A stretch of DNA of 64,000 nucleotides from the NCBI RefSeq assembly GCF_001422245.1, contig NZ_LMMM01000007.1, forward strand, positions 62,912-126,911. Reading direction: 5' to 3'. Positions 1 to 64,000 of this stretch are shown here, in pieces. A model generated the notes under the pieces. The model was not told where the DNA came from, did no database searches, and saw nothing but the letters and a program-made list of their open reading frames with translations. Made by a program: the position numbers and the translations under genes. Origin of the DNA: Rhizobium sp. Leaf262. GTDB lineage: Bacteria > Pseudomonadota > Alphaproteobacteria > Rhizobiales > Rhizobiaceae. The stretch's first letter is position 1; each line of letters opens with the position of its first letter.

Positions 1-135
1 CACATCAATGGCTTCCGCCAGCTTGCGCGGGCTTTCCGCGTAATAACGGCCCATGTCCGGGCGCGGCGCGATATCGGCATATTGGGGATCGGCGACGATG
101 CCGAAGGAGAAGAGCGGTGCGGATGTGTCTGTCAT
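1..135 (-). CDS. Metallophosphoesterase, N-terminal part (runs off the window)
   Basis: The first 45 codons of a minus-strand gene are present, starting at an ATG at 135. The peptide contains FSFGIVADPQYAD, which resembles the first metal-binding block (D-x-Q/H) of calcineurin-like phosphoesterases, especially the ADP-ribose/CDP-alcohol diphosphatase type. The asparagine and histidine blocks lie outside the window, so the substrate cannot be judged. The sodB terminator at 183-210 separates it from sodB upstream, so it is probably transcribed on its own. Confidence 0.6.
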   Translation of the reverse strand, partial: MTDTSAPLFSFGIVADPQYADIAPRPDMGRYYAESPRKLAEAIDV

Positions 136-182
136 GATGCCCCCGCATAGGCCGGGCGAATGACACGCATATGACAGAACGA

Positions 183-210
183 AAACACCCGGCACTGAGG
201 CCGGGTGTTT
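183..210 (-). terminator. Rho-independent terminator downstream of sodB
   Basis: There is a perfect 10-bp inverted repeat, AAACACCCGG at 183-192 and CCGGGTGTTT at 201-210, with an 8-nt loop. On the minus strand it runs into a short T tract. It lies 22 bp after the sodB stop codon. Confidence 0.75.
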
Positions 211-232
211 GCAGAATTCCGTAAGGCAGACC

Positions 233-835
233 TTACTTGGAAGCGGCTTCGTAACGCTCCAGAACGTAATCCCAGTTGATGAGATTATCGACGAAGGCTT
301 CGAGGTACTTCGGACGCAGGTTGCGGTAGTCGATGTAGTAGGAGTGTTCCCATACGTCGACACCGAGGATCGGGTCTGCGCCGTGAACCAGCGGGTTTTC
401 GCCGTTTGGTGTCTTGGAGATTTCCAGCTTGCCGTTCTTGACGGACAGCCATGCCCAGCCGGAGCCGAACTGTGTCGTACCGGCAGCGATGAAGTCTGCC
501 TTGAACTTGTCGTAGCCGCCGAGGTCAGACGCGAAAGCCTGCTCCAGCTTGCCGGGCAGCTTGTTGCCGCCGCCGTCCTTCTTCATCCACTTCCAGAAAT
601 GGACGTGGTTGTAGTGCTGGGCAGCGTTGTTGAACAGGCCAGCATTGGTGCCGAAGGACTTCTTGACCACTTCTTCCAGCGAAAGATCTGCGAGACCGGC
701 TTCGGCGGCAAGCTTGTTGCCGTTGTCCACATAGGCCTTGTGGTGCTTGTCGTGGTGAAACTCGAGCGTTTCGCGCGACATGTAAGGCGCAAGCGCGTCG
801 TAGTCGTAAGGCAATTCTGGAAGTTCAAAAGCCAT
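233..835 (-). CDS. sodB: Superoxide dismutase, iron type
   Basis: The 200-residue protein has the usual Fe/Mn-SOD length and converts superoxide to oxygen and hydrogen peroxide in the cytoplasm. The four expected metal ligands are visible: H27 in FHHDKHH, H77 in HYNHVHFW, and D160 and H164 in DVWEHSYYIDY. Q73 in NAAQHYNH sits where Fe-SODs carry their outer-sphere glutamine, whereas Mn enzymes have GGHxNH there; I infer iron specificity from this. An AAGGAG ribosome site precedes the ATG. The gene is monocistronic, with its own terminator. Confidence 0.96.
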   Translation of the reverse strand: MAFELPELPYDYDALAPYMSRETLEFHHDKHHKAYVDNGNKLAAEAGLADLSLEEVVKKSFGTNAGLFNNAAQHYNHVHFWKWMKKDGGGNKLPGKLEQAFASDLGGYDKFKADFIAAGTTQFGSGWAWLSVKNGKLEISKTPNGENPLVHGADPILGVDVWEHSYYIDYRNLRPKYLEAFVDNLINWDYVLERYEAASK

Positions 836-1057
836 GGTTTTACTCCTTGTTGCAGCGGCGTGACCGCTCCTTGAAACCGTGTGCCCGGACCATAAGAGCG
901 GACGTCATCCGAGGCAACCTGTGAAATATCAAATTGTTCCGGCAAAAGGGAAAATTCGCCTCATGCCCTGCGGAAAACACTTTTCAACCCGACGCTGCCG
1001 TACCGAAACAAGAAAATCCGTTCGCTTCAGGGCGAAGCATAGAAAAGGAGTATGACC

Positions 1058-1390
1058 ATGAAACGACAGCTTCTGGCCGTGGCGCTGACAAGCCTCATCG
1101 CCCTACCCGCCGCAGCCTCCTCGGACAGCGCCTGGCAGGAATTTGCCGCCGATGTTCAGGCCAAGTGTCTCGACGCGTCCAAGGACATGATCATGGACGC
1201 AAAAGCTGTGGTCGATCCAACCGGCAGTGAGAACTATGGGCTTGCAATCCTGACAGGCAAGGCGAAGGGAACCGCCACGACGATCAGCCACATCTGCGTC
1301 TACGACAAGAAAACCAAGGCGGTGGAACTTGGCAGCGAACTGTCGGGCGACACGGTGAAGGTGGAACTACCGGGCTCGACCAAGCCCTGA
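1058..1390 (+). CDS. Small secreted protein of unknown function
   Basis: The 110-residue product begins with a clear Sec signal peptide (MKRQLLAVALTSLIALPAAA, probable cleavage after AAA-S), so the mature protein of about 90 residues should be periplasmic. It has two cysteines, in QAKCLDAS and SHICVYDK, that could form a disulfide. I chose the ATG at 1058 because the AGGAG at 1046-1050 lies 7 nt upstream of it; the in-frame ATG at 1052 is too close. I do not recognise the family. A terminator follows at 1445-1474 and the gene stands alone. Confidence 0.75.
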   Translation: MKRQLLAVALTSLIALPAAASSDSAWQEFAADVQAKCLDASKDMIMDAKAVVDPTGSENYGLAILTGKAKGTATTISHICVYDKKTKAVELGSELSGDTVKVELPGSTKP

Positions 1391-1444
1391 TAATCAATAC
1401 TTGACGTCGAAGTTACTCTGCGGAACTAAAGCGCAAAAATAAAA

Positions 1445-1474
1445 GGGGCGGCGCCGAAAGACCCGCCCCATTTT
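1445..1474 (+). terminator. Rho-independent terminator
   Basis: GGGGCGG at 1445-1451 pairs with CCGCCCC at 1463-1469 and is followed by ATTTT. It ends the transcript of the secreted protein gene at 1058-1390. Confidence 0.65.
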
Positions 1475-1533
1475 GTACGAGATGGGTATAACTGAGAGCA
1501 GTCATCTGTTCTGCAGCGCAGCTGTCTCGCCAT

Positions 1534-1779
1534 TCATCCCTTGCGATGGATGGATCTACTAATCTCTGCAAGAATTCCTAGCGCTATGGCGCACACCATA
1601 ACAATCGTCGTTCTATCGATTATTTCGCCGATTTGCCTTGATCCGAGGTACTGCGCTTTCAGCATCGCGGCTTGAGCTAAATCATCCAACGAGGCGACAT
1701 AAAACGCAATCACCAACCGCAAGCCGCCCGAAATCAAAACCAGCCAAGCCCCTGCGAGACCAATCCTAGTCAGTATCAT
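1534..1779 (-). CDS. Small two-helix membrane protein, unknown
   Basis: The frame encodes 81 residues from the ATG at 1779, which has a G-rich site (GGGGGTG) just upstream. A longer version from TTG at 1833 would add 18 residues. Two hydrophobic segments are seen, residues about 2-27 (GLAGAWLVLISGGLRLVIAF) and 56-70 (TIVMVCAIALGILAE), joined by a polar loop. No family is recognised. Its codon use looks less G+C-biased than that of its neighbours, so it may be a recent or weakly conserved gene. It is reported mainly because no other frame explains the region. Confidence 0.4.
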   Translation of the reverse strand: MILTRIGLAGAWLVLISGGLRLVIAFYVASLDDLAQAAMLKAQYLGSRQIGEIIDRTTIVMVCAIALGILAEISRSIHRKG

Positions 1780-1878
1780 TATCACCCCCAGCTTTAATAC
1801 TGATGAGTAACGCGCTGAAAATTCTTCAGTCAAGTGCTACCGTATGACGCTAGCGTCTTGTATCCAACTCGATCGAGT

Positions 1879-2421
1879 CTAGAAACGCGGCGTGGTATCC
1901 GCCTCGCCCAACGGGCGTTGCATCAGCACGATGTCCAGCCAGCGGTTATGTTTCCAGCCGACGGATTTCAGCGTGCCGACCATGTCGAAACCGGCGGCGC
2001 GGTGGACGCCGACGGAGGCGGCATTGTCGGAATCGCCGACCACCGCCACCATTTGCCGGAAGCCCTTGGCTGTAGCGTCGTCGATGAGGGCGAGCAGCAA
2101 TGTCTTGCCGATGCCGAGGCCTTTGCGGTTGGGATCGACATAAATCGAATCCTCCACCGTCGCGCCATAGGCCGGGCGGGCGCGATGCGGTCCGGCATAG
2201 GCATAGCCCGCAACCGTGCCCTCGACCTCGGCCACGATATAGGGAAAGCCACCCGATAGCAGCACCTGTCTGCGCTCACGCATCGTTTCGACCGATGGCG
2301 GCTCGATCTCGAAACTGGCACTGCCATACAGCACGGCGTGGCGATAGATGTCCGTGATGGTTTCCATGTCGGCCTCTTCACAGGGGCGGATCGTCACGGC
2401 GGGTTTTTCGGGGGAGGTCAT
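1879..2421 (-). CDS. GNAT N-acetyltransferase, phosphinothricin/methionine-sulfoximine (PAT/MddA) type
   Basis: The 180-residue protein matches the PAT/MddA branch of the GNAT family, which acetylates the amino group of glutamate-like or methionine-derivative substrates using acetyl-CoA. The N-terminal pattern IRPCEEADMETITDIYRH, the acetyl-CoA motif RKGLGIG (99-105) and the late KHNRWLDIVLMQ block are typical. The start at 2421 follows the family start; frames further upstream belong to the lysE region. It lies 89 bp downstream of a LysE-type exporter gene on the same strand and may be co-transcribed. The real substrate is not determined by the sequence. Confidence 0.85.
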   Translation of the reverse strand: MTSPEKPAVTIRPCEEADMETITDIYRHAVLYGSASFEIEPPSVETMRERRQVLLSGGFPYIVAEVEGTVAGYAYAGPHRARPAYGATVEDSIYVDPNRKGLGIGKTLLLALIDDATAKGFRQMVAVVGDSDNAASVGVHRAAGFDMVGTLKSVGWKHNRWLDIVLMQRPLGEADTTPRF

Positions 2422-2510
2422 TGCGGGCAGTCCTGAATGCATTGAGGCTGGATGCAGATTGGCATGAGCGCCTGTCGAAAGACAAATGGATTTGCTGATG
2501 GCATTACGTT

Positions 2511-3119
2511 TCAGCCACCCGTCAAAAGCTTGATGGCGATCAGCCACATGGTGAGCGCAATGACGCCCTCCAAAATTCGCCACGCCTGCGGGTTGGCGAA
2601 GACGGGTCGCAGCCAGCGCGCGCCGTAGCCCAGTGAGAAGAAGAACAGGAACGAAGACGTGACCGCACCCGCCCAGAAAGCCTGTTGCGAGCCGGGAAAC
2701 TGCGTGGAAATCGTACCCAGAAGCACGACTGTATCGAGGTAGACATGCGGGTTGAGCCATGTCAGCGCAAGGCATGTGGCAAGCGTCGTCGACAGCGCGG
2801 CGCCGGTGCCGGATGCGGCGACGAGCGCATTGGCCGGACCCAGCGCCGATTGCAGGCTTTTTGCGCCGTACCAGAACAGAAAGGCCGCACCGGCATAGCG
2901 CATGGCCGGTTCCAGCGCGGGCAGAATTGCGGTGACATGCCGGAAGGCGGTGACCCCAACGGTGATAAGGACGGCGTCGGAGAGAGCGCATGTCAGCACC
3001 ACCGCGAAAACATGTTCTCCGCGCAGCCCCTGTCGCAGCACGAAGGCGTTCTGCGCGCCAATGGCCACGATCAGTGTCAGCCCCATCGTCAGGCCTGTCA
3101 TATATGTCGAAAAATCCAT
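2511..3119 (-). CDS. LysE/ArgO family amino acid exporter
   Basis: The 202-residue inner-membrane protein has about six hydrophobic segments and the LysE signature near the N terminus (LIVAIGAQNAFVLRQG), followed by NPHVYLDTVVLLG. ArgO/LysE proteins export arginine, lysine or toxic analogues such as canavanine. It is transcribed divergently from an ArgP/LysG-like regulator at 3212, the standard arrangement for this pair, with 92 bp between the starts. Regulation by that protein, with lysine or arginine as co-effector, is an inference from the known family. Confidence 0.9.
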   Translation of the reverse strand: MDFSTYMTGLTMGLTLIVAIGAQNAFVLRQGLRGEHVFAVVLTCALSDAVLITVGVTAFRHVTAILPALEPAMRYAGAAFLFWYGAKSLQSALGPANALVAASGTGAALSTTLATCLALTWLNPHVYLDTVVLLGTISTQFPGSQQAFWAGAVTSSFLFFFSLGYGARWLRPVFANPQAWRILEGVIALTMWLIAIKLLTGG

Positions 3120-3161
3120 CCCTCACCCTCTTTCCATTCTCCCAATAGGTGGCGAAAGAGA

Positions 3162-3195
3162 CTTAATCCAGTTAAGGCTGCTTACCTTGATTAAG
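3162..3195. promoter_or_regulatory. Candidate ArgP/LysG operator between lysE and its regulator
   Basis: A perfect inverted repeat, CTTAATC at 3162-3168 and GATTAAG at 3189-3195, lies between the divergent starts. A nested CTTAA-N4-TTAAG repeat (3162-3175) overlaps it. Such A+T-rich dyads are typical of LysR-type binding sites. Assignment to the adjacent regulator is inference from position. Confidence 0.5.
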
Positions 3196-3211
3196 ACAGG
3201 CTAATTTCAAC

Positions 3212-4111
3212 ATGCTGGATTATGCGGCGCTGCGGGCAGTGGCGATGGTGGTACAGACAGGCAGTTTCGAGCGCGCCGCGCAGGCGCTGCATGTGACGCC
3301 CTCTGCGATTTCGCAAAGGGTCAAGCAACTGGAGGAGCGGCTGGGTGCCGTCCTCATTCTGCGCGGCAGCCCCTGCACGGCGACCGAAAAAGGCGAGTGG
3401 GTGTGCCGTCACATGGAGCATGTGGGCATGCTGGAAACCGAGCTTTTCGGACAATTGCCCGCTTTGCTGTCACCGGACCAGCAGGGGCAGCAGGTAACCC
3501 TCCACATCGCCACCAATGCCGATAGTCTCGGCACCTGGTTTCTGAATGCCATTTCCGGCTTCGCCACGGAGCTGAACTATCTGCTGAATATCGCGGTGGA
3601 CGATCAGGACCACACCGCAGACTGGCTGCAACGCGGCCGGGTCCTGGCCGCCGTAACCAGCCTCGACAAGCCGGTGCAGGGATGCCGGGTGACGCCGCTC
3701 GGGTCGTTACGCTACCACGCCACAGCCAGTCCGCAATTCATGACCCGCTATTTTACCGGCGGGGTGACGGAAGCCCGGCTTGCGCAGGCGCCAGCACTGA
3801 CCTTCAACCAGAAGGACCGGCTGCAACATCAATGGGTGTCGAAGGTTTTCGGTGCGCCGGTGGTGCACCCCACCCACTGGCTGCCTTCCACGCAAAGCTT
3901 CGTGGATGCAGCCCTTTTGGGCATGGGCTGGGGCATGAACCCGCACGCGCTGGCCGCCCCGCATCTGGCCTCGGGAAGACTGGTGGAACTGGTGGCGGAT
4001 ACCCCGCTCGACATACCGCTCTACTGGCAGGTCAACCGGCTGGCCGCCGACAAACTGAAGCCGCTGACGCAGGCCGTGGTGGATGCGGCGCGTGGGGTGT
4101 TGGTGCAATAA
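3212..4111 (+). CDS. argP: LysR-type regulator, ArgP/LysG family
   Basis: The 299-residue protein has an N-terminal winged helix-turn-helix (residues about 1-62, with GSFERAAQALHVTPSAISQR) and a C-terminal effector domain. The opening LDYAALRAVAMVVQTGSFE and the motif QRVKQLEERLGAVLI are characteristic of ArgP/IciA/LysG, which activate the arginine/lysine exporter gene when intracellular basic amino acids rise. It lies divergent to that exporter at 2511-3119, with a good dyad between them. Confidence 0.9.
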   Translation: MLDYAALRAVAMVVQTGSFERAAQALHVTPSAISQRVKQLEERLGAVLILRGSPCTATEKGEWVCRHMEHVGMLETELFGQLPALLSPDQQGQQVTLHIATNADSLGTWFLNAISGFATELNYLLNIAVDDQDHTADWLQRGRVLAAVTSLDKPVQGCRVTPLGSLRYHATASPQFMTRYFTGGVTEARLAQAPALTFNQKDRLQHQWVSKVFGAPVVHPTHWLPSTQSFVDAALLGMGWGMNPHALAAPHLASGRLVELVADTPLDIPLYWQVNRLAADKLKPLTQAVVDAARGVLVQ

Positions 4112-4187
4112 GCTACGAAATTGGGATGGATCTGCACACCATCTTGAAACGGTGAAGGGGGTAGAACGCGCTCAAGTTTAGGGACTG

Positions 4188-4628
4188 TCACCAGTCTACG
4201 ATATAAGCCGTTTTCTGATTTTTTTGTAATGAAGCAATAAGGTGGCGGTATCCTCTCAGATCAGCCTGCAAGATTGACCTGATGAGTTTTAGGTTATCGG
4301 CAGGTATGTCAACAAAATCGCCATTGATCGAGGCTGCATCACGATAGAACTCCAACGCTCGGGCGCTGATAAGACCATAAGCGATGCGTCTCTCCTGAAG
4401 TTCAAGGTGATCTATCACCCGCTTCATAGATGCGAAGTCCCATTCTTTTGGGGGATTATTGGTCACGACATCGATGCCAGACCTATAGATGTTGTCGATC
4501 TGCTCTAGTTCTTGAATTCGCAGAGAGGCACGGTACTGACGTAAGCCATACCACGCGGCGATTACCGCAGTCATGGCCATTACGACATTTGCTAATGCTG
4601 ACACGATCTCCCAGTTTATGCCGCCCAT
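4188..4628 (-). CDS. Membrane-anchored hypothetical protein
   Basis: The 146-residue protein starts with one hydrophobic helix (about residues 8-27, IVSALANVVMAMTAVIAAWY) followed by a helical, charged cytoplasmic part (RQYRASLRIQELEQIDNIY and on). This layout recalls small DUF4760-like proteins, but I would not assign it. A plausible ribosome site (AGGGG) lies 7 nt before the ATG. It sits alone between convergent argP and the aminotransferase gene. The rather A+T-rich codon use hints at acquisition or low expression. Confidence 0.6.
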   Translation of the reverse strand: MGGINWEIVSALANVVMAMTAVIAAWYGLRQYRASLRIQELEQIDNIYRSGIDVVTNNPPKEWDFASMKRVIDHLELQERRIAYGLISARALEFYRDAASINGDFVDIPADNLKLIRSILQADLRGYRHLIASLQKNQKTAYIVDW

Positions 4629-4754
4629 CGTCTAGCCCCTAAAACGTGAACCTATCAAATATCAGTCTAAGGTTTCGATTACACCGTCTACCACGCGACC
4701 ATACGCGCGGCTGCTGTATTCAAACTCAAAACAAAGCACCGAGTGATCCGGTGT

Positions 4755-5642
4755 TCACTCCGCCTCAACGTTCGCGGAGGCCGCCCATTCCATATATAGA
4801 TCCAGCGCCTTGCGGGCGACAGGACCGGCCTGCAACTCACGCTCGTCCAGCTTCGTCACCGGTGAGACCTTGGAATAGTTGCCGGAGCAGAAAATCTCGT
4901 CCGCCTCGCGGAAATCCTGCACGGACAGCGTTGCCTCGCGCACGTCGAAACCGGCCTGCCGCAGCAGCATCATGACGCGAGCGCGGGTGATGCCGGCGAG
5001 GAAGGTGCGGTTCGGGACCGGCGTGAAAACCACGCCATCCTTGACCATGAAGACGTTGGCGGAGGATGTCTCGGCGACGTTGCCGTTCATGTCCAGCATC
5101 AGCGCGCCGCTGAACCCGCGCGAACGCGCTTCCAGAATGGCCCGACCGCTGTTGGGGTAGAGGCTGCCCGCCTTGGCATCCGTCATGGCCGTTTCCGGCG
5201 ATGGGCGGCGCAGCGATGAGACGGTGAGCGTAACGGGTGCGCCCGCATCCATCGGCGCTTCGAACAGGCACAGGGCAAAGCGGGTGGAGGCGGCATCCGG
5301 TGCCACGACGCTGCCGGGGGCACCGTGTTCGGCCCAATACATCGGCTTGATATAGATGGCGGTGTTGCCGTCGAACTTGGTCACCCCTTCCAGCGCCAGT
5401 TGCTCGATTTCTTCGGGCGTCATGGTGGGCTTCAGACCCATATTGACGGCGGAGCGGTTGACGCGCTGGCAATGCAGATCGAGATCCGGTGCGAGGCCGT
5501 TGAAGGAACGGGCACCATCGAACACGGTGGAGGCGAGCCACATGGCATGCGATGTCGGCCCAATCAGCGGCGGATTACCCGGCAACCACTGGCCATCGAC
5601 ATAGGTCCAGGTGGGGGAGCGAGGTGCTGTATCGACGGACAT
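4755..5642 (-). CDS. Branched-chain amino acid aminotransferase-like, class IV PLP enzyme
   Basis: The 295-residue protein belongs to fold-type IV PLP transaminases (IlvE / D-amino acid aminotransferase). The PLP-binding lysine is in DAKAGSLYPNSGRAI, and the ETSSANVFMVKDG block that contacts the cofactor is intact. IlvE enzymes exchange the amino group between glutamate and the branched-chain 2-oxo acids. The start at 5642 has AAGGAGA 5 nt upstream. The gene is isolated, with 236 bp upstream in which I see no gene. The name is given at family level because D-amino acid and other class IV specificities look similar. Confidence 0.85.
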   Translation of the reverse strand: MSVDTAPRSPTWTYVDGQWLPGNPPLIGPTSHAMWLASTVFDGARSFNGLAPDLDLHCQRVNRSAVNMGLKPTMTPEEIEQLALEGVTKFDGNTAIYIKPMYWAEHGAPGSVVAPDAASTRFALCLFEAPMDAGAPVTLTVSSLRRPSPETAMTDAKAGSLYPNSGRAILEARSRGFSGALMLDMNGNVAETSSANVFMVKDGVVFTPVPNRTFLAGITRARVMMLLRQAGFDVREATLSVQDFREADEIFCSGNYSKVSPVTKLDERELQAGPVARKALDLYMEWAASANVEAE

Positions 5643-5878
5643 GACATTCTCCTTGACTGTTTTGCAGGGGAATGAATGCCTCCCAGGCTTATGCGTCAAG
5701 ACTTAATGGCGTCAATCATCAAAATTGACGGAAAGTTACAGCAAAGAGGTTCAATTCTTGGAATTTATTGCGCTATTTCACCACGCACATGCATGAACTC
5801 ATCACGTTTTTTGATGACCCATATCTGTCTTCGGTCACAATCACATGCGATGTTGATTGCCTGCAAAAGGAGTGCGAG

Positions 5879-6649
5879 ATGGCTTGGTCCGCGCAACAAT
5901 ATCTCAAATTCGAAGATGAACGTACACGTCCCGCCAGCGATCTGCTGGCGCAGGTGCCGCTGGAGCGGTTGATAACGGGATATGATCTGGGCTGCGGCCC
6001 CGGCAACTCCACCGAGCTTCTGGCCGAGCGTTTCGGCGTCAATGTCATCACCGGCGTCGACAGCGATGCCGACATGCTGGAAAAGGCCCGCCTGAGACTG
6101 CCCAATACCGAATTCATCAAGGCCGATCTCGCCACCTGGCGACCACGGGAAAAGGCCGATCTGTTTTATGCCAACGCCGTCTTTCAGTGGCTGCCCAACC
6201 ATCCCGACATTCTCGTCTCGCTGATGGACGACCTCAAGCCCGGCGGCGTGCTGGCCGTGCAGATGCCCGATAATCTCAACGAGCCGACGCATCTGCTGAT
6301 GCAGGAAACAGGAGCATCCGGCCCGTGGCGGACGGCGTTCGAGGATGGCAGGCTGCGGCGGCGTCCCCTGCCATCACCGGCAGACTATATCGACAGGCTT
6401 TCGCCGAAATCGGCGCGTGTCGATGTCTGGCACAGCATCTATAATCACCCCATGCAAAATGCGCAGGCCATCGTGGAATGGGTGAAAGGCACCGGGCTTC
6501 GACCCTATCTAGAAGCCGCGGGCGCGGAGAACCAGGAAGCCTTTCTCGCCGACTACCTGTCGCGCATCGACGCCGCCTATCCACCCATGGCAGACGGGCG
6601 GCGGTTGCTGCGGTTTCCACGACTGTTCATCGTGGCGGTCAAGCGCTAG
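5879..6649 (+). CDS. tam: Trans-aconitate 2-methyltransferase
   Basis: The 256-residue class I SAM methyltransferase closely follows Tam in length and motifs. [19 protein letters not shown] at the N terminus is diagnostic, and the SAM-binding loop is [10 protein letters not shown] (36-45), with the acidic ribose-binding end of strand 2 at D61. Tam methylates trans-aconitate, a by-product of the aconitase reaction that inhibits the citrate cycle. The ATG at 5879 has AAAAGGAG upstream and gives the usual family start; a longer frame from 5768 has no such support. Its 3' end overlaps the convergent VOC gene by 4 bp. Confidence 0.92.
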
Positions 6650-7014
6650 CCGTGGAATGCGTAGACGCGCAGGCGGTGCCCATCGGGATCTGCGGCTGCG
6701 AAGGTATAACCGAAGTCCATCGTGGCCGGTTCTTGCAGGATGGTCATCCCCTTCGCCTTCCATTCCTGATGGTGTGCATCGACGTCACCGTCTGACGCGA
6801 CCTGAAAGACCACTTCCGTCCCGCCGCCGGTCACGGTGACGGCGGGTTCTGCCATGTAGCGTGACCAGATGCCGAATTTCAGGCCACCCTGCAGGATGAA
6901 AAGGGAAAAAGTCGGTGACGCTTCGACCGGCGCGACGCCGAACAGGTCGCGATAAAAGGCGGTGCTTTCGACCGGATTTTCTACGAAGAGGATTGTGAAG
7001 TTCGGGTGGTTCAT
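6646..7014 (-). CDS. VOC family (glyoxalase/dioxygenase-fold) protein
   Basis: The 122-residue single-domain protein has the two beta-alpha-beta-beta-beta halves of the vicinal oxygen chelate fold: [20 protein letters not shown] opens the first half, and [12 protein letters not shown] closes the second. Such small VOC proteins include drug-binding and glyoxalase-like members; no substrate can be named. It lies 47 bp downstream of a YafY-type regulator on the same strand and is probably its operon partner. The ends of this gene and tam overlap tail to tail. Confidence 0.85.
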
Positions 7015-7061
7015 CGTTCTGTCTCCTTGTGACGATGGAGCGAACGTGCACCGAGCGACTG

Positions 7062-7757
7062 TCAGTTTCTGTCAGTAGTCTTTTGCTGGCGGGCGCGCCA
7101 TTCGCGCAGAAGCGACTGGCGATTGCGGGGATATCGTGTAGAGCCGGGCTCGAAGGCCGTGATGCGGTCCGCACGGAAGCTGCGGAAATCCTGGCGCAGT
7201 TCGCACCATGCCAGCAGCACCCGGACCTGATCGAAAAATGCCAGTGCAAAAGGCCATACCATTCGCTGCGTGCTCTGCCCGCTTTCATCGGCATAATCGA
7301 TGCGCGCCTTGAGCTGGCCGCGGATGGTCGACCGCAGGATGCCGAGATCGACATGCGCCATGTCCAGCACCTTGCCGGGGCCAATCAGAAGCGTGGAGTT
7401 TTCCAGTTCCTCGCCCAGTTCTTCCGGCAGGACGGCGGCGATCTTTGCCAGCGCCGCCTGCGCCGCGACAGCCATCGGGCCATCCGCCCTGCCTGCCACC
7501 CAGCGTGAGCCGAGCACGAGCGCCTCGATTTCGGCCTCGCTGAACATCAGCGGCGGCAGCAGATAGCCGGGCCGCAGCACGTAGCCCACACCCGCCTCCC
7601 CCTCGATATTGGCGCCCTGCGACTGCAAGGTTGCGATATCGCGATAGAGCGTGCGCAGGCTGATGCCGGTCTGGCTCGCCAGTTCCGCGCCACTGACGGG
7701 CCTGCGATGGGTTCGCAGCAATTGAAGAAGGTCTAAAAGACGCTGGGAGCGTGACAC
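7062..7757 (-). CDS. YafY/YobV-type helix-turn-helix regulator with WYL-like domain
   Basis: The 231-residue protein has an N-terminal HTH_11-type winged helix (SRSQRLLDLLQLLRTHRRPVS, then TGISLRTLYRDIATL) and a C-terminal WYL-type sensor region (ELENSTLLIGPGK to ITAFEPGSTR). I chose the GTG at 7757 because AAGGA lies 6 nt before it; a longer frame from GTG 7790 lacks a ribosome site. It precedes the small VOC gene, a very common pairing that suggests it controls that gene and itself. Confidence 0.85.
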   Translation of the reverse strand: MSRSQRLLDLLQLLRTHRRPVSGAELASQTGISLRTLYRDIATLQSQGANIEGEAGVGYVLRPGYLLPPLMFSEAEIEALVLGSRWVAGRADGPMAVAAQAALAKIAAVLPEELGEELENSTLLIGPGKVLDMAHVDLGILRSTIRGQLKARIDYADESGQSTQRMVWPFALAFFDQVRVLLAWCELRQDFRSFRADRITAFEPGSTRYPRNRQSLLREWRARQQKTTDRN

Positions 7758-7929
7758 GATGTTTCCTTGCGTCGCCGTTGCTATTGCCACAAAACTTTAA
7801 AAGCATCATATAATACATAAATATCAATGTATTAATGCAATATTTTCACCAGCCGTTAGTTATTTTAGGAAACCAGTTTTCAATTATACCCGGCTATGCT
7901 TGCGAAAAATTCGAACGCTGGGGTAGAAC

Positions 7930-9219
7930 GTGCGAAATTTCTGGCAAGATAAATCAGGTAACTTCGGTATTCTTACCGCACTCATGGTTGTGCCCATTTT
8001 CGGCGCGGCCGGGGTTGCTCTGGATATCAGCCAGGCCATGGAGGTCAAGGCCGATCTGCAGCAGGCAGCCGATGCCGCCGTGCTGTCTGCGGTCGCAAAA
8101 ATGTCCGCACATGTGGAAGCAGCCAGAAAAATGTCCGGCGATGGCGCGATCGTTCTTCCCGATGATGAAGCCATGAACTTCTTCAAAAGCGATGCCGTGG
8201 GCCGCAACGACTTCGAGGTCGAATCCGTCGATGTGTCGGTGGAGAAGGTCGGGAATGTGGTGCAGGCCGCCGTCGCCTTTCAGGCGACCGTCAACACGTC
8301 GCTGACGCGCATTCTGGGCAAGCAGTTCGTCACCGTCTCCGGCAAGGCGACGGCGAAATACGAAACGGAAATGTTCAGCGACTTTTATCTCCTGCTGGAC
8401 AATACCCCTTCCATGGGCGTGGGCGCAACGCCATCCGACGTTGCGACGTTGGTGGCAAATACCAGCGACAAATGCGCTTTTGCCTGTCACATCGTCAAAG
8501 ACGGCGTGGCCGACCAGAACAGCTATTACTTCAAGGCCAAGAAACTGGGCGTGACGACGCGCATCAACGTCGTGGCCAAGGCTACCGCCAGTCTGATGGA
8601 CACTGCCGTCGCGACCAGAAAGAACGTCAACCAATATCGAATGGCGGTCTATACCTTTGGTGAAAAGGCCGAAGACACCAAGCTTCTGGAAGTTTCACCA
8701 CTGAGCGCCGATCTTGCCAATGCCAAAAAGAAGGCGGCGGATATCGACCTCATGTCCATTCCCTCTCAGGGCTATAACAACGACCAGATGACGGATTTCG
8801 ACCGGGCGATGACGCAGATTGCCGACAAGATCGGCAAGCCCGGCAACGGCGCCAGCTCCGCCACACCCGACAAGGTCGTGTTCTTCGTCTCCGACGGCGT
8901 CGGCGACAGCTACAAGCCGACAGGCTGCACCAAGAAGCTGAACGGCGGGCGCTGTCAGGAACCCATCGACACCAAACTTTGCACAGCATTGAAAAACAAG
9001 GGCTACCGCATCGCAGTTCTCTACACCACCTACCTGCCCTTGCCCACGAACGACTGGTACAACACCTGGATCAGCCCATTCCAATCGCAGATCGGCTCCA
9101 AGATGCAGGAATGCGCCTCCCCCGGCCTCTACTTCGAAGTCAGCCCGACGGAAGGCATCAGCGACGCCATGTCCGCCCTGTTCAAGCGCATCATCACCTC
9201 TCCGCGTTTGACGAGCTGA
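7930..9219 (+). CDS. TadG-like pilus-assembly / von Willebrand factor A protein
   Basis: The 429-residue protein begins with the TadE/TadG N-terminal region: a short basic stretch, then one hydrophobic helix (about residues 10-32, GNFGILTALMVVPIFGAAGV), then DISQAMEVKADLQQAADAAVL. A von Willebrand-like domain follows. The metal site is seen as DNTPSMG at 157-163, a variant of DxSxS. The cysteine-bearing C-terminal part (CTKKLNGGRCQEP, LCTALKNK) is probably extracytoplasmic. The GTG at 7930 is the only start that keeps the motif at the N terminus. No other tad/flp genes are nearby, so it is an orphan. Confidence 0.82.
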   Translation: MRNFWQDKSGNFGILTALMVVPIFGAAGVALDISQAMEVKADLQQAADAAVLSAVAKMSAHVEAARKMSGDGAIVLPDDEAMNFFKSDAVGRNDFEVESVDVSVEKVGNVVQAAVAFQATVNTSLTRILGKQFVTVSGKATAKYETEMFSDFYLLLDNTPSMGVGATPSDVATLVANTSDKCAFACHIVKDGVADQNSYYFKAKKLGVTTRINVVAKATASLMDTAVATRKNVNQYRMAVYTFGEKAEDTKLLEVSPLSADLANAKKKAADIDLMSIPSQGYNNDQMTDFDRAMTQIADKIGKPGNGASSATPDKVVFFVSDGVGDSYKPTGCTKKLNGGRCQEPIDTKLCTALKNKGYRIAVLYTTYLPLPTNDWYNTWISPFQSQIGSKMQECASPGLYFEVSPTEGISDAMSALFKRIITSPRLTS

Positions 9220-9225
9220 AGCATT

Positions 9226-10119
9226 TTACTCGATCCGTTGGACGAGGAAGTCTATGAAAGCGCGGATGCGGGCAGCAAGATGCTCGTGTCCGGCGTAGAC
9301 GGCGTGAACCAGCTCGATGTCGCCGCCATTATGGTCTTCCAGTATCGGTACCAGCCTTCCGGCCTCGATATCGGGGCGAACATGAAATTCGCCAATGCGG
9401 CCAATGCCGACACCCAGCAGGCACAATTGCCGCTTGATGGAGCCACTCGACACCTGAATGCTGCCGGTCACGGTTCTGCTGTAAGCCGTCCCGGTTGCAG
9501 GGTCGCGAAACGGCCATTCGTCGAGGCTGGGCTTGAAGTTGAAGCCGATGCAATTGTGCTGCTCCAGATCTGTGGGCGTGCGTGGCGTGCCGCGCTTCTT
9601 CAGGTACTCCGGCGACGCGACGATCACCCTTCGGCTGGAATAAAGGCGGCGCGCCATCAGCGACGAGTCCCGCATGGGGCCGACACGGATGGCGATATCG
9701 GTTCGTTCTCCGATCAGATCGATCACACCATCCGTCAACGTCAGATCGAGACGCACTTTGGGATGATTGTCGGCAAATTCCCCCAGCAGAGGCAGAATGC
9801 AACGCTCGCCAAAGCCAACCGACGAATTGACCCGCAAAAGCCCCTGCGCCTCCTCCCGCCCACCCGCGACAAGCTCCTCTGTCTCTTCGATGTCTTTCAG
9901 GATGCGGCGGGCGCGGCGCAGATACATCTCGCCTTCCGGCGTGAGTTCCAGCGTGCGCGTGGAGCGCACCAGCAGGCGTGTGCCCAGCCGCTCCTCCACC
10001 CGTGACACCAGCTTGCTGACGGCGGACGGCGACATTTTCAGCCGCCGACCCGCCGCCGAGAAACTTTTCAAATCGGCAGCCAGCGCAAAAACTTCCATTT
10101 CTCCGGCGCGATTGTCCAT
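9226..10119 (-). CDS. LysR-type regulator
   Basis: The 297-residue LysR protein has its helix-turn-helix at about residues 1-60 (SFSAAGRRLKMSPSAVSKLVSR) and a C-terminal inducer-binding domain (GLLRVNSSVGFGERCILPLL onward) of the PBP2 CrgA-like type. It is divergent from an MFS pump and aldo/keto reductase at 10254-12346, with 134 bp between starts, and probably regulates them. Its 3' end nearly abuts the TadG-like gene (6 bp, convergent). Confidence 0.9.
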   Translation of the reverse strand: MDNRAGEMEVFALAADLKSFSAAGRRLKMSPSAVSKLVSRVEERLGTRLLVRSTRTLELTPEGEMYLRRARRILKDIEETEELVAGGREEAQGLLRVNSSVGFGERCILPLLGEFADNHPKVRLDLTLTDGVIDLIGERTDIAIRVGPMRDSSLMARRLYSSRRVIVASPEYLKKRGTPRTPTDLEQHNCIGFNFKPSLDEWPFRDPATGTAYSRTVTGSIQVSSGSIKRQLCLLGVGIGRIGEFHVRPDIEAGRLVPILEDHNGGDIELVHAVYAGHEHLAARIRAFIDFLVQRIE

Positions 10120-10253
10120 TCATCACCTGTGATTTCATTTCACAGATGATTATCGATTAATCGGGATTATCAAACAAGTGGTTTGAGCCGATATCTGATG
10201 CCAACACATCGTTCAGCTCCATCGCCCGTTCACCGGGCAGAAAAGACACGACC

Positions 10254-11435
10254 ATGCCACTGGCTCTCTTTGCATTGACGATTGCGGCCTATGCGATCGG
10301 CACCACCGAATTCGTCATCGTCGGACTTTTGCCCACCGTGGCAAACGATCTTCACATTACCCTGCCTCTGGCAGGCCTCATCGTTTCGGTCTATGCGCTC
10401 GGCGTCACCTTCGGCGCCCCTGTCATTACCGCACTGACTGGTGGCATAAACCGCAAGCCCCTCCTGCTGGGCCTCATGGCGCTCTTCATCATCGGCAACA
10501 CCGCTGCTGCGCTGAGCCCCAGCTATGAAATGCTGCTGGTGGCGCGCGTCATCTCGGCCTTTGCGCATGGCGTCTTCTTTTCCGTCGGTGCAACCATTGC
10601 CGCCGATCTGGTGCCGGAAAACCGCCGTGCCTCGGCCATTGCCATGATGTTCATGGGCCTGACGGTTGCCATCGTCACAGGCGTACCGCTGGGAACGCTG
10701 ATCGGCCAGACCTTGGGCTGGCGCGCAACATTCTGGGCCGTTGCTGCACTTGGCGTCATCGCCTTACTGGGTATCGCAGCGCTGCTGCCTGATAATCTCA
10801 AGAAAGCACCTGCCGCCAGCATCATGGATCAAATTCGGGTTCTGGGTTCCGGACGGCTGCTGATCGTCTTTGGCATGACGGCTCTCGGTTACGGCGGCAC
10901 CTTCGTCACCTTCACCTTCCTCGCCTCCATTTTGCAGGACATCACCGGCTTTGCGGAAAGCACGGTCAGCCTCGTACTCGTACTCTATGGTCTCGCCATT
11001 GCCGCAGGCAATCTGGGCGGCGGCCGTATTGCCGACCGCGATCCGGTCAAGGCGCTGGCATGGCTGTTTGCCTTTCAGGCTCTCGTGCTTGTTCTTTTCA
11101 CCTTCACCGCACCGTCTGCACCTGCCGCTCTGGTGACGCTCGTTGCTCTCGGCTTCCTGTCTTTTGCCAGCGTGCCAGGCTTGCAGCTTTATGTGGTGCA
11201 ACTGGCCAAGCGTTTCCGCCCCGGTGCGGTGGATGTGGCTTCAGCTCTCAACATCGCGGCCTTCAATCTCGGAATCGCCGTTGGCGCCTGGATCGGCGGC
11301 ATCGTTGTCGCCTCATCGCTCGGTCTTGGCGCAACGCCGTGGGTGGGTGCCATTCTGGTCGCAGGCGCACTTGGCCTGACGATTTTAAGCAGCTCGCTCG
11401 ACCGTCGTCAGACAAATCTCTCCCACGCGGCTTGA
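10254..11435 (+). CDS. MFS transporter, DHA1 family (AraJ/YdhP-like efflux pump)
   Basis: The 393-residue protein has twelve hydrophobic segments. The N-terminal block PLALFALTIAAYAIGTTEFV is typical of the sugar-efflux/drug-resistance DHA1 branch (AraJ, YdhP, NepI), and motif A-like residues follow TM2 (GGINRKPLLLGLMAL). These are proton-driven exporters of the inner membrane. The substrate is unknown. The gene precedes an aldo/keto reductase by 83 bp on the same strand and lies divergent from a LysR gene; the three form one likely stress or detoxification module. Confidence 0.9.
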   Translation: MPLALFALTIAAYAIGTTEFVIVGLLPTVANDLHITLPLAGLIVSVYALGVTFGAPVITALTGGINRKPLLLGLMALFIIGNTAAALSPSYEMLLVARVISAFAHGVFFSVGATIAADLVPENRRASAIAMMFMGLTVAIVTGVPLGTLIGQTLGWRATFWAVAALGVIALLGIAALLPDNLKKAPAASIMDQIRVLGSGRLLIVFGMTALGYGGTFVTFTFLASILQDITGFAESTVSLVLVLYGLAIAAGNLGGGRIADRDPVKALAWLFAFQALVLVLFTFTAPSAPAALVTLVALGFLSFASVPGLQLYVVQLAKRFRPGAVDVASALNIAAFNLGIAVGAWIGGIVVASSLGLGATPWVGAILVAGALGLTILSSSLDRRQTNLSHAA

Positions 11436-11518
11436 ACCAAACCGCTGCCGACACACTTATCCCTATACCATTCCCGCCCCGCATCTTCGCGGGGCCCACT
11501 CCCAAAATGGAGAAAACC

Positions 11519-12346
11519 ATGCACACAGTGAACGCCAATGGCGCAAATATTCCCGCTCTCGGCTTCGGCACATTCCGCATGCCTGATGCAGACGTCCATC
11601 GCATTCTGCCGGAAGCTCTGAAGCTCGGCTTTCGCCATGTCGATACTGCGCAGATTTACAAGAACGAGGCTTCCGTGGGTGAAGTCATAGCCAATTCTGG
11701 CATTGCGCGTGGCGATATCTTCCTCACGACAAAGGTCTGGGTCGATCAGTACAAACACGCCGACTTCATAAAATCCGTGGATGAAAGCCTGACCAAGCTT
11801 AAGACCGATTATGTCGATCTTCTTCTGCTGCACTGGCCAAAAAGCGATGTGCCGCTATCCGAGCGCATCGGCGCGCTGAACGAAGTCCACAAGGCCGGAA
11901 AGGTCCGCAACATCGGTATTTCCAACTTCAACGTCGCGTTGACGGAAGAAGCCGTGAAGCTTTCCGACGTGCCGATTGCCAATAACCAGATCGAGTATCA
12001 CCCCTATCTCGACCAGACCAAGGTCATCGAAGCCGCCCGCAGACATGGTGTCTCTATCACCGCCTACTACCTGATGGCTGACGGCAAGGTGCCGCACGAT
12101 GCGGTGCTGAAGGACATCGGTGCAAAACACGGCAAGACCGCCGCGCAGGTCGCGCTGCGCTGGGCCGTGCAGCAGCCTGATGTCATCGCACTTTCCAAGA
12201 CGGCGACGGAAAGCCGGTTGAAGGAGAACTACGACATCTTTGATTTTGAACTGTCCAGTGATGAGATGCAGGCAATTTTTGCACTGGCGAAGGCGGATGG
12301 CCGGATCGTCAATCCGGGTCATCTGGCGCCGGAATGGGATAAGTAG
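11519..12346 (+). CDS. Aldo/keto reductase
   Basis: The 275-residue protein is an AKR with a complete tetrad: D42 and Y47 in VDTAQIYKNE, K72 in LTTKVW, and H105 in LLLHWP. The signature GKVRNIGISNFNV follows. AKRs reduce aldehydes and ketones with NADPH; this one resembles the 2,5-diketogluconate reductase (DkgA/B) group. The ATG at 11519 has GGAG 6 nt upstream. It lies downstream of an MFS gene and may share its promoter. Confidence 0.9.
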   Translation: MHTVNANGANIPALGFGTFRMPDADVHRILPEALKLGFRHVDTAQIYKNEASVGEVIANSGIARGDIFLTTKVWVDQYKHADFIKSVDESLTKLKTDYVDLLLLHWPKSDVPLSERIGALNEVHKAGKVRNIGISNFNVALTEEAVKLSDVPIANNQIEYHPYLDQTKVIEAARRHGVSITAYYLMADGKVPHDAVLKDIGAKHGKTAAQVALRWAVQQPDVIALSKTATESRLKENYDIFDFELSSDEMQAIFALAKADGRIVNPGHLAPEWDK

Positions 12347-12392
12347 TTCTGCGCTAGTCGATGGCTTAACGGCAACAGCTGCCCAATACTCT

Positions 12393-12505
12393 CCGTCATT
12401 CCGGCCTTGAGCCGGAATCCAGCGACCTGACGTCTGTCAGGTCAAAGAGTTTTCCAACCCAAGGACTTGGGTTGGCTGGACCCCGGCTCAAGGCCGGGGT
12501 GACGG
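12393..12505. repeat. Palindromic intergenic repeat element (copy 1)
   Basis: This 113-bp element has terminal inverted halves, CCGTCATTCCGGCCTTGAGC against GCTCAAGGCCGGGGTGACGG. Two internal hairpins lie between them: GACCTGAC-N4-GTCAGGTC, and CCAACCCAAG-GA-CTTGGGTTGG. The core CCCAAGGACTTGGG recurs in the element at 16142-16260, so both belong to one dispersed family of the rhizobial mosaic-element kind. It lies between the convergent ends of the aldo/keto reductase and SDR genes. Confidence 0.75.
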
Positions 12506-12543
12506 TGTTCTCAAGGGACGACCTATTCGCCGCCCTCACCATC

Positions 12544-13302
12544 TCAAGAATGCAACCCATTCACCATGCCAAACACCTGATCAAAATTGCCGTTCTGCGC
12601 GGCAAAACGCAGCGGCTTGCAGCGCTCTACCACCACCTCCGTTGCTTCCGGCTGGTTGATCAGGATGTCCATGACTTCGGCAATATAGGCATCGAGCGGC
12701 ATGGCGCGTTCGTCGGTGGCTTGGTGGTCGCCCTGCAATGTGGTTTGCACATAGGGTGGAATGATCTCGATGACATCGACCGAAGTGCCCTTGAGCTGCT
12801 CGCGGATGGCCATGGAATATGCATGGATGGCGGATTTGGTGGCGCTGTAGGTGGGTGTGGCCACCATGGGCACGAAGGCGAGACCGGATGAGACTGTCAG
12901 CACCGCGGCCTTCGGCTTCGTCAGGAAATGCGGCAGCAGCGCCGCCGTCAGGCGAATGGGCGCGAGGAGATTGGTGGCGATGGTTTCCTCGGCGATATCA
13001 AGATAATCGGGTGCTGACTTGATATCCTCGTTCTTCATAATGCCGGCATTGTTGATAACGGCATTGAGATCGGGGTGGTCGGCGATAAGCTTATCCGCGA
13101 AAGCCTTGATGCCTGCCGCATCGGTCGCATCCATCGTGGCCCATGCCATGCCCGGATTGGCGGCCGAGACCTCCTTCAACACCTCAGCGCGGCGACCGGA
13201 GATGATGACCTTGTTGCCAAGCGCGTGAAATGCTTCCGCCAGCGCCCGGCCAATGCCGGAGCCGCCGCCGGTGATGAGGATGGTGTTGCCTGTGACGTTC
13301 AT
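12544..13302 (-). CDS. Short-chain dehydrogenase/reductase, DltE-like
   Basis: The 252-residue classical SDR has the nucleotide-binding motif TGGGSGIG (11-18), NNAG at 84-87 and the catalytic set S139, Y152 and K156 (YSATK). It is closest in style to DltE-type oxidoreductases; the substrate is unknown. The ATG at 13302 has an AAGGA site upstream. It is transcribed divergently from an HxlR regulator 103 bp away, which likely controls it. Confidence 0.9.
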   Translation of the reverse strand: MNVTGNTILITGGGSGIGRALAEAFHALGNKVIISGRRAEVLKEVSAANPGMAWATMDATDAAGIKAFADKLIADHPDLNAVINNAGIMKNEDIKSAPDYLDIAEETIATNLLAPIRLTAALLPHFLTKPKAAVLTVSSGLAFVPMVATPTYSATKSAIHAYSMAIREQLKGTSVDVIEIIPPYVQTTLQGDHQATDERAMPLDAYIAEVMDILINQPEATEVVVERCKPLRFAAQNGNFDQVFGMVNGLHS

Positions 13303-13405
13303 GGGAATGTCCTTCCTTGTTACTGGGACAAAAGGTAGATAGATTGCTCTCCCATGGGTAGTAGGCACCCGAAAGATTTATACTTACCCGAAGGAGAGTG
13401 TCGGC

Positions 13406-13831
13406 ATGAAAAGGCATCTGGCCGATGACATCATAGAGGAAAAGCGCAAGTCACCTCCGCCTGATGAGACCGATCCGGTCATCGAGGCGCTGGTGCGCGA
13501 CATCATCGCCAAGGTGGCAGACAAGTGGACGATGCTGATTCTGGAGGTTCTGGAAGAGCACGGCACGCTGCGCTTCACGCAGATCGGCCACCATGTCAGC
13601 GGCATCAGCCAGAAGATGCTGACGAAAACGCTGCGGCAGATGGAGTGTGACGGGCTGGTGAAGCGTGTCATCCACCCGGTCATTCCGCCGCATGTGGATT
13701 ACAGCCTGACACCGTTGGGCAAGAGCCTCGGCGCTGCATTTTGTGGCGTGTGGATATGGGCCGAAACGCACCATGCGGACATAGAAAAGGCGCGGAAAGC
13801 GTTCAGCGAACACCCTCCGCGCCTGAAATGA
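13406..13831 (+). CDS. HxlR-family transcriptional regulator
   Basis: The 141-residue protein shows the HxlR winged helix: DIIAKVADKWTMLILEVLEE, then LRFTQIGHHVSGISQKMLTKTLRQME, and a wing at HPVIPPHVDYSLTPLGKSL. HxlR proteins often respond to electrophiles or quinones. The gene has a GGAGAG site before the ATG and is divergent to an SDR gene at 12544-13302. No cysteine lies near the N terminus, so a simple thiol sensor of the YodB type is not evident. Confidence 0.9.
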   Translation: MKRHLADDIIEEKRKSPPPDETDPVIEALVRDIIAKVADKWTMLILEVLEEHGTLRFTQIGHHVSGISQKMLTKTLRQMECDGLVKRVIHPVIPPHVDYSLTPLGKSLGAAFCGVWIWAETHHADIEKARKAFSEHPPRLK

Positions 13832-13861
13832 GTTCAGAACGACTGCCACGCTCTCTGCACG

Positions 13862-13926
13862 CATTCCTGTCACAAGGACAGGAATGAGGGACCTATTTAT
13901 CGTGCACCCTTTAAGGATGCACGATA
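13862..13926. repeat. Two adjacent hairpins between convergent genes
   Basis: CATTCCTGTC at 13862-13871 pairs with GACAGGAATG at 13877-13886, and the sequence resembles the arms of the element at 16142-16260. A second near-perfect palindrome pairs TATCGTGCACCCTT (13898-13911) with AAGGATGCACGATA (13913-13926), with one mismatch. The second may end transcription from either side, although no clear T tract follows. Confidence 0.5.
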
Positions 13927-13937
13927 GATCCATCCGA

Positions 13938-14330
13938 TTAAGCGAACTGGCTGAGACCTGGAACTGAAGCGATGACCTGATCCACGGTTTCGTCGCCTGC
14001 ATGTTCCCGGGCAATCGAAATCGTTGCCTTGGCGAGAGCGGAAATTTCGCCCATGCCGAGGCCCTGGCTCATCAGCTGCTGGCCGAGACCCATGATGCCG
14101 CCGCCGCCGATGGCGCTCATCAGACCGCCCAGCAGACCGCCGCCGCCCTGGCCTTCGCCGTTGAAACGGGCCACCAGTTCCGGTGCACCGGGAATGGATT
14201 CGATCATCTTGGCAACCGGCGCATCATCGGCCTCGCGCTGAAGGAAACCCAGCATCATGCCGAGAGCTTTTTCCGCCTGATCAGGCGCAATGCCCACTCT
14301 ATCGGCGACCTGGGTGACGATTTCGCTCAT
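13938..14330 (-). CDS. Glycine-rich helical protein, DUF2267/DUF2780-like
   Basis: The 130-residue protein has a charged helical N-terminal third (EIVTQVADRVGIAPDQAEKA), a glycine-rich centre (about residues 59-85, with GGGGLLGGLMSAIGGGGIMG) and a C-terminal helix ending in VIASVPGLSQF. It has no signal peptide. I recall similar rhizobial proteins annotated with DUF2267 or DUF2780, but I cannot confirm which. The function is unknown. The gene is monocistronic and divergent from the HerA-like ATPase gene. Confidence 0.65.
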   Translation of the reverse strand: MSEIVTQVADRVGIAPDQAEKALGMMLGFLQREADDAPVAKMIESIPGAPELVARFNGEGQGGGGLLGGLMSAIGGGGIMGLGQQLMSQGLGMGEISALAKATISIAREHAGDETVDQVIASVPGLSQFA

Positions 14331-14542
14331 ATATTCCTCCTGGATGCGAAAATGACGTTCACGTCAACGTAAAACAATTGACAGACAGACTCAAGGCCGT
14401 GCCTTGCCTCTTACCCCCGTTTTTCGCTGCCTTGCCCGCAACCTTATCAAACAGTTGTTGAGGCCGGAAACAGTTCCTATAAGTATATTGCAAAGAATGG
14501 ATAAAGGGCAGCCATTGCCCGCTATACCGGAGGGATCGCCAG

Positions 14543-16105
14543 ATGCTGCAGGACGGAAAGCTTTATATCGGAACGAGCCGCAATCCCGACGACACCCTCA
14601 ACAAGGGCGAATATCTGGACTTGAGATTCGGCAACCGCCACGGCCTCATCACCGGCGCCACCGGCACGGGTAAAACCGTGTCGCTTCAGGTGCTGGCGGA
14701 AGGCTTTGCCAAGGCGGGCGTGCCGGTGTTCTGCGCCGACGTGAAGGGCGACCTCTCCGGTATTGCGGCCAAGGGTGAGGCCAAGGACTGGGTGACGAAA
14801 CGCGCCGAGCAGATCGGCTTTACCGATCTCGCCTTCGAGCAGTTTCCGGTCATTTTCTGGGACTTGTACGGCGAAAAAGGCCACCGCGTGCGCGCCACTA
14901 TTGCTGAAATGGGACCGCTTCTGCTGGCGCGCCTGATGGATGCATCGGAAGCGCAGGAAGGCGTGCTGAACATCGCCTTCAAGATTGCCGATCAGGGTGG
15001 TCTGCCGCTGCTGGATCTCAAGGATTTGCAGGCGCTGCTCAACTACATGGGTGAACATGCGTCGGAGCTTTCCAACCAGTTCGGCCTGATTTCCAAATCC
15101 TCGGTCGGCTCGCTGCAACGCGGGCTGCTGGTGCTGGAACAGCAGGGTGCGGAACACTTCTTCGGCGAACCGGCGCTGAAGATTTCCGATATCATGCGCA
15201 CCACCAGCGATGGTCGCGGCACGATTTCGGTTCTGGCCGCCGACAAGCTGATGATGAATCCGCGCCTTTACGGCACCTTCCTGCTGTGGATGCTCTCCGA
15301 ACTCTTCGAAGAGCTCCCTGAGGTGGGCGATCCCACCAAGCCGAAGCTCGTCTTCTTCTTCGACGAGGCGCATCTGCTGTTTAACGATGCACCCCGCGTG
15401 CTGGTGGAGCGCGTGGAACAGGTCGTCCGCCTCATCCGCTCCAAGGGCGTGGGCGTTTACTTCGTGACGCAGAACCCGCTGGACGTGCCGGAAACCGTGC
15501 TGGCCCAGCTGGGCAACCGCGTGCAGCATGCGCTGCGCGCCTATACGCCGCGCGAGCAGAAGGCCGTTAAAACCGCAGCCGATACGTTCCGCCAGAACCC
15601 GGCCTTTAGCACGGCAGATGCCATCACAACACTCGGCACCGGCGAAGCGCTGGTTTCGACGCTGGGCGACAAGGGCGCGCCCTCCATCGTGGAGCGCACG
15701 CTGGTTCGCCCGCCATCTGGCCGCGTCGGCCCCGTCAGCGATGACGAACGCCGCAGCATCATGAGCACCAGCCCGGTTGCCGGTGTCTACGACACCGACC
15801 TGGACCGCGAATCCGCCTTCGAACTTCTGGCCGCCCGGGCTCAGAAAGCCGCCGAGGCGGAGGCTGCAAAGCGTGCCGCCGAAGAACAGGCCAGCCAGCC
15901 AGACACGGCGGCAAGCCGCTGGAAACTGCCCGGCTTCGGCGACGAGGAGCCCAAGCAAGCCTCCACCACCGGCGGCGCTCGCAAAACCAGCGGCTATCAG
16001 CGCGAAACGGTGATCGAAGCGGCGATGAAGAGCGCGGCCCGCACCGTGGCGAGTTCGGTCGGGCGTGCGCTGGTGCGCGGTATTTTGGGGAGTTTGCGGC
16101 GGTAG
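14543..16105 (+). CDS. YjgR/HerA-like ATPase (DUF853)
   Basis: The 520-residue P-loop protein has Walker A GATGTGKT (38-45) and Walker B LVFFFDEAH (269-277). The blocks VFCADVKGDLSGIA, LLWMLSELFEELPE and FVTQNPLDVPETVLAQLGNR are the hallmark of the YjgR family, a HerA/FtsK-related group. The C-terminal 90 residues are charged and alanine-rich, with a basic tail. The family is widespread but its cellular role is not settled; DNA translocation is only suggested by fold. An upstream GGAGGG precedes the ATG. A palindromic repeat follows 37 bp after the stop. Confidence 0.9.
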   Translation: MLQDGKLYIGTSRNPDDTLNKGEYLDLRFGNRHGLITGATGTGKTVSLQVLAEGFAKAGVPVFCADVKGDLSGIAAKGEAKDWVTKRAEQIGFTDLAFEQFPVIFWDLYGEKGHRVRATIAEMGPLLLARLMDASEAQEGVLNIAFKIADQGGLPLLDLKDLQALLNYMGEHASELSNQFGLISKSSVGSLQRGLLVLEQQGAEHFFGEPALKISDIMRTTSDGRGTISVLAADKLMMNPRLYGTFLLWMLSELFEELPEVGDPTKPKLVFFFDEAHLLFNDAPRVLVERVEQVVRLIRSKGVGVYFVTQNPLDVPETVLAQLGNRVQHALRAYTPREQKAVKTAADTFRQNPAFSTADAITTLGTGEALVSTLGDKGAPSIVERTLVRPPSGRVGPVSDDERRSIMSTSPVAGVYDTDLDRESAFELLAARAQKAAEAEAAKRAAEEQASQPDTAASRWKLPGFGDEEPKQASTTGGARKTSGYQRETVIEAAMKSAARTVASSVGRALVRGILGSLRR

Positions 16106-16141
16106 GGTTGTCGTCGTTCCCGCGCGGGACGGAAGCCCAGC

Positions 16142-16260
16142 CCCTCATTCCTGTGCTTGTCACAGGAATCCAGTGCTGCGCGTCTGCGCGACGAAGACGT
16201 TCTTTCAGCCCAAGGACTTGGGCTGACTGGATTACTGTGACAAGCACAGGAATGAGGGAG
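16142..16260. repeat. Palindromic intergenic repeat element (copy 2)
   Basis: This 119-bp element has long terminal inverted halves: CCCTCATTCCTGTGCTTGTC at its left end, matched by the complement of GACAAGCACAGGAATGAGGG at its right end. It has the same central hairpin as copy 1, CAGCCCAAG-GA-CTTGGGCTG. It lies between the convergent ends of the YjgR-like and Atu4866-domain genes, and on RNA would fold as one long stem with side hairpins. Confidence 0.75.
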
Positions 16261-16268
16261 TGTTGTCG

Positions 16269-16622
16269 TTACTTCTCCCGGTAAAATACCATTCCGCCGT
16301 GATACAACACGTCGTCACGGAACTCGCCATCCGCGGTAAAGCCCGTATCGTCCCAATACTCGATGCGGTTGCCCTTCACCTCGTAACGGCCCTGATAGGC
16401 GCTTTTGCGGGTACCTCGCGCCTCATCGTAACGGCCATTGGGCAGCAGCTCCTGCCGGATGCGGCCATCTCCCGTTACCCACATGCCGATATAGGGATGG
16501 CTTTGCGCTTGGGCTGTTTGGTCCGCCGTGCTGGTTTTCAGGACTGGGGCCGACCGCTGCGGGTCGGCTTCAATGGATGCTGCCGCCAGGGCGACAGCGA
16601 TGGATGTGGAGAGAATGGTCAT
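16269..16622 (-). CDS. Atu4866-domain protein, probably secreted
   Basis: The 117-residue protein ends in a block of about 75 residues that I recognise as the Atu4866 domain, a small streptavidin-like beta barrel defined from Agrobacterium: HPYIGMWVTGDGRIRQEL, then NGRYDEARG, then DDTGFTADGEFRDD. The N-terminal 18 residues (MTILSTSIAVALAAASIE) look like a short signal peptide. Its biochemical role is unknown. Its start overlaps the stop of the upstream CMD-like gene by 4 bp (ATGA), so the two are translationally coupled, with an SDR gene at the head of the operon. Confidence 0.8.
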   Translation of the reverse strand: MTILSTSIAVALAAASIEADPQRSAPVLKTSTADQTAQAQSHPYIGMWVTGDGRIRQELLPNGRYDEARGTRKSAYQGRYEVKGNRIEYWDDTGFTADGEFRDDVLYHGGMVFYREK

Positions 16623-17092
16623 TCGCCTGCTCCTTTACTGGCCGCATTGCGGCGTTCTTCAAAAAGTTCGGACAGCGTCTGCGAGGCCGCAATCGCCTTC
16701 GGAAAGCCTGCCGGCACCGTGACGAGGTAGATCATCTCTTTCAGCTCATCATCGGTCGCGCCGACATTGAGCGCGTATCCGGCGTGGACCTTCATCAAGT
16801 TGCGCTCACCCAGGGCCGCCATGACGGCAACGGCGGCGAGCTGGCGGGTGCGGTTGTCCAGCCCCGGACGGGACCAGACTTCACCCAGCGCATAGCCTTC
16901 TGTCGCTTCGGCAAGAAACGGAAATTCCTGCCGCATGCGTTCGAGATTCTGCTGCGGCTCGCCGTTGTTGAGCGTGCGGATCACCTGATCCCCGCGTTGC
17001 AGCCTGTCTTCCAGCTGCTCGGGATTGGCAAAGGCTGCAGTGGCGGCCACCAACGTTACGACGGCAAGGGCGAATGGAAAGATGATTTTCAT
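16619..17092 (-). CDS. Secreted carboxymuconolactone decarboxylase-like protein
   Basis: The 157-residue protein has a signal peptide (MKIIFPFALAVVTLVAATAAFA) and then a CMD/AhpD-like helical domain: FPFLAEATEGYALGEVWSRP, LAAVAVMAALGERNLMKVHA and GATDDELKEMIYLVTVPAG. The AhpD CxxC pair is absent, so peroxidase-reductase activity of that type is unlikely. A CMD domain outside the cytoplasm is uncommon. The start at 17092 has GGAGG 5 nt upstream and lies 1 nt after the stop of the SDR gene, so the genes form a tight operon. Confidence 0.82.
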   Translation of the reverse strand: MKIIFPFALAVVTLVAATAAFANPEQLEDRLQRGDQVIRTLNNGEPQQNLERMRQEFPFLAEATEGYALGEVWSRPGLDNRTRQLAAVAVMAALGERNLMKVHAGYALNVGATDDELKEMIYLVTVPAGFPKAIAASQTLSELFEERRNAASKGAGE

Positions 17093-17093
17093 T

Positions 17094-17825
17094 TTAGCCT
17101 CCATGGTTTGCAGTTGGACGAACGACGATTTCATTGACGTCGACATCGTCAGGTTGCTCGATGGCGAAGCGCACGGCGCGGCCGATGGCTTCGGGTTTCA
17201 GTGCAACGGAGCGATAACCCTTCATCAGCTCCGCAGCGGCGGGATCGGTGATGGTGCCTGCCAGTTCGCTTTCCACCACGCCCGGGTGGATGCAGGTTAC
17301 GCGGATGTCCTTGTTTTCCTGGCGCAGACCATCCGAAATGGCGCGCACCGCGAATTTCGTGGCGCAATAGACCGCAGCCGTGGGCGAAACCGCGAGAGCG
17401 CCGATGGATGCGATGTTGATGATCTGGCCGGACTTGCGGCTGGTCATCTCGGGCAAGACGGCGGCAACGCCGTACAGCACGCCCTTGATGTTGACGTCGA
17501 TCATGCGGTCCCACTCATCGACCTTGAGCGACGACATAAGAGACAGCGGCATGATGCCCGCATTGTTGACGATGACGTCGATTGGACCGAAAGCCTTGCG
17601 GCCAGCCTCTGCAAAGGCTTCCATGCTGGCGCGATCGGTCACATCTAGGGGATGGGCGACAACATCTTCGCCTTGCTTGCGAAGCTCTTCTGCGAGCGCT
17701 TCAAGAAGGTCCACGCGGCGTGCGCCCAAAACCAGCTTTGCTCCCGCTGCTGCAAGCTCGCGGGCAATGCCGACGCCGATACCGCTGGATGCGCCGGTGA
17801 TGAGAACGACTTTGTTCAATGCCAT
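17094..17825 (-). CDS. Short-chain dehydrogenase/reductase (YdfG-like)
   Basis: The 243-residue classical SDR has TGASSGIG (10-17), NNAG (87-90) and the catalytic residues S140, Y153 and K157. The middle block DEWDRMIDVNIKGVLYGVAA is common in YdfG-type NADP-dependent dehydrogenases; the substrate is not known. AAAGGAG precedes the ATG at 17825. It heads a three-gene operon with the CMD-like and Atu4866 genes and is divergent from a LysR gene 127 bp away. Confidence 0.9.
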   Translation of the reverse strand: MALNKVVLITGASSGIGVGIARELAAAGAKLVLGARRVDLLEALAEELRKQGEDVVAHPLDVTDRASMEAFAEAGRKAFGPIDVIVNNAGIMPLSLMSSLKVDEWDRMIDVNIKGVLYGVAAVLPEMTSRKSGQIINIASIGALAVSPTAAVYCATKFAVRAISDGLRQENKDIRVTCIHPGVVESELAGTITDPAAAELMKGYRSVALKPEAIGRAVRFAIEQPDDVDVNEIVVRPTANHGG

Positions 17826-17952
17826 GATTTGATCTCCTTTGCTTTCCAGCGCTCCTCCTTCTGGAAGAACTGCTGTTGCAAGCAAGATAGTCCAGTGGCA
17901 TTGTCGCGATAACCGCCTCAATGTTTAACGCGCTGGGTAGATTTGCTAACCA

Positions 17953-18846
17953 ATGAACATCGACCTCAATGCTCTCTCGATCTTCTGCATGGTGGCAGAC
18001 GAGCGGAATTTCCGCGCTGCCGCAGATCGCCTCGGCGTGACGCGCTCAGCTGTCAGCCAGACGATCCGCAAACTCGAGGAGACAATGGGAATTGCACTCG
18101 TGCATCGCACGACACGCAGTGTCAGCCTGACGGAAGCCGGACAGCAGCTTTATGTCGATGTCTCGCCTTCCATCGGCAATCTCGTGCAGGCGGCAGAGGC
18201 CACTTCTTCTCTGGGCGGTGTGGTGCGCGGTCAGTTGCGGCTGGCGGTTTCCTCCATTGCCGAGCGCGCTCTGTCCGGTCCGCTGCTGGCCAGTTTCGCC
18301 GAAGCGCATCCGCATGTGCAGCTGGATATCGTGGTCACGGATGAGGAGTTCGATATTGTCGCCGGACATTACGACGCAGGCATCAGGCTTGGGGAGCTGA
18401 TCGAACAGGACATGATTGCCGTGCCGGTTTCCACCGAACAGCGGCAGCTTGCCGTCTGTTCGCCGGGCTACGCGGCCAAACACCCCCCGCCCGCCCATCC
18501 CCGCGACCTGATCAATCACAAATGCATCGGCTGGAGACCGCGCCCGGGGGTTGCTCCCTACCGATGGGAATTTGCCGAGGATGACCGCGAATTTGCCGTC
18601 GCGGTCGAGCCCGAATTCACCACCAATGACATGCAGCTGATGATCAAGCTGGCCTGCGCCGGTGCCGGCATCACCTTCGGCATGGAAGAGACCTTCCGCC
18701 CCTATATCGAGCGCGGTGAACTCGTATCCATGCTGGAAAACCACTCTCCAAGCTTCGCAGGCTTCTACCTCTATTATCCCAGCCGCAGAAATCTGGCTCC
18801 GAAGCTGAGGGCCTTTATCGATCACATGCGGTTGCCGAGGGTGTGA
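17953..18846 (+). CDS. LysR-type regulator
   Basis: The 297-residue LysR protein has its helix-turn-helix at about 5-62 (NFRAAADRLGVTRSAVSQTI) and a CrgA-like PBP2 domain (QLRLAVSSIAERALSGPLL onward). It lies divergent from the SDR/CMD/Atu4866 operon and is probably its regulator. The start ATG at 17953 gives the conserved MNIDLNALSIFCMVA beginning. Confidence 0.9.
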   Translation: MNIDLNALSIFCMVADERNFRAAADRLGVTRSAVSQTIRKLEETMGIALVHRTTRSVSLTEAGQQLYVDVSPSIGNLVQAAEATSSLGGVVRGQLRLAVSSIAERALSGPLLASFAEAHPHVQLDIVVTDEEFDIVAGHYDAGIRLGELIEQDMIAVPVSTEQRQLAVCSPGYAAKHPPPAHPRDLINHKCIGWRPRPGVAPYRWEFAEDDREFAVAVEPEFTTNDMQLMIKLACAGAGITFGMEETFRPYIERGELVSMLENHSPSFAGFYLYYPSRRNLAPKLRAFIDHMRLPRV

Positions 18847-18892
18847 GACACGTCACACCCGCGCCAGAATCCGAATTCATCAACCAGAGAGA

Positions 18893-19360
18893 GTGCGTGG
18901 GCATGGATTGTTTGGGGATAATTTGAGCCACAGGGTATCGAAAATTGCATTCTTCGTGATCTGCTCGATCGCGCTGACAGCTACTCTGCTCGTTGCACAA
19001 TTGAGCTGGAGCAGATTGCCGTCCGCGCCGACATCCGCATTGCTCGAAGCGTTCATCAATGCTGGGCATCTAACGCTCCGGCCCAAATCTCCCGTCGACA
19101 TCACATTGGCAGACGGCACAATGCCCGAAATAGCCCGGCAGGAATTCGATGTTGCTGCCAATGGCGAAAGCGCGATCCCGGCGCTCAGGGCAGGTTGTGA
19201 TGCCCTCGGTCTGGACCACCCTGCTCCAGATCAAACCGCGACGGAGCCGGACATGATCTGCGCCGGACGGTGGAAAGGCACCACCGCGACGGTTCATGCG
19301 CGACTGCACTGCCCTTCAGGATGCGTTCTTATTGTCGAAACACGCATAATATCATTCTAG
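18893..19360 (+). CDS. Membrane-anchored hypothetical protein
   Basis: The frame encodes 155 residues from GTG at 18893. One hydrophobic segment (about residues 18-36, IAFFVICSIALTATLLVAQ) is followed by a soluble, probably periplasmic part with four cysteines (AGCDALG, MICAGRW, HCPSGCVLIV). The repeated cysteines fit an exported protein with disulfides. An internal TTG start before SHRVSK is possible. No family is recognised. It is convergent with the VOC gene that follows. Confidence 0.5.
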   Translation: MRGHGLFGDNLSHRVSKIAFFVICSIALTATLLVAQLSWSRLPSAPTSALLEAFINAGHLTLRPKSPVDITLADGTMPEIARQEFDVAANGESAIPALRAGCDALGLDHPAPDQTATEPDMICAGRWKGTTATVHARLHCPSGCVLIVETRIISF

Positions 19361-19424
19361 AGGGGAACGCGACCCGGACGCTGGAAGAGGCCGAGCCGCG
19401 TAATCCCCTGCGCTTTATCGAACA

Positions 19425-20204
19425 CTACTTTCGCATAGACACCAGCGAGAAATACGCGCCCTGCGGATCGATGCAATTGGCGATCCACGTGTTGCCGGGC
19501 ACTTCCATCGGTCCATTGATGACCTTGCCGCCGCCAGTGCTGACGCGGGTGATGGCTTCGTCGAGGCCATCGACATTGAAGTAATAGCCCCAATGGCAGA
19601 CAGGCACCTGTGGCAGGCGTTTCATGATGCCGCCCAAGGCTTTGTCCTTGTGGGCGAAGATGCGGTATGGCCCCATTTCGCCCATGTCGACATCATGGTT
19701 CTTCTCCCAGCCGAAGACGGTGCCGTAGAAATCCATGGCGGCATCGACATTATCGGTGAAAAGCTCGTTCCACCCGACGTGACCGTTGAGCGCGCTGGTG
19801 TCTTCGGGAAAGCCGCTGCTATCCATCGGCTTTGGCTTCATGATGCACAACACTGCGCCGAAGGGGTCCGTTACCACCGCGAAACGGCCGACCTCCGGGA
19901 TGTCCTGAGGCGGGCGCATGATCTTGCCGCCTTTTTCCTCGAACAGCCTGGCTGTGGCATCCACATCATCCACCGCCACATAGCGCGTCCAGTTGGGTGG
20001 GATGCCCTCGCCCTTGTGCTCGTCGGTCAGCTCCATCATGCCGCCAACGCCGACGCCATTGGCCTCGAAGATTTTATAGCCCATTTCCGGCGAGCCGAAA
20101 TCCTTCAGTTCCCAGCCAACGACATGGCTATAAAAGCGGCCAGCGGCATCCTTGTCCGGCGTCATCAGCTCCGCCCAGATGAATTTTCCGTGGGTACCAG
20201 ACAT
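19425..20204 (-). CDS. Two-domain VOC family protein
   Basis: The 259-residue protein has two VOC modules, residues about 1-122 (GKFIWAELMTPDKDAAGRFY to DPFGAVLCIMKPK) and 140-259 (GHVGWNELFTDNVDAAMDFY to DPQGAYFSLV). Tandem-domain proteins of this type act as glyoxalase-like enzymes or small-molecule binders; the substrate is unknown. The start at 20204 has GGAG 7 nt upstream. It is the last gene of an operon with DUF1579 and DUF899 genes that is divergent from a MarR regulator. Confidence 0.85.
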   Translation of the reverse strand: MSGTHGKFIWAELMTPDKDAAGRFYSHVVGWELKDFGSPEMGYKIFEANGVGVGGMMELTDEHKGEGIPPNWTRYVAVDDVDATARLFEEKGGKIMRPPQDIPEVGRFAVVTDPFGAVLCIMKPKPMDSSGFPEDTSALNGHVGWNELFTDNVDAAMDFYGTVFGWEKNHDVDMGEMGPYRIFAHKDKALGGIMKRLPQVPVCHWGYYFNVDGLDEAITRVSTGGGKVINGPMEVPGNTWIANCIDPQGAYFSLVSMRK

Positions 20205-20244
20205 TGTATCACTCCACATTGGCGGGATTTTCTCCCGGAATTGC

Positions 20245-20733
20245 CTATTCGACGCGGTGGAATTCCGACGACATGAATTCCTTGAAACTGCCATCCGGCT
20301 GGCGACTGCTGCTTGCAAAGGTCCGGTGATGATCATCGTGCAATGTGATGACATCGCGATAAAGCGCCATATCGCCACTGCCATCGAATTTCGGCCCTTC
20401 GGCCTCCAGCACCAGTGTCTTTCCATCCGGCTCCAGCCAGCCCGTATAGACCCACATATTGGTCATCATGGAGCCGACCCATGAGCCGACAAACCGGCCT
20501 TTGGCGGGGTCGAACCCGATGGTCAGAACCGCCGTCATGGGCGATTCGTCCGGCATCCTGCCCTTGCTGTCGCCAACGATCCATAGACCGCCGATGGAGC
20601 GCACGGTCTCCGTGAAGCACTGTTCCGGGTCGTCAGGATCGTAATTGGCATCGCTGGTGGTCGATGTTATTTTCCACTTGCCGACCATTCGGTGCAGGAA
20701 CTGGTGTTCCTTCTGCGGTTCTGCGCATTTCAT
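20245..20733 (-). CDS. DUF1579 family protein
   Basis: The 162-residue soluble protein has the pattern of DUF1579: EHQFLHRMVGKWKITSTTS, then GGLWIVGDS, then TIGFDPAKGRFVGSWVGSMM, then KTLVLEAEGP. The family is a lipocalin-like beta barrel of unknown role that often sits beside DUF899 and VOC genes. GAGGAG precedes the ATG at 20733. It is the middle gene of the three-gene operon and begins 10 bp after the DUF899 stop. Confidence 0.85.
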   Translation of the reverse strand: MKCAEPQKEHQFLHRMVGKWKITSTTSDANYDPDDPEQCFTETVRSIGGLWIVGDSKGRMPDESPMTAVLTIGFDPAKGRFVGSWVGSMMTNMWVYTGWLEPDGKTLVLEAEGPKFDGSGDMALYRDVITLHDDHHRTFASSSRQPDGSFKEFMSSEFHRVE

Positions 20734-20743
20734 GGTCTTCTCC

Positions 20744-21472
20744 TCAGTGGCAGCAGCTGGCGGCCTTCGGCGCGTCCTCATACTGGTCGTGGCGGCGCAC
20801 CCAGTCCATGGTGCCCTCCTCGTTGCGGCCCTTGGGCACGAGGTCCAGCAGCATCAGCGTCGTCAGTGTCTGTTCCGCACCGCGGGCGTAGGTGGAATAG
20901 GTGTGGTAAATCTGGCCATCGTCTCCCTTGGCAAATACGCTGATACCGTGGAGGTCCTTCAGCTCACCCATGGCGGGCATATCCGTGTAATTATAGGTTA
21001 TGGTGCCCGATGCCACGTCGTCATCACTGAAGGATGCCTGGTAATCATAGTTGAAGTCGCTTCCCTCTGCCGAAACCCATGGAAATTTCCAGCCCATGCG
21101 CTTCCTGTAGGCCTCGACTTTGGCCAGCGGCGCGCGGGAAACAGCGACGAAAGCGGCGTCGCCGTGTTGCAGATGAATGATCGCGCCGTCGACATGGTCT
21201 GCGAAGAACGAGCATCCGACGCAGCCCTCTTCCCAGTCCGGGGCGAGCATGAAATGATAAACGATCAGCTGGCTGCTTGCGCCGAAAAGGTCTTCCAGCG
21301 ACTTGCGGCCCTCAGGTGTATCAAAGGAATAATCCTTGGAAACAAGCTCCCATGGCAAAGCGCGGCGCGCTTCGTTCAGCCTGTCACGGGCGCGGGTCAG
21401 TTCTTTTTCCTGCGCCAGAAGCGCCCGGCGCGCCTCCAGCCACTTCTCCTTGGAAACGACGGCATTTTGCAT
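20744..21472 (-). CDS. DUF899 (thioredoxin-fold) protein
   Basis: The 242-residue protein is a DUF899 member: KEKWLEARRALLAQEKELTR, then LPWELVSKDYSFDTPEG, then LIVYHFMLAPDWEEGCVGCSFFADHVDG. The CVGC motif (about residues 84-87) stands where thioredoxins carry their CxxC, which suggests redox chemistry, though none is established. It ends in CCH, a possible metal-binding tail. It is first in the operon and divergent from the MarR gene at 21591. Confidence 0.88.
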   Translation of the reverse strand: MQNAVVSKEKWLEARRALLAQEKELTRARDRLNEARRALPWELVSKDYSFDTPEGRKSLEDLFGASSQLIVYHFMLAPDWEEGCVGCSFFADHVDGAIIHLQHGDAAFVAVSRAPLAKVEAYRKRMGWKFPWVSAEGSDFNYDYQASFSDDDVASGTITYNYTDMPAMGELKDLHGISVFAKGDDGQIYHTYSTYARGAEQTLTTLMLLDLVPKGRNEEGTMDWVRRHDQYEDAPKAASCCH

Positions 21473-21567
21473 GGCACTCTCCTCCTGTCGCCCGCCCTCC
21501 CGGCAGACGCGCCATCACGGCAAACCATATTACGCAAAGCCTGCAAGCATAATGCTTGACTATTTAC

Positions 21568-21579
21568 GTTGATATCAAC
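21568..21579. promoter_or_regulatory. Candidate MarR operator
   Basis: GTTGATATCAAC is a perfect 12-bp palindrome located 11 bp upstream of the MarR ATG, in the spacer to the divergent DUF899 operon. A TTGACT box lies at 21556-21561. Its position fits a self-regulating MarR site; this is inference. Confidence 0.5.
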
Positions 21580-21590
21580 ATATATTGCTG

Positions 21591-22037
21591 ATGTCAAACG
21601 CAACCGCGATTCCTTTTTCCACTACTGTTTTCGTCAAGGACACGTGTCTTTGCCTGCATGCGCAGCGTGCTGCCCGTGCATTGGCACGGCGCTTTGACAC
21701 CGCACTAAAACCGCTCGGGCTGACAAATGGGCAGTTTTCCCTGCTCATGTCGCTCAACAGGCCGGAGCCACCGCCCATGGGGCCGGTGGCCAATCTTCTG
21801 GCAATGGATCGAACAACCTTGACCGCGGCCCTCAAGCCTCTTCAAAAACGTGGGCTTCTGTCCATCGAGACAGACCCGAGGGACAAGCGCGGCAAGCGTC
21901 TGCGACTGACCGAACAGGGCATGGCGGTTCTGATGTCTGCCCTGCCCGTATGGACACAGACTCACGAAGAGGTCGAGGCTCAGATCGCCAGCGGCGACGC
22001 AGATCGGCTTCGCCGGGATCTTGCGGATATCAGGTGA
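21591..22037 (+). CDS. MarR-family transcriptional regulator
   Basis: The 148-residue protein has the MarR winged helix (LGLTNGQFSLLMSLNRPEPP, then VANLLAMDRTTLTAALKPLQKRGL, then the wing DPRDKRGKRLRLT). Cysteines at the N terminus (KDTCLCLHAQ) could make it a thiol-based sensor. The ATG at 21591 is preferred over a TTG at 21585. It is divergent to the DUF899-DUF1579-VOC operon, its likely target. Confidence 0.88.
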   Translation: MSNATAIPFSTTVFVKDTCLCLHAQRAARALARRFDTALKPLGLTNGQFSLLMSLNRPEPPPMGPVANLLAMDRTTLTAALKPLQKRGLLSIETDPRDKRGKRLRLTEQGMAVLMSALPVWTQTHEEVEAQIASGDADRLRRDLADIR

Positions 22038-22087
22038 CGTTCACGGTAGACGGCCAGATAGCGACCTTCGTGTCTGGCCGTTCAACG

Positions 22088-22115
22088 AAAAAGGGCCGGC
22101 ACAAGGCCAGCCCTT
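22088..22115 (-). terminator. Rho-independent terminator downstream of ohr
   Basis: AAGGGCCGGC at 22091-22100 pairs, with one mismatch, with GCCAGCCCTT at 22106-22115. On the minus strand the stem runs into TTTTT. It lies 25 bp after the ohr stop. Confidence 0.7.
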
Positions 22116-22139
22116 CCATCGTCGTCATTTCTGAAGCCT

Positions 22140-22562
22140 TCAGGCGACGGAAACAGGAACTTCCGTAGAGGTGCGCAGGGCGTGGGAGTATGGGCATACG
22201 ATATGCGCCTTCTTCACCAGGCTTTCTGCCGTTTCCTTGTCCAGACCCGGAATATTGACGGAAAGCGAAACGTCGATGCCAAAGCCGGTGCCGTCCTCGC
22301 GTGGGCCGACGCCAACGCTTGCTGTCACAGTCGTGTCTTCAGGAATCTTTACCTTTTCCTTGCCGGCAACGTTTTTCAACGCGCCAAGGAAGCAGGCCGA
22401 ATATCCGGCTGCGAAAAGCTGCTCGGGGTTCGTGCCGGTCGCGCCGTCACCGCCAAGCGCCTTTGGCACCGTCAACGTGACGTCGAGAACACCGTCTTCC
22501 GATTTGGCGTTACCGGCGCGGCCGCCTGTTGCAGTTGCCTTCGTCGTGTAGAGAATTGCCAT
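22140..22562 (-). CDS. ohr: Organic hydroperoxide resistance protein
   Basis: The 140-residue protein is an Ohr/OsmC-fold thiol peroxidase that reduces organic and fatty-acid hydroperoxides to alcohols. The two catalytic cysteines are visible, C57 in AAGYSACFLGAL and C123 in KAHIVCPYSHA, with the conserved TNPEQLFAAGY block. It is divergent from ohrR, with a strong palindromic operator between. AAGGAG precedes the ATG. A terminator follows, so it is monocistronic. Confidence 0.95.
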   Translation of the reverse strand: MAILYTTKATATGGRAGNAKSEDGVLDVTLTVPKALGGDGATGTNPEQLFAAGYSACFLGALKNVAGKEKVKIPEDTTVTASVGVGPREDGTGFGIDVSLSVNIPGLDKETAESLVKKAHIVCPYSHALRTSTEVPVSVA

Positions 22563-22601
22563 GTCACTGCTCCTTTGTGTGATGCTGGACTTCATATAGC
22601 T

Positions 22602-22635
22602 CACAATTAAATTGTGCGCAATATAATTTTGCACA
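22602..22635. promoter_or_regulatory. OhrR operator region
   Basis: CACAATT-A-AATTGTG at 22602-22616 is a perfect inverted repeat and closely resembles known OhrR boxes (TACAATT/AATTGTA). A second, looser dyad, TGTGC at 22613-22617 with GCACA at 22631-22635, overlaps it. Both lie within 75 bp upstream of ohr, so repression by reduced OhrR is a well-supported inference. Confidence 0.75.
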
Positions 22636-22755
22636 TTGAGAATGTTTTCTCTTTCTGCGATTGGTGATATGGAGATTGCATTGCTTGTTGCATGCGGCAG
22701 GAACCGAGTGACGGGATAAATTGTTCCCTACTCAGCCGCATTTGGAGCTCACACG

Positions 22756-23202
22756 ATGGACGACGGAACGATGGAAGGCCTTTTGAGGCTAGACCTGCAA
22801 ATCTGCTTTGCGCTGTATGGCGCAGCCCATGCGTTCAACCGCGCCTATAAGCCGCTTCTCGAGCCGCTCGGCCTCACCTATCCGCAATATCTCGTCATGA
22901 TGGCGCTGTGGGAAAAGGAAACCGCCACCGTCAAGACGCTGGGCGAAATGCTGGGACTGGACTCCGGCACACTCTCCCCGCTTCTCAAGCGGTTGGAGCA
23001 AGCCGGGCTTATCACCCGCAAGCGCGGCACGGTGGACGAACGTCAGGTGCTGATTGCGCTGACGCCAGAAGGTGCGGATTTGAAAAAGAAAGCAGCCAAC
23101 GTCATGCGCTCGATCGGTGAGGCAACGGGGTGCAGCCTTGACGAGCTGGGGCAGCTGCGGGACCGGTTGAATGCGTTGAAGGAGAATTTGGTGAAGGACT
23201 AG
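22756..23202 (+). CDS. ohrR: OhrR, peroxide-sensing MarR-family repressor
   Basis: The 148-residue MarR protein carries the OhrR signature LDLQICFALYGAAHAFNRAY with the peroxidatic C17, and a second cysteine, C126 (ATGCSLDEL), near the C terminus. That is the two-cysteine layout in which oxidation leads to a disulfide. The winged helix includes LDSGTLSPLLKRLEQAGL and RGTVDERQV. It is divergent to ohr, with the operator between them, and should repress ohr until organic hydroperoxide oxidises it. Confidence 0.94.
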   Translation: MDDGTMEGLLRLDLQICFALYGAAHAFNRAYKPLLEPLGLTYPQYLVMMALWEKETATVKTLGEMLGLDSGTLSPLLKRLEQAGLITRKRGTVDERQVLIALTPEGADLKKKAANVMRSIGEATGCSLDELGQLRDRLNALKENLVKD

Positions 23203-23266
23203 GTTTGAAACGTGGCGAGATCCCGATACTGTCACGCACGGCCAATCCATCCCACGGAACTCACCA

Positions 23267-24106
23267 ATGCTTGCTCAATTTGCCAGGGCTATCCTCTTAT
23301 CCGCTATCCTGGGCGTCCCAGCGCTCGACGCACAGGCAGGCGAGAGTTCGAGTTGCGGCGGCAGGGTTGAGACCATAATCCGCACCGCTTATCCTGACGC
23401 GCAGAAGAATGACGAAACGACATTTCAATTCGGCGGATCGACAATCCAGATCAACGACGGCGAAACCATCGGTGACACGCCGCACACGGTGAAATGCCGT
23501 GTCTGGCCGGCAAATCCTCAACTCGCATTGGTCGCGGTGCCCCTGATCAAGTCCACAAATGATGACGGAACCATAGGCGACCTCGAACTTCTGGTGATCG
23601 AGACGGCCAGTTTAGCGGTCAAACATCGCCTGCTTCTTGCCGACAGGATGACAGACGATGCTGTAAGCATCAGTGCAGTCGAATTCGACACGGCGCGCTA
23701 CAGGCTCACACAAGAACAGACGGCCTTCGGCTTGCGTATATCGACCACCGGCAGCTCCAGGCCAAACCCTTATTATGGCGTGGGCTTGTGGCTGTATGTC
23801 ATAGAAAATGGTTCGCTCCGCCCGGTACTCGATGGCCTGATCGTTTCACAGAATGCGGGCGAATGGGACACGAACTGCGCCGGTGAGTTTCAGTCGAGTG
23901 AGAGCACGCTTGCGATGAGCTCTAAAAGAACCAATGGTTACGCTGACATAACATTGGTTGAAACGAAATCCACAAGGACCAGCTTCGTCGAAAAAGACAA
24001 TGAATGCAAAGACAAGACCGTCACCAGCAAGCCGCAGACAATGCGTCTTGTCTATAATGGGGAGCGATATCCGATACCGGAAGACAGACGCGCTGTGGCT
24101 GAATAG
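23267..24106 (+). CDS. Secreted hypothetical protein
   Basis: The 279-residue protein starts with a signal peptide (about residues 1-24, cleavage near AQA-GESSSC), so it is probably periplasmic. Four cysteines occur (SSSCGGR, TVKCRVW, DTNCAGE, NECKDKT). The body is beta-rich with no motif I recognise. The central sequence VFGLRIST-like stretch and the glycine-tyrosine segment PNPYYGVGLWLYVIENG may belong to a repeat-poor beta domain. It stands alone. Function is unknown. Confidence 0.65.
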   Translation: MLAQFARAILLSAILGVPALDAQAGESSSCGGRVETIIRTAYPDAQKNDETTFQFGGSTIQINDGETIGDTPHTVKCRVWPANPQLALVAVPLIKSTNDDGTIGDLELLVIETASLAVKHRLLLADRMTDDAVSISAVEFDTARYRLTQEQTAFGLRISTTGSSRPNPYYGVGLWLYVIENGSLRPVLDGLIVSQNAGEWDTNCAGEFQSSESTLAMSSKRTNGYADITLVETKSTRTSFVEKDNECKDKTVTSKPQTMRLVYNGERYPIPEDRRAVAE

Positions 24107-24336
24107 AATCAAAAGCGGTGGACGATGCATGACAGGGTGAATGCGCCGATGGAGAGGTCGGCGTCAGGTACGGCAATTTACTGTCGTCTTACTTATGCTA
24201 AAACGAAATAGCCCACTAAAAGTGAATTTCGGATTTTGCCCGAACCGGCTACCCGTAAGGGCTCCGCATCCTCGTTTACCATTTGATCAACATGGAAGCT
24301 TATAAAAAATCCTTCGTCGTAGATTGAGGATGTGGA

Positions 24337-24726
24337 ATGACAATTATCTTTCCTCTCATAGCAAAATTTCCGATAATTGCACTTGTTTGCGGCCTTCTGG
24401 TCTCTGCTGCATTTGGCAAAATCGTTGGAGAAAACCTGGAGCGCGGCATTAATTTCAATCGCTTTGCAGCAGTCCTGATTTGTATAAACTTGGCATTATT
24501 GGGGTCGGCTTCGTCGTTTAGCTGCGCAACATCTGGAAGCTTCTGTCTCCCGGGGGTAGATAGCGATGACGCATTGGTTCAATGGCTCGCAGTCCCCGGT
24601 TTCTATGCATTTTTTGTTGGCCTCTTCATCGTACCAATGTCAGCTTTTATCTTGAGTACATACGCCTTCGGGTGGATTTATTGGATTGTCGGTGGACGCA
24701 AACGCCATACGTCAGCGAAGAATTAA
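24337..24726 (+). CDS. Small membrane protein, unknown
   Basis: The 129-residue protein has three hydrophobic segments: residues about 5-27 (FPLIAKFPIIALVCGLLVSA), 43-60 (AAVLICINLALLGSASSF) and 85-115 (VPGFYAFFVGLFIVPMSAFI and on). A cysteine pair (SCATSGSFC) lies in the loop after the second. The ribosome site GAGGATGTGGA precedes the ATG. A+T content is higher than average. No family is recognised. Confidence 0.55.
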   Translation: MTIIFPLIAKFPIIALVCGLLVSAAFGKIVGENLERGINFNRFAAVLICINLALLGSASSFSCATSGSFCLPGVDSDDALVQWLAVPGFYAFFVGLFIVPMSAFILSTYAFGWIYWIVGGRKRHTSAKN

Positions 24727-25039
24727 AACGGGAAGCTGACCACGTTCCTTAAACTGGCTTGACGCACGGAAACCCCACTCTGACGAATTTGGTACAAGTC
24801 CGGCACCGCCACTAAACGGGGGCTGATGTGCTTGGCATATACGAATCTGGAGCATTGCCGTCAAACCTTCGCCTGACAGAACTCTGGAACCTCTACGACA
24901 ATCAGCCAGGTTGCCGTGAAGGCTTGTAACCAATTCGTTCTGGAGTGTCGGACCCCCGAGATACGTCCGGGCCGGTCGTAAAGCAACGTTCGCGCTTCAA
25001 CGAAGTGAGGGCAGCACAAAGCTGCCCTCACCGTCATCA
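24727..25039. other. Intergenic stretch with one strong hairpin
   Basis: I see no convincing gene in these 313 bp. Near the right end GTGAGGGCAGC (25005-25015) and GCTGCCCTCAC (25021-25031) form a perfect 11-bp stem with a 5-nt loop, 9 bp after the stop of the minus-strand L,D-transpeptidase gene. It may terminate or protect that transcript, though no T tract follows. Confidence 0.6.
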
Positions 25040-25777
25040 TTACTGCCAAACCACGACCCGTGCCTTGTTTGGCACGCGGTCGTAGAGGTCGATGATGTCT
25101 TGGTTCATCAGGCGGACGCAGCCGGAAGAGACGGCTTTGCCGATGGAGTTCCATTCTGGCGAACCGTGCAGACGATAGAGCGTGTCCTTGCCGTTCTGGA
25201 AGATGTAGAGCGCGCGGGCGCCCAGTGGATTCTTGAGGCCCGGCTGCATGCCACCATTCTTGGAGGAGAACTTGACCAGTTCCGGCTGGCGGGCGACCAT
25301 TTCGTCTGGCGGCGTCCACTTCGGCCACTTCTGACGCCACTGGATGACGCCCTCGCCCGACCATGCGAAGCCTTCACGACCAATCCCAACGCCGTAACGC
25401 ATGGCAGAGCCGTTCTGCTCGACGACATAGAGGAAGCGCGAACGCGTATCGACTACGACGGTGCCGGGGCGCTCGCCGGTTGGATCTACCACGCGCTGGC
25501 GATAGTAGCGGCGGTCGATCTTCTGATAAGGCACGGCGGGAATGACGAAGCCGCCATCCTCTACGGTGCCGTACATGACGGCAAGCTCTGCATCCGAAAT
25601 GCCGCCGGCAAACATGGAGCGGAAATCGCCCGCGAAGTTGCTGGCAAGGCTGCCCGGCTCAACGCTGTTGTAAGGTCGGACGCCGGAAGACGCGCAACCC
25701 GCCAAAAGCGATGCAGAGGAAAGGCCAAGAAGGGAAAGGAAGGTACGTCTGGAAAAGTCTGTGTCGGTGCTCATCAT
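25040..25777 (-). CDS. Lipoprotein L,D-transpeptidase (YkuD family)
   Basis: The 245-residue protein has a signal with twin arginines (SRRTFLSLLG) and a lipobox LLAGC (C28), so it is probably a lipoprotein exported to the periplasm. The YkuD domain spans about 105-245, with catalytic H204 (HGSPEW) and C220 in SSGCVRL. L,D-transpeptidases form 3-3 peptidoglycan crosslinks or attach proteins to the wall, and Rhizobiales with polar growth encode many. A close paralogue lies 192 bp upstream on the same strand. A terminator between them suggests separate transcription. Confidence 0.93.
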   Translation of the reverse strand: MMSTDTDFSRRTFLSLLGLSSASLLAGCASSGVRPYNSVEPGSLASNFAGDFRSMFAGGISDAELAVMYGTVEDGGFVIPAVPYQKIDRRYYRQRVVDPTGERPGTVVVDTRSRFLYVVEQNGSAMRYGVGIGREGFAWSGEGVIQWRQKWPKWTPPDEMVARQPELVKFSSKNGGMQPGLKNPLGARALYIFQNGKDTLYRLHGSPEWNSIGKAVSSGCVRLMNQDIIDLYDRVPNKARVVVWQ

Positions 25778-25912
25778 AAGGCCGTTTTTCTCACATCGAA
25801 GCGACTGGGGCGGATGTTACGCGGGTTTGCGGGAACCATCCATCAATCTCGCTGTACGTCGTTTGTTCCACGACAGATCACGTATTGGTATAGTAGTTAA
25901 TACATGACTAAA

Positions 25913-25940
25913 GGCCAGTTGCGCGGATGCAACACTGGCC
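25913..25940 (-). terminator. Probable terminator between the two L,D-transpeptidase genes
   Basis: GGCCAGTTGC at 25913-25922 pairs with GCAACACTGGCC at 25929-25940, with one bulged base, and on the minus strand is followed by TTTAGTC. It lies 29 bp after the stop of the upstream paralogue. Confidence 0.55.
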
Positions 25941-25969
25941 GTTTCAGCAAGCATTCTTGGCAGGCGTGA

Positions 25970-26863
25970 TCAGATAACCACAATCGGCGCGCCCTGCGGC
26001 ACCCGGTCGTACAGATCGATGACATCCTGATTGAGCATGCGCACGCAGCCTGACGACGTCGCCTTGCCGACAGACTGCCAATCCGGCGTACCATGGACGC
26101 GATACAGCGTGTCTTTTCCGTCCTTGAAAATGTAAAGCGCCCGGGCACCGAGCGGATTGTTGAGACCGGGAATCATGCCGCCATTGGCAGCCGAAATCGA
26201 AGCGAGCTCCGGCTGTCGCTGCACCATCTCGTCCGGCGGCGTCCAGCGCGGCCATTTGGCCTTCCACTGTATCTTGCCGCGACCGGCCCACGCGTAACCA
26301 TCGCGGCCAAGCCCGACGCCGTAACGGACCGCCTTGCCACCAGACTGCACGAGATAAAGGTAGTGCTGCTTCGTATCGACGACGATCGTGCCGGGCGCTT
26401 CAGCCGTCTGGTAGTCCACGTCCTGACGCAGAAAGCGCGGATCGACGCGGGAATAGGGAATGGCCGGAAGCGTATGACCATCATCGCTGATCTGGTCATA
26501 CATCACCCGATGCAGCGGGTTGGAAACCGGCAGCCCATAGCCCAGCGTCTGGTTGCTATAGGCCGGAGACAGGCCGGACGCGGGAGGGCGCGACGGAGAA
26601 GGTGGACCGTAGAGCTGCTGGAACTGCGACCGGAAAAGATCAGGAGGCCGACTGTTGATGGAGCCCGGCGTCGGCGGCAACGGCGGACGGGGAATCGAAC
26701 CGGCATTGTTATAATTGAAAACCGGCGCCGTTTCCTGCACGAAAACATCCGGGTTCATGCGGCTGGTATCCGTCACAAAAAGACAGCCGCTCAAAAGCGG
26801 CATCACCGCGAGCGCCGCAAGCGACAGAAGGCGACGGCAGGTTTTCAGGGGTAGAGCTGTCAT
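25970..26863 (-). CDS. Lipoprotein L,D-transpeptidase (YkuD family), paralogue
   Basis: The 297-residue protein has a signal peptide with lipobox LLSGC (C27), a proline-rich linker (about 57-95, RPPLPPTPG and GPPSPSRPPAS) and a YkuD domain with H257 (HGTPDW) and C273 (SSGCVRM). Its catalytic domain is very similar to that of the 25040-25777 protein, including WPRWTPPDEMV and GLNNPLGARALYIF, so the two arose by tandem duplication. The linker would place the domain away from the membrane. Confidence 0.93.
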   Translation of the reverse strand: MTALPLKTCRRLLSLAALAVMPLLSGCLFVTDTSRMNPDVFVQETAPVFNYNNAGSIPRPPLPPTPGSINSRPPDLFRSQFQQLYGPPSPSRPPASGLSPAYSNQTLGYGLPVSNPLHRVMYDQISDDGHTLPAIPYSRVDPRFLRQDVDYQTAEAPGTIVVDTKQHYLYLVQSGGKAVRYGVGLGRDGYAWAGRGKIQWKAKWPRWTPPDEMVQRQPELASISAANGGMIPGLNNPLGARALYIFKDGKDTLYRVHGTPDWQSVGKATSSGCVRMLNQDVIDLYDRVPQGAPIVVI

Positions 26864-26951
26864 TGCACCGCTTCACAGGAGTCATCGTTGCCAATGACAA
26901 TGCCCTGCCCGGCTGGCGCGAAGCTGGAGAAACGGTCAGTTCGGACGCGCT

Positions 26952-27899
26952 TCAGGCAAACTGATTGAAGAAGCGGATGCTTTCCACCACCGCGCCCGGC
27001 ACCACACCGTTATGCGTGCCGTTCAAAAGCATGTTGTCGATCTGCATTCCCGCAGAACGCACGCGCTCCATCAGCAACTTGTGGTCGGCGTCGAAGGGAC
27101 GCTCTTCCGTGCCGCGCAGAAGCAGTGTCGGGCATTTCAGGCTCGGCCCGAAACACACCGACGAGCGCATGATGAACTCCTGCTGATTGCTGCCATCAAA
27201 GCAAAGCTCATCCGAGTAACGATTGAAGTAACGCCAGGAATTCACTCCGGCCGATATGGGTACGGAGGCGCGAAACTTGCGCGTCATGGATGCCAGCAGG
27301 GATAGCGTGCCGCCGTTGGAATGACCGGCAAGAAAAAGTCGGTCCTGATCGATACCCGGCAGGTTCTCCAGATAGGATGCGGCTGCCAGCGCATCCGCCG
27401 TTTCGTCGTAAAAGCCCGAATAATTTCCTTTTTGGCCGTTTTCACCGCGGAAGGAGGGCAGAAGAACGACAAAACCGGCGTCCCAATAGGGCTTCATCAG
27501 CGCCCAGTGCCCATCACCCGTGGCATTGCCGCCATGAAGGAATAGCACTGCCGGCTTAAGCGTCTTGGACGGCGTGTAATTCGAAAGCCACGCAACGAGC
27601 TCGATGGAACCGTTGGGCCCACCGGGATAGGTCACCCGCGTACCGCCATCGGGTGTGCCAAGGGGCGACGATTTCTCCGGTGCCGAAATCTTGCGCAGCA
27701 GGTGCGTGTGAAACCGCTTGCGCGCCTCGGCGTAATCCCCCGCCTCCAGCGGCAGGTTTTCAGGCATTATGAGACTTGCACCACCCGGCACGGGCAGCAG
27801 AGCCGCCATCGAAAGACCCGCGGCGCCAGCGAGAAGCGAGCGACGTGTGATGCGGCTTGGTAAGACGCTGCCGGAAGAGGTTACATGCCTGTCTGTCAT
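26952..27899 (-). CDS. Tat-exported alpha/beta hydrolase
   Basis: The 315-residue protein has a twin-arginine signal (SRITRRSLLAGAAGLSMAAL), then an alpha/beta hydrolase domain. The strand VLFLHGG precedes the oxyanion region, the nucleophile elbow is GHSNGG, and a C-terminal histidine is in NGTHNGVV. The DALAAASYLENLPGIDQDRL stretch resembles dienelactone-hydrolase or prolyl-oligopeptidase-type enzymes. The substrate is unknown. It precedes the L,D-transpeptidase gene by 88 bp on the same strand. Confidence 0.85.
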   Translation of the reverse strand: MTDRHVTSSGSVLPSRITRRSLLAGAAGLSMAALLPVPGGASLIMPENLPLEAGDYAEARKRFHTHLLRKISAPEKSSPLGTPDGGTRVTYPGGPNGSIELVAWLSNYTPSKTLKPAVLFLHGGNATGDGHWALMKPYWDAGFVVLLPSFRGENGQKGNYSGFYDETADALAAASYLENLPGIDQDRLFLAGHSNGGTLSLLASMTRKFRASVPISAGVNSWRYFNRYSDELCFDGSNQQEFIMRSSVCFGPSLKCPTLLLRGTEERPFDADHKLLMERVRSAGMQIDNMLLNGTHNGVVPGAVVESIRFFNQFA

Positions 27900-28016
27900 C
27901 TGCGACTATCCAGATTTGCGTTTACGTCCCCCAACGGCATTTCATCACCAAATTCAGGCTCTTGTCCACTCAAGCTTTCGAGAATTTCGAAAATGGCAAC
28001 AGGAATTTGCACGCGA

Positions 28017-29642
28017 TCAGGCCTCTTTTCCGTCGATCATCGCCACGAGTGTCGACAGCCTGTCCGCCTCTGACGGCAGCTTGTCGGCGCGCAATCGGGC
28101 TATTCTCGGAAAGCGCATCGCGACGCCGGATTTGTGTCGGTTGGAGCGGTTTATGCCTTCGAAGGCCACCTCCAGGACGAAGCCGAAATCCGGCGTTGCG
28201 CGCACCGCGCGCACAGGGCCAAAACGCTCCGTCGTATTATCACGCACGAATTTGTCCAGCACTTCCAGTTCGGCGTCGGTGAAGCCGAAATAGGCCTTGC
28301 CCACGGGTACAAGCTGCTCGCCATCTTCATTTTCCGACCAGACGCCGAATGTGAAGTCGGAATAGTAGCTGGAGCGTTTGCCGTGGCCACGCTGGGCGTA
28401 CATCATGACGGCATCGATGTTGAAGGGGTCGCGTTTCCATTTGAACCAGGGGCCTTTGGCGCGGCCCGCTTGGTAGATGCTATCCTTGCGCTTGATCATC
28501 ACGCCTTCGATGACCGGATCGGGCGGCGCTTTTCGCAGAGTCTCAAGCTCATCCCAGGTCGAGAACGCAACCAGCGGCGACAGATCGAAACGATCGTGCG
28601 GGGCGTCCTCGATCAGGCGGGACAGCTTCTCGCGGCGGTTCAGAAACACCTCGCCGCGAATGTCCTCCTCACCGTCGAACAGAAGGTCATAGGCACGAAT
28701 GAAGGCGGGATATTCCTCCAGCATCTTGCCGGTCACCGTCTTGCGGTTCAGGCGCTGCTGCAGATCGGAGAAGGTGCGCGTGGCATTGTTGGAGCGCGCG
28801 GTACCGCCGATCAGCAACTCTCCATCCATGACGCCATCGAAATTGATCCGTTCCAGAATGTCGGGAAAAGCCCCGGATATGTCGTCGCCCGAGCGGGAAT
28901 AAAGCTTGCGCGTCTCACCTGAACGGGACAGTTGGACGCGAATACCGTCCCACTTCCATTCGGCAACGAAATCCTGCGGGTCGAGGTTTTGCAGATCGTT
29001 GTCGCCCACAGGCGTAGACAGCATGACGGAATGAAAAATCGCTGGCGTGGCGAGAACCGGACGCTCCGCTGCCCCTTCCAGCCACGCAAAAAGCGGCTCA
29101 TAGGGTGGCTGCAGACCGTGCCACAGCGTTTCGATTTCGGTGATATCCTTGCCCGCAAAATCGGCAAGTGCCTGGCGGGCAAGACGGGCCGAAACACCAA
29201 TGCGCAGACCACCGGTCACCAGCTTCAGAAAGGCGAAGCGCGAAGACGTTTCCAGCCTGTCGAGGAGATCGCGGACCGCCGAGCGAACTTCGGTGCGTCC
29301 CAGAGAATTGACGAGATCGACGATTTCGCCCAGCCCCGGATCTTCCACCGGTAGCTGATCGCCGTTTCGACTGGTGTCCCAGACCAGAGAAATCGTCTCG
29401 GCAAGGTCACCGACATAGTCATAAGAGTAGCGAAACAGGACCTCGTCCATTCGTTCCAGGGCCAGTTCGCGCAGCATCGCCGGCTTGACGCTCTTGAGAT
29501 CGAGCGTCCCCGCAATGGCAGCCAGACCATATCCACGGTCGGGGTCGGGAGTGTCGCGAAAGTAATCGGTCAGCAGCTTGAGCTTGCCGTTGCGCGACGG
29601 GGTGAGGACCAGGCGGTCGAGAAGGGTTGCGAAGGCTTTCAT
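28017..29642 (-). CDS. ATP-dependent DNA ligase of the exonuclease-associated (PP_1105 / cisplatin-response) family
   Basis: The 541-residue protein has an N-terminal DNA-binding domain (1-200), an adenylation domain with the nucleotide-accepting K230 in EWKWDGIRV, and an OB-fold C terminus. Motif III is at DGELLIGG; motif IV is at PVIEGVMIKRKDS. This family seals nicks with ATP and is genetically linked with an MBL-fold exonuclease, a Lhr-type helicase and a metallophosphoesterase. Here only the exonuclease is adjacent (29743-30753). Together they are thought to act in repair of interstrand crosslinks or similar damage. Confidence 0.92.
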   Translation of the reverse strand: MKAFATLLDRLVLTPSRNGKLKLLTDYFRDTPDPDRGYGLAAIAGTLDLKSVKPAMLRELALERMDEVLFRYSYDYVGDLAETISLVWDTSRNGDQLPVEDPGLGEIVDLVNSLGRTEVRSAVRDLLDRLETSSRFAFLKLVTGGLRIGVSARLARQALADFAGKDITEIETLWHGLQPPYEPLFAWLEGAAERPVLATPAIFHSVMLSTPVGDNDLQNLDPQDFVAEWKWDGIRVQLSRSGETRKLYSRSGDDISGAFPDILERINFDGVMDGELLIGGTARSNNATRTFSDLQQRLNRKTVTGKMLEEYPAFIRAYDLLFDGEEDIRGEVFLNRREKLSRLIEDAPHDRFDLSPLVAFSTWDELETLRKAPPDPVIEGVMIKRKDSIYQAGRAKGPWFKWKRDPFNIDAVMMYAQRGHGKRSSYYSDFTFGVWSENEDGEQLVPVGKAYFGFTDAELEVLDKFVRDNTTERFGPVRAVRATPDFGFVLEVAFEGINRSNRHKSGVAMRFPRIARLRADKLPSEADRLSTLVAMIDGKEA

Positions 29643-29742
29643 GGGATGGGGTACTCCCCATGTTGGCCAACTGTGGGTCGGTCATATCCCTCTGCCCTGC
29701 CGATCTTCCCCGGAAGGGGAGTAAGCTGCGAACTCTGCGCCA

Positions 29743-30753
29743 TCAATCCCCCTCGTCCTCATAGCCCACCAGATGGAGGGGGCGGGCTGGAATGCCCTGC
29801 AACTCGCACCAGCGAACCAGAGCTTCCTCCCGCCCATGGGTCACCCAGACCTCCGATGGCGCGACTTCCTTGATCGTTTCCAGCAGTTCCGGCCAGTCGC
29901 AGTGGTCGGAGATAACGAGAGGAAGTTCGACGCCGCCCTGCTTGGCGCGCTGGCGCACCATCATCCAACCGGAAGCAAAGGCAATCAGCGGCTCGTTGAA
30001 ACGGCGGGCCCATTTCTCCTGAAAGGCCGAGGGTGGCCCCACAACAATCGCGCCCTTGAACTGCGCGGGGTTGCTCTTTTCCAGTGTTGCGGGCCGCAGA
30101 TCGCCGAGGTCTACGCCCTGCGACACATAGTAGTTGCAAAGCTTGGCCAACGCGCCGTGAATATAGACGGGTTCGCGATAACCATTGTCGCGCAGAAGGC
30201 GCAAGACCCGCTGCGCCTTGCCGAGGGAGTAAGCGCCGACAAGGTGGGTTCGCTCTGGAAACTGCCGGATGGATGTCAGGAGCTTGGCGATTTCAGCGCT
30301 GGGCCTTGGATGGTGAAAGACGGGAAGGCCGAATGTCGCTTCGGTGATGAAGACGTCACAGGGCACGGGCTCGAAGGGGGCGCATGTCGGATCGACGCCG
30401 CGTTTGTAGTCGCCTGACGCCACGATACGGATGCCGCCATGGGCAATAGAAATTTGTGCCGAGCCAAGGACGTGACCTGCGGGATGAAAACCCACGGTCA
30501 CGCCGTTCACATCGATGGTCTCTCCGAAATCCACGGCCTGCTCGGAACCCGTGAAATCTTCGCCGTAACGAATGCGCATGATATCGAGCGTCTGGCGCGT
30601 CGCCAGAACTTTAGCATGCCCGGCCCGCGCATGATCCGAATGTCCGTGGGTAATCAACGCCCGTGGTACTGGTCGCACAGGGTCCACGTAGAAATCGCCA
30701 ACCGGGCAATAAAGCCCCTTCGGCGTAGGATAGAGCAATTTATCTGGCTTCAT
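29743..30753 (-). CDS. Ligase-associated MBL-fold DNA exonuclease
   Basis: The 336-residue protein is a metallo-beta-lactamase/beta-CASP nuclease with HGHSDH at 36-41, further metal ligands at HPAGHVLGSAQ and SGDYKRG, and the beta-CASP His near VWVTHGREEAL. It corresponds to the DNA-ligase-associated exonuclease family (SNM1-like). It lies upstream of the ligase gene on the same strand with 100 bp between, so the two are probably co-expressed in a nucleolytic end-processing and sealing pathway. Confidence 0.92.
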   Translation of the reverse strand: MKPDKLLYPTPKGLYCPVGDFYVDPVRPVPRALITHGHSDHARAGHAKVLATRQTLDIMRIRYGEDFTGSEQAVDFGETIDVNGVTVGFHPAGHVLGSAQISIAHGGIRIVASGDYKRGVDPTCAPFEPVPCDVFITEATFGLPVFHHPRPSAEIAKLLTSIRQFPERTHLVGAYSLGKAQRVLRLLRDNGYREPVYIHGALAKLCNYYVSQGVDLGDLRPATLEKSNPAQFKGAIVVGPPSAFQEKWARRFNEPLIAFASGWMMVRQRAKQGGVELPLVISDHCDWPELLETIKEVAPSEVWVTHGREEALVRWCELQGIPARPLHLVGYEDEGD

Positions 30754-30834
30754 AAGGTGCTATCGGTTGCGGCGTTGAGGAGGAAACGCGTGCGGCGGCA
30801 ACACGTTCCTGACGCCGCAACCTTTTGCATCACA

Positions 30835-32361
30835 TCACTCGATAGCAGCGGCGGGCTTTTCCGTAATGGTGGCGGGCAGCCTGACATTCTTGAGGGCAAG
30901 GGCCGCAATGAGCCCGATGGCGGCCGTGGCTGCTGCCGCATAGAACAGGGGCGTGAACGCACCCGCATAGAGATTGGCAACGGCGCTTTGCGAGGCCGCA
31001 GGCAGCTCCGCCAGCATCTTCGGCGTCAGTTCCTGTATCTTGCCGACGCCGGGAATATCCACGGCAACGCCCTTGAGGTTAGAGGAGATGATGGCTCCAT
31101 AGATCGAGATGGCGATGGCGGCACCACCCATGCGGGTCAAGGCGACCGCGCCACTTGCTGCGCCTATATCCGCCTTGGGCGCCGAGTTCTGAACGCCGAT
31201 GATGGGGGCCTGCTGGCCCAGCCCGACGCCCAGCCCCTGTCCGAACAGAATGATGGCAATGATGAAGAGCGGTGTTCCCGCATGCATTTGCGACAGCGAC
31301 AGCATGGCGACCACACCGATGGACAGGCTGATGACGGAAAATATCTTGTAGCTGCCCGTCTTGGAAATCAGACGACCCGCCGTCAGCGACCCCATGACGA
31401 TGCCGCCGGTGATGGCGATGAAGAACAGGCCCGCAGACGAGGGCGACAGTCCGGTCGTGGTCTGCAAGAACAGCGCGTAATAATTGACCATGCCGATGCC
31501 CAGACCGCCGCTGACCAGCGACACGATCATGAACAGCGGAAAGGTGCTGTCCTTGAAGAGCCGCAACGGCACCACGGGCTCCGGCGCGCGGCGTTCCACC
31601 TGTATCCACAAAAACGCGGTCACGGCGGCAAAGGCGACGATGGCTAGGCTTTTCCACGCGAAGATGGAGCCGAAAAGTTCAGCGCTGTCGGCCCAGAGAA
31701 CGACACTGGTGATCGTCAGCGCAAGGAACATCGCGCCGAGATAGTCGATCTTCGGCTGCCGATCCGGTCGGCGATAGGGCAGCAGGAAGGCCAGACCCGT
31801 GAGCACGAGAATGCCAATCGGCAAATTGATGAGGAAGATAGAGCGCCAGCCGAAGAGATCACTCATCGTGCCGCCGAGAACCGGGCCGACGCTACCCGAC
31901 GCCATGATGACGAGGCTGGAATAGCTCTGGTAACGCGCCCGCTCGCGCGCCTCGAACAGATCGGCATTGACCGAAAAGATCGACACCATGATGCCACCGC
32001 CGCCAAGCCCCTGAAGGACGCGCGCGGCAATCAGCGAATTCATGGACCAGGCCAGCCCGCATGCGAGAGAACCAAGCGTGAAGATGACGATGGCGGCCAT
32101 CATCACATATTTGCGCCCGAACAGGTCGCCCAGCTTTCCATAAACCGGCATGACCGCACTTGTTGCCAGAAGATAGGCAGAACCAATCCAGCCGAAACGT
32201 TCCAGCGCACCGAACTCGCCCACGATCGTCGGTAGCGCCGTGGATACGATCTGGTTGTCCAGCGTCGCCATGAACATGGCGAACATCAAAAAGAAGAAAA
32301 CAACGAGCCTGCGACGACGATCCGCGACGAGGGGTGCCACAGGGGTAATAGACATATCCAT
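30835..32361 (-). CDS. MFS multidrug transporter, DHA2 (EmrB/QacA) family
   Basis: The 508-residue protein has fourteen predicted hydrophobic segments. Motif A is at GKLGDLFGRKYV after TM2, motif D1-like LDNQIVSTALPTIVGEFG is in TM1, and motif C-like residues are at ASGSVGPVLGGTMSD in TM5. The C-terminal part is extended. DHA2 proteins export drugs, dyes and bile salts in exchange for protons. It is divergent from a MarR regulator at 32474, and a dyad lies between. Confidence 0.92.
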   Translation of the reverse strand: MDMSITPVAPLVADRRRRLVVFFFLMFAMFMATLDNQIVSTALPTIVGEFGALERFGWIGSAYLLATSAVMPVYGKLGDLFGRKYVMMAAIVIFTLGSLACGLAWSMNSLIAARVLQGLGGGGIMVSIFSVNADLFEARERARYQSYSSLVIMASGSVGPVLGGTMSDLFGWRSIFLINLPIGILVLTGLAFLLPYRRPDRQPKIDYLGAMFLALTITSVVLWADSAELFGSIFAWKSLAIVAFAAVTAFLWIQVERRAPEPVVPLRLFKDSTFPLFMIVSLVSGGLGIGMVNYYALFLQTTTGLSPSSAGLFFIAITGGIVMGSLTAGRLISKTGSYKIFSVISLSIGVVAMLSLSQMHAGTPLFIIAIILFGQGLGVGLGQQAPIIGVQNSAPKADIGAASGAVALTRMGGAAIAISIYGAIISSNLKGVAVDIPGVGKIQELTPKMLAELPAASQSAVANLYAGAFTPLFYAAAATAAIGLIAALALKNVRLPATITEKPAAAIE

Positions 32362-32402
32362 GGAAGGGTTCTCACGCTTGATGAAAATTTATGTGCCTTC
32401 CG

Positions 32403-32424
32403 CATATATATGTCAATGGCATAT
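32403..32424. promoter_or_regulatory. Candidate MarR operator for the DHA2 pump
   Basis: CATATATATG (32403-32412) is a perfect palindrome, and ATATG (32408-32412) with CATAT (32420-32424) makes an overlapping 5-7-5 dyad. It lies in the 112-bp spacer between the divergent pump and MarR starts. Confidence 0.45.
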
Positions 32425-32473
32425 TTCTCGGATCGTGATATGTTGATGACGACAAACGAGGGATTCGCGAGCA

Positions 32474-33010
32474 ATGAACAAGCCGGCTTCACTTTCGCAA
32501 GATCGTGACGATATCGATCAGGATGACGTGCTGGCGATCAGCAGCACGATGGCACGCATGCGCCTGATGATCGGGCGGCGTATCATCGGACGGATGACCA
32601 TCGCCAAGCTGGCACCGGGGCTTGAGCTTTCGCATATTGACGTGCTGGATATCGTAAACCGAGCGGACACTCCGGCGACGGTCGGCGCGATTGCCGAGGC
32701 TATGCGCCTCGACCCCTCCCGCGGCAGCCGCGTGGTAGCGGAAATGGTGGGCAGGGATTTGCTGAAGCGGGAAGCCTCGCAGGAAGACGGGCGGCGCAGC
32801 GTCATCGAGATCACGCCCTTCGGGCGCAGCATTCTGGAAGAGATGCGCAACGCCAAGATCGGCATCATCCGCGATGTCGTTAGCGACTGGCCGGAACAGG
32901 ACGTGGCGGACTTCGCCCGCCTGTTCGACCGCTTCATCGGCCGCTTCGAAAAGCGCCTTGCACCGGATGCGATGGCGCTGTTGGCGGCGACCGTCAAAGA
33001 CGAACAATAA
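32474..33010 (+). CDS. MarR-family transcriptional regulator
   Basis: The 178-residue protein has a MarR winged helix in the middle: LELSHIDVLDIVNR, then VGAIAEAMRLDPSRGSRVVAEM, and the wing EASQEDGRRSVIEIT. A charged N-terminal extension (about 30 residues) precedes the dimerisation helix. It is divergent from the DHA2 pump gene, which it probably represses. Confidence 0.88.
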   Translation: MNKPASLSQDRDDIDQDDVLAISSTMARMRLMIGRRIIGRMTIAKLAPGLELSHIDVLDIVNRADTPATVGAIAEAMRLDPSRGSRVVAEMVGRDLLKREASQEDGRRSVIEITPFGRSILEEMRNAKIGIIRDVVSDWPEQDVADFARLFDRFIGRFEKRLAPDAMALLAATVKDEQ

Positions 33011-33023
33011 AGTACGACGGACG

Positions 33024-33170
33024 TTAGTGCTCCCTGACGACGTGGTGGCCAGCCAGCCGCCTTCGCTTCCAACTCTCCATTTCGCGGACAGACAACAACA
33101 GCACGATGGCAAGGCCTGCGAAGATCGGCGTTGCTGCCGCCTGCAAGATCGTGTGGGGATTGGTCATCAT
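33024..33170 (-). CDS. Possible 48-residue membrane protein
   Basis: A short minus-strand frame starts with ATG ATG at 33170/33167 behind a GGAG, and ends at 33024. It encodes MTNPHTILQAAATPIFAGLA and a further hydrophobic run (IVLLLSVREM), then a basic tail rich in arginine and histidine. One transmembrane segment with a positive cytoplasmic end is consistent with a real small inner-membrane protein. It lies in the convergent gap between the MarR and diguanylate cyclase genes. Without homologues this is only a candidate. Confidence 0.4.
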   Translation of the reverse strand: MMTNPHTILQAAATPIFAGLAIVLLLSVREMESWKRRRLAGHHVVREH

Positions 33171-33289
33171 TCGCTCCATCAGATTGATGGAGAAAGCTTA
33201 GACCCTCCTGAGAAGAGAAATTTGCGCCAGATCAATCGGCGGGCGTCAGCGCCATACGGTGATGGCGCAAAGGCAATATGCCGCAGCCG

Positions 33290-34759
33290 TCAGATACCGG
33301 AACCGGCCGAATGATCGAAGAAACGTACGCCGTTGCGTCCGTTTTTCTTGGCCTCGTACATGGCAGCGTCCGCCCTGGCGAGCAGGGCTTCCGGCGTCTC
33401 GCCATCGCTGGGGTAAAAGGCCGTGCCGGAAGAGCAGGTCACCGATATCGAGCCGGTATCGAGCTCGATGGGCTCGGCGGCTCGCTGACGGATGGTTTCC
33501 AGCCGCCGCAGAATGCCTTCCTCATCGTGCTTGGGATTGGAGAAGATAATGGCGAACTCATCGCCACCCAGCCGCACGGCGACATCGGATGCGCGGATAC
33601 AGCTGGATATCCGCTCGGCCAGACTGCGCAGCACCTCATCACCCACCGCGTGGCCGTGCACATCATTGATTTGCTTGAAATTGTCGAGATCGAGATAGGT
33701 GATGGCCACCAGCCGCTGCTCTCGCTTGGCCTCGTGGATTGCCCGGCTGAACTGCGTCCAGAACAGGTTTCTGTTGCAAAGCCCTGTCAAAGGATCGTGG
33801 TGCGCCATGAAATGCACCCGCTCTTCGGCGCGGCGCTGATCGATTGCGATGCCAGCAATGTTGGTCGCCATATCGATGATTTCGATTTCAAGCTGTGAGG
33901 GTGTTCTGACCGTGCCGGAATAGAGCGCGAAGGTGCCAAGCAGAACGCCACCATTGCCGATGATCGGCGTCGACCAGCAGGAGCGCAGGCCATGCAGCAT
34001 GGCCGTCTCGACGAAGTTCTTCCACAGCGGGTCCTGAAACGTGTCGCTGACGTAGACAGCTTCGCGCCGCCACGCAGACGTTCCGCAGGAGCCGACATCC
34101 GGGCCAATTTCGACGCCGTCGATCAGTGACGTATAGCTTTTGGGCAAGGACGGCGCCGCCGCCGTGCGAAGGCGGTTGTGTTCGACAAACAGGATGGAGC
34201 CCGACAGGTTTTCCAGAATGGTCTCGACCGTGCCGAGGATGGCCTCGAGAATCACGTTCAACGGCTTGCCACGAACGATCATCTCCAGAAGCGTCGCGTG
34301 GCTTCGTCTCAGTGTTTCCTGCCATTTGGCTGCGGTGATATCCCTCGATATGCCAGCAATACCGACGATCTCTCCCCGATCGTTGCGAATGGGGATGCGC
34401 GTTCCAGAATACCAGCGCACCTGCCCTTCCTTGCCAGCGACGCGCTGTTCCGCCTCGTAAATGCCTTCACCGGTTTCCAGAATGTGCTGATCGATCTCAT
34501 CCAGCCGCCGCGCAACTTCGGGCGGTGCCATATCGTAGATCGTCAGCCGCCGTCCGCGCAGAAAATCGGGCTCATGGCCGAGACAGGCCAGCGATGCAGG
34601 GTTCATATAGGTATAATAGCCTTCCGAATCCTTCAAAAATACCATCTCGGGTATATTGTCCAAAAGATCGGTCAGGCGGATGTCGGAAACACCGCCACTC
34701 AGAAACTCCGTCGTCAATGCCTGCATGCTCAAAGAACGAGCACCGTTATCTTCACGCAT
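33290..34759 (-). CDS. Diguanylate cyclase with PAS and GAF sensors
   Basis: The 489-residue cytoplasmic protein has a PAS domain (about 28-143, DNIPEMVFLKDSEGYYTYMN), a GAF domain (about 160-310, with LRSCWSTPIIGNGGVLLGTF) and a GGDEF domain (about 318-480). The active site GGDEF (398-402) is intact and the inhibitory RxxD site (RASD, 389-392) stands five residues before it, as in feedback-controlled enzymes. It should make cyclic di-GMP from two GTP in response to a ligand or redox signal. A strong dyad lies about 90 bp upstream. Confidence 0.93.
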   Translation of the reverse strand: MREDNGARSLSMQALTTEFLSGGVSDIRLTDLLDNIPEMVFLKDSEGYYTYMNPASLACLGHEPDFLRGRRLTIYDMAPPEVARRLDEIDQHILETGEGIYEAEQRVAGKEGQVRWYSGTRIPIRNDRGEIVGIAGISRDITAAKWQETLRRSHATLLEMIVRGKPLNVILEAILGTVETILENLSGSILFVEHNRLRTAAAPSLPKSYTSLIDGVEIGPDVGSCGTSAWRREAVYVSDTFQDPLWKNFVETAMLHGLRSCWSTPIIGNGGVLLGTFALYSGTVRTPSQLEIEIIDMATNIAGIAIDQRRAEERVHFMAHHDPLTGLCNRNLFWTQFSRAIHEAKREQRLVAITYLDLDNFKQINDVHGHAVGDEVLRSLAERISSCIRASDVAVRLGGDEFAIIFSNPKHDEEGILRRLETIRQRAAEPIELDTGSISVTCSSGTAFYPSDGETPEALLARADAAMYEAKKNGRNGVRFFDHSAGSGI

Positions 34760-35083
34760 TTCGCAAGAACCTCTAAACTCAAGTTTCCCCGTACATCATT
34801 GATCTTGCATACGGAAGACATACTTCACGGACATAGTCCGGCATAAGTGATGCTAGATAAGAATCACTTATGCTCAATTAAGATGTGCTGAAACACTCTC
34901 TGTAATTGTGAATATATTTATCCCAGAACAATAATTCGACAATATAGCTGATAAATTGAATCAACCCGGAATGCAATCTATAGATGCTTTAGGTTATCAA
35001 AAAATAAAACGCGCCTCAACATTCGTCTTTCGTTTTCCGGGCAACGGCCATAGGTTGCACGTCGACTTACGAAGGGGGTTTTT
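34760..35083. other. A+T-rich intergenic region upstream of two divergent genes
   Basis: The 324 bp between the diguanylate cyclase and GST starts are A+T-rich. I see no gene. They hold the inverted repeat at 34841-34873 and presumably both promoters. Confidence 0.6.
34841..34873. promoter_or_regulatory. 11-bp inverted repeat upstream of the diguanylate cyclase gene
   Basis: GCATAAGTGAT (34841-34851) and ATCACTTATGC (34863-34873) are perfect reverse complements around an 11-nt centre. It lies 82 bp upstream of the ATG at 34759. An operator for an unknown dimeric regulator is the simplest reading; a hairpin in the leader is the alternative. Confidence 0.5.
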
Positions 35084-35743
35084 ATGCTGACGATTTACGG
35101 GGTTTATCGATCGCGTGCCACGCGCACGCTTTGGCTGGCTGGCGAACTGGGGCTAAAATACAAGCATGTGCCTGTCATTCAGGCCAGACGGCTGGCCGAC
35201 CCACTTGCGGCGGACGCCAAGATCAACACGCTGACGCCCTCCTATCTGGCCGTCAACCCGATGGGCACCATTCCCTGTATCGATGACGACGGCATGTTTC
35301 TCTACGAATCCATGGCCATCAACCTTTATCTGGCGCGCAAGCACGGCACCTCGCTGGCACCGGCAGATCTGGCCGAAGACGCGCATATGATGCAATGGTC
35401 TTTCTTCGCGGCAACGGAAATCGAAACCAACGCATTGAAGATTTCCTCCACCGTGGCGGAAGGTCTTGCCTCCAGCGATGCCGGACAGGCGGTGATAGAC
35501 GTGGCGGCGCGAATGTTGCGCAGACCCTTCAAGGTTCTCGATCAGCATCTTTCCGGTGCCGATTACCTGGTGGGCAACCGCTTCAGCGTGGCCGACCTGA
35601 ACGCCGCCGAAGTGGTGAGATACGCTCAGGCCCATACGCCGCTGTTCGATGCCAACCCGTCGGTCAAGGCGTGGCTGGAACGGTGCCAGTCCCGCCCGGC
35701 CTTCAAGGCCATGTGGGCTGCGCGGGACAACGAGGCGGCCTGA
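35084..35743 (+). CDS. Glutathione S-transferase family protein
   Basis: The 219-residue protein has a thioredoxin-like N-terminal domain (residues 1-85, [20 protein letters not shown], then [13 protein letters not shown] and [12 protein letters not shown]) and an all-helical C-terminal domain with the conserved [20 protein letters not shown]. The ES pair (around residue 70) binds the gamma-glutamyl part of glutathione. The substrate is unknown. It lies convergent with the asparaginase gene, and the two stop codons are nearly adjacent. Confidence 0.9.
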
Positions 35744-35745
35744 CT

Positions 35746-36750
35746 TCAGTTCAGGATGCCTGTTACCCTGATATCGCCGACATGGATGCCGTTCCAGTTC
35801 TTCATGGAGCGGTTTGCCATGCCAGACAGCGCGCTTTGCTGCGGGCTGTCCTTTTCGACATAGCGCGCCAGTAGCGCTGCGATCATGGCTTCCGCGGCGC
35901 GTGTGGTGCCGTCTTCACATTTCACCGCCATTGCGATGCCTCTTTCCGGCAGGGCAGCGACGAATACGCCTTCCGCACCGGTCTTGGCGAAGATGCGGCC
36001 CGGATCGATCTCCATGAGCCGGGTGCAGGTGCGGCCCGTTCCCGCCACGTAAAAGGGCTCGGCCATGCAGGCATCGATCAGGCGGCGGGATGCTTTGGCC
36101 CGACCTGCCTCAAGCCCCTGCCCCGTCGCCATTTTCGCAAAGCCATGCGCCAGATTTTTTAGCGGTACGGCATAATTGGGAATGGAGCAGCCGTCTGTGC
36201 CGCAATTATCATGGCCAAGCGCCGTGCCAGTCAGGCCCTCCATGGTAGCGCGGATGTCCTGCTGCAGCGGGTGGTCATAACCGACATAGCCCTTCGGGTC
36301 GGTGCCCGTATGAACACAGGCGCAAACAAAGCCGGAATGCTTGCCGGAGCAGTTGTTGTGCAGCGCCGTTGGCTTGTCCATCGTGCGAGCTTGGTGGATG
36401 AGGCTTTTCTGATCCAGCGACCAGTGCGCTCCACATTCCAGCGTCTCGACATCTCTGCCCGCCTTGGCCAGCAGGGCTGCGGCAAGCGCAACATGGGCAT
36501 CTTCACCCGAATGGGACGCACAGGCGAAAGCCAGTTCGCGATTGCCAAAACCATAGGCATCCGCAGCACCGCTTTCCACCAGCGGCAGCGCCTGCATGGC
36601 CTTGCAGGCGGAGCGCGGGAACACGCCACCTTCGATATCGCCTGCCGAAAACAGGACATCGCCATCACCATCAATCACCACGGCCATACCGCGATGGCGG
36701 CTTTCAACGAGATGTCCTCTGGTGACTTCGACGGTAACGGGGTTGTGCAT
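35746..36750 (-). CDS. L-asparaginase of the rhizobial (type II / class 3) family
   Basis: The 334-residue protein matches the Rhizobium etli-type asparaginases, which are unrelated to the E. coli enzymes and resemble serine-beta-lactamase-type folds. The SACK motif (about 48-51, FPRSACKAMQ), the HSGEDAH block, NNCSGKHSGF and the CGTDGCSIPNYAVPL block are all present; S48/K51 form the catalytic pair in the characterised homologues. It hydrolyses asparagine to aspartate and ammonia. The start MHNPVTVEVTRGHLVESRH fits the family. Confidence 0.88.
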   Translation of the reverse strand: MHNPVTVEVTRGHLVESRHRGMAVVIDGDGDVLFSAGDIEGGVFPRSACKAMQALPLVESGAADAYGFGNRELAFACASHSGEDAHVALAAALLAKAGRDVETLECGAHWSLDQKSLIHQARTMDKPTALHNNCSGKHSGFVCACVHTGTDPKGYVGYDHPLQQDIRATMEGLTGTALGHDNCGTDGCSIPNYAVPLKNLAHGFAKMATGQGLEAGRAKASRRLIDACMAEPFYVAGTGRTCTRLMEIDPGRIFAKTGAEGVFVAALPERGIAMAVKCEDGTTRAAEAMIAALLARYVEKDSPQQSALSGMANRSMKNWNGIHVGDIRVTGILN

Positions 36751-36805
36751 GGGTCGGCCTCAAAAAATACGGAATTGAGATCATTTTATCGGACTTCTTT
36801 GATCG

Positions 36806-37603
36806 ATGCACGAGGACCCGTCGTTGAAAGTCGCCAAACGGATGCTGCTTGCCTTTTTCCTCATCTTTCTTCTTCCTGCGCTGGCGTCCGCCGGCCTTTG
36901 GGCCATGAAGGATCATCCCACCGGGTATCGCAACGCCCGCTGGTCATCGGCAGGCATTCTGCCCGAGGCACCCGCAGACAAGCCTGCTGCGATCTACGTC
37001 TATTCCGCAATGACCGGCGGCTTCAAAGGTTCGATTGCCAGTCATGCCTGGATCGTGATGAAGGAAAAGAATGCGAACAGTTACGAGCGCTACGACAAGG
37101 TTGGCTGGGGTACGCCTATTCGCCGCAACGCCTATGCGCCGGATGCCTATTGGTACTCCAACATGCCGCGCCTTGTAGTGGAGCTACACGGCGAAGAGGC
37201 CGAACGGCTTATCCCCAAAATGCAGAAAGCCATTGCCGATTATCCCTATGGCAAGGCAGGCGGCTACCGCATCTATCCCGGCCCCAACTCCAACACCTTC
37301 GTGGCCCATGTGCTTCGCAGCGTTCCGGAACTTGGCGTGGTGCTGCCGCCGGATGCTGTGGGTCGGGACTATCTGCCCAATGGCAAATTCATTCATGTCG
37401 CCGATGACTGGAGGGACATCAGCCTGTCGCTCGGCGGCTTCTTCGGCGTGTCCGCGGGCCAGCGCAGTGGGCTGGAAATCAATGTTTTCGGGCTGGTCGC
37501 TGGTATCGACGTCATGAACCCCGGCATCAAGATCCCGGGGCTGGGTTATTTCGGCGTCAATTCCTTCGAGCCTGCGCCACAGAGACAGCCGACCAGCGCT
37601 TGA
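36806..37603 (+). CDS. DUF3750 protein, membrane-anchored
   Basis: The 265-residue protein has an N-terminal hydrophobic helix (about 11-33, MLLAFFLIFLLPALASAGLW) and a periplasmic DUF3750 domain: YVYSAMTGGFKGSIASHAWIV, then KVGWGTPIRRNAYAPDAYWY, then YPGPNSNTFVAHVLRS. The histidine in ASHAWIV and the NSNTFV block recall an NlpC/P60-like fold but I cannot prove this. Function is unknown. It is convergent with the ClC gene, whose stop lies 2 bp away. Confidence 0.85.
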   Translation: MHEDPSLKVAKRMLLAFFLIFLLPALASAGLWAMKDHPTGYRNARWSSAGILPEAPADKPAAIYVYSAMTGGFKGSIASHAWIVMKEKNANSYERYDKVGWGTPIRRNAYAPDAYWYSNMPRLVVELHGEEAERLIPKMQKAIADYPYGKAGGYRIYPGPNSNTFVAHVLRSVPELGVVLPPDAVGRDYLPNGKFIHVADDWRDISLSLGGFFGVSAGQRSGLEINVFGLVAGIDVMNPGIKIPGLGYFGVNSFEPAPQRQPTSA

Positions 37604-37605
37604 AC

Positions 37606-38958
37606 TCAAGCACTTCCATGTTCCGGCGGGTGTGTCGCGCGCCGTGTACGGATGACGTTGGCGATAAATACCCGCGCCATGCCATGATAGAACTGCTCCG
37701 GCATGATGATGCGCGAGGTGAGATAGCCCAGCATCGAAGCGGCCATGATGGGGATCATGCAGCGGTGATTTCCCGTCATTTCCAGAATGATGACGAAGGT
37801 CGTCATCGGTGCCTGCGTCACGCCGGAGAAATATCCCGCCATGCCGAGGATGGCACCAAGGCCAATGCTGGCACCAATCATATCCGCCACCGTGCTGCCG
37901 AGTGCGGTGCCGACCGAGAGCGACGGTGCGAAAAAGCCGCCCGGTATGCCAGACAGCATCGCCATGAAGGTCGCCAGCAGTTTTTCGATAAAGAAAATGG
38001 CGGGAGCGGCGTGTCCTTCAATGGCGGCGCGGGCCTGTTCGTAACCCGTGCCGTAGGTCGTACCACCAGAGACGATGCCGATAATGGCAGACAAGAGACC
38101 GCAAATTGCGGCCACGATCAACAGCCGTTTCAGCGGCATCACATGGCTCCAGCGGCGAATGCGCGCCATGATTTTTACGGCTGTGGAACTGAACAGCGCA
38201 CCCAGCACGCCGCCAACGAGACCGCAGATTAACACAAGCAGCCAATCGATTGCAGTGGTCGCCATCACGGCGCTGGTGCCGAAATAATTGTAGCTACCCA
38301 CAAGCCCAATCGATGACAGACCGGCCAGAATGACGGCTGTCAGCACGATACCGTTGGTGCGGGTTTCATAGGCTTTGCCCATCTCCTCGATGGCAAAGAC
38401 GATACCGGCCAAAGGTGTGTTAAAAGCCGCCGCGATGCCCGCCGCAGAACCCGCCAAGATAAGGCCCCTCGCCTGCGCCATGCCGCCCCAGCGCGCGGCC
38501 TGAAGCATGATTGACGCGCCCACCTGGACGGTCGGCCCCTCACGGCCAATCGACGCCCCGGAGAGCAGGCCCGCGATCGTCAGCACGATCTTGCCGAAGG
38601 CCAGCTTCAGCGACAGCAGGCGGGATCGATCCTCGTCATCATGGAAGTGGCGAGCCGCAATGGCCTGCGGTATGCCGCTGCCTTGCGCATTGGGAAAATA
38701 GGAAAATGCAAGCCACGCACAGAGCATGAAGCCCAAAGGGCTGATCACCAGCGGCAGCAGATAGCTATATTGCCCGGACGAGACTGCCGCTGAAAAGAGA
38801 TGCTGGGCATGATCCGCCAATATGGCAAACACGACACTGACGACACCGACGGCCAGTGCACCGAGCCAGAAGACGGCACGCGGTTTCCAGATACGCCACG
38901 ATCCCCACACGACACGGGTACGACGCAGCATTTTCAGCTTTTTGGACTTGGCAGGCAT
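37606..38958 (-). CDS. ClC-family chloride channel / H+:Cl- antiporter
   Basis: The 450-residue protein has about ten or more membrane helices and all three ion-pathway motifs: GSGIP (93-97), GREGP (138-142) with the gating E140, and GGFFAPSL later. ClC proteins move chloride with or without counter-moving protons; in bacteria this aids extreme acid resistance. I used ATG 38958 because a longer TTG frame from 39054 has no ribosome site. It is divergent from a toxin-antitoxin operon at 39109. Confidence 0.92.
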   Translation of the reverse strand: MPAKSKKLKMLRRTRVVWGSWRIWKPRAVFWLGALAVGVVSVVFAILADHAQHLFSAAVSSGQYSYLLPLVISPLGFMLCAWLAFSYFPNAQGSGIPQAIAARHFHDDEDRSRLLSLKLAFGKIVLTIAGLLSGASIGREGPTVQVGASIMLQAARWGGMAQARGLILAGSAAGIAAAFNTPLAGIVFAIEEMGKAYETRTNGIVLTAVILAGLSSIGLVGSYNYFGTSAVMATTAIDWLLVLICGLVGGVLGALFSSTAVKIMARIRRWSHVMPLKRLLIVAAICGLLSAIIGIVSGGTTYGTGYEQARAAIEGHAAPAIFFIEKLLATFMAMLSGIPGGFFAPSLSVGTALGSTVADMIGASIGLGAILGMAGYFSGVTQAPMTTFVIILEMTGNHRCMIPIMAASMLGYLTSRIIMPEQFYHGMARVFIANVIRTRRATHPPEHGSA

Positions 38959-39047
38959 GATGATCCAGACATTTTGAGGTGGGAATTTGACATGTGTCAG
39001 GAGACCCCCGTTATCGACCCGCGCGGCATCGATTTCAACCGCGTCTT

Positions 39048-39098
39048 TTGACAATTGGTCAGAAAAGGAGCAGGATTGCGCATCGCAATTGCAATGCG
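39048..39098 (+). promoter_or_regulatory. Promoter and palindromic operator of the YlcI/ParE-like operon
   Basis: A TTGACA box stands at 39048-39053. A near-perfect 20-bp palindrome, CGCATCGCAATTGCAATGCG at 39079-39098 with one mismatched pair, lies about 25 bp further down, covering the expected start of transcription. It ends 10 bp before the antitoxin ATG. Autorepression by the antitoxin or toxin-antitoxin complex is the likely use. Confidence 0.5.
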
Positions 39099-39108
39099 GA
39101 GATTGTCT

Positions 39109-39393
39109 ATGAGCCGACCCTTAAAAACTGCCACACTGCCTTCTCTACGCGTTGAGCCGGAATTTCGCGACAAGGCGGAAAGCGTTTTGAAGGACGGCGA
39201 AACGCTTTCCGCATTCATGGAAGAAGCCGTTCGCAAGCAGGTGGAAATTCGCAAATCGCAGGCGGAGTTTATCGCGCGTGGGATTGCGTCGTTGGAAGAA
39301 TCACAACGGACGGGAATTTATTATTCAGCAGATGAAGTTCATGCGGAGCTGCGGGCAATGCTTGCGGCTAAAAAGGCAGAGCTTGGCCGTTGA
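39109..39393 (+). CDS. Antitoxin, YlcI/YnfO-like ribbon-helix-helix protein
   Basis: The 94-residue protein has an N-terminal beta strand and helices consistent with a ribbon-helix-helix DNA-binding domain (LKTATLPSLRVEPEFRDKAE and SVLKDGETLSAFMEEAVRKQ), then a charged helical toxin-binding tail (residues about 57-94). It is followed by a ParE-like gene with 4-nt overlap. The antitoxin binds and neutralises that toxin and probably the operator at 39079-39098. Start ATG 39109 is preferred; an upstream in-frame start at 39055 is not. Confidence 0.82.
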   Translation: MSRPLKTATLPSLRVEPEFRDKAESVLKDGETLSAFMEEAVRKQVEIRKSQAEFIARGIASLEESQRTGIYYSADEVHAELRAMLAAKKAELGR

Positions 39394-39689
39394 GTTTCAA
39401 TCTTCGATATACGATTTCCGCCAGAGGCGACATTACGCGGCTCTATCAATTTCTTCTGGAAAAGGATTTCCCGACGGCAGAAAAAGCCCTCGATAAAATC
39501 ATCGGCACGATAGAGAACCTCAAGGAATTCCCTTTTGCGACACGCAAAATCGCTGGCGACAACGGACGACGCAGAGAACTTTTGATACCTTTTGGCTCAT
39601 CAGGCTATATTGCCCTTATCGAAATCGAGGACGCAGAAACCGTCTCCATCCTCGCCATCCGCCACCAGCGCGAAGACGATTACCACTGA
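39390..39689 (+). CDS. RelE/ParE-family toxin
   Basis: The 99-residue protein has the RelE/ParE fold pattern: NLRYTISARGDITRLYQFLL, then KIIGTIENLKEFPFATRKIA, and a C-terminal VSILAIRHQREDDYH strand. ParE toxins inhibit gyrase; RelE toxins cut mRNA on the ribosome. The sequence alone favours ParE because of the RHQREDDYH ending. It starts at TTG 39390, within the antitoxin stop codon, showing translational coupling. Confidence 0.85.
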   Translation: MSFNLRYTISARGDITRLYQFLLEKDFPTAEKALDKIIGTIENLKEFPFATRKIAGDNGRRRELLIPFGSSGYIALIEIEDAETVSILAIRHQREDDYH

Positions 39690-39692
39690 TCT

Positions 39693-41345
39693 CTATCGAT
39701 CACTCACCGCCGCGCGCGGGTTGACCCAGGGCTCCTGATTGGAACGCGGCAGTGGCTGTCTGCCCAGAATATGGTCCGATGCCTTTTCTCCCGTCATGAT
39801 CGAGGGGCCGTTGAGGTTGCCGTAGGTGACGTGCGGGAAGATCGAGCTATCTGCGACACGCAGTCCTTCCACGCCGATGACGCGGCATTCAGGATCGACC
39901 ACCGCCATCGGGTCGCTGCGGTCGCCCATTTTGCAGGTGCCGCAGGGGTGATAGGCGCTTTCCAGGTGTTCGCGCAGGAATGCGTTGATGTCTTCATCCG
40001 ATTGAATGCCCTCGCCCGGCTGTATCTCGGGGCCGCGATAATCGTCAAAAGCTTTCTGACTGAAGATTTCCCGAGTCAGGCGCACGCAATGGCGGAACTT
40101 TTCCCAGTCTTCGGCGTGGCTCATATAGTTGAAACGGATGACAGGATCGTCCTTCGGATCGGAGGAGCGTAGCGTGACATTGCCGCGCGACTTCGACAGG
40201 TTGAAGCCGACATGGACTTGAAACCCATGGCTTTTCGCTGCCGCCTTGCCATCATAGGAAATGGCGACGGGCAGGAAATGGAACTGGATATCCGGTTGTT
40301 TGAGGCCCGGTTCAGACCGCAGAAAGGCGCAGGCCTCGAACTGGTTGGAAGCACCCAGCCCGCCCTTCGTCACCAGCCATTGCGCACCGGCTACACCCTG
40401 CCAGAACCAGGGCAACCACGAATAAAGCGACACTGGCTTGGTAGAAACCTGCTGGAAATAGAATTCCATATGGTCCTGAAGATTGGCCCCGACGCCGGGG
40501 CGGTCAGCGATGACCTCGATGCCCATGGCGGCCAAATGCTGGGCGGGACCGATGCCCGAGAGCATCAACAGCTTGGGGGAGTTGAAGGATGAGGCCGAGA
40601 CGATAACCTCACGGTTGGCGCGGATGATCTCCACCCCGCCCCGGCGCTCGATCTCGACACCCATGGCGCGGCCGTTTTCGATGACGATCTTGCGCGCGAA
40701 GCCCTGCACCAGAGAGACGTTCGGTCGTTTCAGCGCGGGGCGAAGATAGGCATTGGCGGCAGACCAGCGGCGACCGTTATGAATGGTCTGTTCCATCAGG
40801 CCGAAGCCTTCCTGCTTGGAGCCGTTATAGTCATCTGTCAGCTCGAAACCTGCCTGTGAACCGGCCTTGACGAAAGCGTGGAACAGCGGGTTCGTCACCG
40901 GTCCGCGCTGAACATGCAGCGGCCCGTCCGTGCCGCGCCAGCCCTCCTCGCCGCCATGGCTGGTTTCCATGCGCTTGTAATAGGGCAGCACATCCGCGTA
41001 GGCCCAGCCATGCGCGCCAAGCTCTTCCCACCGATTGAAATCCTCCGCATGGCCGCGAACGTAAACGAGCCCATTGATGGAAGACGACCCGCCAATGACC
41101 TTGCCGCGTGGCGCGGTGATACGGCGATTGTTGAGGTTCGGCTCCGGCTCTGAGTGGTAGCCCCAATTGTAGCGCTTCATGCTCATCGGCCACGCAAGGG
41201 CGGCAGGCATCTGGATGAAGGGACCGAAATCGGAACCACCTGCCTCGATGACGATGACGGAATATTTACCGTCTTCCGACAGGCGATAGGCCATGGCAGA
41301 GCCTGCGGAACCCGAACCGACGATGACGAAATCTGCTTGTTGCAT
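39693..41345 (-). CDS. betA: Choline dehydrogenase, GMC oxidoreductase
   Basis: The 550-residue FAD enzyme has the dinucleotide motif VGSGSAGS (9-16) and GMC signature 1 with [18 protein letters not shown]. The catalytic H466 is in [12 protein letters not shown] and N512 is in YGNLNGPS. It oxidises choline to betaine aldehyde at the inner membrane, feeding electrons to the respiratory chain. BetB then makes glycine betaine, an osmoprotectant and nutrient. It is the third gene of betIBA, but it is separated from betB by 352 bp of repeats. Confidence 0.94.
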
Positions 41346-41697
41346 TGTGGTTGCTCTTTGCTGTGGCCACCTCGTCCTTCGAGGCCCGTTTCACGGGCAC
41401 CTCAGGATGAGGTGGAGAGAGGTTGTGCATTTATTTCGTTTACGAACGTGCGCTGCTGAAGGGTGCCTGAGGCCGAGACGCCTACTCTCATCCTCATCCT
41501 GAGGTGCCCGTGAAACGAGCCTCGAAAAATGAGGTGGAGCGACGTTGCATTGTCTGGTTGAAAACATGCGTTGCTGTGGAATGCCGGAGGGCGAAACGCG
41601 TGCTCTCATCCTCATCCTGAGGCGCCCGTGAAACGGGCCTCGAAGGACGAGGATGAGCCACTGATCCCGATACTCCCTTAGCAGGGGAGCGCACGGA
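41346..41697. other. Repeat-filled gap between betA and betB
   Basis: There is no gene in these 352 bp. Almost the whole stretch is taken by the tandem and inverted repeats described at 41370-41660. I see no clear extra promoter. Confidence 0.7.
41370..41660. repeat. Degenerate tandem and inverted repeats in the bet operon
   Basis: Three copies of a roughly 50-bp palindromic unit are present. Unit A (41370-41417) begins CACCTCGTCCTTCGAGGCCC. Units B (41485-41537) and C (41603-41655) are the reverse complement, with CTCATCCTCATCCTGAGG and CCCGTGAAACGGGCCTCGAA. B and C are spaced by 118 bp, and their flanking spacers (GTGGAG.GA..TTG.CATT) are also similar, so a unit of about 120 bp seems to have been duplicated and then diverged. 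Confidence 0.75.
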
Positions 41698-43167
41698 TTA
41701 GTAAGGCGCATCCACCTTCCCCGTCGCCACATAAACCGTCTTCAACTCGCTATAGTGGTTAAGCGCCGCCGCTGAATTCTCCCGCCCGAACCCGGACTGT
41801 TTCGACCCACCAAACGGCATCTCCACCGGGCACAAATTATAGGTGTTGATCCACAGCGTCCCCGCCTCCAGCTGGTCCACCACGCGGTGCGCGCGGTTGA
41901 TATCTGCGGTGAAAACGCCGCCTGCGAGGCCGAATTCGGTGGCATTGGCGCGGGCGATGACTTCGTCCTCGTGGTCGAAGTCCAGCACGCACATGACCGG
42001 CCCAAAGATTTCCTCGCGGGCGATGGTCATGCCATCGGTCACGTCGGCAAACACGGTCGGTTGCACATAGGCGCCCTCACCCGCAACGTGGTTGGGAATA
42101 CCGCCGCCCGTGATGAGGGTCGCGCCTTCGGCTTTGCCCTTCTCGATATAGGCCAGAACCCTCGCCTGCTGCGCCTTGGAGACCAGCGGGCCGATCTGGG
42201 TTGCCTCATCCATGGGATCGCCGATCACCATCGCATCGGTGCGGGCTTTGAGATTGTCGAGGAAACGCTGCTTTGCGCCGCGCTGGACGAAAACGCGGGT
42301 GCCGTTGGAGCAGACCTGGCCGGAGGAGTAGAAATTGCCCAGCATCGCCCCGCCGACAGCACTTTCGATATCGGCATCATCAAAGACGATCAGCGGAGAC
42401 TTGCCGCCGAGTTCCATGGTGACGTGTTTCAGATGACCGGCAGCGGCAGCGGCCACCTTGCGGCCTGTCGGCACGGAGCCGGTGAGCGAGACCTTGGCCA
42501 CATCCGGGTGTTCTACCAGCAGCGGGCCAGTCGTGCGGTCGCCCTGAATAACGTTAAAGAGACCCTTGGGAAGCCCGGCCTCCACCAGAATTTCGGCGAT
42601 CTTCAAGGCACCGAGCGGCGTGTTTTCCGAAGGTTTGAAAACCATGGCGTTGCCCGCGACCAGCGCAGGAGCAGCCTTCCAGCAGGCGATCTGCTGCGGA
42701 TAGTTCCACGCCCCGATACCCACGCAAACTCCCAGCGGCACGCGTTTGGTGTAAGCAAAATCGCCGCCGAGCGGAATGTAATCACCGTTCAGGGCCGAGG
42801 GCGCAATGCCGCCGAAGAATTCGAAAGCGTCCGCGCCGGAGGTGGAATCGGCCACGATGGTTTCCTGAATGGGTTTGCCCGTATCCAGCGTTTCCAGCTC
42901 CGAAAGCGCGCGGTTGCGCTCGCGGATGAGATCGGCGGCGCGACGAAGAATGCGACCGCGCGCTGTGGGGCTCATCGCTGCCCATTCCTTCTGCGCCTTC
43001 TTGGCGGAAGCAATGGCGCGCTCCACGATTGCAGGCGTGGCGGCGTGCAGCCTTGCAACGACTTCACCGGTGGCCGGATAGATGCTTTCGAAGACCGTGC
43101 CTTCAGTATCCTCGACGTAATCGCCATTGATGAAATGGGAGGCTTTTGGCTGGGCTTTCAATGTCAT
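41698..43167 (-). CDS. betB: Betaine aldehyde dehydrogenase
   Basis: The 489-residue aldehyde dehydrogenase has catalytic C286 (SGQVCSNGT) and E252 ([10 protein letters not shown]), the fold motif [13 protein letters not shown], and the family start [11 protein letters not shown]. It oxidises betaine aldehyde to glycine betaine with NAD(P)+. It lies 10 bp downstream of betI on the same strand, so the two are co-transcribed and repressed by BetI when choline is absent. Confidence 0.95.
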
Positions 43168-43177
43168 CTAAAGGTCC

Positions 43178-43804
43178 TCAAAGAATGCGAATGGACGGCT
43201 TGCCTTCCAGAGAAGGCGCGTCGGAAAAGGGTTTGAGCTGCGTGTCGAAATAATTCTCCACCAGCGCAGGCGCGGCGGAAAGGCCGAGCGGTGCGGCCTG
43301 AAGGCTGTGGCGGATATAGAGCCCGTCGATCAACGCTGCCGCCCCTTCGGCAATGCGCGCTGCGTCATCCGGCGGGCACAGCCGATTGAGGCTGTCCATG
43401 ATGTTGGAACGCAGGCGGCGGGTGTAGATCACCAGCAGACGCCGCATTTCTTCGGAGCGCTGCGCCTCCACATAAAAGGCCAGCCATGCGGCAACCGTCT
43501 CGTTGGTGAACTGGTCACTTTGAAAGGAAACCCGCACGATGGCGCTCAACCGCGCGCGCGGACCCGATGCCTGGCTGAGTGCCGCAATGGCGTCGCGCCG
43601 CAAAGCCCGCAGCAGGCTGCGGATCGTTTCCAGCAACAACTGCTGCTTGCTGCCAAAATAATGATGAGCAAGCGCCGTGGAGACCCCTGCCTCGCGGGCG
43701 ATTTCGGACATGGTCACATTCAGCGACCCCTGCTGACCGATCGTGCGCAGGGCGGCATCCATCAGCGCTTTTTTGCGCACCGGTTCCATTCCAAGTTTCG
43801 GCAT
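43178..43804 (-). CDS. betI: BetI, choline-responsive TetR-family repressor
   Basis: The 208-residue TetR protein has an N-terminal helix-turn-helix (MSEIAREAGVSTALAHHYFG) and a BetI-type ligand domain (LRRDAIAALSQASGPRARLS, CPPDDAARIAEGAAALIDGL). The start at 43804 (MPKLGMEPVRKKALMDAA) fits the BetI family and has AAAGGAG upstream; a further frame start at 43849 is not supported. A 17-bp inverted repeat, its probable operator, lies at 43825-43862. Confidence 0.94.
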   Translation of the reverse strand: MPKLGMEPVRKKALMDAALRTIGQQGSLNVTMSEIAREAGVSTALAHHYFGSKQQLLLETIRSLLRALRRDAIAALSQASGPRARLSAIVRVSFQSDQFTNETVAAWLAFYVEAQRSEEMRRLLVIYTRRLRSNIMDSLNRLCPPDDAARIAEGAAALIDGLYIRHSLQAAPLGLSAAPALVENYFDTQLKPFSDAPSLEGKPSIRIL

Positions 43805-43824
43805 GAGCCTTCTCCTTTGCGGCC

Positions 43825-43862
43825 AATTTATTATTGATTGACTGATCAATCAATAATAAATT
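43825..43862. promoter_or_regulatory. BetI operator: long perfect inverted repeat
   Basis: AATTTATTATTGATTGA (43825-43841) and TCAATCAATAATAAATT (43846-43862) are exact reverse complements, with a CTGA centre of 4 nt. It lies 20 bp upstream of betI. E. coli BetI also binds an ATTGATTG-type site, so a role as betI operator is strongly suggested. Confidence 0.75.
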
Positions 43863-44113
43863 TCAGCACGTCCGGCGCCGCCTCGACTGTTTGGAGATGA
43901 GCAAAGACACCGCAGTTTCGTGTCGCCCGCAAAATAAACGTTTCGCTGGGAACGGAAGTGCCGGTTGGCCGTTTCTTCCGGTGCACCTGTTTATGTGCTA
44001 ATATACCTCATACCCAAGTTCACTCACGATTGGCCGGTGGGAGAACATCAAAACGGCCATGACGGTTCGACCAGAGGGTGACCCCCGAGGCGAACTGATC
44101 AACAGGGAGAGAC

Positions 44114-44356
44114 ATGATGCCGATGGTTACCGTATCCATTTCCCCGGAACAGGCAGCGAAGATGCGCGAGGCCGTCGAGTGCGGTCAATATGCATCTGGC
44201 AGCGAAGTCATCCGCGCCGCACTCAGGCTGTGGGTAGAAACTGCGGGCAAGAGTGACAATGCCGGTCGTGCCGGGTCCGCATCTGCCTTTAACGCCAATG
44301 AACATCTGAACGTAGCGGAACTCTATGCAGCGCACGCGCTGAAGCGCCACGGCTGA
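44114..44356 (+). CDS. ParD-like antitoxin without toxin
   Basis: The 80-residue protein has a ribbon-helix-helix DNA-binding domain of ParD type: MVTVSISPEQAAKMREAVEC, then GQYASGSEVIRAALRLWVE. A disordered C-terminal part follows. The family is normally paired with a ParE toxin, but the next 155 bp and the flanking genes contain no ParE-like frame. It may be a solitary relic that still represses something. GGGAGAG precedes the ATG. Confidence 0.75.
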   Translation: MMPMVTVSISPEQAAKMREAVECGQYASGSEVIRAALRLWVETAGKSDNAGRAGSASAFNANEHLNVAELYAAHALKRHG

Positions 44357-44511
44357 TCCGCTAAGTGCTTTCAGTCATGCTGTTTTAGCCTGTCGCTGCT
44401 TTGTCATAAAAACTTCAACAAAGCTTCATCTGCCGGAAAGCTTTTGTTGATAACTCCGCGCCATCCTCCCTATGAAAAAGTGCCTGCACGACTGACGGGC
44501 GCGGGGAGAAA

Positions 44512-46323
44512 ATGAGAATGACGATGTCGACGGCGATCGACCCTGACGTCATAAGGCGTTTTGCCACAGGGCAGATGGCGTCGATGGCAAAACTCGTGCT
44601 GGAAACGGCGTTTCAACCCATTGTCGAAGCCACCACCGGCACGGTTTTCGGTTATGAATCGCTGATGCGCGGTTTTGATCGGATCGGGTTTTCCAGCCCG
44701 CTCGACCTTCTCGACCAGATCGAAGCAGACGGCCAGTTGGTGACGGTGGAGCAGATGCTGGCGGGGCGTGCGCTTGCCAAGTTTTCCACCTTGCCGGAAT
44801 TTCAGTCTGCAACGCTGTTCCTCAATCTCGATGTGCGCCTGATCCCGCATGGCGATCACATTCTCGACAAGCTGCTGGAACATCTCGGCAAGGCGTCCAT
44901 ACCGCCCTCCTCCATCTGCTTTGAACTCTCGGAACGCTTCGACAATACCAGCGTGCCGGAATTCAGCGCGTTGATTGCCCGTATGCGCAAGGAAGGCTTC
45001 AAACTTGCCATCGACGATTTCGGCGTCGGCCATGGCGAGATGAAGCTGCTGTGCGACTATCCTGTCGATTACCTGAAGATCGACCGCTATTTTATCGACG
45101 GCGTGGACCGCAATCCGCGCAAGCGGCATCTGGTGAAGAATATCGTCAACATTGCCCATGTGCTGGGTGTGCGCGTTATCGCCGAAGGCATCGAAACAGA
45201 AGCGGAGTTTCTGGCCTGCCGGGAGCATGGCGTTGATCTGGTGCAGGGCTGGTTCATCTCGCGCCCCACCACCTTCGTCAGCGAGTTGCAACCCTCCTTC
45301 CCGCATCTCCAGCATTTGGGAGAGGTGCGCCGCAGCAGCCAGACGCTGGACGAAATTCTCATTCGACGCCAGATCGAGCGGCTACCGACCGTCTATGAAA
45401 ACGACACCATCGATAGCGTGTTCGAGTTGTTTCGCCGCAATCCGGCGCAGGCCTTCTTTCCGGTTCTCAATGCCAATGGCGAGCCGCGCGGCGTCATCAA
45501 CGAGCACCACCTGAAAGAATATATCTACCAGCCCTTTGGCCGCGACCTACTGAAAAACAAGGTCTATGAGCGCACGATCTCGCACTTCGTCGATGGCGCG
45601 CCTATCGTGGGGCTGGATGCCGATGCCGACCAGTTGATGAATGTTTTTGCCAATACCGGCGGCAGCGCCTGTGTCATCCTGACAGAAAACATGCGCTATA
45701 TCGGTGTCGTTTCGGCAGCGTCTCTGATCAAGGTCATCAATGAAAAGCAGTTGAAGCTGGCGCAGGAGCAGAACCCGCTGACGGCCTTGCCTGGCAACCG
45801 CGCCATCAGCAATTTCATCGACGTTAGTTGCAGCGACAGCGATGACAACCGTTTCTTCTGCTACTGCGATTTCGACAACTTCAAACCATTCAACGACAAA
45901 TACGGTTTCCATGTCGGTGACCACGCCATCTCGCTGTTTTCGGCGTTGATGAAGCGTTATTTCTTCTCCGGCGACTGTTTCCTCGGTCATATCGGCGGCG
46001 ACGACTTCTTCATCGGCGTCTGTGACTGGACAAAGGACGAGATGACGGAAATTCTCGAACGGCTGCTGAGTGACTTTCACGACGATGTCGTCGGGCTTTA
46101 TTCTGATGAAGACCGGGCGGCGGGCGTCATCACCGGTCACGACCGTTTTGGCAACGAGCGGGAATTTGGCTTGCTACGCTGCTCCATCGGTGTGCTGCAA
46201 CTGCCCAAGGGGCTCATCATCGGCAATCCCGAGCGGATCGGCAGCGAGATCGCTGCCATCAAGAAGGCTGCGAAAGAGAGCGATTCCGGCCTTGTGGTGT
46301 GCAGCTATGGAGAGGCCGTCTGA
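44512..46323 (+). CDS. EAL-CBS-GGDEF protein (cyclic di-GMP phosphodiesterase-like)
   Basis: The 603-residue protein has an unusual domain order: EAL (about 30-255), two CBS repeats (about 275-410) and a GGDEF-like domain (about 420-595). EAL residues look complete (E49 in ESL, N105, E138, D168 D169, K189, E225, E228, Q245), so it should hydrolyse cyclic di-GMP. The GGDEF site reads GGDDF (495-499), with D in place of E, and may not be active as a cyclase; it may bind GTP as a regulatory domain. CBS pairs usually bind adenosyl nucleotides. The start at 44512 has GGGGAG upstream. Confidence 0.88.
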   Translation: MRMTMSTAIDPDVIRRFATGQMASMAKLVLETAFQPIVEATTGTVFGYESLMRGFDRIGFSSPLDLLDQIEADGQLVTVEQMLAGRALAKFSTLPEFQSATLFLNLDVRLIPHGDHILDKLLEHLGKASIPPSSICFELSERFDNTSVPEFSALIARMRKEGFKLAIDDFGVGHGEMKLLCDYPVDYLKIDRYFIDGVDRNPRKRHLVKNIVNIAHVLGVRVIAEGIETEAEFLACREHGVDLVQGWFISRPTTFVSELQPSFPHLQHLGEVRRSSQTLDEILIRRQIERLPTVYENDTIDSVFELFRRNPAQAFFPVLNANGEPRGVINEHHLKEYIYQPFGRDLLKNKVYERTISHFVDGAPIVGLDADADQLMNVFANTGGSACVILTENMRYIGVVSAASLIKVINEKQLKLAQEQNPLTALPGNRAISNFIDVSCSDSDDNRFFCYCDFDNFKPFNDKYGFHVGDHAISLFSALMKRYFFSGDCFLGHIGGDDFFIGVCDWTKDEMTEILERLLSDFHDDVVGLYSDEDRAAGVITGHDRFGNEREFGLLRCSIGVLQLPKGLIIGNPERIGSEIAAIKKAAKESDSGLVVCSYGEAV

Positions 46324-46415
46324 TACGACGATAACGCCTCGCGGCAAAACGTCTCCTTCCATCAGGGCGGCATCTCGCTTAGGTTCACCGCTTATGAATC
46401 GAACGGAGGCCTGCC

Positions 46416-47420
46416 ATGACTTTGCCCACGACCATGCGATATGTCGATCTGCCCAGCTTCGGCGGACCAGAGGTGATGACGTTTGCAACCGGGCCACTCC
46501 CCTCGCCCAAAGCAGGCGAAATTCTTGTGAAGGTAGAGGCCGCCGGCATCAACCGTCCCGACGTGGCGCAGCGCCAGGGCAATTATCCCGCACCAAAGGA
46601 TGCGAGCCCTGTACTGGGGCTGGAAGTCGCGGGTGAAGTCGTCGCAATCGGCGACGGCGTGACCGAATTCCGCGTCGGTGATCACGTTTGCGGACTGGCA
46701 AATGGCGGCGGCTATGCGGAATATTGCGTGCTGCCTGCCGGTCAGGCCCTGCCGTTCCCCAAGGGCTATGACGCGGTGAAAGCCGCAGCCGTGCCGGAGA
46801 CCTTTTTCACCGTCTGGGCCAATCTTTTCCAGATGGCCGGACTGATGGAGGGCGAAAGCGTGCTGATCCACGGCGGCACCAGCGGCATTGGCACAACCGC
46901 CATTCAGCTCGCCAAGGCCTTTGGCGCAGAGGTCTACACCACGGCGGGCTCAAAGGAAAAATGCGACGCCTGCGAAAAGCTCGGCGCCAAGCGGGCAATC
47001 AACTACCGTGAAGAGGATTTTGCCGCCGTCATCAAAGAGGCGACCGGCGGCAAGGGCGTCGATGTCATTCTCGACATGATCGGCGCGTCCTATTTCGAGA
47101 AAAACCTCAGCTCCCTGGCCAAGGACGGCTGTCTGTCGATCATCGCCTTCCTCGGCGGCAACATTGCCGAAAAGGTCGATCTGCGCCCCATCATGGTCAA
47201 ACGACTGACCGTTACCGGTTCCACCATGCGCCCCCGCACCGCCGACGAGAAGCGCGCCATCCGCGACGAGCTGGTGGAGCAAGTCTGGCCCTTGCTGGAA
47301 ACAGGCAAGGTTGCCCCCGTCATTCACGATGTCATCGATTTCGCCCATGTGGCAAAGGGACATAGGCTGATGGAAAGCAGCGGTCATATTGGGAAGATCG
47401 TGATGCGGGTTGCTGGATAG
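46416..47420 (+). CDS. NAD(P)H-dependent quinone oxidoreductase, PIG3-type
   Basis: The 334-residue MDR-superfamily protein lacks the zinc ligands of alcohol dehydrogenases. It has the PIG3-like motifs [20 protein letters not shown] and a nucleotide-binding loop [19 protein letters not shown]. It probably reduces quinones or enones with NADPH. It stands alone on the plus strand between the EAL protein and the convergent toxin gene. Confidence 0.9.
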
Positions 47421-47458
47421 TAGACTATCTAAGCGGCGTGTGAGGTTTGTTGTTTGCC

Positions 47459-47902
47459 TTATCGTTTCGTCTGAACCACACGCCGCTGTGTCATCAAATC
47501 TACAAGCCGGTCTCGCACTTGTTCAAAAAAGTCTTTTGGCATCATGCCATAGTCAAAACGCGAGGGGTCATCTGGGCGAGGACGGAGATGATTTCCAGGC
47601 CAATCGAACATATTGAGTTCGTTGACACGCACCCAGTTTACGTGCTCGTCTAGACCTATCAGCTTGCAAATACCGGGTGGAATTATGATCGACATATCCT
47701 CCTCACCCAGTTCGGGTGGAGAGTGAGTTATGGGTACGACGACCGCATGTCCTTTTTTCGAGGAGTACAGAACGAGCGCGCACGGCCTGTCTTTTCCGCT
47801 GTCGGTTAGACCTTCAATGTAATCTTTGTGCCATAGATAATTATAACGAACGACGAGACCTTGGGTCGGAACGGGATAGATCACTCGGATACTTCGCCCC
47901 AT
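47459..47902 (-). CDS. PemK/MazF-like toxin
   Basis: The 147-residue protein has the MazF-type pattern PVPTQGLVVRYNYLW, then DRPCALVLYSS, then AVVVPITHSPPE, and so probably is an endoribonuclease-fold toxin, though divergent and longer than typical MazF. Start choice is uncertain: ATG 47902 gives a 22-nt overlap with the upstream antitoxin, and GTG 47884 would give a GTGA overlap of 4. The partner antitoxin is at 47881-48135. Confidence 0.7.
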   Translation of the reverse strand: MGRSIRVIYPVPTQGLVVRYNYLWHKDYIEGLTDSGKDRPCALVLYSSKKGHAVVVPITHSPPELGEEDMSIIIPPGICKLIGLDEHVNWVRVNELNMFDWPGNHLRPRPDDPSRFDYGMMPKDFFEQVRDRLVDLMTQRRVVQTKR

Positions 47903-48135
47903 CGAGCTTGTTTGATTGCATCGATCAATTCATCGTCGGCATCCTCTACGCGGATGACATGTCGTTCGCGCTTTTTAAGCTCGTTGAAATGCTCAAGTTC
48001 TTTGGCGCTAATGTAGGCACCCACGACTCGGTCGTGCGACGTGACTTCGATAACGCCAACATTGTGGACCTCATCCCTATATTTTCCGAAGCTACGGGAA
48101 AAAGCTGTTGCAGGAACCTGTAATACACGGGCCAT
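47881..48135 (-). CDS. Phd/YefM-like antitoxin
   Basis: The 84-residue protein has the Phd/YefM N-terminal fold: MARVLQVPATAFSRSFGKYR, then VIEVTSHDRVVGAYISAKEL. An acidic C-terminal tail (DADDELIDAIKQA) would bind the toxin. GAGGAGG precedes the ATG at 48135. A dyad with three half sites (48167-48189) lies just upstream and is probably its operator. The gene is upstream of the toxin, the usual order. Confidence 0.78.
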   Translation of the reverse strand: MARVLQVPATAFSRSFGKYRDEVHNVGVIEVTSHDRVVGAYISAKELEHFNELKKRERHVIRVEDADDELIDAIKQARWGEVSE

Positions 48136-48166
48136 AACGAGGCCTCCTCGGATGGAAATCAAACTA

Positions 48167-48189
48167 TTACGCAAAATACGTAATTTACG
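48167..48189. promoter_or_regulatory. Operator half sites upstream of the Phd-like antitoxin
   Basis: TTACG (48167-48171) and CGTAA (48179-48183) form a 5-7-5 dyad, and TTACG recurs at 48185-48189. It lies 32 bp upstream of the antitoxin ATG, where autorepressors bind. Confidence 0.45.
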
Positions 48190-48290
48190 CTTTATTGTAA
48201 ATATGCGCTAAGGGATATCGGCCCCTTGCAATCCCCGCGAATCGTATTACCTTCTTCTTATGTTCAACGTAGTGAAAGGAAGGTGATCCA

Positions 48291-48365
48291 ATGTCTAATG
48301 AGATTTCGGTCTTCGTCGCAGGCAATGGAAAGGATTTGATTTTGACGAGGCAGCCCTCGGCCTGA
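48291..48365 (+). CDS. Possible 24-residue small protein
   Basis: A short plus-strand frame starts at ATG 48291 behind a strong ribosome site (GGAAGGTGAT) and ends at TGA 48363-48365. It encodes MSNEISVFVAGNGKDLILTR and four more residues. A good terminator follows 62 bp later. No family is recognised; it could also be the leader of an RNA. Confidence 0.35.
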   Translation: MSNEISVFVAGNGKDLILTRQPSA

Positions 48366-48426
48366 TCCGCCTTCCCTTCGAACGTTGTAAAACGTTTCGG
48401 GTCTGAAACAACGACCAAACTCATGG

Positions 48427-48451
48427 AAGGGCCGCCGCAAGCGGCCCTTTT
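48427..48451 (+). terminator. Stem-loop terminator
   Basis: AAGGGCCGC (48427-48435) pairs with GCGGCCCTT (48441-48449) around a CGCAA loop, and TTTT follows on the plus strand. It sits between the small frame at 48291 and the end of cysA, and may serve both strands. Confidence 0.65.
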
Positions 48452-48467
48452 CCTTTGCCCGCTTTTG

Positions 48468-49505
48468 CTACTTGCGGAAAACTTTCCAGCGGGTCGGGCG
48501 GAAACGCACATCATTGCCCACGGCGACGGTTGCGTCCAAAGGGACCTCAATTTCGAGGTGGTACGGCTCATGTCCGTTGTTGGCGATATCGATTTCGGCA
48601 ATGCGCGTACCGGCCAGACGGCGACAGGTGGTGACCTTGCCGTAAAGTGCATCCTTATCGGTCGTCAGCACCACGTCTTCGGGGCGGAAGAACAGATCGC
48701 CCTCGCCATCATTGGCTTCTCTGATACCGATGCTTTCTCCCTGAAACAGCACATGGCCATCACGGATCGCCACCGGCAGGTTCGAGGATTCGCCGATGAA
48801 GGAGAATACGAAGGGCGAGTTGGGCGTGTCATAGACATCGTCCGCCGTGCCGACCTGCTCGATCTTGCCCTGGCTCATCACGACCACGCGGTCGGCCAGT
48901 TCCAGTGCTTCTTCCTGATCATGTGTGACGAAAACGGTGGTGTGGCCGGTGCGGTCGTGGAATTCGCGCAGCCAGCGACGCAGTTCCTTGCGCACCTTGG
49001 CATCCAGCGCGCCGAAGGGTTCGTCCAGTAGCAGCACGCGCGGCTCGATGGCAACGGCACGGGCGAGCGCCACGCGCTGACGCTGACCGCCGGAGAGCTG
49101 GTTGGGATAACGCTTTTCCAGTCCCTGAAGGTGGACCATATCCAGAAGATCCGAGACGCGCTTGCGGATTTCCGCTTTCGGTGGACGGCTGGAGGATGGG
49201 CGGACTTTCAGGCCGAAGCCGATATTGTCAGCCACCGTCATGTGGCGGAACAGGGCGTAATGCTGGAAGACGAAGCCGACATTGCGCTCCTGTACCGAGC
49301 GATGGGACGCATCTTCATCACCGAAGAAGATTTGTCCCTGCGTTGGCTGCTCCAGACCGGCGATCAGACGCAGAAGCGTCGTCTTGCCGGAGCCGGACGG
49401 GCCGAGCAGTGCGATCAATTCACCGGAACGGATGTTGAGAGAGACATTGTCCAGTGCCGGAAAACGGTCGAACTGCTTGGTGATGTTGGAAACTTTGACG
49501 TCCAT
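48468..49505 (-). CDS. cysA: Sulfate/thiosulfate ABC transporter ATP-binding protein
   Basis: The 345-residue ATPase has Walker [10 protein letters not shown] (35-43), signature LSGGQ (137-141) and Walker B LLLDE (158-162), with a C-terminal TOBE-like domain. It energises sulfate uptake through CysTW. The start at 49505 is used because AAGGG lies 7 nt upstream; two in-frame starts at 49511 and 49520 are close by. It is the last gene of the sbp-cysT-cysW-cysA operon, 11 bp after cysW. Confidence 0.94.
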
Positions 49506-49516
49506 GGACATGCCCT

Positions 49517-50389
49517 TCAATGCTTGCCGGCGGCGTTGCCCGCGCCAAAGCGTATTTCAAGAATGGTTTTGAGAATGAGCGTGACCAGCGCCAGACCAGC
49601 CAGCAATGTCGCCACCGCAAAGGCCGCGCCGATATTATACTCATTGTAGAGGATTTCGACATGCAGCGGCATGGTGTTGGTTTCGCCGCGGATATGGCCC
49701 GAGACCACCGAGACGGCACCGAACTCGCCCATGGCGCGGGCGTTGCAGAGCAGCACGCCGTAGAGCAGTCCCCATTTGATATTGGGCAGCGTCACGAACC
49801 AGAAGGTCTGCCAGCCGGATGCGCCCAGCGAAATCGCCGCCTCCTCGTCGCCCGTGCCCTGATCCTGCATCAGCGGGATCAATTCGCGCGCGACGAAGGG
49901 GAAGGTCACGAAAATGGTGGCCAGCACGATACCGGGCACCGCAAAGAGAATTTCGATGCCATAGCTTTTCAGCCAGGGGCCGAGCACGCTGTGCGATGAA
50001 AACAGGATGACATAGACGAGGCCCGATATGACCGGCGAGATGGAAAACGGCAGGTCGATCAGCGTGATGAGGAACGCCTTGCCCTTGAACTCGAACTTGG
50101 CGATGGCCCACGCCGCTGCCACGCCGAAGATGACATTGAGTGGAACCGAGATGGCGGCAACCAGCAGCGTCAGTCGGATGGCCGAAAGCGCATCCTGCTC
50201 TACGATGGCTTCCCAGAAGGACTCGGCACCCTTGCGGAACGCTTCCACGAACACCGCCACCAACGGCAACACGAGAAACAGCGCGAGAAACAGGAAGGCG
50301 AGTGCAAACAGCACCAGCTTTGCAGGCAGGGCCTCGCTGGCCGGATCGCGGAACGGTCGGGGATGATTCGTCTGCGCTTGATCAGGCAT
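49517..50389 (-). CDS. cysW: Sulfate ABC transporter permease CysW
   Basis: The 290-residue permease has about six membrane helices and the coupling EAA loop ([20 protein letters not shown]). With CysT it forms the membrane channel of the sulfate/thiosulfate ABC transporter. Its start overlaps the end of cysT by 8 bp. The N-terminal 20 residues are proline-rich and cytoplasmic. Confidence 0.93.
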
Positions 50390-51239
50390 AACCGTACCTC
50401 TTGCGGCTCCACGCCTGAATGAGATTGATGATGAAAAGCATGGAGAAGGAAATGATCAGCATGATCGTGGCAATGCCGGTGGCTGCGGCATAGTTGAATT
50501 CTTCCAACCGGATGACGATCAGAAGCGGCGCGATTTCCGAGACATAGGGAATGTTGCCAGCGATGAAGATGACAGAACCATATTCCCCAACGCCACGGGC
50601 AAAAGCCAGTGCAAACCCGGTGAGAATGGCGGGCAGCAGCCCCGGCAGCAAAATGCGGGTTATGGTCTGGAAACGGTTTGCGCCAAGCGTTGCGGCAACC
50701 TCTTCGACCTGACGGTCGATTTCTTCCATGACCGGCTGCACCGTGCGAACCACGAAAGGCAGGCCGATGAAGATGAGCGCAATGACGATGCCGGTCGGCG
50801 TAAACGCGATCTTGATGCCGAAGGGCTCGAACAGCGCACCGACCCAGCCGCGATTGGAATAGAGCGCGGTCAGCGCAATACCGGCAACCGCCGTAGGCAA
50901 GGCAAAGGGCAGATCGACGATGGCGTCCACGAAACGGCGGCCCGGAAACCGGTAACGCACCAGAACCCAGGCAATGAGCACACCGAAGATGGCATTGACG
51001 AAAGCGGCAATGAAGGCGGTGCCGAAGCTGACACGCAAAGCGTTGAGCGTTCTGCTGTCGGTCGCAATCGCAAAGAAATCCGCAAAGCCGAGTTTCGCGG
51101 TGGACCAGACCAGACCGGCCAACGGAATGAGAATTATGAGAAAGAGGTAGGTGATGGTGTAACCCAGCGTCAGGCCGAATCCAGGCAAGACGCTCGACTG
51201 ACGCCACTTCCACTTCGCGGGCGATGGGGTATTGCTCAT
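50382..51239 (-). CDS. cysT: Sulfate ABC transporter permease CysT (CysU)
   Basis: The 285-residue permease has about six membrane helices and an EAA loop (EVAATLGANRFQTITRILLP). The family block LGYTITYLFLIILIPLAGL opens the first helix. The ATG at 51239 has CGGAG upstream. It follows sbp after 136 bp that contains a hairpin (51290-51314). Confidence 0.93.
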   Translation of the reverse strand: MSNTPSPAKWKWRQSSVLPGFGLTLGYTITYLFLIILIPLAGLVWSTAKLGFADFFAIATDSRTLNALRVSFGTAFIAAFVNAIFGVLIAWVLVRYRFPGRRFVDAIVDLPFALPTAVAGIALTALYSNRGWVGALFEPFGIKIAFTPTGIVIALIFIGLPFVVRTVQPVMEEIDRQVEEVAATLGANRFQTITRILLPGLLPAILTGFALAFARGVGEYGSVIFIAGNIPYVSEIAPLLIVIRLEEFNYAAATGIATIMLIISFSMLFIINLIQAWSRKRYGYA

Positions 51240-51289
51240 CAAGGCTCCGGGTAAAACGGGGGCCATCGTCAGCCGCCCTCTTATGCGCC

Positions 51290-51314
51290 ATCGACCGGCT
51301 TGTGGCCGGTCGAT
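51290..51314 (-). promoter_or_regulatory. Hairpin between sbp and cysT
   Basis: ATCGACCGGC (51290-51299) pairs exactly with GCCGGTCGAT (51305-51314) around a 5-nt loop. No T tract follows on the minus strand, so it is more likely to stabilise the sbp 3' end or attenuate than to stop transcription fully. Confidence 0.55.
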
Positions 51315-51375
51315 CTTGTCTCCGATCCGAACAGAGCCCGATTTCGGGACCCGTTCGGCGTGTTACATCATCCGC

Positions 51376-52401
51376 TTACTTTGCGGGCTTGTAAATCTGG
51401 TCGAAGATGCCGCCATCACCGAAATGTTCCGGCTGTGCCTTGGCCCAACCACCGAACTGCGGATCGTCGATGGTGACGAGCTTGATGTTGGGCAGTTGCT
51501 TGAGCAGATCCTTGGAGACAACGGAGGGATTGGACGGGCGGTAGAAGTGCTTGGCCGCGATGTTCTGGCCTTCGTCCGAATAGAGATACTGAAGATAGGC
51601 TTCGGCCTGCTTGCGGGTGCCCTTGGCATCGACGTTAGCGTCGACAACGGCAACCGGTGGTTCTGCGAGGATGGAGATGGGCGGAACGACGATATCGAAG
51701 GCGTCCTTGCCGAACTCTTCACCGGCCAGATAGGCTTCATTTTCCCAGGCCAGCAACACGTCACCGATCTGGCGCTGTGCGAAGGTGACGGTGGAGCCGC
51801 GTGCACCCGTATCAAGCACCGGAGCGCGCTTGTAGAGTTCACCGACGTAAGCCTTGATCTTTTCCTGATCGCCCTTGTACTCCTCGTTGGCCCAGGCCCA
51901 TGCGGCCAGATAGTTCCAGCGCGCACCGCCCGATGTCTTCGGGTTCGGCGTTACGATCTGGATATCGCCCTTGACCAGATCACCCCAGTTATGGATGCCC
52001 TTGGGGTTGCCCTTGCGGACGAGGAAGACGATTGTCGAGGTATAAGGCGAAGAATTGTGCGGAAGGCGGGTGCGCCAGTCTTCCTTGATCTTGCCGCTGT
52101 TCTTGACGATGGCGTCGATATCGCTCTGAAGTGCCAGCGTGACCACATCGGCCTCGAGACCATCGATCACCGAGCGGGCCTGCTTGCCGGAGCCGCCATG
52201 CGACTGCTGAATGGTGACGTCTTCACCCGTGTCGGCTTTCCACTTCTTGGCAAAGGCTTCGTTGAAGTCTTTGTAGAGTTCGCGGGTCGGATCGTATGAG
52301 ACGTTGAGAAGTTTCGTGTCTGCCGAAGCCGTTGCGACTGCACCCAGAGTGAATGACAGGCTCAGCGCAATTGCGCTCAGACTGGAAAGAAATTTGGACA
52401 T
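51376..52401 (-). CDS. sbp: Periplasmic sulfate-binding protein
   Basis: The 341-residue protein starts with a signal peptide (cleavage near ASA-DTKLL) and has the Sbp signature [45 protein letters not shown] and [15 protein letters not shown]. It captures sulfate in the periplasm for CysTWA. AGGAGGG precedes the ATG, the strongest ribosome site in the operon, in line with the high level such proteins need. Confidence 0.95.
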
Positions 52402-52925
52402 CGTTACCCTCCTAGATGCTCTGCGCCTAACACTACTTGTTCGATCATTCCGGTCAATCGGGCTTGGAGCGATTGCAAAAGTGTTTCCCTTCCGCTCGAC
52501 TGCACGACAATAAACACGCAGCCTCTCGCGCAAAACACGCAACAGGAATTTGTGGATATGCAAGCGACGCGCAAAACCAGTTCGCATTTTTACCGCATTT
52601 CCGCCTCGAAATTTATAAAAATTGCCGTGACGGAAATGTTATTCCGAAGTCTAACACGGCGAACGGCCAGACCAAAATCGCGCGCCGACGCTATTGTCTA
52701 CAAAAATTACAGAAAATATCGCGATTGCTCTTGCATTTCCTTGCAAATCTGATTTTTATGCCCGCGGGAAAATGGCCTAGATTTGCGTCTTTGGGAGTCT
52801 TTTGCGCATATGCTGCGCGAGCGAGAGATATTTGCTCTTGCGATGCTCAGACAAGCATAGCCATTCCTGTCCAACCGGCACGATTTCAGGGATATTTCGA
52901 GCAGTAGAGTTCGGAACCCAGTGGA
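52402..52925. promoter_or_regulatory. Divergent control region between sbp and cysH
   Basis: No gene is seen in these 524 bp. They must carry promoters for both the sulfate-transport and sulfate-reduction operons. CATTTCCG (52596-52603) and CGGAAATG (52631-52638) form an 8-bp dyad with A+T-rich centre, which could bind a LysR-type cys regulator; this is inference. The part from 52600 to 52760 is A+T-rich. Confidence 0.5.
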
Positions 52926-53693
52926 ATGACCCTCAGCACGTCGCATACGCTTTCCCACCAAGATGTCGCATCACTTGATGACACACTCGCCAAGCTGGAT
53001 CTTGCGGGTCGCCTGTCCTTCATAGCAGGCGTCGGCGGGCGTGCGGTTTTCACCACCAGCCTGGGGATCGAGGATCAGGTCATCACCGCTTCCATCGGCA
53101 CGCATCGTCTGCTCATCGAGGTTGCAACGCTTGAGACCGGTCGCCTGTTTGCCGAAACCGTCAATCTGATCGGCGAGACGGAAGAACGCTACGACATCAC
53201 CATCAAGCGCTTTTATCCCGAGCAGGATGATATCGACGCTTATGCTGCGAAATATGGTCTGAATGGTTTTTATGACAGCGTCGAGGCCCGCCATGCCTGC
53301 TGTCACGTACGTAAGCTGGTGTCGCTAGCCAAAGCGCTGGATGGTGCAAGTTTCTGGATTACTGGCCTTCGTCGTGGCCAGTCAGGCAACAGGGCAACCA
53401 CGCCCTTTGCCGAATTCGACGCCGAGCGCAATCTGATCAAGATCAATCCGCTTGCGGATTGGGATATCGATGTGATCAAGGCGCATGTTTCGTCGGAAAA
53501 CATTCCCATCAACCCCCTTCATGCCCGCGGGTACCCTTCTATCGGCTGCGAGCCGTGTACCCGCGCCATCAAGCCCGGCGAACCAGAACGCGCCGGTCGA
53601 TGGTGGTGGGAAAATGACGAAAAGCGCGAGTGCGGTCTGCATGTGGCCGAGGCAGCGTCAGCCTCTCCCCTGCCCACCGCTTCACAACGATAA
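52926..53693 (+). CDS. cysH: APS reductase (assimilatory, iron-sulfur type)
   Basis: The 255-residue protein has the PAPS/APS reductase fold and the cysteines that mark the APS-specific, [4Fe-4S]-bearing branch: CC at 125-126 (HACCHVRK), CxxC at 208-211 (GCEPC) and the catalytic C236 in ECGLH. It reduces adenylyl sulfate directly to sulfite using thioredoxin, so no APS kinase is needed. It begins the cysHDN operon; cysD starts 30 bp after its stop. Confidence 0.93.
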
Positions 53694-53722
53694 TGACAAT
53701 CAGAACAGTGCCGGAGTTTACA

Positions 53723-54676
53723 ATGTCCAATGCAGTTCCGGAAACGGAAAGCAAAAGTGTCAGCACACCAAAGCAGCCGCTTGATCCCCATCTGAAAGCC
53801 CTTGAAAACGAAGCGATCCACATTTTCCGCGAGGTCGCGGCGGAATTCGACAATCCGGTGATGCTCTATTCCATCGGCAAGGATTCGTCCGTGCTGCTGC
53901 ATCTTGCGCGCAAGGCCTTCTTCCCGGGTCGTATTCCCTTCCCGCTTCTCCACGTCAATACGGGGTGGAAATTCAAGGAGATGATCGAGTTTCGCGACAA
54001 TATCGTCAAGGAATACGATCTCGACCTCATTTCCTACACCAATCCGCGTGGCGCGAGCGAAAACGTAACGCCGTTCACCCACGGTTCGGCGCTCTACACA
54101 GACATCATGAAGACGGAAGCCCTGCGTCAGGCACTCGACGCCGGCAAATTCGACGCCGCGTTTGGTGGTGCACGCCGCGATGAGGAAGCCAGCCGCGCCA
54201 AGGAGCGCATCTACTCCTTCCGCACGCCCGATCACAAGTGGGACCCGCGCAACCAGCGCCCGGAATTGTGGAACATCTATAACGGCATGGTTCGTCAGGG
54301 CGAAAGCGTTCGCGCCTTCCCGCTGTCCAACTGGACCGAAGTCGATATCTGGCGTTACATTCAGGCCGAAAACATTCCGCTCGTGCCGCTCTATTACGCC
54401 GCTGAGCGCCCCTATGTCGAACGCGACGGTATGATGATCCTGGCCGAAGACGAGCGTCTGGAACTGCAGCCGGGCGAAGAGGTCCAGCACGGTATGATCC
54501 GCTTCCGCACGCTGGGCTGCTTCCCGCTGACGGGTGCGATCCATTCGCAGGCAACGACGCTGGATGAGGTCATCTCCGAGCTAGAAATCGCCACCGTCTC
54601 CGAGCGACAGGGCCGCGCAATCGACCGCGACCAGTCCGGCTCCATGGAAAAGAAAAAGCGCGAGGGCTATTTCTGA
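53723..54676 (+). CDS. cysD: Sulfate adenylyltransferase subunit 2
   Basis: The 317-residue protein has the PP-loop SIGKDSS (50-56) and the family blocks [14 protein letters not shown] and [20 protein letters not shown]. With CysN it forms APS from sulfate and ATP. The ATG 53723 follows CCGGAG and gives the usual length; an earlier ATG 53693, overlapping the cysH stop, is less likely. The stop overlaps the cysN start. Confidence 0.95.
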
Positions 54677-56151
54677 TGACACAGAACGCAAACGCACAAT
54701 CCGCCACCATTCTGCCTTTCGTCGAGCCCGCAAGGGCCGTGCGCGACACGCGCCCGCTGCGTCTCATCACCTGCGGCAGCGTCGATGACGGCAAATCCAC
54801 ACTGATCGGCCGCCTGCTTTGGGACACCAAGGCGGTGAAGGAAGATCAGGCCGCCACGCTTCACCGCGACAGCGGCAAGCAGAACGATCTCGGCCTGCCC
54901 GATTTCGCCCTGCTGCTGGACGGTCTTCAGGCAGAGCGCGAACAGGGCATCACCATCGATGTCGCCTATCGTTATTTCGCCACCGACAAGCGCGCCTTTA
55001 TCGTTGCCGATACGCCCGGCCATGAGCAGTATACCCGCAATATGGCAACCGGCGCATCGACTGCCGATCTCGCCGTGCTGCTGGTGGATGCGCGCACCGG
55101 CATTCTCGAACAGACCCGCCGTCATGCAACGATTGCCGCCTTGATGGGCATTCGCCAATTCGTTCTGGCCGTCAACAAGATCGACCTGACCAATTACGAC
55201 AAGGCCGGTTTCGAGCTGATTGCCCACGACTTCCGCGAATTTGCGCTTTCGCTTGGCATCAAGCAGATCACGTCCATCCCTATGTCGGCGCTGAAGGGTG
55301 AGAACGTCGTTCTCTCCGGCAAACCATCCATGCCGTGGTATGAGGGCCCGACGCTGGCCGAAACGCTGGAACTGGCAACCGTTCGCACCACGCAGACCGG
55401 CGGCTTCCGCCTGCCCGTTCAGCGCGTGTCCCGTCCCGGCGAAAGTTTTCGTGGCTATCAGGGCACGGTGGCTGGCGGCTCCGTCAAGCCGGGCGACAGC
55501 GTCGTCATCCTGCCGTCGGGCATGGTGGCCAACGTCAAGCAGATCGTGACTTTCGATCTGCTTCGCAATGCTGCCGTTGCAGGCGATGCCATCACGCTCG
55601 TCCTCGACCGTCAGGTGGATGTGTCGCGCGGCGATATGATCGTCTCCATCGAAGCCCAGCCGCAGACCGGCCATGCCTTCGACGCCCAGATCGTGGCGCT
55701 TCAGCCGGGTGGCATCGAGCCTGCGAAACGCTACTGGCTGAAAAGCGGCAGCCGCCGCCAGCGCGTCAGCGTTCAGCCAACGACACAGCTGGACCTGAAG
55801 AACGGCCAGTGGCTGCCACATGCAGACACGCTGGCCATGAATGCCATCGGCAAGGTGCGCCTGTCCTTCGATGAAACGGCGATCTTCGATCCCTATGACC
55901 AGAACCGTTCGACCGGCTCGTTCATCCTGATCGACCCCGACACCAACAACACGGTGGCCGGCGGCATGATCCTGGGCAAGCGCAGTGACACGGGCAAGAT
56001 TTCGCAGGGCGAACGCGTCGTCATCTCCCTGCCCGCCGATCTCGCAGAAGCCCTGCTGGCCAGCGAGCTGCTTTCCAGCCGAAGAGACGAAATCGAACTG
56101 CGCCGCACAAGTGCAGCGACTGCGTCCCGCGTGCTGAACGAGCTGGATTGA
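54676..56151 (+). CDS. cysN: Sulfate adenylyltransferase subunit 1 (GTPase)
   Basis: The 491-residue GTPase has G1 GSVDDGKST (34-42), DTPGHEQYTRNMATGAS (G3) and NKIDL (G4), then EF-Tu-like beta-barrel domains. GTP hydrolysis drives CysD. It ends without a CysC (APS kinase) domain, which agrees with an APS-type CysH. A very strong terminator follows. Confidence 0.95.
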   Translation: MTQNANAQSATILPFVEPARAVRDTRPLRLITCGSVDDGKSTLIGRLLWDTKAVKEDQAATLHRDSGKQNDLGLPDFALLLDGLQAEREQGITIDVAYRYFATDKRAFIVADTPGHEQYTRNMATGASTADLAVLLVDARTGILEQTRRHATIAALMGIRQFVLAVNKIDLTNYDKAGFELIAHDFREFALSLGIKQITSIPMSALKGENVVLSGKPSMPWYEGPTLAETLELATVRTTQTGGFRLPVQRVSRPGESFRGYQGTVAGGSVKPGDSVVILPSGMVANVKQIVTFDLLRNAAVAGDAITLVLDRQVDVSRGDMIVSIEAQPQTGHAFDAQIVALQPGGIEPAKRYWLKSGSRRQRVSVQPTTQLDLKNGQWLPHADTLAMNAIGKVRLSFDETAIFDPYDQNRSTGSFILIDPDTNNTVAGGMILGKRSDTGKISQGERVVISLPADLAEALLASELLSSRRDEIELRRTSAATASRVLNELD

Positions 56152-56172
56152 CATCTGACGAATGCTCAAACG

Positions 56173-56204
56173 AAAAGGCGCCGGTCAAAACCGGCGCCTT
56201 TTTT
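56173..56204. terminator. Strong bidirectional terminator after cysN
   Basis: AAAAGGCGCCGGT (56173-56185) and ACCGGCGCCTTTT (56190-56202) are perfect reverse complements around CAAA, followed by more T on the plus strand and with a T tract on the minus strand. It ends cysHDN and the minus-strand methyltransferase operon. Confidence 0.85.
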
Positions 56205-56227
56205 CATGCCTGGGAAGCGAACGACGT

Positions 56228-56962
56228 TTAGTCGCGCGTCAGCGTGAAATAGCGCTGGGTGGTTTCCGTGCGGTTGCGCAAGGCAGACGGGAAGGCATAT
56301 TCGCCGCAGACATCGTAGCGGAAGCCGCCTGCGATGAGCGTCTCATCGATGACGGCCTTCAATTCTGCGGTGGTTCTGTAAATGGCGTTGTAAACGTCAT
56401 CCAGTTCATCCGAGAAATGCTCTTTCAGCGTCAGACGAATATCCATGTCGGAGAGGGATTCGCGGACATAGATCTTGGCCTTCGGCGCTGCCAGCTTTGC
56501 CAGCAGCTTGAACGAGTCGAGCACCGCTTCATCGTTGAGGTAGATCATCAGACCAGTGACGACGAGCATGTCGAAAGGCGGATCGAGCTTCAGCTCTTCT
56601 ATTTTCACATAGGGGACTTCGGCAACCTGAAAGTGGACGGACCCGTTTCCGGCAGCGTCCGCATTCGCGCGCGCGATCAATTCGTCGGAGAAATCGAGGC
56701 CGAGATATTGATGGCCTGCATTGCTGTAAAATGACGCCAGCCTGCCAGCACCGCAGCCGAGCTCGACCACTTTTCCGGACTTGTCGAGCTGCGGCAGCAG
56801 GTTTTCACGCTCGAACTTGTCGCGATCCGTGGCAAGAGTAGAGCCAGCGGATTGCAGCATCACCGCATCGATGGCATTCGGCTCTTTCTTCGCACGCGAA
56901 TTGAAGAAAGTCTGAACCTGCCTGCCGTCAATGGTTTCTTTCGTGTCGTAAATTCTGCTCAT
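56228..56962 (-). CDS. Class I SAM-dependent methyltransferase
   Basis: The 244-residue protein has motif I VELGCGAGRLASFY and an aspartate-rich end of strand 2 (YLGLDFSDELI). The middle part VVTGLMIYLNDEAVLDSFKL and a C-terminal EYAFPSALRNRTETTQRYF follow. It lies last in a four-gene operon with a nucleotidyltransferase, a HAD phosphatase and a CDP-glycerol-transferase-like protein. I infer that it methylates a metabolite or sugar of that pathway, but no acceptor can be read from the sequence. It starts 34 bp after the nucleotidyltransferase stop. Confidence 0.85.
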   Translation of the reverse strand: MSRIYDTKETIDGRQVQTFFNSRAKKEPNAIDAVMLQSAGSTLATDRDKFERENLLPQLDKSGKVVELGCGAGRLASFYSNAGHQYLGLDFSDELIARANADAAGNGSVHFQVAEVPYVKIEELKLDPPFDMLVVTGLMIYLNDEAVLDSFKLLAKLAAPKAKIYVRESLSDMDIRLTLKEHFSDELDDVYNAIYRTTAELKAVIDETLIAGGFRYDVCGEYAFPSALRNRTETTQRYFTLTRD

Positions 56963-56996
56963 GCGATCCCGCTCTCGTGCTCGACTATCACGCCCA

Positions 56997-57662
56997 TTAA
57001 CCCGCGAGGGCGTGGAGGCTGAAAAGGTGAAGGTTTTCCTTGGCCAGCAACAAATCCTGCTCGCTGTCGATTTCGTAAGCGATCAATTCCTGCGTCGCCA
57101 TCGGCAGAAACTGGCGAAGTTGCTCGTAGACCGCCGTGTTGCCGATTTCCGAGAAAAACGCGTTCGGCAGCCAGGAGATATTCGCCCACTCGTATTCGGT
57201 AGGATCATCACGTCGGAAACTGGTGGCAATTCCATTCTCGACCGTGGTGAACACCGCGTCCCGCGTCTTGGTCTTGGTAATCGCCAGACGTGGCGTGTTG
57301 GGTGTGCAGGATGCGAGAAAGGCCTTGAAGCTTGCCTCCTCGATCAGCATGTCGCCATCCATGAAAAGGCAATCGCCCTTGATGTGGCGCGCACCCAGCT
57401 CGTAGCTGTGAAGCGTTGTCGTTGCGCGGAAACCGGGATTGCGCACGACCATGACATCCGGGCGGATTTTCCGGATTTCGTTGATGACTTCCTTTTCTTC
57501 AAAGCCGACGACGACGCGGACGTCTTCGACGTCGCTGAGAAGATGCAGAAGGTGGCGAAGAATCTTGACCCCTTCGACTTCCACCAGGCACTTCGGCTTG
57601 CCGTGGCCCAGGCGAGAGCCGAGACCGGCAGCTGCGATTACAGCGTGTTTAACAGGCGACAT
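56997..57662 (-). CDS. LicC/GlmU-type nucleotidyltransferase
   Basis: The 221-residue protein has the NTP-transferase signature AVIAAAGLGSRLGHGKPKCL (residues about 7-26), then LFMDGDMLIEE, which holds the metal-binding aspartates. It resembles LicC-type choline-phosphate cytidylyltransferases and related sugar-phosphate enzymes. It should activate a phosphorylated alcohol, amine or sugar as a nucleotide (CDP or UDP). Its 5' end overlaps the HAD phosphatase by 25 bp. The exact substrate is unknown. Confidence 0.85.
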   Translation of the reverse strand: MSPVKHAVIAAAGLGSRLGHGKPKCLVEVEGVKILRHLLHLLSDVEDVRVVVGFEEKEVINEIRKIRPDVMVVRNPGFRATTTLHSYELGARHIKGDCLFMDGDMLIEEASFKAFLASCTPNTPRLAITKTKTRDAVFTTVENGIATSFRRDDPTEYEWANISWLPNAFFSEIGNTAVYEQLRQFLPMATQELIAYEIDSEQDLLLAKENLHLFSLHALAG

Positions 57663-58312
57663 AAGGACTTCCCATCCAGCGCGACATAGTTTGAAACCGA
57701 CACCAGCGCATCAGGCGCGCTGTGGAGACCGGCAAAGGCGATACCGATATCGGCGACATCGAAAATCGGAATATCGTTGAAGCCATCGCCGATGGACACC
57801 AGCCTGTCGAAGCGTTCCTTCAACTCAAGTCCGGCAACGTTTTTGCGCATGACGGTATCGAGGCCGGTGATCTGGCCGTTAGCATCGGTGATCGCCGTCG
57901 AGGTGTAGAACTTGCAGTGCAGTCGCTCCATCAATGGCTGGACCCAAAGGTCCAGATTGCCGGTGACGACAAAGCAGCGCTCGACATTCTGGCGGATGAA
58001 TTCTTCGATATAGGGGTCGAATTCCACCTGGGACACGATGGATCTGATGCGATCAAGCCCTGCGCTGCGCAAAATGGCAAAGCGCAGCCGAAACGAATCT
58101 TCGAAGGGGATTGCTCCCGCCATCGTCAGTTCGGTCAGAAGCCGCATCTCAGCTTCCAGACCCAGTTCCGAGGCAATCATCGGGAGAAGTTCGGCGCGGG
58201 TGATGGTGCCGTCGAGATCGAATGCAAAAGCCGTTTGAAGCTCCTCACCCTTGAGAAGGGCGGGACTGCGTTGAAACGTCAACGTCTGGGCGTGTGTCGC
58301 CTGGCGATACAT
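57638..58312 (-). CDS. HAD-family phosphatase, SerB-like
   Basis: The 224-residue protein has HAD motif I FDLDGTITR (with the nucleophilic first aspartate), motif II VVTGNLD and motif IV SIGDGFNDIPIF, typical of the HAD-IB (phosphoserine phosphatase-like) subfamily. It would remove phosphate from a small phosphorylated metabolite in the same pathway as its overlapping neighbours. The start at 58312 is used because the family domain begins 25 residues later. Confidence 0.88.
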   Translation of the reverse strand: MYRQATHAQTLTFQRSPALLKGEELQTAFAFDLDGTITRAELLPMIASELGLEAEMRLLTELTMAGAIPFEDSFRLRFAILRSAGLDRIRSIVSQVEFDPYIEEFIRQNVERCFVVTGNLDLWVQPLMERLHCKFYTSTAITDANGQITGLDTVMRKNVAGLELKERFDRLVSIGDGFNDIPIFDVADIGIAFAGLHSAPDALVSVSNYVALDGKSLCRLLNTL

Positions 58313-58322
58313 AGGACAACCT

Positions 58323-59837
58323 TTACGTATGAATGCCGTTGAAGATGGAATCGAGAATAACGCGCGTGGCCGGGACCGGCGATGGCAGGAGGACGTTGAG
58401 CAACTCTTCCCGCTCCTCCTCAAGCTGCCATGTTTTGCCCTGCTTGTAGTCCAACGCTGCCTGCTTCATCTGCTGGAATGTGTGGACGCGATGCGCTGCA
58501 CGCTCGGCCAGACGTCCAAGCGCGTTGAAGGCGGCATGAACACCGGAGTCGATGAAAATCAAAGGCTTTCGGAAGAGATGGTATTCGGTCAGAAATGAGA
58601 CGCCATCGGTCAACATCAGATCAGATGCATCGAAGAGCTTGGCGTAGTCGCCTCGGCAGATTGTGCAATTGGGCAAATCCGACCATGACTGCTGGAACGC
58701 GTTATAGCTCTGCTGTGTCAGCACGCCGCTGCGCGGAGCAGAGTAGTCCAGCGCCGGATGCGGCTTGAAAACAAACTGGATATCAGGGCTCGAACGGGCC
58801 CATTCCAGCATATCGGCATGCATTTCATGAAAGACACCGAAACCGGCGCCGTGTACGGCCAGCGAGTGGTGCGGCGCCCAGATGACACGAAAGGTTCGAC
58901 CGTTCGGCTCTGCTAATGGCCACTCGCCTTGACCCCTTTCCTCCAACAGCCGGCCCAGCTTTGGGTAGCCGCTGAGAATGAATTTCTCCGGATCAGAATG
59001 CTGGAAAGAACGATAATAGGTCTGGGTTTGCTCGGTCTCACAAAACACCCGCCACGCCATGCGATGATAGTTCTGATCGTAATTGGCCTCGTAGGCCTCT
59101 TCCTCTTCGTTCTTCGCTTCCGGATTTGCCAATACGCCCATCCCATAGGGAACAACGCAGATACGTGCGAAGGTAATCTCATTCGTACGGAGGCCGGCGG
59201 GCACGGGCACATCCCATTGCTGCTGCCTGAAAACGACGTCTGGCTGCAGGCTGCGAAGGATATCGAGAGCGTCATAAGGCGCAACATTCATGCGCAGGTG
59301 GGGAATCCCCTGAAGATCAAGACCCTTATGAACGTCCATTTCGCCGGTAAATTCACCGCGACCCAATTGGCTGTGATTGATCGAAACGACCATGGGATGA
59401 AAACGCTCGTCATCCACCATTGCCTGGTATACGCCCACCAGAGCATCCCACATGGGAATCGACTGCACGATGAAAACCACACGGACGACCTGTTCAGTTG
59501 GCCTAATCTCCCGCAACGTCAGGTTCGAGACCTGCTTGAGGGTGTGCATCCCGACCATGAGATGTGACAGACGAGCATCAAGCTGAGAGAAGACATCCTT
59601 GGTCACGGGCAGCTTATCGCCGTCACGGGCCTTCAGGCAGGCATCGACACCTCCGATGATTTGCTCGGGAATGGACTGCTGACTCGAATGCAGAGATTGC
59701 AACAACTTCGCGATTTCGAGCTGAATTTCGCCCTGCATCTCGACCTGCTTGCTGACGACGTCCATCTGCTCACGCAAAGCATCAAGGCTCGCGGCAACGT
59801 CGGTCAACGATTGAGGCATCAAGTCGGCATCAGACAT
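58323..59837 (-). CDS. CDP-glycerol glycerophosphotransferase-like protein (TagB/TagF type)
   Basis: The 504-residue protein has an N-terminal coiled coil (about residues 10-55), then a GT-B-like domain. The C-terminal part matches TagF-type transferases: VIWAPHHSLA, FVFKPHPALDY and FDASDLMLTDGVSFLTEYHL, then RKPLIFIDSG. Such enzymes move glycerol phosphate (or ribitol phosphate) from CDP to a polymer or glycan. It heads the operon, 10 bp before the HAD gene. The donor is presumably made by the nucleotidyltransferase downstream. No signal peptide is seen, so it should be cytoplasmic or membrane-peripheral. Confidence 0.78.
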   Translation of the reverse strand: MSDADLMPQSLTDVAASLDALREQMDVVSKQVEMQGEIQLEIAKLLQSLHSSQQSIPEQIIGGVDACLKARDGDKLPVTKDVFSQLDARLSHLMVGMHTLKQVSNLTLREIRPTEQVVRVVFIVQSIPMWDALVGVYQAMVDDERFHPMVVSINHSQLGRGEFTGEMDVHKGLDLQGIPHLRMNVAPYDALDILRSLQPDVVFRQQQWDVPVPAGLRTNEITFARICVVPYGMGVLANPEAKNEEEEAYEANYDQNYHRMAWRVFCETEQTQTYYRSFQHSDPEKFILSGYPKLGRLLEERGQGEWPLAEPNGRTFRVIWAPHHSLAVHGAGFGVFHEMHADMLEWARSSPDIQFVFKPHPALDYSAPRSGVLTQQSYNAFQQSWSDLPNCTICRGDYAKLFDASDLMLTDGVSFLTEYHLFRKPLIFIDSGVHAAFNALGRLAERAAHRVHTFQQMKQAALDYKQGKTWQLEEEREELLNVLLPSPVPATRVILDSIFNGIHT

Positions 59838-59946
59838 AAGTAGGTCCCCGTGCGCCAGCCTGCGAAATCAGGGCGGCATAATCAGGTTCCAGACTTATGA
59901 AGAGAAGCTTTCCTCAACCTGACTCTGCGCATGTAGCACGTAAATA

Positions 59947-59974
59947 AAAAGCGCCGGTTTGCACCAGCGCTTTT
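59947..59974 (-). terminator. Terminator downstream of the 25-residue microprotein gene
   Basis: AAAAGCGCCGGT (59947-59958) pairs with ACCAGCGCTTTT (59963-59974) with one mismatch; on the minus strand it runs into TTTTTATTTA. It lies 28 bp after the microprotein stop. Confidence 0.7.
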
Positions 59975-60001
59975 ACGTCGTTCAAGTTTATCGTGAGATG
60001 C

Positions 60002-60079
60002 CTAAAAGAAAAACATCCAGATAAGGACGACCACCACCAGAGGCACACCCATTGCCCACAAAACCATTGCCTTTAGCAT
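60002..60079 (-). CDS. 25-residue membrane microprotein
   Basis: A short frame with an AAAAGGAG ribosome site 6 nt before ATG 60079 ends at TAG 60002-60004. It encodes MLKAMVLWAMGVPLVVVVLI plus WMFFF, almost entirely one transmembrane helix. A terminator follows directly, so all parts of a real small gene are present. Hydrophobic microproteins of this size are typical of bacterial small membrane proteins, but I recall no function for this one. Confidence 0.7.
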   Translation of the reverse strand: MLKAMVLWAMGVPLVVVVLIWMFFF

Positions 60080-60187
60080 TTTATTCTCCTTTTGATCTGA
60101 GGACCTAACGCGTCCTGGGCATCAAAGTTCCTTTAGGAGAAACGCATTGCTTTGAGCAGTGGGGAGAATTGCGGGTGTGATACCTTG

Positions 60188-61237
60188 CTAGGCAGAAGCC
60201 GCTTTCTTCATGCGTCTGGTCGTCCCGCGCTCCATCAACTCGAAGCCGACGTCGGTGGTACGTTGCTGAACGATGCCGCCCTGCCCCAGCGTGATGACCA
60301 TATCGGCGGCCTTGTAGCCGATGTCGAAACGCGGCACGCGCACCGTTGTTAAAGACGGCTCTGTCGACGTCGCGTAATCGAGATCATTAAAGCCGCAAAT
60401 GCCGAAATCATCAGGCACACGAATGCCAAGCCTCTGGCTTTCGAAGATCACGCCAAGGGCAAGATCATCACTGTGGCACAGCACACCATCCACATCTGGC
60501 CGCTGTTCAATCAGCCGGCGGATCAACCGCGATCCCAGGTGAATGCTGGGTGGCGCATCTTGCCACACGATCAGACCCTCATCGAACAGTCCGGCCTGCT
60601 GCATGACCTCGCAATAGCCCGATTGCCGCAGGCGAACCCGTATGTCGTGTCCGCAACCAAGCATCGCAATCCGGCGATAGCCCTGCGCCAGAAGGTGTCG
60701 GGTCGCGGCGGCGGCGGCCAGCCTGTGGTTGATGCCGACTGCCAACCCATTCATCTTCAGAGAGCAATCAATGGTCTGAACGACCGGACAGCCCGCCTCG
60801 TTGGCCATTGTCTCCAGATTTTCCAGCCGTTCCGTGCCGGCCAAAATGACTCCCGCGGGATTATGAGCCGCGAAAGCGCGCAACTGCCGCACCTCTTCCT
60901 CCGGGTCGTAGTGGCTGTTTGAATACTGGATGCGATAATCCGTGCCCCTGATCCGCGCCTCGATCCCGTTCAGGACAGCGCTTATGGCGGGGTGTGACAG
61001 CGATGGCAGGAGAACACCGATGAAAGTGCTCGTGCCGCTGGCCAGCGCACGGGCATGCGGGTCCGGCACATAGCCCATCCGGTTGACCACGCCGAGAATG
61101 TGATTGCGCAAATCATCTGACACCTTGTCGGGCTCACGCAGAGCCCGCGAAACCGTGATCGCGCTGACACCGATTTCCCGCGCAACGTCCTGCAACGTGA
61201 TTTTAACAGCACTTTTGCGTTTGCGATTATGGGGCAT
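60188..61237 (-). CDS. LacI-family transcriptional regulator (GntR-like)
   Basis: The 349-residue protein has an N-terminal LacI helix-turn-helix (ITLQDVAREIGVSAITVSRA) with hinge (YVPDPHARALAS) and a periplasmic-binding-like effector domain. Blocks such as GFNDLDYATSTEPSLTTVRV match gluconate-responsive GntR-type members. No sugar operon adjoins it in the window, so its targets lie elsewhere. The 5' N-terminal tail is basic. Confidence 0.9.
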   Translation of the reverse strand: MPHNRKRKSAVKITLQDVAREIGVSAITVSRALREPDKVSDDLRNHILGVVNRMGYVPDPHARALASGTSTFIGVLLPSLSHPAISAVLNGIEARIRGTDYRIQYSNSHYDPEEEVRQLRAFAAHNPAGVILAGTERLENLETMANEAGCPVVQTIDCSLKMNGLAVGINHRLAAAAATRHLLAQGYRRIAMLGCGHDIRVRLRQSGYCEVMQQAGLFDEGLIVWQDAPPSIHLGSRLIRRLIEQRPDVDGVLCHSDDLALGVIFESQRLGIRVPDDFGICGFNDLDYATSTEPSLTTVRVPRFDIGYKAADMVITLGQGGIVQQRTTDVGFELMERGTTRRMKKAASA

Positions 61238-61515
61238 CCATGAACCTTGGCGTGTCGGGTTTGGACAGATAGCTGGTCTAACCGAAGAAGGCGGGAACGT
61301 TTCCGGGCGCAGTGCAGTGAAAAAACGATAGCAGTTTTAGCAATATGGCATATTCCATCTGCGACACCCCCTCGATTTTCGCGTAATAAGCGACGAAAAT
61401 GGCAGCGCGCCCAAAAATAGTCTCGAAAGTTGCGGCTCCACACCATCAGCCTTGGCCGAACATGCGTCTTGACAGTGAAATTTTGAAATGCCGAAGGAAG
61501 GAAAGCTGCCATCTC

Positions 61516-61592
61516 TGGTCGGAGTGAGAGGATTCGAACCTCCGACCCCGTCGTCCCGAACGACGTGCGCTACCAGACTGCGCTACACTCCG
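61516..61592 (-). tRNA. tRNA-Pro (CGG)
   Basis: On the minus strand the sequence folds as a full cloverleaf: acceptor CGGAGTG with CACTCCG, D arm GCGCAGTCTGGTAGCGC, anticodon stem CGTCG with CGACG and loop TTCGGGA, and T arm GGAGGTTCGAATCCTC. The anticodon is CGG, which reads CCG. The CCA end is encoded (61516-61518). Confidence 0.96.
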
Positions 61593-61836
61593 TGACCAGC
61601 AGCGATGCTATAGACCAGCGGTTTGTTTTCGACAAGCGGCCCGTTTGTATTTTTTATGACACGTCAAACGCACCCGCAACTCACTCAGAAATCGGGCAAA
61701 ACACCTAGGAAACGTTACAAAAAAGCAATTGTGGCAAAAAATATTCAATTGCGCCTTCGTCGCCCCTGCCGCGCCGTTACAAATCTGCTAGGGGACATCA
61801 TCTCCCATCGTCCGACACGGTATAAAGGAAATTTCA

Positions 61837-62250
61837 ATGCGGTTTGTTCGCAGCGTCACATTGGCAGGGCTGGCAATGGCCCTTTCGGCATGCACCACCA
61901 CCACCCCTTCGCTGGCACCTAAAAATGCCGTGGAAACGCGCTGGGTGGGTCAGTCCGCCGGCGTTTTCTTTGCCAAGTACGGCCCGCCATTGAGCGATGT
62001 CGATAGCGGCAACACCACGACCTTTACGTGGCGCGGCGGTTACAAGACGGCGAAAATTCCAGCCAAATTCGAAGAAGGCAAGGACGGCAAGCGCGGTCGC
62101 CAGATTTCGTCCGCACGCACCTCTTACCTCTCCTGCACGGTTCAGCTCGTGGTCGGCAGCGATTACAAGATTCGTTCTGTTCGCACCGTTTCTGACCGTC
62201 CCGGCGTCAACGGCCCAAGCTACTGCGCGGAATTCCTCGCAGCAGAGTAA
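61837..62250 (+). CDS. Small lipoprotein, unknown
   Basis: The 137-residue protein starts with a signal and lipobox LSAC (C19; MRFVRSVTLAGLAMALSAC), then a beta-rich domain: WVGQSAGVFFAKYGPPLSDV, then TTFTWRGGYK, and two further cysteines (YLSCTVQLVV, PSYCAEFL) that may pair. It resembles small conserved rhizobial lipoproteins without known function. A terminator follows at 62271-62301. Confidence 0.8.
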   Translation: MRFVRSVTLAGLAMALSACTTTTPSLAPKNAVETRWVGQSAGVFFAKYGPPLSDVDSGNTTTFTWRGGYKTAKIPAKFEEGKDGKRGRQISSARTSYLSCTVQLVVGSDYKIRSVRTVSDRPGVNGPSYCAEFLAAE

Positions 62251-62638
62251 CGCTGTACACCATGAACCGAAAAGCCTGCCGCGTTCATTCCGGCAGGCTT
62301 TTTCATGTCAGAATTTTGCTCGCCCAAAGCCAGCGCATAGCTGAAAGAGAGCGCGCAGATCAGCTATGCATTTATCGCACCTCTGCAAATTCAAACGATT
62401 AGCCCCTGTGCGCCGAATGTGCGTTCCTTTGGCTGCTCTCATTGCTAGAGCTTAGAAAAACAAGGAAAAACGCCGCAAGCATGACGCTTGCGGGCCATGG
62501 CCTGTGGCGATTTTGCGGCCCTGAGATGGCAGGTCCGGCGCAGGCCGCAAGACGAAAGCGAAAAGCATGTCGAGTTGTCTTACAGACTTTTGTGCGTTAT
62601 TGCGCCGCACAAATTGACAATTATCAGTAGGAAAAGAC
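62251..62638. other. Intergenic region upstream of mqo
   Basis: These 388 bp hold the terminator at 62271-62301 and a perfect 8-bp hairpin, CCGCAAGC (62473-62480) with GCTTGCGG (62486-62493), around ATGAC. I see no gene. Confidence 0.55.
62271..62301 (+). terminator. Rho-independent terminator
   Basis: AAAGCCTGCCG (62271-62281) pairs with CGGCAGGCTTT (62291-62301), followed by TT. It ends the transcript of the small lipoprotein gene. Confidence 0.8.
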
Positions 62639-64000
62639 GTGACAAAAAACGATAAAGGCAACGGCCTGAGCAGCGGGTTTTCGCACGACAATTTCACCAT
62701 GAATCGCCGTCAGGTTCTGGGCACGGCCCTTGCTGGCCTGGCTGCTGCCGCAGTGCCGGGTGCACCCGCCCTTGCGCAATCTGCCGACAAGAAAGTCGAC
62801 GTGCTGTTGATCGGTGGCGGCATCATGAGCGCAACGCTTGGCGTATGGTTGCATGAGCTGGAGCCGACATGGTCCATCGAGATGCTTGAGCGTCTGGATG
62901 CGGTGGCGCTGGAAAGCTCCAACGGCTGGAACAATGCTGGCACCGGGCACTCCGCTCTTGCGGAACTGAACTACACGCCGGAAACCGCCAATGGCGGCAT
63001 CGATATTTCCAAGGCGATCGAAATCAACGAATCCTTCCAGATTTCCCGCCAGTTCTGGGCTTGGCAGGTGCGCAATGGCGTGCTGAAAAACCCGCGCTCC
63101 TTCATCAACCACACGCCGCATATGAGCTTCGTATGGGGCGACGAGAACATTTCCTATCTGGAAAAGCGTTATGAGGCGCTGAAGGCCAGCCCGCTGTTTG
63201 CCGGCATGCAATATTCGAGCGACCCTGAGCAGATTAAGAAGTGGGTTCCACTGATGATGGAAGGCCGTGATCCCGGCCAGAAAATCGGCGCAACGTGGTC
63301 TCCTCTCGGCACGGACATGGAATTCGGCGAAATCACCCGCCAGTTCGTTTCGCACCTGAAATCCCAGCAGAACTTCAATCTGCAGGTCTCCAGCGAAGTG
63401 ACCGCCATCGAGCGCAACTCGGATGGTTCATGGCGCGTGACGTACAGCAACACCAGGGATGATTCCGAGCGCACCGTCGACGCCAAATTCGTGTTTATCG
63501 GCGCGGGTGGCGGTGCCATCCATCTCCTCCAGATGTCCGGTATTCCGGAAGGTGACGATTACGCGGGCTTCCCCGTCGGTGGCTCGTTCCTCGTCAACGA
63601 AAACCCTGATGTCACCATGCTGCATCTGGCAAAGGCTTACGGCAAGGCGTCCGTCGGCTCTCCGCCGATGTCTGTTCCGCATCTCGACACCCGTGTCATC
63701 GGCGGCAAGCGCGTCGTTCTCTTTGGGCCCTTCGCGACATTTTCGACCAAGTTCCTGAAGGAAGGCTCTTATTTCGACCTTCTGACCTCCACGACCATCA
63801 GCAATGCATGGCCGATGATGAGCGTCGGCATCGATGAATACCCGCTGGTGGAATATCTGGCCGGTCAGTTGATGCTTTCCGATGAAGACCGCTTTGCAGC
63901 CTTGCAGGAGTATTTCCCCGGCGCCAAGCAGGATGAGTGGCGTCTTTGGCAGGCAGGCCAGCGCGTGCAGATCATCAAGCGCGACGCTGAAAAGGGCGGT
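62639..64000 (+). CDS. mqo: Malate:quinone oxidoreductase, 5' part (runs off the window)
   Basis: The first 454 codons are present from GTG 62639 (AGGAA 8 nt upstream). The N terminus carries a twin-arginine motif and hydrophobic stretch ([20 protein letters not shown], arginines 23-24) before the FAD motif [13 protein letters not shown] (57-69). Mqo oxidises malate to oxaloacetate and reduces quinone. The E. coli enzyme has no signal peptide; this one seems made for export or membrane anchoring. The GTG start is uncertain; ATG 62699 would still keep the RR motif. Confidence 0.9.

Follow-up and report, generated by a model that had tools for sequence, protein, structure and literature searches.

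The four-gene operon described here lies in a window of 64,000 nucleotides (the whole stretch of Rhizobium sp. Leaf262 DNA that was analysed) and probably represents a rhizobial version of the Type A/b-type flagellin-cap pathway. We assign this reading a probability of roughly 70%, inferring the reactions, amino acid, sugar and target from sequence. A phosphothreonine-type flagellin cap is known from C. difficile and P. aeruginosa, where the cd0240-0244 and b-type clusters, respectively, serve to link an N-methylated phosphothreonine to the flagellin sugar, and the flagellin of mutants in the homologous genes loses this phospho-amino acid (PMC10714395, PMC11833859). The original prediction knew of no Agrobacterium pathway with exactly this set, and our literature search likewise found no description of such a gene set in Agrobacterium or Rhizobium, but the set itself had been described in the two species above. 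If correct, the reading places a phosphothreonine-type cap in plant-associated rhizobia, with a GT41 protein replacing the usual glycosyltransferase and with cap genes that are separate from the flagellar cluster.

The four ORFs are each intact, lie on the minus strand and run from an ATG start to a TAA stop. The head gene (58323..59837, 504 aa) encodes a putative TagF-like GT-B phosphotransferase with a helical N-terminus (residues ~1-110), followed by a PA1089/CD0241-like HAD-IB phosphotransferase/phosphatase (57638..58312, 224 aa), a PA1090/CD0242-like, cytidylyltransferase-like NTP transferase (56997..57662, 221 aa) and a PA1088/CD0243-like SAM methyltransferase (56228..56962, 244 aa). The first two genes are 10 bp apart, the HAD and NTP transferase genes overlap by 25 bp, and 34 bp separate the NTP transferase from the methyltransferase gene, which is exactly the packing originally proposed; the families named at that time were also recovered in profile searches (Glyphos_transf, HAD-IB, NTP_transf_3 and methyltransferase). 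The operon converges on an ORF that we take, by reading rather than by family search, to be cysN (54676..56151, plus strand), a fixed neighbour that marks a variable site and is context outside the pathway. An inverted repeat with a T run between the convergent ends (56173..56204, read by eye) is likely a terminator common to both. No threonine kinase was found within the operon. No membrane-like segment occurs in any of the four proteins (mean hydropathy over 19 residues peaks at 1.54), which speaks for a cytoplasmic set and led us to reject the idea of a membrane-anchored assembly.

In the proposed pathway, the HAD enzyme would produce O-phosphothreonine or a close amino-acid phosphate. It matches PF12710 (40.2 bits) and TIGR01488 HAD-IB (74.6 bits, cut-off 45) and is 48% identical to the HAD protein of P. 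aeruginosa (record NZ_CP131792). Residues D32, D34, T117, K157 and D180 are invariant in 18/18 sequences, as are E41 and R77, which align with Glu20 and Arg56 of M. jannaschii PSP, residues that we take to hold phosphoserine there by its amino and carboxyl groups. Phosphotransfer by this enzyme is unsupported by family models, as it scores only 29.6 and 15.1 bits against the ThrH phosphotransferase models (cut-offs 133 and 223.4) and 84.4 bits against the SerB model (cut-off 144.15). The substrate could also be an amino acid other than threonine (serine, homoserine, an aspartate-type or a D-amino acid), the pathway being otherwise unchanged, which we regard as a real but minority possibility. 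The genus relatives G205 and G206 carry an Asp/Glu racemase-family gene between the NTP transferase and methyltransferase genes, a racemase-family gene is also present in the Holosporales locus L087, and the cassette of G219 includes a cysteate-racemase-like gene that stays under the model cut-off (141.7 vs. 190 bits). Set against this are the lack of a racemase in the window, the invariant HAD pocket and the use of threonine by the characterised homologous systems (PMC11833859, PMC10714395).

With threonine as the preferred amino acid, the NTP transferase would use CTP to form the activated phospho-amino acid and is thus proposed as a CDP-threonine synthase. It matches PF12804 NTP_transf_3 (48.1 bits) and is 41% identical to its P. 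aeruginosa equivalent in the same record. Among solved relatives, PntC comes closest in both sequence and fold, while GlmU-type matches are weaker by sequence and lie ~2 Z units lower by fold; these comparisons favour, rather than prove, CTP over UTP as substrate, and render a UTP-dependent sugar-nucleotide route less likely. The kinship with PntC also brings phosphonate or phosphoramidate activation into consideration (PntC-like or Campylobacter MeOPN-like), in which the NTP transferase would load another phospho-compound, and one weaker rhizobial plasmid homologue (the one examined of 54 records) adjoins a PEP mutase family gene. We judged such activation very improbable and rejected the phosphonate route, as the genome itself contains no PEP mutase over the TIGR02320 cut-off (best of four superfamily matches 142 vs. 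319.55 bits) and the HAD and methyltransferase partners match the Type A set. The methyltransferase (PF13649, 42 bits; 36% identity to its P. aeruginosa counterpart in that record) would then N-methylate the amino acid. Phage cargo was rejected as well in a search that covered the head protein and the NTP transferase: the former had no match at E 1e-3 among 50,697 phage records, and the latter had one weak match, in a Cobetia phage.

The TagF-like enzyme would finally transfer the phospho-(N-methyl)amino acid from the CDP donor to a sugar already O-linked to cytoplasmic flagellin. The head protein lacks a GT domain and combines a GT-B fold with the Glyphos_transf signature (PF04464, 27.5 bits, cut-off 22.1); its best match among solved sequences is TarL, a weak one (E 0.011). 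By these two matches the head gene stays within the CDP-glycerol transferase superfamily; a match to a characterised enzyme outside it would have counted against the original prediction. In the fold search, TagF was not singled out and epimerases outscored it. The TagF-type phosphotransferase of the known systems (CD0244, part of PA1091) belongs to the same Pfam family, and the head protein appears related to the P. aeruginosa fusion at family level only, since pairwise comparison with the P. aeruginosa locus gave no match at E 1e-3. A contig scan of genomes with the head protein as query returned no relatives. Most of the ~110 N-terminal residues have pLDDT below 50 and are predicted helical (residues 11-53, 55-71 and 80-110), and 10 of 19 hydrophobic residues in segment 11-53 fall on two heptad positions. 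Owing to these helices and this clustering, the coiled coil claimed for the transferase is plausible, short of proven, while the membrane-proximal assembly attached to it found no hydrophobic stretch to rest on.

The conservation of the gene set was assessed with a scan by two short peptide patterns, one genome per species, which is no census, as patterns this short miss divergent members. It yielded 45 loci, none of them from C. difficile or P. aeruginosa, 31 with near-full-length relatives of the NTP transferase and 14 with partial or weak matches. HAD and methyltransferase genes stand beside the NTP transferase gene in 31/31 of the former and 0/14 of the latter, some of which are short loci. 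A TagF domain was recognised in 30 of the 31 (27 by an HMM trained on a larger set that included seven of these loci, and L091-L093 by a match to the P. aeruginosa fusion), and none was found in L085. Homologues of the set are thus not generally scattered and the grouping is more than chance, given the 31/31 retention of HAD and methyltransferase. Chance packing of four unrelated genes could draw on the genus, where five of the ten genomes with the head gene lack HAD and NTP transferase orthologues; contradicted by the synteny, it was rejected as practically negligible.

The genomic neighbourhood bears on the acceptor. Flagellar genes lie near 16 of the 31 near-full-length loci compared with 1/14 of the other matches, and the other 15, nine rhizobial ones (L064-L072) among them, show no flagellar gene in the available flanking DNA. 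The cluster sits in a flagellar region in Rhizobium FY34 and R. oryzicola, with the order flagellin, GT41, GSCFA, a 244-aa gene, TagF-HAD-NT-MT and fliP...flgI, as well as in A. vitis, where fliF and two LuxR-type regulators (presumably visN/visR) are followed by one further gene and the operon. The window operon, in contrast, adjoins cysN instead of flagellar genes. Elsewhere in its genome, a GT41 gene (PF13844, 237 bits; product 50% identical to that of FY34) stands beside four flagellin genes and would be the most likely source of the flagellin sugar. Full-length GT41 is encoded in 16 of 39 genus genomes, and all ten with a TagF-like gene fall within these 16, a co-occurrence confounded by descent because 15 of them are close kin by CysN identity (91% or more; G219 alone is outside, at 84%). 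A different, partial GT41 match was found in 11 of the 23 other genus genomes, and in a family sample the co-occurrence held in 4/6, the misses being 35-37% relatives (G005, G072).

TagF-like enzymes decorate glycans in capsule and teichoic systems, and the same chemistry could place the phospho-amino acid on LPS, capsule or another glycan. The location outside the flagellar cluster, the relatives of the head gene among glycosyltransferases in Entomospira and Vibrio, and the capsule synthesis multienzymes among the fold neighbours of the head protein are in keeping with this, but the flagellar neighbours at about half of the loci, the GT41 gene beside the flagellins and, with the caveat of descent, the GT41 co-occurrence make it unlikely. 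A flagellin O-glycan is the more likely acceptor. Of the route originally guessed, the phosphorylated molecule, CTP activation, methylation and glycan transfer fit the PA1088-1091/cd0240-0244 models, and the generic surface glycan would probably give way to a flagellin O-glycan. For Agrobacterium sp. H13-3, PMC8310070 mentions glycosylated filaments as data not shown.

The cysN site itself is variable. cysN is present in 39/39 genus genomes, and a cassette lies beside it in 14 of the 16 GT41-positive ones. A TagF-like gene is part of nine of these cassettes, the other five having glycosyltransferase-type genes instead; G219 carries its TagF cassette elsewhere on the contig with cysN, and no cassette was recognised beside cysN in G120. 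Within 1.5 kb of cysN, the 15 genomes checked of the 23 others had other ORFs and no match to the cassette queries. A new observation is that the TagF-like kin, often at this site, differ in their partners: the putative CDP-donor modules paired with them are TagD-like, of ribitol type, of amino-acid type (some with a racemase) or of other kinds. Our best reading would be a swappable flagellin-capping locus, with target and chemistry deduced from the genes present. More specifically, and somewhat short of even odds, the site may be a cassette-exchange locus for flagellin caps, in which one TagF-like lineage is combined with CDP-donor modules that can replace one another (for glycerol phosphate, ribitol phosphate, an N-methyl amino acid, a racemised amino acid and others). 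Closely related strains would then share a sugar added by GT41 but differ in the chemistry of the phosphodiester caps placed on it. Such exchange would resemble serotype switching, and might be driven by flagellotropic phages or by the recognition of flagellin in plants. If partners are indeed swapped, the kin of one transferase form a natural panel for the donor specificity of TagF-like enzymes, and provide a testable account of why filament chemistry differs among closely related strains that are exposed to plant immunity and to phages binding the flagellum.

Several known systems resemble parts of this arrangement. Teichoic synthesis by TagF/TarL with TagD/TarI involves the superfamily of the head protein, whose kin have TagD-like and ribitol-type cytidylyltransferases as partners, but the CDP-glycerol/CDP-ribitol donor module of those systems, present beside homologues in other genomes, is absent among the operon genes (neither TagD nor TarI), and no polymer system was seen. 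PntC-AEPT (6pd1, 6pd2), unlike the NTP transferase here, is an aminotransferase fusion that serves phosphonates. Enterobacterial flag-2 variable region 1 also varies in the flagellin-modification genes that it carries, among them those for TagB-type transferases and TagD, but lies inside the flagellar locus, and the available text of PMC6993521 does not name the HAD-NT-MT set. The Caulobacter FlmG, a soluble cytoplasmic flagellin O-glycosyltransferase of GT-B fold that requires pseudaminic acid (PMC7591256), may by description be an analogue of the GT41 step. The C. difficile Type A cluster cd0240-cd0244 has the four families in common, by description rather than sequence, and unlike the window operon includes a GT gene, whose product acts on flagellin (PMC10714395). 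The P. aeruginosa record NZ_CP131792 has, flanked by flgL and fliC, the gene block MT-HAD-NT-TagF/GT2, which we equate by order and context with the b-type genes PA1088-PA1091 (PMC11833859). There, the GT2 and TagF domains are joined in one 1694-aa protein, the methyltransferase gene stands in front and the block lies inside the flagellar cluster, whereas in the window TagF is alone with its helical N-terminus, the methyltransferase gene is behind, and the operon sits at cysN with an unlinked GT41, a different family from the GT2 of PA1091, as the probable glycosyltransferase. Both share the methyltransferase, the HAD enzyme, the NTP transferase and a TagF-type domain, and the overlap between the HAD and NTP transferase genes is kept in the window.

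Four minus-strand ORFs, each uninterrupted from ATG to TAA, occupy positions 56228..59837; successive genes lie 10 bp apart, overlap by 25 bp and lie 34 bp apart. The original prediction of four closely packed genes for a TagF-like protein, a HAD protein, an NTP transferase and a methyltransferase agrees with these data in both family assignments and gap sizes. The head gene matched Pfam Glyphos_transf at 27.5 bits (cut-off 22.1), residues 1-110 of its product were predicted with low confidence to be helical, and no membrane-like segment was detected in any of the four operon proteins. Our literature search returned nothing on this four-gene set in Agrobacterium or Rhizobium.

A tblastn search of plasmid records with the window NTP transferase and HAD yielded a single strong record common to both queries, a Pseudomonas aeruginosa megaplasmid on which the two genes adjoin and overlap within the order flgL, methyltransferase, HAD, NTP transferase, a 1694-aa CDP-glycerol-transferase-family protein (a Glyphos_transf plus a GT2 domain), fliC, flaG and fliD. 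By gene order, context and the published account we equate this block with PA1088-PA1091, the sequence comparison having covered the megaplasmid record, not PAO1. The PAO1 cluster PA1088-PA1091 is reported to attach N,N-dimethylthreonine via a phosphodiester to a flagellin deoxyhexose (PMC11833859), and Clostridioides difficile cd0240-0244 to attach N-methylthreonine to the GlcNAc of flagellin (PMC10714395). Their authors proposed the HAD to be a phosphoserine:threonine phosphotransferase, the NTP transferase a CTP:phosphothreonine cytidylyltransferase and the TagF-like protein a phosphothreonine transferase (PMC11833859, PMC10714395); methylation was placed early in the pathway, as a proposal, in the 2025 paper. 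Activation of a phosphonate by the window NTP transferase appears very improbable to us: a PEP mutase search of the window's own genome gave four superfamily matches, the strongest at 142 bits where the model (TIGR02320) demands 319.55. We favour a flagellin-cap pathway, in which a phospho-amino acid would be placed on the flagellin sugar.

One genome per species (84,980 species) was scanned with two short peptide patterns from a six-sequence NTP transferase alignment, an approach that misses divergent members. The 45 confirmed NTP transferase loci comprised 31 near-whole-query matches (36-99% identity) and 14 partial or weak ones. At 31/31 near-full loci, HAD and methyltransferase genes were no more than roughly 1 kb away from the NTP transferase or from the HAD-NTP transferase pair, in contrast to 0/14 of the others, some of which are short. 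Judged by alignment ends, the HAD and NTP transferase genes overlap at 29/31 near-full loci, the exceptions being L078 and L073, although in L073 the overlap is present in the called ORF. A TagF domain was found in 30/31 near-full loci, and none in L085 (Odoribacter); 27 of these loci were scored by HMM (7 belonging to its training set, and L090 reaching only 4e-4), and L091-L093 were called by a match to the domain-holding region of the P. aeruginosa fusion. Two of the 14 partial or weak loci, L104 and L106, also have a TagF-type match nearby. At E 1e-8, flagellar genes lie near 16/31 near-full loci, several of them Pseudomonas kin and hence not independent, versus 1/14 (L106); E 1e-5 adds L084 to the former, and L096 to the latter only with the fleQ query, which was dropped from the count as unspecific.

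Related modules were also encountered elsewhere. On Agrobacterium plasmid pAt2 (L058, 5877-8783), a weaker NTP transferase homologue adjoins pieces of an aminotransferase and a gene of the PEP mutase family; this is probably a phosphonate module on a rhizobial plasmid. A gene of Cobetia phage Carin-5 annotated as CTP:phosphoglutamine cytidylyltransferase (L057:5992-6714) shares 25% identity with the window NTP transferase, its neighbours being glycosyltransferase, gpsA and deacetylase genes. On Vibrio alfacsensis pYa108 (L029, 195-8732), a TagF-like gene is accompanied by genes for a PEP-utilising enzyme, a gamma-glutamyl hydrolase family protein and a phosphocholine-cytidylyltransferase-type protein beside cysD-cysN; this group, again close to cysDN, resembles a phosphoramidate module of the MeOPN type.

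In Rhizobium sp. FY34 and R. oryzicola, orthologues of the operon (HAD 82 and 75%, TagF 67 and 60% identity, respectively) stand in the order flagellin, GT41 glycosyltransferase (proposed to attach the flagellin sugar; PF13844, 246 bits in FY34), GSCFA-family gene, 244-aa gene, operon orthologues, then fliP and flgI. The GSCFA-family and 244-aa genes between GT41 and TagF in these two rhizobia (L074:3836-5681) include one, the 244-aa gene, with no Pfam match. In A. vitis S00303, the operon orthologues come after fliF (PF01514, 177 bits), two LuxR-type regulators (in our reading, visN and visR) and a further gene. Contig C12 of the window's own genome carries four flagellin genes, then a GT41 (50% identical to that of FY34; PF13844, 237 bits), two LuxR-type regulators and fliF. 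By these gene neighbourhoods, the genes for the proposed sugar and cap steps are linked in some rhizobia and unlinked in the window's genome.

Among 39 genus genomes, 27 gave some GT41 match, which covered the full length in 16 of them (E 5e-227 or better), 10 carried the TagF-like gene, and 5 had full HAD and NTP-transferase orthologues. All 5 fall inside the 10, and all 10 inside the 16 (1.3e-5 on the assumption of independent genomes, which does not hold: in 15/16, CysN shares 91% or more identity with that of the window; the sole outlier is G219, at 84%). In a 199-genome family sample, 4/6 TagF-positives were among the 34 genomes that gave a GT41 match at E 1e-100 (0.008 under independence), and the other two, G005 and G072, hold 35-37% relatives.

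In 5/10 genus genomes the TagF-like gene occurs without the HAD and NTP-transferase orthologues and beside other modules: a TagD-like cytidylyltransferase in G233 (TIGR01518, 135.7 bits, below the cut-off of 165.4) and G017 (PF01467); a ribitol-phosphate-cytidylyltransferase/reductase-like fusion in G214 (NF001183, 166.9 bits, cut-off 166; IspD model 170.7 bits, below the cut-off of 181.3); asparagine-synthase-like, TagD-like and GT2 genes in G225; and two NTP transferases with DUF711, methyltransferase and racemase genes in G219. A TagD-like gene also comes after TagF in two genomes of the family sample, G054 (127.4 bits) and G169 (by eye). Each module would presumably produce the donor implied by its name. 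The genus TagF cassettes sit at cysN in 9/10 genomes, G219 being the exception. TagF proteins 80-82% identical have unlike partners, both in G233 and G017 (TagD-like) versus G214 (ribitol type) and in G225 versus G223 and G224 (amino-acid type). In the TagF tree, G214 was nested with G233 (support 93), G225 joined G223/G224 (support 100), and L076 (amino-acid type) stood beside the TagD-like group (support 98).

At cysN, another five genomes positive for GT41 have different cassettes, of glycosyltransferase type (Pfam was run on three). In GT41-positive genomes without TagF, a protein of 751-769 aa that combines Capsule_synth and methyltransferase domains lies beside a GT2 at cysN (L164:589-2844, L167:879-3188). 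The amino-acid cassettes of two genus genomes, G205 and G206, have an Asp/Glu racemase-family gene that separates the NTP transferase from the methyltransferase (L061:7805-8569, L062:10867-11643); such a gene is also present in the cassette of one Holosporales genome (L087:5148-5810), hinting at a D-amino-acid version. A short HAD fragment in G201 (L063:4848-5123; some 58% identity across 85 residues), which is not on the cysN contig, is apparently what is left of a cassette that was lost.

Swapping of donor modules by a single TagF-like lineage at a constant locus, as suggested here by a genomic pattern only, was not found in the literature searched. R. leguminosarum flagellins are reported to stain positively for glycoprotein, in a paper that also cites glycosylation in A. 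tumefaciens (PMC2936354), glycosylated filaments of Agrobacterium sp. H13-3 are mentioned as data not shown (PMC8310070), and TagB/TagD genes are described within variable flagellin-modification regions of enterobacteria (PMC6993521). We conclude that the window operon is probably a new rhizobial variant of a known flagellin-cap pathway.
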